Of a stretch of DNA of 28,057 nt, positions 1 to 28,057 are shown one piece after another (the first letter of the stretch is position 1; each line of letters starts with the position of its first letter). The stretch lies in IMG/VR virus record IMGVR_UViG_3300032322_000650, positions 1-28,057 of that record; one strand, 5' to 3'. The translations under genes were made by a program, and so were the position numbers. The notes beneath the pieces were generated by a model. That model ran no database searches. It was not told the DNA's origin and saw nothing but the letters and a program-made list of their open reading frames with translations. The DNA comes from a virus.

Positions 1-34
1 ATATCACGCAGTAATATCCCTCGGTTTCATCCAT
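1..34 (-). CDS. Start of an unknown early gene, cut by the left edge
   Basis: Only the first 11 codons are present, beginning MDETEGYYCVI and open to the edge. An AAGGA ribosome binding site lies about 8 bases upstream of the ATG at 34. The ORF overlaps the end of the preceding gene by 8 bases, the same arrangement as several other pairs in this operon. A competing ATG at 30 reaches a stop after 8 codons, so it is less likely. No function can be given. Confidence 0.5.
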   Translation of the reverse strand, partial: MDETEGYYCVI

Positions 35-419
35 GATTCTTATCCTTTAGCTTGGATTCAATGGCTCGGGCAAATCGGTACATTCTCCGATCTTCCTTGT
101 ACCCGTTCATATCGTGTATCTCCGCATCCGTCAGCCCAACCCATTCACGTTTTGTTGGTGCGGTGTAGAGAGGTGACCGACCTTCGCCATCTGACTTGTA
201 AATCGTGCCGCATCCGACCGAATCAAAATGCTCACGCATCTCGTCAATCTTTACCCAGCCCTCTACTGCGTTCCAGTATTCAAACGGCTCTGTCTTCAGT
301 GCCTGGCGCAGAACGGCGATGGCTTCGATGTAGTAATTTTTATCGCCTGTTTCCATCAGCATATCTGCGCTTGCATCCTCTAGCACTTCTATCGCTTCTT
401 CAATGGCTTCTCTGCTCAT
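27..419 (-). CDS. Small phage protein with C-terminal WVGLTD module
   Basis: This 130-residue protein is of unknown function. The N-terminal half is helical and acidic (MSREAIEEAIEVLEDA). The C-terminal part, from about residue 92, carries a module reading EWVGLTDAEI, then FARAIESKLKDKN. The next gene upstream ends with nearly the same module (EWVGLTDDEI, then FARAIEVKLKEKN), so the two share a domain by duplication or exchange. The start codon overlaps the upstream stop as ATGA, which suggests translational coupling. Modules of this kind are frequent in phage proteins of unknown function. The reading frame is secure, the role is not. Confidence 0.85.
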   Translation of the reverse strand: MSREAIEEAIEVLEDASADMLMETGDKNYYIEAIAVLRQALKTEPFEYWNAVEGWVKIDEMREHFDSVGCGTIYKSDGEGRSPLYTAPTKREWVGLTDAEIHDMNGYKEDRRMYRFARAIESKLKDKNHG

Positions 420-697
420 GTGTTCTTCTCCTTCAGCTTCACCTCAATCGCACGAGCAAAATCAAACTGCGTCGGGCCTACAACAATCACATCACATTTG
501 TACATTAACTGTGCTATCTCATCGTCAGTCAGCCCGACCCACTCCTTGCCGCAACTTGCCGCAACCCCTTGCGCTTGGTGCAACCCCTTGCTGCAACCCC
601 TTGCTGCAACCCCTTGCGCTTCGGCCCAAGACTCTCTAAGCCAAGCCATCCATTCAGCCCTCGTCATCATGCCTGATCGCTTGTGTTCATCTTCCAT
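416..697 (-). CDS. Small phage protein with WVGLTD module and internal tandem repeat
   Basis: This 93-residue unknown protein has a C-terminal EWVGLTDDEI / FARAIEVKLKEKN module shared with its downstream neighbour. Residues about 25-55 are encoded by near-perfect 13-base tandem repeats (546-622 on the + strand). Because 13 is not a multiple of 3, the repeat is read in shifting frames (QGVAA, RGCS, KGL). The start at 697 has a strong AAGGAGAG ribosome binding site 6 bases upstream. An internal ATG at 670 overlaps the upstream stop as ATGA and could be used instead. With the 697 start, the gene overlaps its upstream neighbour by 31 bases. Confidence 0.75.
   Translation of the reverse strand: MEDEHKRSGMMTRAEWMAWLRESWAEAQGVAARGCSKGLHQAQGVAASCGKEWVGLTDDEIAQLMYKCDVIVVGPTQFDFARAIEVKLKEKNT
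546..622. repeat. Tandem 13-base repeat inside a coding region
   Basis: The + strand shows two adjacent perfect copies of CCCCTTGCTGCAA (584-609). These are flanked by partial and diverged copies, including CCGCAACTTG units at 546-570 and CCCCTTGCGC at both ends. A change of one unit would shift the frame of the gene that contains it (416-697, - strand). Confidence 0.8.
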
Positions 698-855
698 GTT
701 TCACTCTCCTTCATACGTTCTTCGTACACTTCCATTAACAACTCAGCAGCTTCTTTGATCTTGAACTTCTCTGCTGTGCAGTAGTCAGGCAAGCCCTCGG
801 CATAGCCTTCAAGCCATGCAGCTAGCATGGCGAACTTCCACGGTTGGCTACCCAT
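667..855 (-). CDS. Small unknown early protein
   Basis: This 62-residue protein (MGSQPWKFAMLAAWLEG...) appears helical, with aromatic residues near the N-terminus and an acidic second half. An AAGGGA ribosome binding site lies 6 bases before the ATG. It overlaps the downstream gene by 31 bases and the upstream gene by 8. The compact overlap on both sides is the main argument that it is real. I recognise no domain. Confidence 0.7.
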   Translation of the reverse strand: MGSQPWKFAMLAAWLEGYAEGLPDYCTAEKFKIKEAAELLMEVYEERMKESETWKMNTSDQA

Positions 856-1033
856 GCTTTTTCCCTTTTCTGTGTTCCTCTAAAGTTTTGTCATACGCAT
901 CCGTAAGCTCATGTATTGCATCTTTGAGCACATCGGCTTTTAGGAGCCAATCAGCGTTTTCAAAAAGCTCAGTAAACTCAACTTTTGTTAAGTCCCTAGC
1001 TTCGCTGTAATACACCGTTATACATTTATTCAT
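848..1033 (-). CDS. Small unknown early protein
   Basis: This 61-residue protein begins MNKCITVYYSEARDL and ends in a basic tail (EEHRKGKKHG). It has a very good ribosome binding site (GGAGGAATAA before the ATG). It overlaps both neighbours by 8 bases, consistent with a translationally coupled operon. No family is recognised, and the sequence suggests a small globular helical protein. Confidence 0.75.
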   Translation of the reverse strand: MNKCITVYYSEARDLTKVEFTELFENADWLLKADVLKDAIHELTDAYDKTLEEHRKGKKHG

Positions 1034-1271
1034 TTATTCCTCCGACTAGTTGAAGTTGCTTGGTGCTCATGCAGTAGCCCGTCATCGTGCAATAAAAACT
1101 TCCCGTAATCGCGTCTACAAGTCGCCGCTCACCATCTATAAACACAAAGCAAAATTTTCTAAGGTTGATACCAAGCGGGTTCTTCACGTAGATGTTGAAA
1201 GTTTTTGCGTCTTTCAACGGGGTCACTTTTTCAGAGCTAAGGTAGAAATCATTAGCGGTCCTACGTTTCAT
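1026..1271 (-). CDS. Small unknown early protein
   Basis: This 81-residue protein (MKRRTANDFYLSSEKVTPL...) has a central beta-rich stretch (FNIYVKNPLGINLRKFCFVFIDG). Its start overlaps the upstream DUF3310 gene's stop as ATGA. The ribosome binding site is weak, so coupling to the upstream gene probably drives translation. I recognise no known domain. Confidence 0.7.
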   Translation of the reverse strand: MKRRTANDFYLSSEKVTPLKDAKTFNIYVKNPLGINLRKFCFVFIDGERRLVDAITGSFYCTMTGYCMSTKQLQLVGGINE

Positions 1272-1483
1272 GGTTTTTTCTCATTCAGTATGCGAGCAAT
1301 CTCACGATCTATATACCAACGTGCCTTGCGTAAGTCCTCAACTTGCTCGCCTTTGAGTCCTGCTCTCCAAAGATATTTAATGGCATTACCGATACAAAAG
1401 TTAAGATGTTCAGTTATTTCTATACACTCCACACCGCTAGGGTGTGAGGTGTAGTGTTTGGGATGGTTAACGTTGTCATTCAT
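1268..1483 (-). CDS. DUF3310-family phage protein
   Basis: This 71-residue protein starts MNDNVNHPKHYTSHPSG and continues VECIEITEHLNF, then GNAIKYLWRAGLKG, then EDLRKARWYIDREI. These blocks are the signature of the DUF3310 (SaV-like) family, common in phages and sometimes labelled nucleotide-kinase-like without a proven activity. I chose the ATG at 1483 because it overlaps the upstream stop as ATGA and gives the usual family N-terminus. An in-frame ATG at 1495 would add MEEV but has a poorly placed ribosome binding site. The family assignment is confident, the biochemical role is unknown. Confidence 0.9.
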   Translation of the reverse strand: MNDNVNHPKHYTSHPSGVECIEITEHLNFCIGNAIKYLWRAGLKGEQVEDLRKARWYIDREIARILNEKKP

Positions 1484-1719
1484 AACTTCTTCCATCCTTT
1501 AACTTCTTTTGTCCAAGACCTTTCCCACAAGTCCATCGTGATAAGCCGCGCTCCATTTGCTAAAAGGTCTGCGGTCTTAAACTCTGTGCGCTCGTGTTTG
1601 CGTCCGGGGCCAACCCATCTATGCTTGTCAATGTAATGCGGCAAGTACGGTATGCCATATAAAACAAACACGGGCTGCGTTACTGTTTCTGCGGGTACAT
1701 TCAATTTCATGATGCTCAT
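1480..1719 (-). CDS. Small unknown early protein
   Basis: This 79-residue protein (MSIMKLNVPAETVTQPVFVLYGIPYLPHY...) is rich in aromatic and basic residues in its C-terminal half (RSWTKEVKGWKKL). It is linked by ATGA overlaps to both the preceding and following genes, so it sits in a continuous translational chain. No domain is recognised. Confidence 0.75.
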   Translation of the reverse strand: MSIMKLNVPAETVTQPVFVLYGIPYLPHYIDKHRWVGPGRKHERTEFKTADLLANGARLITMDLWERSWTKEVKGWKKL

Positions 1720-1952
1720 TCTGTTTCACTCCGTTTCATCATTGCATCTGCCATACGATAAGCAAAGTCGGCAAAGGCTTCTTCTGGTTTGTACTGCGGC
1801 ATCTGCCCCCATTTCCCTGCAAGGATTCCTGTGATCGCAGCCATAGCAAACTGATCCCGCAAACATGGCAGTTTTTCGTTGATAAGTTCCAATTCTGTAT
1901 CAATGTTATCCAGAAAAATAGCTACGTCTTCAATATCAAGTTTGTCGTTCAT
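1716..1952 (-). CDS. Small phage protein of a widespread unknown family
   Basis: This 78-residue protein has an N-terminal acidic helix (MNDKLDIEDVAIFLDNIDTELELINEKL), then LRDQFAMAAITGILA, and ends FADFAYRMADAMMKRSETE. A short protein with an LRD(Q/Y)FA..A..G.L block followed by an A(Y/D)..ADAML-type ending recurs in many phages, but its function is not known to me. ATGA overlaps join it to the genes on both sides. Confidence 0.8.
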   Translation of the reverse strand: MNDKLDIEDVAIFLDNIDTELELINEKLPCLRDQFAMAAITGILAGKWGQMPQYKPEEAFADFAYRMADAMMKRSETE

Positions 1953-2125
1953 TCCACACCTCCACTGAGTCTTAAGTCAATACGCGCCCGATCAAGGGCA
2001 GCTATACGCCGACGTTCGGCAATAACCTTGGGGTCTTTCCAAGGAAAAGGTTGCTTCAATAACTTCCACTGACGCTTAAATGTTTCGAGCACGTTGGTGC
2101 TCTCTGATGTCGTTTTAATGTGCAT
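1949..2125 (-). CDS. Short unknown basic protein (58 aa)
   Basis: A 58-codon ORF fills the gap between two genes. It starts MHIKTTSESTNVLETFKRQW and ends DRARIDLRLSGGVE. An AGGA ribosome binding site lies about 8 bases before the ATG at 2125. Its stop overlaps the next start as ATGA, as in the rest of the operon. The middle is basic (PKVIAERRRIAALDRAR) and predicted helical. It has no recognised domain. The spacing and coupling make it a credible gene. Confidence 0.75.
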   Translation of the reverse strand: MHIKTTSESTNVLETFKRQWKLLKQPFPWKDPKVIAERRRIAALDRARIDLRLSGGVE

Positions 2126-2134
2126 AACGTATTC

Positions 2135-2428
2135 CTAATTATGTTTGTACATGTTGTCGGTCACGCCAAAGAATCGGCATAACTTAATTGCCATGCGTTG
2201 CATGAACGTTGGCTCTCCCTGCACTTGCTCTTGCTTGGGAACTACTATCGAAGGGGGAGCGGGTGGGGCGTTACGTGCGTCGGAAAGTACTTTAAAAATT
2301 GTCGATGGCGCACGTTTTGTTTCCAGACTAATCTGCTTGACTGACATGCCACTTGCACGTAGTGCAAGGATGTTAAGAACTTCAGCAGCTTTAACAGGCT
2401 TACGGCGTGAGCGTTTCTTTAAGACCAT
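2135..2428 (-). CDS. HTH DNA-binding protein
   Basis: This 97-residue protein has a very basic N-terminus (MVLKKRSRRKPVKAAE). Residues about 15-50 then form a homeodomain-like helix-turn-helix (LALRASGMSVKQISLETKRA followed by PSTIFKVLSDAR), as in resolvase/transposase-type HTH regions. A proline-rich linker precedes a C-terminal helix (FMQRMAIKLCRFFGV). A GAGGAG ribosome binding site supports the start. It overlaps the VRR-NUC gene by 29 bases, so the two are co-expressed. A small phage transcription factor or a DNA-binding accessory to the nuclease is plausible. Confidence 0.8.
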   Translation of the reverse strand: MVLKKRSRRKPVKAAEVLNILALRASGMSVKQISLETKRAPSTIFKVLSDARNAPPAPPSIVVPKQEQVQGEPTFMQRMAIKLCRFFGVTDNMYKHN

Positions 2429-2681
2429 TTACATTCTCCTCGTTGATGACGATTGCAATACCCCCTGCACTTCTAATCTGTGCAAGGTTCTTCTCCTGTA
2501 AAGCGGTAGGCTTGTTGCGCCCTGCCTTACATTCGATTCCAATAAACCTACCGTTCAAGCACACCAGAAAGTCTGGTGCACCTGAGTTTCCATAACCGCC
2601 TGTGATGGGCATGGAGTAGTAGGCATTAAGTTCTTTTAGTACGTTACGTACCTTTAGTTTCACTTTTGCTTCTGGTGTCAT
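2400..2681 (-). CDS. VRR-NUC domain nuclease
   Basis: This 93-residue protein covers a complete minimal VRR-NUC fold of the PD-(D/E)XK superfamily. The catalytic signature is visible as D37 in GAPDFLV, E50-C-K52 in GIECKAG, and the following Q62. Phage proteins of this family cleave or resolve branched DNA, in a Holliday-junction-resolvase-like role. An AGAGGA ribosome binding site precedes the ATG. The gene overlaps the upstream gene by 38 bases and the downstream HTH gene by 29. Its likely job is recombination or branch removal before packaging, which is inferred from the family. Confidence 0.92.
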   Translation of the reverse strand: MTPEAKVKLKVRNVLKELNAYYSMPITGGYGNSGAPDFLVCLNGRFIGIECKAGRNKPTALQEKNLAQIRSAGGIAIVINEENVNGLKETLTP

Positions 2682-2946
2682 TGTTTTCCTCTAAGTAAAC
2701 CCAAAACGTTGTTTCATCCACTCGTCTGCCAACACCCTCTACAAACTCTCTAGGCTTCAACATCATCAATATGGCAATACGCTGCTGCACCCATTCGGGA
2801 ACCTCTGCCATATTCTTTGTGAAGATCGGTGGTTGCAGTAACCACCGCAAGGTGTCGAACGGCATGATGGATAAGAACCCGTCCTCTTCAAAGTGGACAC
2901 GTAGTATGTTGCTTAGGTTCTTGTACTCAGGTTCGTCCTTGGTCAT
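2644..2946 (-). CDS. Unknown protein sharing a C-terminal module with its neighbour
   Basis: This 100-residue protein is of unknown function. Residues about 45-85 (AEVPEWVQQRIAILMMLKPR, then EFVEGVGRRVDETTFWVYLE) align without gaps to the last 45 residues of the upstream 307-residue protein (LPMDIAAKIATLSMSDYRSY, then VEGLGVRLDDTHFWIERDD). The two genes overlap by 20 bases. The shared module suggests a duplicated interaction domain. The ribosome binding site is weak, and translation may be coupled. Confidence 0.8.
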   Translation of the reverse strand: MTKDEPEYKNLSNILRVHFEEDGFLSIMPFDTLRWLLQPPIFTKNMAEVPEWVQQRIAILMMLKPREFVEGVGRRVDETTFWVYLEENNDTRSKSETKGT

Positions 2947-3850
2947 CTCGCTCGATCCAAAAATGTGTGTCGTCTAATCGCACACCAAGCCCTTCCACAT
3001 AAGACCGATAATCACTCATTGATAACGTTGCAATCTTTGCAGCAATGTCCATCGGCAAGTCAGATAGCTTGAATACCTGTTTCGGTCCATCCACTGAAAT
3101 CGTCCCTTTGTTCCTTACGTTATCAACGGTCACAACCACGGCGTGTTGCACACCATGCTGCTCCATAATCCATACGTAGTACATGTTTGTGTGTCGTACC
3201 ATTTCACGGTTGTAGTCGTCAGTCAGTTCATCAAACCTATTTGCAATATGGATGAAGGCCTCTGTCTTAAACGTTACCCCCTGTGCACGTAGGTTCTCAA
3301 ACTCAGCAAGGACATCGTTATAGTGCACAACACCCAAATCGTTTAGTCTTGTCTGTTTACTAGCAAGGGTTTCACTAAGTTTTCTGCGAGGTACAGCCTT
3401 CGTTACCTCTACCTCATCTTCTACTGATAGCGGTATAAATTTTGCAGATGCTATTGACAATGCTTGGTCTATGTTCTGTGACACGTTGGCATTACGCATA
3501 ACGTTGTTGGCTGCATACCTCATATTCAATATGCGAGGGCTGCGTACGATATAAACTTCTTTCTCAGAGTTAGCCATGAACTTGCCATAGCCGATCTCAC
3601 CCATACAGTACAGATGCCCCTTGCGATACACCGCAACGTTCCAGTGCATCGGAGCATCAGGCACAACCCCAAATCGTACAGTCGGCATAGCCTTCTTCAG
3701 CTCCACCATAAGCACAGACAGTTGGATGTTGGCAGCAGCCATCAAGTGTTCGTACACATCGTCTTTGGCAAAGCGTTTCGTTGCGTCCTCTACCCTACGC
3801 ACATGCGGTGGGAAATAAGGCTGCGATAGTATTGAATGTTTAGATGCCAT
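2927..3850 (-). CDS. Unknown 307-aa early protein
   Basis: This 307-residue soluble protein has no domain I recognise. It has an N-terminal helical part, a beta-rich part around residues 50-110 (VRFGVVPDAPMHWNVAVYRK), and a charged helical middle. The C-terminal module (about 262-305) is repeated in the next gene. A perfect CAGGAGAG ribosome binding site lies 5 bases before the ATG. The gene follows the VWA/metallopeptidase gene by 12 bases, so it may belong to the same functional group as the AAA+/VWA pair, but this is inference. Confidence 0.85.
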   Translation of the reverse strand: MASKHSILSQPYFPPHVRRVEDATKRFAKDDVYEHLMAAANIQLSVLMVELKKAMPTVRFGVVPDAPMHWNVAVYRKGHLYCMGEIGYGKFMANSEKEVYIVRSPRILNMRYAANNVMRNANVSQNIDQALSIASAKFIPLSVEDEVEVTKAVPRRKLSETLASKQTRLNDLGVVHYNDVLAEFENLRAQGVTFKTEAFIHIANRFDELTDDYNREMVRHTNMYYVWIMEQHGVQHAVVVTVDNVRNKGTISVDGPKQVFKLSDLPMDIAAKIATLSMSDYRSYVEGLGVRLDDTHFWIERDDQGRT

Positions 3851-3862
3851 CGTACTCTCCTG

Positions 3863-5026
3863 TTATAGATCAATATGTAATGTAGAACCAATCGGTGCTT
3901 TCTTTTTTGTTGTGATGCACCACAGCACGGGGCAACTCCAAGTACCCCACGAACCACCAAGCACACCGTCAGTGAACACCACCACAAGCTGCGGCGATAT
4001 ACCAAAGTCACTCATATACTTGGGTACGCACTCCACCATCGTGCCACCCCCACCCGCAGGTTTAGTGGACTCGGCCATGTCATCATACGCTTCCTGCTCA
4101 TACTTTTCATCAGCACATACCGCTGTATCCCAATATAAAAGGCGCAGTGCTTCAGGCTGCATCAGGTGGGCGATGCTCACGATCTCTGTCAAAAAAGTTT
4201 TTAGCATGTTGTTATCAATAGACCCTGATGTATCCACAGCAACCACGATCTCGCCCATCGCTTCAGCGATCTGCCCCGGCAGGTACACACCATGCGTAAG
4301 CATCTTGCGATTAGGTTTGCGCCACGTAGGTAGGCCACGCCCCTTGCTGTACGACATGAGGTAGTCAGCTAGTTGTGTACGCCAATCAACCTTGGGTTGC
4401 AGCAGCTCGTCAATGCGTCGATCACCACCCGATCCCACCTTGCTTGCAAGTAGTTGACCTTGACGCAGTGCTTCATCAATCTGCTTGGCGAGTTCTTGTT
4501 GTTCTTGTGGTGTGAGTTCTTTAGCAGACTCCCAATCGTGTTCATCAAACCCCTCATCTTGCAGGTTGTCAGGCAGCAGGGCATACACCTCATGCACATC
4601 TTTGTCTGTGGAGTCGATGTTAAATTGTGCGCCGGTCACCCCACCAAGCCGAGGCATCATGATGAAGTCGGGGTACTTAGCTGCGATGGTGTTGAGCCAA
4701 TCGTTCAGGATAATGTCGCAGGCGATGTTGGCTTTGCGGTGGTTCTCTTCGTAGAGGTGCTGCCATGCAGTCATGTGTCGGTACATCTTATGACCACACT
4801 CGTGCAGAATCAGGTATCTGAACTCGGGGTCGTTGAGTAAACCTATAAACGTTTCACCATACGTTTCGTTAAGCCCATCCGTTTGTGCTGTCGGTACATC
4901 ACCGATAGCTTTTGTACCGAGCATGATGGTTGGTCCCATCGCAAGGACAGACTCATGCCCCATCACGATTTGTATGTTGCGCTCAAGCCGTTGAGCAGCA
5001 GTCAGTGCTTGTCCAAAGATCAACAT
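3863..5026 (-). CDS. Metallopeptidase-like and VWA domain protein (DUF2201 type)
   Basis: This 387-residue protein has two domains. The N-terminal part carries a zincin motif HECGH (residues 75-79), as in the DUF2201 putative metallopeptidase region. The C-terminal part, from about residue 255, is a VWA domain with a complete MIDAS metal site: DTSGS (265-269), the GGGGT threonine (about 329) and FTDG (351-354). Such proteins pair with MoxR-family AAA+ ATPases, and the ATPase is encoded immediately upstream. The usual proposal is ATP-driven remodelling or maturation of protein complexes. Whether the zincin cleaves protein is unproven. CAGGAGAG precedes the ATG, with a copy of the 15-bp palindrome just upstream of it. 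The last residues after KKKAPIG may be poorly conserved. Confidence 0.9.
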   Translation of the reverse strand: MLIFGQALTAAQRLERNIQIVMGHESVLAMGPTIMLGTKAIGDVPTAQTDGLNETYGETFIGLLNDPEFRYLILHECGHKMYRHMTAWQHLYEENHRKANIACDIILNDWLNTIAAKYPDFIMMPRLGGVTGAQFNIDSTDKDVHEVYALLPDNLQDEGFDEHDWESAKELTPQEQQELAKQIDEALRQGQLLASKVGSGGDRRIDELLQPKVDWRTQLADYLMSYSKGRGLPTWRKPNRKMLTHGVYLPGQIAEAMGEIVVAVDTSGSIDNNMLKTFLTEIVSIAHLMQPEALRLLYWDTAVCADEKYEQEAYDDMAESTKPAGGGGTMVECVPKYMSDFGISPQLVVVFTDGVLGGSWGTWSCPVLWCITTKKKAPIGSTLHIDL

Positions 5027-5043
5027 GTTTACTCTCCTGTAAT

Positions 5044-5058
5044 TTCCTACGGTAGGAA
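5044..5058. promoter_or_regulatory. Palindrome copy 1 (TTCCTACGGTAGGAA)
   Basis: This is a perfect 7-bp inverted repeat around a central base. It lies about 9 bases upstream of the ribosome binding site of the metallopeptidase/VWA gene, in the leftward leader. Confidence 0.85.
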
Positions 5059-5071
5059 TTTATGTAGTGGT

Positions 5072-5099
5072 GGGGGGTAAGGTAGATTCCGCGCCCCCC
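5072..5099 (-). other. G6/C6 hairpin in intergenic leader
   Basis: GGGGGG (5072-5077) can pair with CCCCCC (5094-5099) across a 16-base loop, between the AAA+ and VWA genes. On the leftward transcript it lies between the interlocking repeats at 5113-5209 and palindrome copy 1. No T-run follows, so it is not a standard terminator. Confidence 0.5.
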
Positions 5100-5112
5100 T
5101 CGCGTCTTGGAT

Positions 5113-5209
5113 GTTGATAGGCAGTCCCTTCCTAGCCCTCTTGCCTATCAACCTAAGCACACACTCACATCTACCCGCTAGTGCGCCCAGCTTTTATGAA
5201 AGAGGGCTA
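5113..5209 (-). other. Interlocking inverted repeats, candidate RNA pseudoknot
   Basis: There are two perfect 10-bp inverted repeats. GTTGATAGGC (5113-5122) pairs with GCCTATCAAC (5143-5152). TAGCCCTCTT (5133-5142), inside the loop of the first, pairs with AAGAGGGCTA (5200-5209). On the leftward transcript the order of strands is A1-B1-A2-B2, the layout of an H-type pseudoknot, with no bases between B1 and A2. The outermost strand includes the TAG stop codon of the AAA+ gene. A 6-bp helix (with one G-U pair) could also form inside the long loop. This is candidate cis-regulation between two genes of one module. Confidence 0.6.
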
Positions 5210-6331
5210 AATCTTGTCGTTAGTTGTTAGGTAGTTGTTGGCTAAGGCCCAAGCCTGAAACTTACCGTTCGTCATCACCACACTTCGCTTGTGATACGTT
5301 TCTTTTTTAGCAGTCATGGCAAACATACCTTGTACAGGTTTGGGTAGTCGCACCAAGTAATCCATCCATGAGTCCATCCAGTTACGCTCGATGACAGACA
5401 AGGTACGGTGCACGATCATGCAAGCAGCCGCTGTGGTTGTGGGTACAAGCGCAGTCTTGGGTGAAGTCTTGATGTCGTTGAGCTTGGGTAAGTCATTGAC
5501 CATAGCAAGATAAGTAGCCAAGCTTTGTGCAGCAGCCGCACCAATCGTACCGATCAGACTTGCTGTAATAACTTTGTCGGTAACCCTACCCTCAAGCGCA
5601 TGGATCACATCACTTGCTGCCTCAAGCGAACGACCTGTGACGAAGGCTTCACGATCCACATCGCCGGGGATATAGATCATGCGGTTGCTTTGGCGGTTGA
5701 CTTGGGATATGTCACCCTTCTCATCCATCAAGTCAGTGAAGGATTGGAACAGCTCAGGATGCTCACCTGCCCATGAGATCACAGACGGGTGGATGTTTGC
5801 CTTGTATGCAAAGTTCTCGATCCACTCTTCTTGCGTAGAGTTCCGCATGTTGACCACGATCAGACGATTGCGGTGGTGGGGCATGAGCATGTCGCCCAGT
5901 TTCTCAAGCGCGTTGTTTGTCGTAGCAAAGATGATGCTGCCATCGGGATGACGGTCACGCTCTAACATGTCACGCATCAGTGCGTTCTTCACACTGCGGT
6001 CAGCCTTACCAACCTCATCCACACACAGCACCACAGGCTTGCCGTGATGCAGACCATACTCCTCAGTGGGTACGTAGCGTACGAAGTCCGTACCATTATC
6101 AGACTTGGCAAACTGTGGAATCTGAATGTCGCCGCTGTCCATCTTGGTTGTGCAGTCGAAGTATGCGTAGGCGTACTTGTCGCTAAGCCGTTGCTTCAAC
6201 ATCTTAAGGATTGAGGTCTTGCCCCAACCCATGTTGCCACGCACGACCACCGTGCGCTTGGAGCCAACCATTTGAATGAGGTCTACGCACTCATTGATAT
6301 TCAGTGCGTACATCGAAGATGCGGTAATCAT
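5207..6331 (-). CDS. MoxR-type AAA+ ATPase
   Basis: This 374-residue protein has a clear AAA+ core. The Walker A motif is GNMGWGKTS (residues 32-40), Walker B is VLCVDE (101-106), and sensor 1 is ATTNN (136-140). Arginine-finger candidates lie in HHRNR (152-156), followed by a helical C-terminal region. The closest recognisable type is the MoxR/CobS-like group that works with VWA proteins, and the next gene encodes such a partner. I chose the ATG at 6331 because it follows CAGGAGAG by 4 bases. A longer in-frame start at 6388 would translate through the palindromic site and is unlikely. The protein probably uses ATP to remodel a phage or host complex. Confidence 0.92.
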   Translation of the reverse strand: MITASSMYALNINECVDLIQMVGSKRTVVVRGNMGWGKTSILKMLKQRLSDKYAYAYFDCTTKMDSGDIQIPQFAKSDNGTDFVRYVPTEEYGLHHGKPVVLCVDEVGKADRSVKNALMRDMLERDRHPDGSIIFATTNNALEKLGDMLMPHHRNRLIVVNMRNSTQEEWIENFAYKANIHPSVISWAGEHPELFQSFTDLMDEKGDISQVNRQSNRMIYIPGDVDREAFVTGRSLEAASDVIHALEGRVTDKVITASLIGTIGAAAAQSLATYLAMVNDLPKLNDIKTSPKTALVPTTTAAACMIVHRTLSVIERNWMDSWMDYLVRLPKPVQGMFAMTAKKETYHKRSVVMTNGKFQAWALANNYLTTNDKI

Positions 6332-6350
6332 AAAACTCTCCTGTAAAGAT

Positions 6351-6365
6351 TTCCTACGGTATGAA
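6351..6365. promoter_or_regulatory. Palindrome copy 2 (one mismatch)
   Basis: TTCCTACGGTATGAA differs from the consensus by one base in the right arm. It lies directly upstream of the ribosome binding site of the AAA+ gene. The flank CCTGTAAAGA is shared with copy 6. Confidence 0.75.
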
Positions 6366-6403
6366 AAACGTGGAGGTGAACCAAACACCCCCCATTACAT
6401 TAC

Positions 6404-7288
6404 CTACCAAGCAAGGTCTTTGAGTATTGAGTCAACCTTGCGCTTGACATCGTGCCTAAAGTAATCATCCTCGCGTAGTGCTTCCGGTGTGACACCATCC
6501 AGTGCATCCATCAGCTTGACCCGCGCTCGCTCCATGTTGTCATCCTGCGTGAGGTTGAAGTCAGCCAACAAGTCAATCATCTCCCGTGCGTTCTCGACCA
6601 GACTATCCCTAAAGATCTTCTTGTCTTCCTTGCCTGCGTAGTCAAGACGCTCGGACATACGGGCCAGTGCATCGTGCAACCGATCCCACGCATCACCCAT
6701 CGCATTAAGTATCAGGTCACCATAGTGCTTGGTGTACTCCTGTTGGATATACTTCGCAGCCTCGTCCATCACCTCAGTACGGAAGTCCGTAGCGATAGGC
6801 ACGGGTGCAATCACAAACCTAAACTTCGTAGCCAGTACATCGCGTGATGGATAGTCATCACGATTGAACAGCCCACCCAATGAGAAAGCCGCAGCCGATA
6901 CGTCCGTGTCGTACGAATCCAAGAAGTTCTGCACCATTGCCCAGAACGTCACACCGTGTGCGTTCATACGGGGTGTGTACTTATTGAAGAACACATCGTT
7001 CTTGATGACTCGCATCGCTGCCCACGGTTGCGTCAGCTCGTAGTGCTCGTTGCGAACATTCGCTATGAACTTGTGGATCGCCTCAAGCTGCACGTTACCT
7101 GCAAGCAGGTCTTTGGTCACGTTGGCGGTGTTGTCCTTGGCACCCTTGCTGCGGGTAACCTCAGCAGACACGGCTTTGTCCTTCTTGCGGCCCGTCCAGA
7201 CTGAGAAAGAAAAGTCCACACCGATGAACGATGTCTGAAGTGTGGGGATAGACTGCAACTGTGGTGCAGTGAGATCAATCTTAGTCAT
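6404..7288 (-). CDS. Unknown third member of the AAA+/VWA group
   Basis: This 294-residue protein begins MTKIDLTAPQLQSIPTLQTS. It has a basic patch (WTGRKKDKA) and a helix-rich C-terminal two-thirds. It is encoded immediately upstream of the AAA+ ATPase and has the same leader design (palindrome, then CAGGAGAG). Phages and plasmids often carry a third conserved gene beside such ATPase/VWA pairs, and this may correspond to the DUF3150 type, but I am not certain of that match. It probably acts as an adaptor or substrate for the ATPase, which is inferred from position only. A sigma70-like promoter lies upstream at 7348-7377. Confidence 0.85.
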   Translation of the reverse strand: MTKIDLTAPQLQSIPTLQTSFIGVDFSFSVWTGRKKDKAVSAEVTRSKGAKDNTANVTKDLLAGNVQLEAIHKFIANVRNEHYELTQPWAAMRVIKNDVFFNKYTPRMNAHGVTFWAMVQNFLDSYDTDVSAAAFSLGGLFNRDDYPSRDVLATKFRFVIAPVPIATDFRTEVMDEAAKYIQQEYTKHYGDLILNAMGDAWDRLHDALARMSERLDYAGKEDKKIFRDSLVENAREMIDLLADFNLTQDDNMERARVKLMDALDGVTPEALREDDYFRHDVKRKVDSILKDLAW

Positions 7289-7305
7289 GCTACTCTCCTG
7301 TTGTT

Positions 7306-7320
7306 TTCCTACGGTAGGAA
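7306..7320. promoter_or_regulatory. Palindrome copy 3
   Basis: This is a perfect core within a 17-bp palindrome (7305-7321). It lies between the predicted promoter at 7348-7377 and the CAGGAGAG ribosome binding site of the 294-residue protein gene, 27 bases downstream of the -10 box. Confidence 0.85.
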
Positions 7321-7347
7321 ATGTTAATAAAGTACAACTGAAACCAT

Positions 7348-7377
7348 ATGATACTACAGAACTACAACCCCTGTCAA
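7348..7377 (-). promoter_or_regulatory. Leftward sigma70 promoter
   Basis: The -35 box TTGACA is at 7372-7377, the spacer is 18 bases, and the -10 box TATCAT is at 7348-7353. It would feed the AAA+/VWA group. The -35 box lies inside the 28-residue peptide gene, so this is an internal promoter of the early operon. Confidence 0.6.
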
Positions 7378-7440
7378 GATAAGTCCTAACAACGCAACAA
7401 ATAAAATCGCCATACCAAGCGCAACAAACTGATCGTTCAT
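7354..7440 (-). CDS. 28-aa membrane peptide
   Basis: A short ORF encodes MNDQFVALGMAILFVALLGL followed by ILTGVVVL. It is almost entirely one hydrophobic transmembrane helix after a short polar start. Its ATG overlaps the TGA of the zinc-ribbon gene (ATGA), the coupling pattern seen across this operon. Its length and composition fit a small regulatory or pore-type membrane peptide, but no family can be named. An ORF this short could arise by chance. The coupled start and the continuous hydrophobic run argue that it is real. Confidence 0.6.
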   Translation of the reverse strand: MNDQFVALGMAILFVALLGLILTGVVVL

Positions 7441-7655
7441 TTGACTAGCCCTCCCTTACTGTTGATGCCATGCAGGTCATCCCTGTTGGTACAGAAAAAA
7501 TAGTTTGACTTGTGCATGGGAACCACGCACCACTTGTTGCGAACTTCTTTAGCCGCTTGCTCGCGGCAGTCCCAACACAAGCCCGACAACATGTGCACTC
7601 TATCGCGCAGGTCATCGCCGCATGAGCGGCAGTGCATCCATAAAGCCATCATCAC
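7437..7655 (-). CDS. Small zinc-ribbon protein
   Basis: This 72-residue protein has two Cys pairs, CRSC (C9, C12) and CWDC (C27, C30), spaced as a treble-clef or zinc-ribbon site. A basic, aromatic C-terminal part follows (VVPMHKSNYFFC). The start region is ATGATGATG behind AAAGGAGAGTG, so M1 or M2 may be used. It lies 6 bases after the peptidase gene. It is probably a small nucleic-acid- or protein-binding factor. No specific function is known. Confidence 0.8.
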   Translation of the reverse strand: MMMALWMHCRSCGDDLRDRVHMLSGLCWDCREQAAKEVRNKWCVVPMHKSNYFFCTNRDDLHGINSKGGLVK

Positions 7656-7661
7656 TCTCCT

Positions 7662-8672
7662 TTAGTTAAGTCCAAGCTCGTTACGAATCAGCGCAACCAA
7701 CAACTCAGGGTCGGTGTATGCCATGTCCAACATCTCATGCTTTGTCATACCGTATAGATCCAAGCTGTCATACCTACTGCACAGCTCATAAGTGTCGTAG
7801 TACTTCTTACCCCAGCCCCCAACCCAATCGCCGCCATGTGTACTTGTGGTGTTGAACTTGTACAGACTGTCCTCGACCAAGGGATCACGCGCAGCAGGCA
7901 GCGTGTCCCAATCAATCTGCACCACTGCTTTAGCCAGTGCATCGTAGTGGTTAACGTCAAGGGATTCTTTGGTCGTGTGCTCGTGGTCATACCCCACACT
8001 GATGTTGGTGCACTCAGGGATCAACGAAGTAAATTCAGCGGTGTCGGTGTAGACCCCTGAAGTGTCGGGGTTGTACATAAAGTTGTCGTGCCTGAGATTC
8101 AGCTCGGCTGCAAGGATGTCTGCGAACCTATCTGAGCAGCACCGCTCCCCACCCTGATAAGTAATGATGGAGTCCTTGCCCCTACGATCAAAGGCAATAG
8201 CCCGATCAAACTCGACCAACGTTTCTGCATAGTGCTTGGCAACATACTTAGCACCGATCCCACCACGCTCCTCGCCTTGGGTAAAGAGGTAGTACGCAGG
8301 GATGCCATGCGCCATCATGTGCATGAGCAGTGCCACACCCGCACCATCATCTGCACCGAGCACATCCCCATCAGCCCGAATCATGTTGTCGGCGATGCTG
8401 TGCTTGTAGTTGTTCTTACCCACGGTCTTGTGCACGGTATCAACGTGGGCCACAAACAGTGTGCGGTGCGTCTTGTCTAAGCGCAGGTCAACGTGCATGT
8501 TACCCGCACCGTCCACATGCCAAGTGTTGGCAGGGAACTTAGTCTGTAGCCACGCGCTGAAAGCTGCCGTGCCTGTCGTTGCATGGGGGCGCTTTGTGCC
8601 CAGTGCTTTGTGCAACACCCGATAAAGTGTTTTGGTGCTGATCTTTACTGAGGGTTCTGGTGTGTAAGACAT
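7662..8672 (-). CDS. M20/M28-type zinc aminopeptidase-like protein
   Basis: This 336-residue protein has the metal-site motifs of di-zinc peptidases of the M20/M28/M42 group. They are HVD (H76, D78), the bridging aspartate in GADDG (D108), the EE pair (E134, E135) in TQGEERGGIG, D162 in FDRRG, and H232 in GYDHEHTTKE. All metal ligands appear present, so it is probably an active exopeptidase or amidase. The last 80 residues extend beyond the catalytic domain (GGDWVGGWGKKYYD...). Such peptidases are unusual in phage early operons. The ribosome binding site is AAGGAAATTACC before the ATG, with a palindrome copy 30 bases upstream. Confidence 0.9.
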   Translation of the reverse strand: MSYTPEPSVKISTKTLYRVLHKALGTKRPHATTGTAAFSAWLQTKFPANTWHVDGAGNMHVDLRLDKTHRTLFVAHVDTVHKTVGKNNYKHSIADNMIRADGDVLGADDGAGVALLMHMMAHGIPAYYLFTQGEERGGIGAKYVAKHYAETLVEFDRAIAFDRRGKDSIITYQGGERCCSDRFADILAAELNLRHDNFMYNPDTSGVYTDTAEFTSLIPECTNISVGYDHEHTTKESLDVNHYDALAKAVVQIDWDTLPAARDPLVEDSLYKFNTTSTHGGDWVGGWGKKYYDTYELCSRYDSLDLYGMTKHEMLDMAYTDPELLVALIRNELGLN

Positions 8673-8702
8673 GGTAATTTCCTTATGAGTATGGGTTAGG
8701 TT

Positions 8703-8717
8703 TTCCTACGGTAGGAA
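8703..8717. promoter_or_regulatory. Palindrome copy 4
   Basis: This is a perfect core within a 19-bp palindrome (8701-8719). It lies between the stop of the 399-residue gene and the start of the peptidase gene. Confidence 0.85.
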
Positions 8718-8740
8718 AAGTTCAGTTGGTTGAGTCGGTG

Positions 8741-9940
8741 TTACGCATCCTCGGTCACACGGTTGTGGGGTGCGTCCTCGTGCGTGTCGTTGATGTGCCA
8801 CGTATCGCCTGTGTCAGGGTCACAGGTTGTGTTGTCAATGTGTGCGTACTCACCGTCATAAGCCCCACGGTCAATCATCACGATGTCGTTGTCATGCAGG
8901 TATCTGTCGTGATACCACTCACCATCAACTTGCACTGCATCATGGACATGCACGTAGTATTGCTCACCGTTGCGCCCATAGACTTCGGTGTAGTTGTGAT
9001 CGCAGCATGGGCCTACCCATGAATCGCTATGCCATCCAACATGGATACCCTCGTTCTCGTAGGTGTACTGTCTGTGCATGGCACCACAGTGGGAGCACTC
9101 GTGTCCACCACCCTGCTCGTCGCTGTAACCGTCGGTGTTGGTGCACTCGTAGGTATCATCACTCTCGGTTGTGATGTACCCATCCCCGTCCACGTACTGT
9201 GCGCTACCGTCCAGATAGGGTGCGATTAACTGCGAGCCACTCTCGATGATTTTTATCTGTGCGTTCAATCTGTGCCAACCGTTGACCTTCTCGATACCCT
9301 GCTCAGTTAGCCATGCTTCGAGCACCTCGTCGCTGTGGCTGTATCCACCGCGTGGGCATTTCTTATAGGATCGCACGAAGCCCTTGCGCTTGGTGTTGTC
9401 GTACACCCAGCACCTACCGAGCACATCACCCGTAGGCCCATAGCGCACAGCTAACTGCCAACCCAACTCAGGGTCATACACTCGATAGGGGTGCTCGTCG
9501 TAGTCTGCCCACTCACTTGACTTGCTCATGCACGATGTGGGGCCGTGAATCACGGCACGATAAATCTCCGCACCATCTGTCACAAACTTCATCTCGTCGG
9601 GCTTTAACCTTGCTGCAATGTTGCGCAGCTCGTGGTCGCTGATGATTGCAGGGCTGTAGAACTTCCGCACATACCGACCAAAGTTTGTGACCGTTTGACG
9701 GTCGGCAATACCCTTGCTCTCGTCCTGCGTGAACGCTACTTTAGTGGGGTCGGTCACACTTACGTGTGGCCATTGACATGCAATGTCCGTGATCGGCCCG
9801 AGATCGGGTGCGGGTTTCTCAAAGATAAGAGAATAGATTGCATGATGCAGGGGGTTTCTCATCTGTTCTCGACGATGCCACTCGCGTGTGTCGTACAGAA
9901 TGTGAGCAAGGATTTCAATGGTGTCGATCTGTTCGTGCAT
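8741..9940 (-). CDS. Unknown 399-aa protein with Cys/His-rich C-terminal region
   Basis: This 399-residue protein has no domain I can name. Residues 1-110 are helical. Residues about 120-190 look like a compact beta-rich domain (YRAVIHGPTSCMSKSSE, then WQLAVRYGPTGDVLGRCWVY). Residues about 265-320 carry a likely zinc site (C282-x2-C285, H289, C312, C313). The C-terminus is extremely acidic and rich in Asp, His and Tyr (HNDTHEDAPHN-like). CAGGAGAG precedes the ATG and a palindrome copy lies upstream. Acidic DNA-mimic or metal-binding behaviour is conceivable but only speculation. Confidence 0.85.
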   Translation of the reverse strand: MHEQIDTIEILAHILYDTREWHRREQMRNPLHHAIYSLIFEKPAPDLGPITDIACQWPHVSVTDPTKVAFTQDESKGIADRQTVTNFGRYVRKFYSPAIISDHELRNIAARLKPDEMKFVTDGAEIYRAVIHGPTSCMSKSSEWADYDEHPYRVYDPELGWQLAVRYGPTGDVLGRCWVYDNTKRKGFVRSYKKCPRGGYSHSDEVLEAWLTEQGIEKVNGWHRLNAQIKIIESGSQLIAPYLDGSAQYVDGDGYITTESDDTYECTNTDGYSDEQGGGHECSHCGAMHRQYTYENEGIHVGWHSDSWVGPCCDHNYTEVYGRNGEQYYVHVHDAVQVDGEWYHDRYLHDNDIVMIDRGAYDGEYAHIDNTTCDPDTGDTWHINDTHEDAPHNRVTEDA

Positions 9941-9967
9941 GGTTACTCTCCTGTTATATGTAAAGAT

Positions 9968-9982
9968 TTCCTACGGTAGGAA
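9968..9982. promoter_or_regulatory. Palindrome copy 5
   Basis: This perfect core lies in the 45-base gap upstream of the 399-residue protein gene, followed in the leftward direction by CTTTACATATAACAGGAGAG. Confidence 0.85.
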
Positions 9983-9985
9983 TTT

Positions 9986-10387
9986 TTAGCGGGGGGTTAG
10001 ATGGGGGCCAAAGTTGTGACGGTCGCATTTCTCCAGTACATCGTCAGGCACTTCCACGCTGTCGCCTAACTTACTTGCCACGTAGCAACGCATGGCTGCT
10101 ACCAAGGGTGTTGGGCCGTAACCCCATTTACCACCAGCCCCCTTCGCCGTAATACTCGGGCTTGCCTCCCATTGGCGACCGTCAGAGCATGGCGAATTTC
10201 GTTTTATACCTATCTCCTCCTGCTCAATGATTGGCCCGCCATGCGACCAATCTGTTGATGGGTGATACCCGTCCTCCGTCCAGAAAGTGTTGAGCTTTCC
10301 GTTGGATATGAGTGTTTCTTCCTTCTCGCAGTGGGCAACTACCCAATCTAGTGCAACGCCGATAAGTTCATTTGTGTCGATCTTCAT
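9986..10387 (-). CDS. NinX/DUF2591-like phage protein
   Basis: This 133-residue protein has the typical blocks of the DUF2591 (NinX-like) family. They are LIGVALDWVVAHCE, then YHPSTDWSHGGPIIE, then GPTPLVAAMRCYVASKLGD. These small phage proteins are found in early or nin-type regions, and their role is not established. It is the first recognisable gene after the leftward promoter at 10994-11022, behind a leader of about 600 bases. The ribosome binding site is CAGGAG, 6 bases before the ATG, with a palindrome copy directly upstream. Confidence 0.88.
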   Translation of the reverse strand: MKIDTNELIGVALDWVVAHCEKEETLISNGKLNTFWTEDGYHPSTDWSHGGPIIEQEEIGIKRNSPCSDGRQWEASPSITAKGAGGKWGYGPTPLVAAMRCYVASKLGDSVEVPDDVLEKCDRHNFGPHLTPR

Positions 10388-10406
10388 AATCCACTCCTGT
10401 AAAGAT

Positions 10407-10421
10407 TTCCTACGGTAGGAA
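10407..10421. promoter_or_regulatory. Palindrome copy 6
   Basis: This perfect core is followed leftward by CTTTACAGGAG and the start of the DUF2591-like gene. The flank is shared with copy 2. Confidence 0.85.
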
Positions 10422-10745
10422 AATCGCTAGAGCCGGTTCCAGCGATAGCGGTGCAAGGCGCACCAAGAGGGGCACGGTTGCCCATGCCCTACGTGCTACG
10501 TCCTGTTATGTGTCCTCGATAGTCTGTTTTTCGTTTCTGCATGTGCAAGCAGTGGGGGTTCCCCAATGGTTCAACGAAGGCGCAGGGGCGGTTGCCAACC
10601 ACCAAAAAACTCACAAGCCCTCATCGAGTGGGTCGAGCTTGTATGTCTGAGCCTATGTCCGGTACTGTCGATAACGTCGCGTGTGATGCAGGGCGTTTTA
10701 CTCAGGGGCGGGTTAGTGGGTGCTACCTAATCGGGTTCGCTGGTT

Positions 10746-10760
10746 TTCCTACGGTAGGAA
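10746..10760. promoter_or_regulatory. Palindrome copy 7
   Basis: This perfect core (17-bp palindrome 10745-10761) lies in the middle of the noncoding leader and is not next to a start codon. Confidence 0.85.
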
Positions 10761-10923
10761 ATTGTCAGGGGCGTTGGTTGGCTGGGTGTGGTTGCTACTC
10801 GGTTCACAATGCACACGGCTCGCTTTTAGACTGCTGCCACGCAGTTTAGGTTGCTGCACCCATGTCCGCTCGTCGCGAGCAGGGTCATACGCATGGGCTA
10901 TCTGGCCTACGGACTTGCTTGAA

Positions 10924-10936
10924 TTGTTAAAGAGCG
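10924..10936 (-). promoter_or_regulatory. rrn-type boxA antitermination element
   Basis: The leftward strand reads CGCTCTTTAACAA, matching the ribosomal RNA operon boxA (TGCTCTTTAACA in E. coli) at all but the first position. It lies about 50 bases downstream of the predicted transcription start. NusB and S10 bind boxA RNA in proteobacteria. Here it would make polymerase resistant to Rho over the long early operon. Confidence 0.75.
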
Positions 10937-10942
10937 GGGGAT

Positions 10943-10957
10943 TTCCTACGGTAGGAA
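10943..10957. promoter_or_regulatory. Palindrome copy 8
   Basis: This perfect core lies between the strong leftward promoter and boxA, 36 bases downstream of the -10 box. Confidence 0.85.
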
Positions 10958-10993
10958 AACCCGTCGAGGAGGACTTGTCCAGCTCGAAATTCG

Positions 10994-11022
10994 AGTGTAC
11001 CACAAATGGTAGGGGATGTCAA
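10994..11022 (-). promoter_or_regulatory. Strong leftward early promoter (sigma70)
   Basis: The -35 box TTGACA is perfect (11017-11022), the spacer is 17 bases, and the -10 box TACACT is at 10994-10999. Transcription would start near 10987 and run leftward through the leader, boxA and the whole early operon. Confidence 0.85.
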
Positions 11023-11155
11023 ATTGAGATGTTGGGTGATAAATGATGGTTAGGGGTAGTGTGTGGTGTTGAGAAGTATCTGTAAGTAAGTGTGGCTATT
11101 TGTGGCTATATTGTCGACGGGTAAGTGATTGATTTGCTTAGGGCGAAAAATGGTA

Positions 11156-11190
11156 CCCCCAAAAACAGGGTTTTGGGGGTTTTGGGGGGG
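11156..11190 (+). other. Hairpin with telomere-like G-tracts
   Basis: CCCCCAAAAAC (11156-11166) can pair with GTTTTGGGGG (11170-11179) apart from one bulged base. The + strand continues with TTTT and seven G, giving GGG-T4-G5-T4-G7. This satisfies a simple G-quadruplex pattern if the last run supplies two tracts. It could also act as a weak terminator. Confidence 0.5.
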
Positions 11191-11491
11191 TCGGAGCACC
11201 CCAGATTTAAAATAAAACAATTTATTAATTTAAATTGGCAGGAGGCCAAAAACCCTATGCAAAACCGGCTCACGAACGTATTTTTCATACGTTTACATAT
11301 ACTATTATAAAGTGATAGTGATAGTAATATATATAAGTAAATGTCATTATATGCGTTTATCATCTGCTTGCATAAACTAGCATATTGATAAAGTGGAGAT
11401 TGTGGGTATTTGTGGCTATCATATCGTGATATGTGGTTGAACTATGCCACATTAGGTTTTAGTTCAGTCTGGTGCGTAAACCTATCAAAAC

Positions 11492-11506
11492 TTCCTACGG
11501 TAGGAA
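11492..11506. promoter_or_regulatory. Palindrome copy 9
   Basis: This perfect 15-bp core lies in the noncoding repeat region, 73 bases before the next copy. Confidence 0.85.
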
Positions 11507-11535
11507 ATCCTGCGTCATCTGCTTAACGAAAATCG

Positions 11536-11666
11536 ACGCGCCGCTGCTCTTTGTCACTACTATCCACATGCAATATATTTCCTACGGTAGGAAAAGTCTG
11601 GTCACATGCAATATAGTGCAAGTTATAAATTCCGAAAACGCGCCGCTGCTCTCGGTCACTACTATC
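11536..11666. repeat. Two direct-repeat pairs around palindrome copy 10
   Basis: A 29-base unit (starting ACGCGCCGCTGCTCT and ending GTCACTACTATC) occurs at 11536-11564 and 11638-11666 with two differences. A second 13-base unit, CACATGCAATATA, occurs at 11565-11577 and 11603-11615. Palindrome copy 10 lies between the two copies of the second unit. Confidence 0.8.
11579..11593. promoter_or_regulatory. Palindrome copy 10
   Basis: This perfect core is flanked by the 13-base direct repeats. TATAAC lies 28 bases away on the leftward strand, but no good -35 box is seen. Confidence 0.85.
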
Positions 11667-11675
11667 AATGGGGGG

Positions 11676-11704
11676 TTGACACATTGCGAGAAAACCGTTA
11701 TGCT
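11676..11704 (+). promoter_or_regulatory. Rightward sigma70-like promoter
   Basis: The -35 box TTGACA is perfect (11676-11681), the spacer is 17 bases, and the -10 box is TATGCT (11699-11704). A palindrome copy starts 28 bases downstream. The transcript would run toward the terminator pair and antisense to the small basic protein gene. Confidence 0.55.
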
Positions 11705-11732
11705 GCTCGCAGCATAACGCCAAGCCCAAGTT

Positions 11733-11747
11733 TTCCTACGGTAGGAA
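11733..11747. promoter_or_regulatory. Palindrome copy 11
   Basis: This perfect core (17 bp, 11732-11748) lies just downstream of the rightward promoter at 11676-11704. Confidence 0.85.
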
Positions 11748-11780
11748 ATTATAGGTTCTAGAATGTAGAACATACAGGCG

Positions 11781-11806
11781 AAAAAAAACCCACCTTTCGG
11801 TGGGCT
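11781..11806 (-). terminator. Leftward terminator T2
   Basis: The leftward strand reads CCCACC-GAAA-GGTGGG followed by eight T. This is a strong rho-independent terminator with a GNRA-type loop, placed after the 28-residue peptide gene. A 33-base block around it (11787-11819) is repeated with one difference at T1. Confidence 0.85.
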
Positions 11807-11825
11807 AAAAATTGAGCGATCAAGC

Positions 11826-11912
11826 CTAAATGATTCCATGAAACCATAGGGTTATTGTCATCATAAGCATTGCTACCATGTAACCAAGCATGAAACTGTC
11901 GAACCTATCCAT
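11826..11912 (-). CDS. 28-aa membrane peptide between terminators
   Basis: A short ORF encodes MDRFDSFMLGYMVAMLMMTI followed by TLWFHGII. A polar start of six residues is followed by one hydrophobic helix very rich in Met. AGGGG lies about 8 bases before the ATG. The gene sits exactly between the two near-identical terminators T1 and T2, so it would be expressed by leakage through T1. Its size matches the other 28-residue membrane peptide at 7354-7440, though the sequences are not clearly related. It may be real, but short ORFs carry risk. Confidence 0.5.
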   Translation of the reverse strand: MDRFDSFMLGYMVAMLMMTITLWFHGII

Positions 11913-11926
11913 CGTTGAACCCCTAT

Positions 11927-11950
11927 AAAAAACCCACCTTTCGGTGGGTT
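11927..11950 (-). terminator. Leftward terminator T1
   Basis: The hairpin CCCACC-GAAA-GGTGGG is followed by six T on the leftward strand, about 23 bases after the stop of the small basic protein gene. It is nearly identical to T2. Confidence 0.85.
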
Positions 11951-11972
11951 AAAAATTGAGCGAAGCAAAAAT

Positions 11973-12512
11973 TTACTCGGTAATTTCAATCCCTTCGCTT
12001 TTCAGATAGTCGATAAAACCCTCATATAAAACACCAAACTTTCCGTCATCGTATCCGGATTGAATACGCTTGCACAATTCCTCGAATGAAACCCCGTCAT
12101 CATGGTTAAACGCTGGCAGCAGCAGCGCCGAAAACTCTTTTGGCTCTTTCTTGCTTTTCTTACCTTTACCCTTCCTTGCAAGATTCCAATCGGTCGGCGC
12201 CTTGCCTGATTCAACCGCCGTTTTGAACGTCGTCAGATAGTTTGATGCCGTTTTAGCAGCTAACCCACCGGCAATCAAAGTATCGTAAAACATCGCAGCG
12301 ACCGAGCAAGCATTTGAACCATTGCGCCGACCTACTTTGACTCCCGCACTATGCAACCGTGGAATAAGTTTACTGCAAGTATCGGCGCAAGTTTGACGGG
12401 CGATTGATTCAGCAAGTACTACACTGGCAATTTTATTAGTATCAGTCAGAATTGACTCGATTGATAGTTCAACTGAAACCTTGCTTGGCTTGGTATTTTG
12501 CTTAGTACTCAT
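11973..12512 (-). CDS. Unknown small basic protein, candidate regulator
   Basis: This 179-residue protein starts MSTKQNTKPSKVSVELSIES. A helical region at about residues 20-110 contains GRRNGSNACSVAAMFYDTLI and then AAKTASNYLTTFKTAVESG. This resembles the helical SAM-like N-terminal domains of recombinase-type proteins only loosely. A lysine-rich linker (RKGKGKKSKKEPK) precedes an acidic C-terminal helix. The ATG at 12512 follows GGAG by 7 bases, and an in-frame ATG at 12533 lacks this. The gene has its own promoter with an inverted repeat in the leader and its own terminator. It is a candidate for the palindrome-binding protein, but no evidence ties them directly. Confidence 0.8.
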   Translation of the reverse strand: MSTKQNTKPSKVSVELSIESILTDTNKIASVVLAESIARQTCADTCSKLIPRLHSAGVKVGRRNGSNACSVAAMFYDTLIAGGLAAKTASNYLTTFKTAVESGKAPTDWNLARKGKGKKSKKEPKEFSALLLPAFNHDDGVSFEELCKRIQSGYDDGKFGVLYEGFIDYLKSEGIEITE

Positions 12513-12530
12513 AACATGCTCCAAAGTTAA

Positions 12531-12547
12531 CACGGCACGTCGCCGTG
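12531..12547. promoter_or_regulatory. Operator-like inverted repeat
   Basis: CACGGC and GCCGTG form a 6-bp inverted repeat around a 5-base centre. It lies between the predicted -10 box and the ribosome binding site of the small basic protein gene, so it could be an autoregulatory operator or a leader hairpin. Confidence 0.5.
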
Positions 12548-12552
12548 ACTCT

Positions 12553-12561
12553 AGTGTAGCA
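12553..12561 (-). promoter_or_regulatory. Leftward extended -10 promoter
   Basis: The leftward strand reads TGCTACACT, an extended -10 with TACACT at 12553-12558, the same -10 box as the main early promoter. The -35 region is poor. It would drive the small basic protein gene. Confidence 0.5.
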
Positions 12562-12611
12562 AAATGCTTTCATGCTTTGCTAGGTTATGGCATTGCCTGA
12601 TACGCCAGAAT

Positions 12612-12626
12612 ATCCTACAGTAGGAA
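12612..12626. promoter_or_regulatory. Palindrome copy 12 (diverged)
   Basis: ATCCTACAGTAGGAA differs from the consensus at the first base and at the centre. It lies upstream of the promoter of the small basic protein gene, unlike the copies downstream of promoters. Confidence 0.7.
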
Positions 12627-13030
12627 AACCCCAAGGCGCGACCCCACCGTACCCCGACCCCCCCGACAGCGGCTAGGTACCATCGGCGTGCTGTGTGCTG
12701 CTATTTCGCACGAACCCCCACCCCCCTTCCCAAATCAAGATGAGCAAGACGCTCAAGAAGACCACATTTATTTTTACTTTATCCAGTTAACCTACCACCT
12801 CTAAATTTTTTACCCCCCTCTACTTGCCACCGTTGCCACCCCTTTTTGAAAAAACAGCAAATACTCCTTGCTTTTCTTAGTTAGCCCCCCACCCTTAAAT
12901 TTTTTATCCTGCTACCCCACCCCCTCAATATAGAAACACCCCCCGTCAGGAGTCCCAACCTCCTTGCTAAAATAAAAAATTACATATAAAGTTATGGCAC
13001 CCTTATTCACTCGGTGCCTTTATTCCCGTG
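12627..13030. other. Divergent noncoding region before the packaging genes
   Basis: I see no credible gene here. The + strand is strongly C-rich, with many runs of 4-7 C. TAAATTTTTTA occurs twice (12802-12812 and 12896-12906). A weak rightward promoter may exist near 12964-12990, with TTGCTA and TATAAA separated by only 15 bases. A packaging recognition site could lie here, but no signal identifies one. Confidence 0.5.
12996..13018 (+). other. Leader hairpin before terminase small subunit
   Basis: GGCACC (12996-13001) pairs with GGTGCC (13013-13018), followed by TTTATT, just before the first late gene. It looks like a weak terminator or attenuator. No Shine-Dalgarno sequence follows it. Confidence 0.55.
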
Positions 13031-13639
13031 ATGAATTGTTTACCTGATACAAGTATTCCCTTGTCGGTAGCGGACAATATCCCCTACCAAGACCTGTATG
13101 CTGTGGCAAAAGCCGCTTGCGAAACCGTTACGGAACTAAAAAAGAAAGGTCTAAAGGCCAAACCTACGTCAGCAGATAAAGTAGCGGCTGAAAAAACCCT
13201 TCATAAGATTGCTGACCCCACGTTGACCCCCCAAAAAACTAAAACCCAAACCACAAACCTGCCCCAAACAACGGGTGGTATGGTGCATTTACAGGAAATT
13301 TTGGGTGAGTTTGATAAAAAAGTGGTGCAATCGGCGGTACAACTGCGTATTTATGTGACCAATAAGCTCATTCAAGAGAGTGCAGACCCCGATCCCAAGA
13401 TAAGAATCCGTGCATTAGAGCTTCTGGGGCGTATTTCTGACGTTGGTTTGTTCACAGACCGCACCGAAGTGACCATCAACCACCGGTCAACGACTGATTT
13501 AGAGGCAAAACTAAAAGAAAAACTGCAAAAACTCCTAGGAAATACCTCTACTACGGTAAAAACCGACGAAGATGTGATTGATGTAGACGTTGAATTGGGT
13601 ATAAACGACGAAAAAGAGGTTGAAGAGGTCAAACAATGA
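13031..13639 (+). CDS. Terminase small subunit (probable)
   Basis: This protein of about 202 residues sits directly before the large terminase, with ATGA overlap. The N-terminal part (NIPYQDLYAVAKAACETVTELKK) is helical. The middle is Thr/Gln-rich and flexible. The C-terminal half has a helical block (KIRIRALELLGRISDVGLFT) and ends in a strongly acidic tail. The size, position and layout fit a DNA-recognition subunit of the packaging motor, although the sequence alone is not diagnostic. Start choice is uncertain: GTG at 13028 and ATG at 13031 are adjacent, and neither has a ribosome binding site. Confidence 0.75.
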   Translation: MNCLPDTSIPLSVADNIPYQDLYAVAKAACETVTELKKKGLKAKPTSADKVAAEKTLHKIADPTLTPQKTKTQTTNLPQTTGGMVHLQEILGEFDKKVVQSAVQLRIYVTNKLIQESADPDPKIRIRALELLGRISDVGLFTDRTEVTINHRSTTDLEAKLKEKLQKLLGNTSTTVKTDEDVIDVDVELGINDEKEVEEVKQ

Positions 13640-15180
13640 GCCTGATGACGCTTACTGAAGCGGAAATCATGGTTTTATTGAAAAACCTGCACAATTTTTC
13701 CCCTGAAGAACAAGAAGAAATTGAAGCAGTAGCCGATGAGTTAACCAGACGTAAACACGCAGCCGCTTGTCGTAATGATTTAATTGAATTTTGTAAGCAT
13801 ATGCAGCCTGACTACAAAGTTGGGAAGCACCACAGGATTTTGGCTGATTTATTGATGAAAACAGCCTTGGGGTTGGAAGATAGGGTGTGCGTTAATATCC
13901 CACCACGCCACGGTAAAAGTCAGCTTGTATCTATTTACTTCCCTGCATGGTTTCTGGGAAAATTTCCTGATAAAAAGATCTTGATGGTGTCGCACACCAC
14001 AGACCTTGCCGTGGATTTTGGGCGAAAAGTTAGGAATTTGATTGCTAGTGATGCGTACAAAGAGGTTTTTCCGACGGTTGATCTTGCGGCTGATTCGAAG
14101 TCTGCGGGTCGATGGAATACTAATGTTGGCGGTGAGTATTTTGCCTGCGGTGTTGGCTCTGCTCTTGCTGGGCGTGGCGCTGACTTGCTCTTAATTGACG
14201 ACCCACACAATGAACAAGACATTATTAATGGCAACTTTGATGTTTTTGAACGTGCCTATGAGTGGTATACCTTTGGAGCGCGTACACGCTTGATGCCCGG
14301 AGGGCGGGTAGCGATTGTGCAAACCCGTTGGCATATGGACGACCTGACAGGTCGGGTGACGCGTGATATGGCTAACTCCGAGTTAGCTGACCAGTTTAGG
14401 GTGGTTGAGTTTCCTGCCATCTTTAATCCTGACACCCCTGATGAAAAACCGCTGTGGCCTGAGTTCTTTGATTTAAAAGCACTGCACCGCACAAAAGCTT
14501 CCATGCCGGTGTTCCAGTGGAACGCTCAGTATCAGCAAAACCCCACGGCTGAGGAAGCTTCAGTTGTTAAACGTGAGTGGTGGAAGGTGTGGAAAAAAGA
14601 AGACCCACCTGATTGTGATTACATTATTGTCACTCTGGACGCCGCAGCCGAAACACACAACCGTGCCGACTTTACCGCGATCACTGTATGGGGAGTTTGG
14701 AATAATGAGGAAGAGAAGAATTACAACATCATCTTGCTCAACGCGATCAAAAAGAGAGTGGAGTTCCCTGACCTTAAAGATCTTGCGATGGAACAATGGC
14801 GAGAATGGGAACCCGATGCGTTTATTGTTGAAAAGAAGGTGTCCGGCACGGCACTTTACCAAGAGTTTCGTCGCATGGGTATCCCGGTTCAAGAATACAC
14901 ACCACATCGAGGTACGGGCGATAAATTGGCGCGGCTAAACTCAGTAGCCGACATTATTAAACAAGGGTTAGTGTGGGTGCCTGAAACACGCTGGGCTGAA
15001 GAAGTGGTGGAAGAAGTTGCTGGGTTTCCGTTTATGAGCCATGATGACTTGGTGGATACAACGACGATGGCGCTGATGCGTTTTAGGCAGGGTGGGTTTT
15101 TGCGTCTACCAAGCGATGAACCAGACGATATTAAGTATTTTCGGGGTTTTCGTGGTGCTAAGCGCGGCTACTATTTGTAA
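13636..15180 (+). CDS. terL: Terminase large subunit
   Basis: This 514-residue ATPase-nuclease of the DNA packaging motor has both domains intact. In the ATPase domain, Walker A is PPRHGKS (89-95), Walker B is LLLIDD (184-189), and a coupling-type motif is VQTRWH (228-233). In the C-terminal RNase H-like nuclease domain, acidic residues lie in TLDAA (D335), VEKK (E399) and HDDLVD (D470, D471). It cleaves concatemeric DNA and pumps it through the portal. The start overlaps the small-subunit stop as ATGA. Confidence 0.97.
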   Translation: MSLMTLTEAEIMVLLKNLHNFSPEEQEEIEAVADELTRRKHAAACRNDLIEFCKHMQPDYKVGKHHRILADLLMKTALGLEDRVCVNIPPRHGKSQLVSIYFPAWFLGKFPDKKILMVSHTTDLAVDFGRKVRNLIASDAYKEVFPTVDLAADSKSAGRWNTNVGGEYFACGVGSALAGRGADLLLIDDPHNEQDIINGNFDVFERAYEWYTFGARTRLMPGGRVAIVQTRWHMDDLTGRVTRDMANSELADQFRVVEFPAIFNPDTPDEKPLWPEFFDLKALHRTKASMPVFQWNAQYQQNPTAEEASVVKREWWKVWKKEDPPDCDYIIVTLDAAAETHNRADFTAITVWGVWNNEEEKNYNIILLNAIKKRVEFPDLKDLAMEQWREWEPDAFIVEKKVSGTALYQEFRRMGIPVQEYTPHRGTGDKLARLNSVADIIKQGLVWVPETRWAEEVVEEVAGFPFMSHDDLVDTTTMALMRFRQGGFLRLPSDEPDDIKYFRGFRGAKRGYYL

Positions 15181-15191
15181 AGGGTTTTGTG

Positions 15192-17579
15192 ATGGCTATT
15201 GATAAAAGTTTATACGGCGCTCCCGAAGGGATTGAAGCCCTTGGTATGGAAGAAGCACCCATTGAGATTGAAATTATTAACCCAGAAGGTGTGTCAGTTG
15301 GTGTTGATGGTGTTGAGATTGATCTGATGCCCGAAGAAGGCGAAAAGGAAGAAGCGTTTGACTCTAACTTAGCCGAGTTTATGAGCGAAAGCGATCTGCA
15401 AAAGATTGCAGGTGACATCATGGAGTTAGTTGAGTCTGATATTAATAGTCGTAAAGATTGGGTTGATACCTATGTCAAAGGTTTAGATGTGCTTGGATTG
15501 CGCTATGACGAGGTGACTGAGCCTTGGGATGGCGCTTGTGGTGTGTTCTCCACACTACTGACTGAGGCTGCAATTCGCTTCCAGAGCGAGTCCATCATGG
15601 AGACATTCCCTGCACAAGGTCCAGTAAAGACTAATATTATCGGTGCTTGGGACCCTGAGATCGAAGAAGCTGCTAAGCGGGTACAGGCTGATATGAACTA
15701 TCAGTTAACCGACAAAATGCCTGAGTATCGCTCAGAGCATGAGCGGGCGTTGTGGGGGGTGGCACTTGCGGGTTCTTCATTTAAGAAAGTCTACTACGAC
15801 CCATCACTCGAACGCCAAGTTTCATTCTATATCCCTGCCGAAGACATAATCCTCCCCTATGGCGTAACAAACATCCGGCGTACAGACCGACTTACGCATG
15901 TGATGCGTAAAACTAAGAATGATATTAAACGGTTACAAGTTAATGGGTTCTACCGTGACGTAGATATTGGTGAACCTTACGCTAACCAGACAGATATTGA
16001 GAAAGCTAAGGCTCAGAAAGAAGGTATTGAGCAGACTAAAGATGAGCGGTATCAGATATGTGAAGTGCATATTGAGTATGACTTACCGGGGTATGAGGAA
16101 GAGCTGCCTGTGCCCTACGTCATTACTATCGACAAAGGGACTAATAAGGTCTTAGCAATACGTCGCAACTATAAGGAAGATGACCGCCAGAAACGTGCGC
16201 GTCAGCACTTTATACACTATATGTATGTCCCCGGCTTTGGGGCGTATGGCTTCGGGTTGATTCATATTATTGGTGGTTACGCCACGGCAGGGACCATGCT
16301 GATTCGTCAGTTGGTTGATGCGGGTTCATTGTCTAACCTCCCTGGTGGGTTGAAGTCCAGAGGACTGCGGATTAAGGGTGACGACACGCCTATTGCCCCC
16401 GGCGAATGGCGGGATGTGGATGTTCCCGGTGGTGCAATCAGAGACAACATACTACCTCTTCCGTACAAAGAACCCAGCCAAGTTCTTCTTGCTCTATTAA
16501 ATCAGATTACCGAAGAAGCACGACGGCTCAGTGGTATGGCTGATATGAAGATCAGCGACATGTCGAGTCAGGCTCCGGTGGGTACGACGCTGGCTCTCTT
16601 AGAGCGGCAGTTAAAGACGATGGGTGCTGTACAGGCTCGCATCCATGCAGCGATGAAAGAAGAGTTCAAGCTGCTCAAAGAGATCATCAGGGAGTACACC
16701 AGCCCAGACTATAACTACGTCCCACAGGATGGCACCCCACAGGTCAAGCAAGAAGATTACGACATTGTAGAAGTTATTCCTGTAAGTGATCCCAACGCTT
16801 CGACAATGGCTCAAAGGGTTGTGCAGTATCAAGCTGCCCTACAGCTTGCTCAGGGTGCTCCTCAGTTATACGACATGCCACGGCTTCATAGGCAGATGCT
16901 TGATGTGCTTGGTATCCCCAACGCAGATAAATTAGTACCTCTGCCAGACGATCAGAAGCCTAAAGATCCTATTACTGAGAATATGAATGTGCTTAAAGGC
17001 ACACCACTCAAGGCTTTTATCTATCAGGACCATCAGGCCCATATCACAACGCACATGACCTTCTTGCAAGATCCGAGCATCATGCAGACTATTGGACAGA
17101 ACCCGATGGCGCAGCAGATGCAGGCGGCGATGATGGCTCACGTTGCCGAGCACTTAGGATTTAGATACAGACAAGAGATCGAACAGCGAATCGGTTTGCC
17201 GTTACCCGGACCTGAACAGCAGATTTCTGAAGCTGAAGAACTTGCTATGGCTAAGTATGTATCCGAAGCTGCACAACAAGTGTTGCAGATTCACCAAGCA
17301 CAAGCCGCACAACAACAAGCTCAGGCTATGGCCCAAGATCCTCTGGTTCAGATGCAGCAGCAGGAGCTTCAGATCAAGATGATGGAGCAACAGCGCAAAG
17401 CACAGAAAGACCAAGCCGATACAGCACTCGCTGCTGCACGATTGCAAAACGAGGATAAGCGTATCCAGATTGACGCACAGAAAGAAAACGTGCGGTTAAC
17501 GAATCAAAACCGTCAAAACGATAAAAAGATCCAAGCTGATTTACTTAAAACTGCTATGTCTAAAAGGAATATTGAATGA
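15192..17579 (+). CDS. Portal protein (P22-like)
   Basis: This 795-residue protein follows the large terminase by 11 bases. Its long portal body has recognisable blocks such as EPWDGACGVFSTLLTEAAIR, RALWGVALAGSSFKKVYYDP and FHIY-type strand regions (IHYMYVPGFGAYGFGLIHII). Near the end, a long Gln/Ala-rich helical segment (about 690-750) resembles the C-terminal barrel helices of large portals such as P22 gp1 (725 residues). It forms the dodecameric DNA channel at the capsid vertex. The start at 15192 has AAAGGG 7 bases upstream. The GTG at 15189 is less likely. Confidence 0.93.
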   Translation: MAIDKSLYGAPEGIEALGMEEAPIEIEIINPEGVSVGVDGVEIDLMPEEGEKEEAFDSNLAEFMSESDLQKIAGDIMELVESDINSRKDWVDTYVKGLDVLGLRYDEVTEPWDGACGVFSTLLTEAAIRFQSESIMETFPAQGPVKTNIIGAWDPEIEEAAKRVQADMNYQLTDKMPEYRSEHERALWGVALAGSSFKKVYYDPSLERQVSFYIPAEDIILPYGVTNIRRTDRLTHVMRKTKNDIKRLQVNGFYRDVDIGEPYANQTDIEKAKAQKEGIEQTKDERYQICEVHIEYDLPGYEEELPVPYVITIDKGTNKVLAIRRNYKEDDRQKRARQHFIHYMYVPGFGAYGFGLIHIIGGYATAGTMLIRQLVDAGSLSNLPGGLKSRGLRIKGDDTPIAPGEWRDVDVPGGAIRDNILPLPYKEPSQVLLALLNQITEEARRLSGMADMKISDMSSQAPVGTTLALLERQLKTMGAVQARIHAAMKEEFKLLKEIIREYTSPDYNYVPQDGTPQVKQEDYDIVEVIPVSDPNASTMAQRVVQYQAALQLAQGAPQLYDMPRLHRQMLDVLGIPNADKLVPLPDDQKPKDPITENMNVLKGTPLKAFIYQDHQAHITTHMTFLQDPSIMQTIGQNPMAQQMQAAMMAHVAEHLGFRYRQEIEQRIGLPLPGPEQQISEAEELAMAKYVSEAAQQVLQIHQAQAAQQQAQAMAQDPLVQMQQQELQIKMMEQQRKAQKDQADTALAAARLQNEDKRIQIDAQKENVRLTNQNRQNDKKIQADLLKTAMSKRNIE

Positions 17580-17779
17580 CTTATGAACGGCAGATGCTCG
17601 ACCATTTATTTAACAAGCTTAAAGAGCGCGAGCGTGAAGTAGCCGATTCGCTTGCTGAAGGTGGCTGTAAAGATTTTGCTGAATATAGGAATTTGTGTGG
17701 CGTTATCCAAGGTCTGCGCCGTGCAAGAATGGAGGTACAAGACCTTGTGCAACGGTATGAGGAATTTGAAAATGACTGA
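17576..17779 (+). CDS. Small helical protein after the portal
   Basis: This 67-residue protein (MTYERQMLDHLFNKLKERER...) is almost entirely helical, with a YRNLCGVIQGLRRARMEVQD block and an acidic end. It overlaps the portal stop as ATGA and the following gene by 8 bases. Short coiled proteins at this position are common in phages with P22-like portals, but their role is unknown. Confidence 0.8.
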   Translation: MTYERQMLDHLFNKLKEREREVADSLAEGGCKDFAEYRNLCGVIQGLRRARMEVQDLVQRYEEFEND

Positions 17780-18149
17780 AACAGCCCAAGCTGTTATCGA
17801 AGAAGCACAGGAAAAAGCTAGGCAGTTACCGCAGGTTAGGGGTTATAAAATCCTTTGTACGCTTCCCAATATTGAAAATAAGTTTGATAGCGGGATTATT
17901 AAAGCTGATACGACAGTAAAGTTTGAAGAGTTACTGAGTAACGTGCTCTTTGTCGTAGCACTAGGTGATATGGCGTATCAAGATCAAAACCGCTTTCCTA
18001 CTGGACCGTGGTGTAAGCCTGGGGATTTCATTATTACCCGTGCAAACACAGGCACCAGACTCAAGATTCATGATCGTGAGTTTCGGATTATTAACGATGA
18101 TTCCGTTGAAGCGGTGGTCGAAGACCCCCGTGGTATCCAACGTGCGTGA
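17772..18149 (+). CDS. GroES-like co-chaperonin
   Basis: This 125-residue protein has the Cpn10/GroES-like fold pattern. It has an N-terminal strand GYKILCTLPN, a mobile-loop-like segment NKFDSGIIKADTTVKFEE, then VVALGDMAYQ, PWCKPGDFIITRANTGT and a C-terminal strand region RIINDDSVEAVVEDP. T4 gp31 and related phage proteins replace host GroES to fold the major capsid protein, and the location beside scaffold and capsid genes fits that role. The ATG at 17772 overlaps the upstream gene by 8 bases. A longer upstream ORF in the same frame is shadowed by the preceding gene. Confidence 0.85.
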   Translation: MTETAQAVIEEAQEKARQLPQVRGYKILCTLPNIENKFDSGIIKADTTVKFEELLSNVLFVVALGDMAYQDQNRFPTGPWCKPGDFIITRANTGTRLKIHDREFRIINDDSVEAVVEDPRGIQRA

Positions 18150-18157
18150 GGTGAATT

Positions 18158-19084
18158 ATGGATAAAACTGAATTTAAGTTCCCCGATGAGAAAGAACCTG
18201 AAAATAAAGCAGACGCTAAGGCTGATGCGGAGTTTGAGATTGAGATAGTTGATGACACCCCAGAACCTGATAAAGACCGTAAACCGCTTGAAGAGCCCGT
18301 TAATGAAGTAACCGACGATGAGCTTTCTAAATATGACGAAGGTGTTCAAAGGCGACTAAAAAAGTTGTCACATGGTTACCACGATGAACGTCGAGCTAAA
18401 GAAGCTGCCCTTCGTGAGCGTGAAGAAGCTTTAAGGTTTGCTCAGCAGATTGTTGAAGAAAATAAGGTATTAAAGAAAAATCTTGGCGATCACACAACGC
18501 TTTTAGTTGGCACAGCTAAACAAAACGCTGAATTTGCGCTAGCCCAAGCACGGGCTAAATATAAAACTGCATATGACGCGGGGGATGCTGATCAGATTGT
18601 TGCCGCCCAAGAAGAATTAACCCAAGCCAAACTTCGTTTGGATAAGGTTGAAAACTTTAAAGCACCCCCTTTACAGGAAACACAAATTCCTGTAAATATG
18701 CAAACTGAATCCGCTTCAGAGAATAAGCCGGACCCCAAAGCACTTGCGTGGCGAAAGCAAAATCAGTGGTTTGGGCCTAACCGACCTATGACCGCCTTCA
18801 CTCTGGGGCTGCATGAACAGTTGGTCGAAGAAGGCTTTGATCCTAGTTCGGATGAATATTACGAGAGGATCAATAAGACCCTACGTAGTAAATTTCCTGA
18901 AAGCTTTTCTAGCGAGGAGAAACCGAAACGGACGAGCAGTAATGTTGTAGCCCCGGCGAGTCGAAGCGTTGCGCCCACTAAAATCACGCTGACACAAACG
19001 CAGGTTGCGCTTGCTAAGAAGTTGAAGATCCCTCTTGAACTATATGCTAAAAAAGTAGCGGAAGGAATGACACAAAATGGCTGA
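18158..19084 (+). CDS. Scaffolding protein (probable)
   Basis: This 308-residue, highly charged protein lies upstream of the capsid gene. The N-terminal 60 residues are very acidic and disordered. About 75-175 is predicted coiled coil (DERRAKEAALREREEALRFA and following). A linker and a conserved WRKQNQWFGPNRPMTAF block follow, and the C-terminus is basic and helical (VALAKKLKIPLELYAKKVAE), as capsid-binding scaffold ends often are. It would guide capsid assembly and then be released. The position and composition are strong evidence. No enzymatic motif is present. The ribosome binding site GAGGTG lies close to the ATG. Confidence 0.85.
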   Translation: MDKTEFKFPDEKEPENKADAKADAEFEIEIVDDTPEPDKDRKPLEEPVNEVTDDELSKYDEGVQRRLKKLSHGYHDERRAKEAALREREEALRFAQQIVEENKVLKKNLGDHTTLLVGTAKQNAEFALAQARAKYKTAYDAGDADQIVAAQEELTQAKLRLDKVENFKAPPLQETQIPVNMQTESASENKPDPKALAWRKQNQWFGPNRPMTAFTLGLHEQLVEEGFDPSSDEYYERINKTLRSKFPESFSSEEKPKRTSSNVVAPASRSVAPTKITLTQTQVALAKKLKIPLELYAKKVAEGMTQNG

Positions 19085-19562
19085 GAATAAATTAGCTGCT
19101 GAAACTCAAAATCGTGGAAAACGTGAGTCGGATACCCGTGAAACTGTTGAGCGTCCTCGTAGCTGGGCACCCCCCACGCTACTGCCTGACCCTGCACCTG
19201 AACCTGGGTATAAGTACCGTTGGATTAGAGTTTCTATGATGGGTCAGAATGATCCACGTAATGTGTCAACTAAACTACGCGAAGGTTGGGAACCTGTTAG
19301 GGCTGAAGACCACCCTGAAATTTCTGGTTATTTAGAAAATGATAATCAGCGTTTCAAAGACAATATCGTTGTTGGTGGCTTGATGCTCTGCAAAACCCCG
19401 ACAGAATTTGTAGATCAGCGGAACGCTTACTATCAACAGCAAGCCGAAGCTCAAATGCGTTCTGTCGATAGTAATTTTATGCGCGAGAATGATCCACGTA
19501 TGCCTTTATTTACAGAGCGCAAATCGTCGGTGACATTCGGACGCGGTAATTCACAATCTTAG
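19077..19562 (+). CDS. Head-region protein of unknown function
   Basis: This 161-residue protein overlaps the scaffold gene by 8 bases. The first 60 residues are hydrophilic and Pro-rich. A compact part follows (YKYRWIRVSMMGQNDPRNVS, then GWEPVRAEDHPE, then GLMLCKTPTEFVDQR). The C-terminus is polar. A protein of this layout often lies between scaffold and capsid genes in uncultured phages. It is probably a minor head component or assembly factor, inferred from position. Confidence 0.8.
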   Translation: MAENKLAAETQNRGKRESDTRETVERPRSWAPPTLLPDPAPEPGYKYRWIRVSMMGQNDPRNVSTKLREGWEPVRAEDHPEISGYLENDNQRFKDNIVVGGLMLCKTPTEFVDQRNAYYQQQAEAQMRSVDSNFMRENDPRMPLFTERKSSVTFGRGNSQS

Positions 19563-19574
19563 GAGTAATTCCAA

Positions 19575-20234
19575 ATGGCTTACCCGACTATAGACAAGCC
19601 CTATGGGCTAAAGCCGATCAATCTGATCGGCGGTCAGGTGTTTGCCGGAGCTACCCGTCAGCGTCGTATTGCCTCTGGTGCTTCTAGCATCGGCTTTGGC
19701 GACCCTGTAAAGTTTGCTTCGGATGGCACTATTGTTGTAACCACGGAAACAACTACTGGCCCAGCTACTGGCTTTGCTGGTGTGTTTCTTGGCTGTCAGT
19801 TTGTTTCTTCTGTGACGGGTCAACCGACCTTCTCGCAGGCATGGATTAGCGGCACTTCGGTAAAGGCAAACACCTTTATCAATGCCTACGTCTGTGAAGA
19901 TCCTGATCAGCTTTTCCAAGTCGCTGTAGTTACAGGCACAACGGTTGTTTCGGCTACCACAGGCTTGACCTACACCAACATCAACAATAACGTGGCTTTG
20001 GTGGCTAATACCCTCAATACTACGTCTTTGGATTCGCAGCAGGCTATCCTGTTGAGTTCCGCTAACGTAACGGCAACACTGCCCTTGCGTATTGTTGATT
20101 TGGTGCCGGATACGGCGTTTACTTATAGTGGCACTGTTTACTATCCCGAAGCTATTGTTAAGTTCAATGCACCGAACGTAACCGGCTCTGTCGTGGATGG
20201 TGGTCATGCCTACTACAACCCAACCGGACTGTAA
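19575..20234 (+). CDS. Capsid decoration-type structural protein
   Basis: This 219-residue protein (MAYPTIDKPYGLKPINLIGG...) is rich in Gly, Thr, Val and Ala, with almost no Lys or helical segments. This is typical of beta-rich head decoration or auxiliary capsid proteins. It lies immediately before the major capsid gene, with AGGAG upstream of the ATG. Decoration proteins bind and stabilise the expanded capsid. The exact family is not recognised. Confidence 0.75.
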   Translation: MAYPTIDKPYGLKPINLIGGQVFAGATRQRRIASGASSIGFGDPVKFASDGTIVVTTETTTGPATGFAGVFLGCQFVSSVTGQPTFSQAWISGTSVKANTFINAYVCEDPDQLFQVAVVTGTTVVSATTGLTYTNINNNVALVANTLNTTSLDSQQAILLSSANVTATLPLRIVDLVPDTAFTYSGTVYYPEAIVKFNAPNVTGSVVDGGHAYYNPTGL

Positions 20235-20247
20235 TAGGGGAATATAA

Positions 20248-21156
20248 ATGGCTATTTCACGCGCACAACTATTGAAAGAGCTTCTCCCCGGCTTGAACGC
20301 ATTGTTCGGTCTGGAGTATGCGAAGTATGGCGAAGAGCACAAGGAAATCTACGAAACCGAGAGTTCCGAGCGTTCGTTTGAAGAGGAAACCAAGCTGTCA
20401 GGCTTTAGTGCTGCCCCGGTTAAAAACGAAGGTAGCGCCATTGCTTATGACAACGCGCAAGAAGCTTGGACCGCTCGTTATACGCACGAAACCATTGCAT
20501 ACGGCTTCTCGATCACTGAAGAGGCGATTGAGGATAACTTGTACGACAGCCTGTCTGCTCGTTACACAAAAGCTCTTGCACGGTCGATGGCGTACACCAA
20601 GCAGGTTAAAGCTGCTGCTGTGTTGAATAATGGGTTTGCTTCTACCGTAACTTACGGTGATGGTCAACCTTTGTTCTCAACAGCACATCCGCTGGTTTCC
20701 GGTGGTACTAACAGCAACACGACCGCTACGGGCGTGGATCTTAACGAAACCTCGTTGGAAAACGCAGTGATTCAGATTGCTGCATGGACTGACGAACGTG
20801 GACTTTTGATTGCTGCTAAGCCCCGCAAGCTCATCGTTCCTCCTGCTTTGATGTTCGTAGCAACCCGCCTGTTGGAAACCGAACTCCGTGTCGGTACTAA
20901 CGACAACGACATCAACGCCTTGAAGAACAACGGTTCGATCCCCGAAGGCTATACGGTCAATCACTTCTTGACCGATACCAACGCATGGTTCCTTACGACC
21001 GATGTTCCTAATGGCTTGAAGCATTTTGTACGGACACCGTTACAAAATTCAATGGATGGCGATTTCGATACGGGCAACGTTCGCTATAAGGCTCGTGAGC
21101 GTTATTCGTTTGGAGTGAGCGATCCGTTGGGTATTTACGGTAGCCAAGGCGCTTAA
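20248..21156 (+). CDS. Major capsid protein
   Basis: This 302-residue protein resembles Mu gpT-type major head subunits of the HK97 fold. The blocks supporting this are an acidic early helix (EEHKEIYETESSERSFEEET), GFSITEEAIEDNLYD, YTKALARSMAYTKQ, and the G-D-G-x-PLFSTAHP signature (about 137-147). A C-terminal strand region follows (VRYKARERYSFGVSDPLGIY). It starts at residue 1 without an obvious propeptide. AGGGGA precedes the ATG and a strong terminator follows the stop, as expected for the most abundant virion protein. Confidence 0.93.
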   Translation: MAISRAQLLKELLPGLNALFGLEYAKYGEEHKEIYETESSERSFEEETKLSGFSAAPVKNEGSAIAYDNAQEAWTARYTHETIAYGFSITEEAIEDNLYDSLSARYTKALARSMAYTKQVKAAAVLNNGFASTVTYGDGQPLFSTAHPLVSGGTNSNTTATGVDLNETSLENAVIQIAAWTDERGLLIAAKPRKLIVPPALMFVATRLLETELRVGTNDNDINALKNNGSIPEGYTVNHFLTDTNAWFLTTDVPNGLKHFVRTPLQNSMDGDFDTGNVRYKARERYSFGVSDPLGIYGSQGA

Positions 21157-21179
21157 TTACAGGCATACTGGTAACGCGG

Positions 21180-21206
21180 AAGGGGGTTGACAACCCCCTT
21201 TTGTTT
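21180..21206 (+). terminator. Terminator after the capsid gene
   Basis: A 9-bp stem (AAGGGGGTT / AACCCCCTT) closes on a GAC loop and is followed by TTGTTT. It is a rho-independent terminator placed 23 bases after the capsid stop codon. Its top half contains the -35 box of the next promoter. Confidence 0.88.
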
Positions 21207-21216
21207 GTCCTATAAT
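21187..21216 (+). promoter_or_regulatory. Consensus sigma70 promoter of the HNH cassette
   Basis: The -35 box TTGACA (21187-21192) and the -10 box TATAAT (21211-21216) are both perfect, with an 18-base spacer. The -35 box is inside the terminator hairpin. The expected start is near 21223, just before the AAGGAG ribosome binding site of the HNH gene. Confidence 0.8.
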
Positions 21217-21243
21217 TTCCTGTGTCATAACTAAGGAGATCAA

Positions 21244-21846
21244 ATGGACACCACAAACCTACCCAAAACCCGAAAAGAAGCCCAAGACAAAGGCGCTAAA
21301 TACTACTTCACGGGAGAGCCCTGCAAGCACGGCCATATAGCCCCCCGCAAAACAAAAGGTGTATGTATTGAGTGCCTAAAGGTTGAATGGGAGAAAGCTA
21401 ACGTCACTCGCGCTGAGTACTTCAAGGCTTATAACCAATCTGATGCAGGTCAACAGGCTAAGCGTAAGTACTATGAAGCCAATAAAGAAGCAGTAATTGC
21501 TAGGGCGCAAGCACGGACAGATGAGGATAAACGGCGGTATAAGAAGACCCACAAGGTTAATAACCCCGACATGTATAAAGAGATGACTAGCCTTAGAAGG
21601 CGTAGGTTTAGAGACGCTACTCCTAAATGGCTTACTGCAACTCACAAGATGGAGATAAGACTTAAGTACCGCCTTGCAATTGAGTTAAGTAGGATTACTG
21701 GAGAGCGACACGCAGTTGACCATATCATCCCCCTCGTTAATGATTTTGTATGTGGGTTACACGTACCTTGGAATCTTCAAGTGCTGACGCAAAAAGATAA
21801 TCTTGCTAAATACAATCACCTTATTGACACAACTTCCACAACCTGA
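21244..21846 (+). CDS. HNH endonuclease (probable homing endonuclease)
   Basis: This 200-residue protein has an N-terminal zinc-binding region (C27, H29/H31, C41, C44), a basic helical middle (KRKYYEANKEAVIARAQART), and a C-terminal HNH nuclease. The nuclease motif reads HAVDHIIPL (D159, H160), then GLHVPWNLQVL (H173, N177), then KDNLAKYNH (N186). It is a free-standing nuclease inserted between structural genes, with its own promoter, terminator boundary and strong AAGGAGATCAA ribosome binding site, the usual picture of a mobile homing cassette. No intron is apparent, because the genes on both sides look complete. Confidence 0.93.
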   Translation: MDTTNLPKTRKEAQDKGAKYYFTGEPCKHGHIAPRKTKGVCIECLKVEWEKANVTRAEYFKAYNQSDAGQQAKRKYYEANKEAVIARAQARTDEDKRRYKKTHKVNNPDMYKEMTSLRRRRFRDATPKWLTATHKMEIRLKYRLAIELSRITGERHAVDHIIPLVNDFVCGLHVPWNLQVLTQKDNLAKYNHLIDTTSTT

Positions 21847-21860
21847 TATAAACCGTTTAT

Positions 21861-21925
21861 CTGGGAAACCAGCTTGCTAAACTGTCCCAGCAGACGATGC
21901 ACCGATTAGCAAGCGACTTGTGCAT
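21861..21925 (+). other. Interlocking inverted repeats, candidate RNA structure
   Basis: CTGGGA (21861-21866) pairs with TCCCAG (21885-21890). GCTTGCTAA (21872-21880) pairs with TTAGCAAGC (21906-21914). ATGCAC (21897-21902) pairs with GTGCAT (21920-21925). The helices interlock in the order expected for chained pseudoknots. An alternative CTGG-GAAA-CCAG tetraloop hairpin uses the first strand. The whole set lies in the leader of the next structural gene. Confidence 0.5.
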
Positions 21926-21936
21926 AAGGAATTATC

Positions 21937-22437
21937 ATGGCAGTTTCAACAACCCAATCGATTTGGCGATCTGGTGGTGGCGATACTACGCGCACCGCAT
22001 ACTGTGGCACCGGACTTATGGTCGCTCAGTTTTATTTTGATCCCACCGCTGCTGATACGACAGCAGTTCAAGTTTCTTCCGCTAATACCGCCCCAGTAAT
22101 TCTTCCTGCTGGCGCAGTTGTTGTTCAAGTCAACATCAACGCTGCTGGTACAGGTGGAACAACGCCTACCTTTGACATGGGCTGGATTGGTTATTCGGAT
22201 ACTTCTGCTTCTGACCCCAACGGTTTGATCGCTGCTGGTGACGCTGATGCAGGTAAGCAAGTATTTGATTGGTCTACGGCTACCGCAGGTGACGACATGG
22301 GTGTGGTTATGTCCGCTACCCAGATGGTCAAGATCACTGCTGGCGCTACGACAGGCGACGCTCCTACGGGTGGTACGGCTTCTGGTCAAATCCTGTATTA
22401 CGTTACTGATCCGTTCCTCGGCCAGCAAAACGTCTAA
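21937..22437 (+). CDS. Structural protein, beta-rich
   Basis: This 166-residue protein (MAVSTTQSIWRSGGGDTTRT...) is rich in Gly, Ala, Thr and Asp and appears all-beta, with a C-terminal GQILYYVTDPF strand. AAGGAATTATC precedes the ATG. It is positioned after the capsid block, so it is probably a head decoration or virion surface protein. No specific family is recognised. Confidence 0.75.
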   Translation: MAVSTTQSIWRSGGGDTTRTAYCGTGLMVAQFYFDPTAADTTAVQVSSANTAPVILPAGAVVVQVNINAAGTGGTTPTFDMGWIGYSDTSASDPNGLIAAGDADAGKQVFDWSTATAGDDMGVVMSATQMVKITAGATTGDAPTGGTASGQILYYVTDPFLGQQNV

Positions 22438-22452
22438 TGACGGAGGCCAATT

Positions 22453-22731
22453 ATGGCTATGCAAACAGACGTTCAAGCGATTTCGCTAGCGGCTTCTGGC
22501 GACATTAGTGCGTACCCAACGCGTGTTCGTGGGTTGGTTGTCGAGCCGGGAGGTTCTGCGGGCAGTGTAATTATTAAAGATGGTGGGTCAAGCGGTACTA
22601 CACTCTTTACGATTAACACAATTGCCGGTGGTGAGACATTTAATGTCTTTATTCCTGCTCAAGGGGTCCGCTGCGAAACGAGCGCGTACGCTACGCTGTC
22701 TAACGCTAAGGTCACGGTGTTCTATGGCTAA
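22453..22731 (+). CDS. Small beta-rich virion protein
   Basis: This 92-residue protein has the pattern RVRGLVVEPGGSAGSVIIKD, then TTLFTINTIAGGE, then a C-terminal ATLSNAKVTVFY strand. Short all-beta proteins of this form occur widely next to capsid genes in uncultured phages. The ribosome binding site GGAGG lies 6 bases before the ATG. The role is unknown, probably a minor capsid or decoration subunit. Confidence 0.8.
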   Translation: MAMQTDVQAISLAASGDISAYPTRVRGLVVEPGGSAGSVIIKDGGSSGTTLFTINTIAGGETFNVFIPAQGVRCETSAYATLSNAKVTVFYG

Positions 22732-22978
22732 GTCTCCTGCTTGGCAGCGTAAGGAAGGCAAAAACCCCAAGGGCGGTCTTAATGCTAAAGGTCGTGCCTC
22801 TTACAATGCTGCAAATCCCGGCAAGCCTGGGTTGAAACCTCCACAACCAGAAGGCGGGTCTCGCCGGGATTCTTTTTGTGCTCGGATGAAAGGCATGAAA
22901 AAGAAGCTAACTTCTGCCAAAACCGCTAACGATCCAAACAGCCGGATCAATAAAAGTTTAAGGGCATGGAAGTGCTAA
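22724..22978 (+). CDS. Small basic phage protein (DUF6321-like)
   Basis: This 84-residue, very basic protein begins MAKSPAWQRKEGKNPKGGLN and ends RINKSLRAWKC. The SPAWQRKEGKNPKGGLNAKG block is characteristic of a small conserved phage family that I recall as DUF6321. The number should be checked. It overlaps the upstream gene by 8 bases. It may bind DNA or other virion components. The role is not established. Confidence 0.85.
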   Translation: MAKSPAWQRKEGKNPKGGLNAKGRASYNAANPGKPGLKPPQPEGGSRRDSFCARMKGMKKKLTSAKTANDPNSRINKSLRAWKC

Positions 22979-23230
22979 ATGGAAACAAGTACGCTTGTTT
23001 GGAATTTGATTACGTCGTTTTTCGTGGCACTTGTGATGTTTATGCTTAAACATGCCTCTGATGAACAAAAACGTATTCAGATCCTGCTGAACAAAACGAG
23101 GGAGGAAATCGCTCGTGACCACATCACTCGTGCAGAAGTTCGTGCGGATCTTGAGAAGATTATGGAACGCTTTGATTCGGGTTTTGAAAGACTTGAAGCA
23201 AAGATTGACCAGCTTGCTAAGAAGGCATAA
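22979..23230 (+). CDS. Membrane-anchored coiled-coil protein
   Basis: This 83-residue protein has one N-terminal transmembrane helix (about residues 7-24, VWNLITSFFVALVMFMLK). A long charged coiled coil follows (IARDHITRAEVRADLEKIME and on). The ATG follows the upstream stop directly (TAAATG). The topology resembles inner-membrane spanin or haemolysin-like (XhlA-type) phage proteins, but those families are not matched in sequence, and no endolysin is seen nearby in this window. Lysis or DNA-ejection roles are possible. Confidence 0.75.
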   Translation: METSTLVWNLITSFFVALVMFMLKHASDEQKRIQILLNKTREEIARDHITRAEVRADLEKIMERFDSGFERLEAKIDQLAKKA

Positions 23231-23232
23231 AG

Positions 23233-23526
23233 ATGCCAGCAGTCAGCGAGAAGCAGAGAAGGTTTATGGAAGCAGTAGCGAACAATCCGAAGTTCGCAAA
23301 GAAAGTTGGTGTCCCTCAATCTGTTGGTAAGGAGTTTACTGGTATGAAAAAGATGAACATGGGCGGCATGGCCGCAAGCAAGATGGGTGCTGTTAAGACT
23401 GCTGCCCCAAGTCGTGACGGTGTTGCTACCAAAGGTAAAACCAAAGGCAAGCAGATCAAGATGGCTGGTGGTGGAAAAATGCCTGCTATGAAAAAGGGCG
23501 GGTATATGAAAGGCGGGAGCTGCTAA
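23233..23526 (+). CDS. Small basic protein with GK-rich tail (DUF3008-like start)
   Basis: This 97-residue protein begins MPAVSEKQRRFMEAVANNPK, like the N-terminus of DUF3008 proteins. Low-complexity Met/Lys/Gly segments follow (KMPAMKKGGYMKGGSC). It is one of six small basic genes in this part of the late operon. The role is unknown, and packaging within the virion or nucleic-acid binding is a reasonable guess. Confidence 0.75.
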   Translation: MPAVSEKQRRFMEAVANNPKFAKKVGVPQSVGKEFTGMKKMNMGGMAASKMGAVKTAAPSRDGVATKGKTKGKQIKMAGGGKMPAMKKGGYMKGGSC

Positions 23527-23530
23527 ATTG

Positions 23531-23803
23531 ATGCCCTCTCGCGGAATGGGGGCGATCTCGCCCTCTAAAATGCCCACTGCCAAGCGTAAAGCTCGGCGGG
23601 ATGATACTGATTTTGATCAGTACGCTGAAGGTGGCAAAGTTAATGCAGCAGGTAATTACACCAAACCTGGGTTACGCAAAAAGATCGTATCTCAAGTTAA
23701 AGCTGCTGCAACGCATGGCACAGGCGCAGGGCAATGGTCCGCGAGAAAAGCACAGCTAGTAGCTAAGAAGTACAAAGAAGCTGGTGGGGGCTACAGAGAT
23801 TGA
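23531..23803 (+). CDS. Small basic phage protein
   Basis: This protein of about 90 residues has a central YAEGGKVNAAGNYTKPGLRK block and a C-terminal GQWSARKAQLVAKKYKEAGG block. This conserved ending is seen in many aquatic phage proteins of unknown function. The ATG at 23531 is preferred over the TTG at 23528. Very basic throughout apart from one acidic patch. Confidence 0.8.
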   Translation: MPSRGMGAISPSKMPTAKRKARRDDTDFDQYAEGGKVNAAGNYTKPGLRKKIVSQVKAAATHGTGAGQWSARKAQLVAKKYKEAGGGYRD

Positions 23804-24033
23804 AAGCTCCGCAAAAGTCGCTGAAGGATTGGGGCGATCAGAAATGGCGAACCAAAAGTGGTAAACCGTCTAGCAAAACTGGCGAACGATACCTCCCGTC
23901 GGCGGCAATTAATGCTCTTAGCCCTGCTGAATACGCAGCAACAACTAAGGCAAAGCGAGCTGGAAAAAGTGCAGGTAAGCAGTTCGTTAAACAACCGGCA
24001 AAAATTGCCGCTAAGACTGCGAGATATAGATGA
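23800..24033 (+). CDS. Small basic phage protein (DUF5872-like)
   Basis: This 77-residue protein starts at a TTG overlapping the upstream stop (TTGA). The blocks SLKDWGDQKWRTKSGKPS, GERYLPSAAINALSPAEYAA and KQFVKQPAKIAAKTARYR are characteristic of a conserved family that I recall as DUF5872. Its function is unknown. No ATG is available in this frame near the start, so the TTG is likely real. Confidence 0.85.
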   Translation: MKAPQKSLKDWGDQKWRTKSGKPSSKTGERYLPSAAINALSPAEYAATTKAKRAGKSAGKQFVKQPAKIAAKTARYR

Positions 24034-24794
24034 CCACTAGCGGCTCAACCGACTTTAATCTTGAGTTCACCGACATAGCTGAAGAAGCGTTCGAGCGAGC
24101 TGGGCGTGAAATGCGCTCAGGCTATGACTTGCGTACGGCTCGTCGGTCTATGAACCTCTTGACGATAGAGTGGGCGAATCGTGGCATCAATATGTGGACG
24201 ATTGAGCAGGGCACGAAGAATTTGGTACAGGGCACTGCGACGTACGATTTACCGGACGACACCATTGATTTGCTTGAGCACGTTATAAGAACGGGAGCTG
24301 GAAATGCCTCTACCCAATCTGACCTCACGCTTACCCGGATTAGTGTATCCACCTACGCCACAATCCCAAACAAATTGGCTCAAGCACGACCGATACAGAT
24401 TTACATCAGCCGCAATTCCGGTGCCACGTACCCCGCAACCAGCAGTTATTCTCCAAGTGCAACAGCCTACCCCCAGTTCACAGTCTGGCCTGTACCTGAC
24501 CAAGGCACAGAAGCCTCTCCGTATTACCAAGTAGTCTATTGGCGGATGCGCCGCATCCAAAATGCGGGAGATGGTATTCAGACTCCTGATATGCCGTTTC
24601 GATTCTTGCCTTGCATTACCGCAGGGTTGGCGTACTACATCGCCCAAAAGATTCCAGAGGGTATGGAACGTATCCAGATGTTGAAAGCTTCTTATGAAGA
24701 GCAGTGGAACTTTGCCGCTGGTGAAGATCGTGAAAAGGCTGCTGTACGGTTTGTTCCTCGTCGGATGTATCTGGGGAATACTGGGAGCTTCTGA
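24030..24794 (+). CDS. Head-to-tail connector or tail tube-type protein
   Basis: This 254-residue protein resembles the phage adaptor/stopper group (P22 gp4-like and podoviral tubular proteins). It has an N-terminal helical part (EEAFERAGREMRSGYDLRTA, then ARRSMNLLTIEWANRGINMW), a beta part (TYDLPDDTIDLLEHVIRTG, later YPQFTVWPVPD), and a C-terminal helical bundle (AYYIAQKIPEGMERIQMLKA). Such proteins attach below the portal and seal the head. It overlaps the upstream gene by 4 bases (ATGA). Confidence 0.8.
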   Translation: MTTSGSTDFNLEFTDIAEEAFERAGREMRSGYDLRTARRSMNLLTIEWANRGINMWTIEQGTKNLVQGTATYDLPDDTIDLLEHVIRTGAGNASTQSDLTLTRISVSTYATIPNKLAQARPIQIYISRNSGATYPATSSYSPSATAYPQFTVWPVPDQGTEASPYYQVVYWRMRRIQNAGDGIQTPDMPFRFLPCITAGLAYYIAQKIPEGMERIQMLKASYEEQWNFAAGEDREKAAVRFVPRRMYLGNTGSF

Positions 24795-25222
24795 TGCCTA
24801 ATCAGTTTGCAGCGGGTAAATATGCCATTGCTCAGTGCGATAGGTGTAACTTTCGCTTCAAACTAAAGCAGTTAAAAAGCTTGGTGATTAAGACCAAGAA
24901 CGTCAATATTCTTGTTTGCCCTGAGTGTTGGGAACCTGATCAGCCACAGCTTCAACTTGGTATGTACCCTGTGTATGACCCACAGGCTATTCGTAATCCC
25001 CGTGTAGACTCTAATTCGTACTATCAATCGGGGTTAAATGGGCTACAAATTGAACCTGTAAACGATGATTCAAGCCAAGACGAAAACGGGGTTCCATTAG
25101 GTGGTAGTCGCGTTATACAATGGGGTTGGTATCCTGTTGGCGGGGCAAGATGGTTCGATACGGGTTTAACGCCAAACGATTTAATCGGTGTTGGCGAGGT
25201 AAACTCGGTGACAGTTTCTTAG
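24794..25222 (+). CDS. Zinc-ribbon phage protein
   Basis: This 142-residue protein has an N-terminal zinc ribbon (C15-x2-C18 and C42-x2-C45, CDRC and CPEC). A Pro/Asn-rich second half carries no recognised domain. Its start overlaps the connector gene's stop (TGATG). Small zinc-ribbon proteins at this position are known in uncultured phages, and their role in the head-tail region is unclear. Confidence 0.8.
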   Translation: MPNQFAAGKYAIAQCDRCNFRFKLKQLKSLVIKTKNVNILVCPECWEPDQPQLQLGMYPVYDPQAIRNPRVDSNSYYQSGLNGLQIEPVNDDSSQDENGVPLGGSRVIQWGWYPVGGARWFDTGLTPNDLIGVGEVNSVTVS

Positions 25223-25231
25223 GAGTTCATG

Positions 25232-25411
25232 ATGGATAAAGCAGATCTTAAGCAAGACAAAAAGATGATTGCTGGTGCAGTGCACAAGCACGAGAAAGCT
25301 AAGCACAAAGGCCAGCCTCTGACCAAGCTCAAAAAGGGCGGTCCTACGGGTGAAATGATGCGTAAAATGGGCCGTAATTTAGCTCGTGTCGCTAACCAAA
25401 GAGGTCGATAA
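25232..25411 (+). CDS. Small basic protein
   Basis: This 59-residue lysine-rich protein starts MDKADLKQDKKMIAGAVHKH and ends MGRNLARVANQRGR. The ATG at 25232 is 6 bases from AGGAG, better spaced than the ATG at 25229. It overlaps the next gene by one base. It is probably a nucleic-acid or virion-packaged small protein. The function is unknown. Confidence 0.75.
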   Translation: MDKADLKQDKKMIAGAVHKHEKAKHKGQPLTKLKKGGPTGEMMRKMGRNLARVANQRGR

Positions 25412-25674
25412 TGGCTAAATATAGCCATAAAATCGGTGGTAAAGAGGTCGGTCAAGCCTCTACTTATGCGGAGCCACACACCATGCAAGGCAAAAAGACT
25501 AAAGCTGAAGCTAACCCCGGCAAGCGTATGAACGAAGACGCTATTCAACGTGATTGGCAACCGCTTGATGGTGTCGGGATTGGTAGCAACAAAGACGTTA
25601 AAACCTCTGGCATCAAGATGCGTGGTGCTGGTGCGGCTATTAAAGGTACGATGAGTCGGGGTCCGATGGCGTGA
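25411..25674 (+). CDS. Small basic protein
   Basis: This 87-residue protein (MAKYSHKIGGKEVGQASTYA...) is basic, has no clear hydrophobic core, and ends in Gly/Ala/Met-rich sequence. It is part of the chain of small basic genes and overlaps the next gene, whose GTG start lies across its stop (GTGA). No family is recognised. Confidence 0.7.
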   Translation: MAKYSHKIGGKEVGQASTYAEPHTMQGKKTKAEANPGKRMNEDAIQRDWQPLDGVGIGSNKDVKTSGIKMRGAGAAIKGTMSRGPMA

Positions 25675-26378
25675 ATTACACGGAGTTAAAAAAGGCGATC
25701 CGAGGGTATGTCGAAAACGACTTCCCGACGATTAATCTGACGGACTCAAGTACGGTCTGGAGTTCTGACGATCAGCTTGCGACTTTTGTTCAGCAGGCTG
25801 AACAGCGTATTTATAACTTCATACAGTTTCCGTCGTTGCGTAAAAATATGACGGGATTGATGGTTGCAAATAACCGTTACCTTTCTTGCCCTGACGATTT
25901 TCTCGCGCCATATAGCATGGCAGTCATTGATACAAACGGAAGGTACCACTACCTGCTTAATAAAGACGTTAACTTTATTCGGGAAGCCTATCCCATACCC
26001 ACAGGCTCAGGAAACACAGGGCGCCCTAGACATTACGCAATATTTGGACCAAAAACGTCTGGTTCAACAATAACTAATGAATTGAGTTTTCTTCTTGGAC
26101 CAACCCCAGATTACGGGTATCAAGTGGAGTTACATTTTTATTATTATCCAGAATCTATTGTGACTGCTGGGACGACTTGGCTTAGTGAGAATTTTGATTC
26201 TGTTTTACTCTATGGCGCACTGCGCGAAGGTTACTTCTTCATTAAAGCTGACCCAGATATGATGGCTGCTGTGCAGTCAAAATACGATGAAGCAATTGCT
26301 CTTGCTAAACGTCTTGGTGATGGTATGGAGCGTCAAGATGCTTATAGGTCTGGACAAGTTCGTTATCCGGTAAAGTGA
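25671..26378 (+). CDS. Phage adaptor protein (second connector-type protein)
   Basis: This 235-residue protein starts at GTG in a GTGA overlap. The N-terminal helical part (YTELKKAIRGYVENDFPTIN, then FVQQAEQRIYNFIQFPSLRK) and beta region (NRYLSCPDDFLAPYSMAVID, later VELHFYYYPES) are followed by a C-terminal helical region (YGALREGYFFIKADPDMMAA). These match the layout of the phage adaptor proteins that join portal to tail. It is related in layout, not obviously in sequence, to the 254-residue gene upstream. Confidence 0.85.
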   Translation: MNYTELKKAIRGYVENDFPTINLTDSSTVWSSDDQLATFVQQAEQRIYNFIQFPSLRKNMTGLMVANNRYLSCPDDFLAPYSMAVIDTNGRYHYLLNKDVNFIREAYPIPTGSGNTGRPRHYAIFGPKTSGSTITNELSFLLGPTPDYGYQVELHFYYYPESIVTAGTTWLSENFDSVLLYGALREGYFFIKADPDMMAAVQSKYDEAIALAKRLGDGMERQDAYRSGQVRYPVK

Positions 26379-26379
26379 T

Positions 26380-26814
26380 ATGGCAATTGTTCAAACAATG
26401 TGCACAAGTTTTAAGGCAGAAGTTGCTCAAGGCCTGCATAACTTTACAAGGAGCACTGGCGATGTATTTAAACTTGCTTTGTACGTCGCAACTGCCACCC
26501 TCGGTGCAGATACCACTGAATACAACGTGCTTACTCCGGGTCAGGCGAGTGGAACCAATTACACCGCTGGTGGGATTGCACTTACAAACATCACGCCTCT
26601 TGCAGCCAACAGTACAGGCTATTGGTCTTTCGACGACGTCACCTTTTCAAACGTTACTCTTACGTGCGCTGGGGCGTTGATCTACAATTCAACTAATGGT
26701 AATCGTGCCGTTTGTGTTTTAAATTTTGGGCAGACAATCACAAAGACTGCCGCTAACCTAGTAATCACTTTTCCGCCTATGGGCGCTACAGATTCTGTGC
26801 TAAGGATAGCTTAA
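26380..26814 (+). CDS. Virion protein, paralogue of the gene at 27014
   Basis: This 144-residue beta-rich protein begins MAIVQTMCTSFKAEVAQGLH. It shares a set of motifs with the protein encoded at 27014-27508: MCTSF near the start, HNF, DVFK/DTFK.ALY.A.ATL, SGTNYTAGG, a YW near the middle, and a LIYNS block near the C-terminus. Lacks catalytic motifs. Probably a tail or fibre-associated subunit. The paralogue pair flanks one small gene. Confidence 0.8.
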   Translation: MAIVQTMCTSFKAEVAQGLHNFTRSTGDVFKLALYVATATLGADTTEYNVLTPGQASGTNYTAGGIALTNITPLAANSTGYWSFDDVTFSNVTLTCAGALIYNSTNGNRAVCVLNFGQTITKTAANLVITFPPMGATDSVLRIA

Positions 26815-27002
26815 TGATTACAACAACCAAAGGTCTCATGGACGAGTCTCTTCTTGAGAAGAAAGAAGGGGTGTTGGATAATGATAACGAACACACGAAG
26901 TGGGTGGAGTATTGGCTTGATGGGGAGCTTGTACACCGCTCGGTACATGTGCATTTGAAGAAATCCCCGCCGTTGTTTGCTGAAGCGGCATCTATCGGAT
27001 AA
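26814..27002 (+). CDS. Small unknown protein between two paralogues
   Basis: This 62-residue acidic protein (MITTTKGLMDESLLEKKEGV...) has a WVEYWLDGELVHRSVHVHLK block. Its start overlaps the upstream stop (TAATG). It has no domain I recognise. The coupled start and the conserved-looking WVEYWLDGE segment suggest a real gene. Confidence 0.7.
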   Translation: MITTTKGLMDESLLEKKEGVLDNDNEHTKWVEYWLDGELVHRSVHVHLKKSPPLFAEAASIG

Positions 27003-27013
27003 AGGAGTTTATT

Positions 27014-27508
27014 GTGGCAAATACACAATCCATGTGTACCTCTTTTATGGGTGAGCTTTTAACGGCGACTCATAATTTTGGCACCGCCCCCTTACGGGCA
27101 GCGACAACGGCTGATACGTTTAAGGCAGCTTTATATTTAGCTTCTGCAACGCTTAATGCGTCAACGACGGCGTATACAACTACAGGCGAAGTATCGTCGA
27201 GTGGGACTAACTACACCGCAGGAGGAGCAACAGTCACTAATGCAACTGCTCCAACATCAACCAATGCTTCTGCCACAGCAGGTACTGCGTACTGGACACC
27301 CTCTGCTTCGATAACCTATGGAACCTCGGGCAGTCCTGTGACATTAACCACGGCTTTTGATTGTGTATTGATTTATAACAGTAGTCAATCAAACAAAGCG
27401 GTTAGTGTTCACACGTTTGGATCGCAGACGGTAACAGCGGGAATTTTCACGCTGACGATGCCTTCAAATACGACGAGCACAGCACTGTTGCGTTTAGCAA
27501 CTACCTGA
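27014..27508 (+). CDS. Virion protein, paralogue of the gene at 26380
   Basis: This 164-residue beta-rich protein begins with GTG behind AAGGAG (7-base spacing). It has the shared MCTSF, HNF, ADTFKAALYLASATL, SGTNYTAGG, YW and LIYNSS motifs in the same order as its paralogue. It also has a Thr/Ala-rich insertion (ATAPTSTNASATAGT) that accounts for the extra length. It is probably a structural tail component. Confidence 0.82.
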   Translation: MANTQSMCTSFMGELLTATHNFGTAPLRAATTADTFKAALYLASATLNASTTAYTTTGEVSSSGTNYTAGGATVTNATAPTSTNASATAGTAYWTPSASITYGTSGSPVTLTTAFDCVLIYNSSQSNKAVSVHTFGSQTVTAGIFTLTMPSNTTSTALLRLATT

Positions 27509-27514
27509 CCGGAG

Positions 27515-27531
27515 AGCGGGTTTCCCGCTTT
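27515..27531 (+). terminator. Weak terminator-like hairpin
   Basis: AGCGGG-TTT-CCCGCT forms a 6-bp stem with a 3-base loop, followed by only two T. It lies between the stop at 27508 and the next start, so it may be a weak terminator or processing hairpin. Confidence 0.5.
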
Positions 27532-27536
27532 AAGCC

Positions 27537-28057
27537 GTGTTTGGTATAGACGCCTTTTCAGAAGCGCCATTTTCGACGCTTCCGGGAACCGCAGATGTTC
27601 TTGTAGCGCTTACCGGTGTTGCAAGTACAGGTGCGGTAGGGACAGCATCACCATCAAACACGTTAGCGCTTACTGGCAATCAGGCAACAGGTAATGTAGG
27701 TTCTGTATCACTTGGCGCGGACTTAGCCGGTGTATTAGCAAGCGGTCAGGTTGGTAGTGTTGCAACTGAGAGATCGGTTGCACTGTCTGGCGTTACGGCA
27801 GCGGGTTTTGTAGGTACTGTTTCTGGCGTTGGGCAGTTAGTCGGGAATCAAGCAATTGGGTCCGTTGGCACTGTAGCACCCACACAGTCTGTAGCACTTA
27901 CAAGCGTCTTAGGGTCTGGGTTATTAGGAACGCTTGAACCTTCAATCACACGGGCACTTACAGGGGTTTCAGCAAGCGGCGCAGTAGGTGATGTTTCGTA
28001 TGCTACTGCTACGGGCGTTGAAGCATCTGGCGCACTAGGTTCTGTTCAGAGTAATAT
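27537..28057 (+). CDS. Start of a repeat-rich fibre-like protein, cut by the right edge
   Basis: An open frame from a GTG at 27537 to the edge encodes 173 residues. It starts (V/M)FGIDAFSEAPFSTLPGTAD, then at least eight imperfect repeats of 18-20 residues. The consensus is ALTGVxASGxVGSV plus a variable segment. An in-frame stop lies two codons before the GTG. No Shine-Dalgarno sequence is seen. Regular Gly/Val-rich beta repeats of this sort are found in phage fibre or tail-associated proteins. The full length is not visible. Confidence 0.8.
   Translation, partial: MFGIDAFSEAPFSTLPGTADVLVALTGVASTGAVGTASPSNTLALTGNQATGNVGSVSLGADLAGVLASGQVGSVATERSVALSGVTAAGFVGTVSGVGQLVGNQAIGSVGTVAPTQSVALTSVLGSGLLGTLEPSITRALTGVSASGAVGDVSYATATGVEASGALGSVQSN
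27606..28050 (+). repeat. Imperfect 54-60-base coding repeats
   Basis: About eight degenerate repeats encode ALTGVxASGxVGSV-type units in the partial fibre-like gene. They are diverged at the DNA level, so they are old rather than recent duplications. Confidence 0.75.

Follow-up and report, generated by a model that had tools for sequence, protein, structure and literature searches.

Where the frd and ampC transcription units of E. coli meet, the same DNA serves a terminator and the adjacent promoter region, as it appears to do at the viral junction analysed here. Counterparts of the gene that follows this junction are found in phage T4. Like it, mobE and segD of T4 are free-standing endonuclease genes with a late or essential gene on either side. 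Of the two, segD adjoins the capsid gene and has terminators on both sides; mobE carries a terminator, and the downstream nrdB gene has its own promoter, situated between mobE and nrdB (PMC2988022, in part). Co-conversion of flanking DNA is known for the free-standing homing endonucleases of T4, and a late promoter and a hairpin stand directly before the gene of the T4 homing endonuclease I-TevI, which resembles the arrangement described below (PMC2988022, in part). Among the open-access papers listed for promoters inside terminators, capsid-adjacent homing endonucleases, structured RNAs of this kind and the named relatives, none describes the joint itself.

The DNA analysed here (the window) is a virus record of 28,057 bases, and all of its features discussed below are on the plus strand. 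The DNA of this region is 65–68% identical to the five best matches among public phage records. The upstream gene (20248–21156) encodes the major capsid protein (Pfam Phage_capsid_4, E = 2e-16; PHROG major head protein, E = 3e-26). It is followed by a gene with an HNH/endonuclease VII-type catalytic domain (21244–21846; PHROG 1035, endonuclease VII, E = 9e-16), a putative free-standing homing endonuclease, the Shine-Dalgarno sequence of which (AAGGAG, 21233–21238) is seen in the sequence. A Pfam search with this HNH gene gave no match at 0.01 and a PDB search no relative (E values of 0.37 and 0.59 are those of chance matches). The next open reading frame (21937–22437) is a structural gene without a family match of its own in Pfam or PHROG; it can be called a “cement protein” gene by position only, after the annotation of record DSL-LC04.

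The segment between the capsid and HNH genes (21180–21216) combines two signals. Folding and a terminator scan identify a hairpin core at 21180–21200, with nine base pairs and a GAC loop, which reads AAGGGGGTT-GAC-AACCCCCTT. Its T-rich tail (21199–21208, eight T out of ten) is interrupted by a G after four T and again close to the end. The RNA fold of 21174–21210 has a free energy of -19.2 kcal/mol (z = -3.54), which was equalled by none of 200 shuffles. This stable G+C-rich hairpin, which the terminator scan includes, and the U-tract from 21199 onward are the hallmarks of an intrinsic (Rho-independent) terminator. The apex of the same hairpin is a -35 box, TTGACA (21187–21192), and a -10 box, TATAAT (21211–21216), follows after a spacer of 18 nt. 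Both boxes, found in the sequence and by a promoter scan, match the sigma70-type consensus at six of six positions, with a spacer in the standard range of 16–18 nt. Sequence, scan and fold thus confirm the preliminary description, which had placed a perfect -35 box within the hairpin and a perfect -10 box 18 bases further on. The HNH transcript is predicted to start at about 21222–21224.

A perfect TTGACA-N16-18-TATAAT occurs once in the 28,057-base window, where 0.02 occurrences are expected, and 2 of 100 shuffles contained one. A consensus scan of 14000–28057 finds neither class of signal enriched: promoter-like sites number 15 (15.7 expected) and terminator-like sites 16 (14.3 expected). 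The promoter at 21187–21216 is the only scanned site with a 12/12 score, so it is the hairpin/promoter pair alone that stands out.

Relatives were collected from a capsid search (best 80 of at least 600 matches) and an HNH search (best 80 of 98), to which three phage records, the window and the window's own copy (L163) were added. One locus, L081, is identical to the window across the fetched part. Of 160 capsid-gene places, 86 have the HNH gene within 300 nt and 74 do not, numbers that come from different queries and are not frequencies. At this one site, some relatives carry the HNH gene and close ones lack it, as is typical of homing. By a fixed rule, a terminator lies 3' of the capsid stop codon in 53 of 54 unique loci with the HNH gene and in 66 of 72 without it; the same rule is satisfied by 0 of 114 stretches taken from upstream of that gene and by 0 of 126 shuffles. 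Four of the seven loci missed by the rule have a hairpin visible by eye (L016, L047, L070 and L094), while L080 and the distant L160 and L162 have no post-capsid hairpin by rule or eye. The hairpins at this place in relatives have other sequences and other loops (UUCG, CAAAA, UUGUG).

Promoters are also found at junctions that lack the HNH gene. Where such a junction runs straight into the leader of the next gene, a TTG is found at spacer 16 or 17 in 20 of 33 cases, compared to 0 to 3 at each of the other spacers between 8 and 31 from the chosen -10 box. HNH junctions have a second TTG peak at spacer 9 (12 of 52), which stems from a TTTTTGT run and weakens the spacer test for this group; the HNH-less group is clean. 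In these 33 HNH-less junctions, the TTG hexamer is wholly inside the hairpin in nine (as TTGTGC or TTGCAA) and outside it in ten, while eleven have no TTG and three no rule hairpin. One of the nine is the public record DSL-LC04 (L161), with the -35 TTG within the hairpin and the -10 box after it. For the 52 unique HNH junctions, the corresponding numbers are 12 wholly inside, 6 overlapping, 9 outside, 24 without TTG and 1 without a rule hairpin. The promoter sits beside the terminator in most HNH cassettes, and the overlap is therefore not required. Within the group with a window-like joint, TTGAC is constant while the hairpin arms vary (types L003, L081, L082, L112 and L123).

The preliminary description had named the presence of the joint unit in relatives without the HNH gene as evidence against it. 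In kind it is present there, in 9 of 33 junctions, but every perfect 12/12 overlap seen belongs to a junction with the HNH gene, and none of the HNH-less junctions examined has one. The further claim, that the unit created the insulation for the HNH gene, is not supported, and the HNH gene is rejected as creator of this insulation, as terminators already follow the capsid gene in HNH-less loci and some of these have the overlap as well. The comparison suggests instead that the cassette occupies a junction whose insulation predates the arrival of the HNH gene. An alternative goes further and regards the overlap as native to the border between the capsid gene and the next gene, with the HNH gene dropped behind an old promoter that it then took over. 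The near-universal post-capsid terminator and the overlaps at the same place in HNH-less relatives speak for it. We nevertheless consider this alternative unlikely because the sequences of the hairpin and promoter track the HNH gene rather than the capsid gene or the gene downstream, and because the window and L132 have swapped the hairpin and promoter along with the HNH gene.

Joint inheritance is demonstrated by comparison of 41 unique HNH loci. With the identities of the capsid 5' part and the downstream gene held as given, the identity of the capsid–HNH gap correlates with that of the HNH gene (partial r = 0.47, reached in 0 of 500 permutations). Gap identity does not correlate with that of the capsid 5' part (partial r = -0.04) or of the downstream gene (0.02). 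For the 3' end of the capsid gene, the correlation is 0.35 with the gap (0 of 500) and a weak 0.20 with the HNH gene (4 of 500). HNH identity also correlates with the capsid 5' part (0.44), so the exchange is not free of ancestry, and the permutation test leaves some effects of relatedness in the gap–HNH correlation.

Exchange as one block is seen between the window and L132, which differ in a sharply bordered block from about 21060 to 21857 comprising a synonymously recoded capsid tail, the terminator, the promoter and the HNH gene. In 50-base bins, the two are 90–96% identical over about 300 bases to the left of the block and 96–100% identical over about 650 bases to its right. Codon comparison shows that the last 33 capsid codons (21055–21153) take part in the exchange of the cassette: L132 differs from the window at 20 of 33 and L154 at 25 of 33, with the amino acids unchanged, while L083, whose HNH gene is 94.5% identical, differs at 1 of 33. 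Further upstream in the capsid gene, L132, L154 and L083 are each 32 to 37 of 807 bases away from the window. A 33-codon synonymous block with sharp borders in these loci corresponds to the co-converted flank of a homing endonuclease, and the recoded capsid tail is as expected if co-conversion accompanied homing; as a further inference, the recoding may protect a target site in the capsid tail.

Since the terminator-promoter unit tracks the HNH gene and was exchanged between the window and L132 as one block with it, the unit belongs to the homing cassette. The position of the element between the capsid and HNH genes and its inheritance with the HNH gene support this part of the preliminary description. 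Segment 21180–21216 is thus probably a fusion of an intrinsic terminator with a sigma70-type promoter, which together form the front of a homing cassette. This reading and that of an ancestral junction can both be true in turn, if the junction is ancestral and was later carried by the cassette.

The back end of the cassette carries a second promoter, which the preliminary description left out. Comparison of the sequence with the open reading frames places a -35 box of the next gene, TTGACA (21824–21829), in the last HNH codons, and a -10 box, TATAAA (21847–21852), directly 3' of the HNH stop codon, with a 17-nt spacer. TTGAC is found within the last 40 nt of 47 of 55 unique complete HNH open reading frames, always as NTT GAC, and is missing from this stretch in the remaining 8. 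The two codons encode I-D in 29 cases, V-D in 12 and L-D in 6. Elsewhere in those reading frames, GAC is used for 167 of 374 Asp residues, and 510 of 1517 I/V/L codons end in TT. A TANAAN at spacer 17 from TTGAC, usually right past the stop codon, occurs in 42 of the 47. Because these HNH reading frames are related, the counts do not represent independent events; even so, TTGAC is constant while the residue varies. Comparison of relatives shows constraint on both -35 boxes of the cassette.

The gene downstream is preceded by a pseudoknot leader RNA (21861–21925), which consists of helices P1, P2 (crossing) and P3, as derived from covariation and alignment. The third helix adjoins the ribosome binding site, and the leader is also present in L004, L009, L161 and others. 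It lies about 50–110 nt past the capsid stop codon in HNH-less loci with no other insert and 700–745 nt past it in HNH loci, a comparison that reveals the insertion site of the cassette. A strict leader finder, which misses some leaders visible by eye, gave 101 matches on the plus strand and 3 on the minus strand in 1,080,771 bases. The leader finders used here require pairing, and their pair tables are therefore partly circular. The leader structure is shown by a plain alignment of 43 leaders, made without reference to the structure (which was taken from the row of the window): 84.9% of its cells pair, and covariation is 0.632, compared to 0.07–0.13 when the structure is slid. In the crossing helix, 94.3% of the cells are paired and all nine pairs have changes on both sides. 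Rfam contains nothing at gathering threshold for the leader, no match at E up to 5 for 21150–21960 and none at E up to 1 for nine relatives, so this strongly covarying leader matches no Rfam family. The leader core pattern is found in 62 viral contigs; the capsid gene is upstream in all 56 that have enough flank, and the HNH gene is present in 21.

The post-capsid site accommodates other genes, too. It harbours GIY-YIG genes in L044 (5023–5727) and L021 (5018–5599), an endonuclease VII gene different from this HNH in L080 (4964–5821) and a gene of the GIY-YIG/endonuclease VII kind in L008 (5104–5859; a weak match, below the Pfam cut-off). Small proteins (MEFTLTIDFGFGE..., MYKITIDL...) are encoded there in L013, L030, L031, L064, L049 and L061; the one in L013 has no Pfam match. 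With such a range of genes, the place looks like a general landing site. Just past the capsid terminator, L008 and L035 contain a sequence like the 5' leader of the HNH gene (CCTGTGTCGTAA / CCTGTATCAAAG) with no such HNH behind it, a possible remnant of a lost cassette. Distant second HNH copies (31–33% identical) are located about 3.4 kb upstream (L074) and about 3.7 kb downstream (L150) of the capsid stop codon.

The combination of this hairpin with TATAAT recurs in unrelated genomes. The pattern GGGGTTGACAACCCC-N8-18-TATAAT is present in 43 viral contigs that form 20 sequence families, 19 of them unrelated to the window. Although 11 spacers were allowed, the spacer is 17–19 in 42 of the 43 contigs (by family: 17 in ten, 18 in seven, 19 in two and 22 in one). 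The central-T mirror (the palindrome read on its opposite strand) is followed by TATAAT in no viral contig. Bacterial and archaeal genomes contributed 11 contigs with the hairpin and TATAAT, all with spacers of 16–18, and a T-rich stretch in three of them. TTGACA at the hairpin apex is thus combined with TATAAT both in unrelated viral contigs and in genomes that are, by record title, mostly of the Clostridia type (L164-L206, L210-L220). The mirrored hairpin CCCCTTGACAAGGGG with TATAAT was found in 3 contigs and a tandem, non-overlapping form (UUCG hairpin, TTGACA, TATAAT) in 14.

That a terminator loop merely happens to read TTGACA is highly improbable. A GTTGACAAC hairpin always supplies a -35 box at its apex for free and the window has no excess of promoter-like sites, both of which would suit a coincidence, but the low expectation for a 12/12 site, the spacer bias among the viral contigs and the empty central-T mirror class lead us to reject a chance origin, and TTGAC stays constant while the arms change.

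Among the 20 viral families, a T-rich tail is present in 9 and an open reading frame ends just upstream in 12. With so few T-rich tails, the palindrome may not be a terminator in other families, and some of the palindromes in families without the tail may be operators. Extended to the window, this would make the hairpin a regulatory palindrome at the -35 box, bound by the HNH protein or a repressor, with termination incidental. TTGACAA is a natural palindrome, the 11 families with GGGGTTGACAACCCC and TATAAT but without the tail fit such a role, and I-TevI sets a precedent of an endonuclease that represses its own promoter (PMC2988022, in part). However, the window does have the T-rich tail, and the unlike hairpins and loops at the same place in relatives fit terminators and not an operator, so for this locus an operator is quite improbable.

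For the preferred reading, a terminator-promoter at the front of a homing cassette, the following events can be proposed. A polymerase that transcribes the capsid message would reach the hairpin and its T-rich tail and release the RNA. As duplex DNA, the same stretch would supply TTGACA at the apex and TATAAT past the tail, and for this reason a new message, that of the HNH gene, would start near 21223. The cassette has the capsid terminator on one side and the pseudoknot leader on the other, and its last codons (NTT GAC) and the bases past its stop codon would form the -35 and -10 boxes that drive the leader and the next gene. Owing to the front joint and the back-end promoter, the cassette would supply a stop and a start of its own at the front and remake the neighbour's start behind. 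It travels with about 33 terminal capsid codons, as in break repair with co-conversion after homing. In this scheme, termination and initiation by the host polymerase, as well as endonuclease activity and homing, are what we infer from sequence comparison. In this way, a selfish homing gene could reside next to an essential capsid gene without much cost, with a stop and start at its front and its coding end serving as the promoter of its neighbour. Joints of this kind recur in unrelated viruses, and the hairpin-apex -35 box with its central-base control offers a simple rule for finding them by sequence, which makes the reuse of polymerase after termination testable in vivo.

Such reuse leads to a more doubtful extension, a polymerase relay. 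The RNA would be dropped at the hairpin, transcription would restart from the promoter embedded there without the polymerase leaving the DNA, and the separate message of the next structural gene would receive a 5' pseudoknot that protects or times its translation; homing genes would have evolved to slip in by means of a front terminator-promoter and the neighbour's -35 box in their last codons. A promoter near a terminator can be used by an RNA polymerase that has released its RNA yet stayed on the DNA (PMC6978380, PMC11347151, both in part). This recycling is known in vitro for the E. coli polymerase (PMC6978380, PMC11347151, both in part), and it is argued that reuse would be of little benefit to lytic phages that have a polymerase of their own (PMC11347151, in part).

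Several details set the joint apart from the known systems. In the frd/ampC case, the ampC promoter is in frdD and the attenuator ends the frd message, but the -35 box is not known to lie in the hairpin. The hairpin of I-TevI masks the ribosome binding site in early and middle transcripts and does not act as a terminator (PMC2988022, in part), whereas the one described here is proposed to end the upstream message, and at 21180–21200 it stops 32 nt short of AAGGAG. A small fixed hairpin over the HNH ribosome binding site (a weak stem in 21215–21240 in the fold) was considered and rejected, as its form, judged by eye, varies between relatives. In T4 mobE, the terminator is within the 5' coding region and the promoter is intergenic (PMC2988022, in part). 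Here, the terminator stands in front of the endonuclease gene and contains the -35 box of the cassette promoter within its hairpin, and the -35 box of the downstream gene is written into the codons of the endonuclease.
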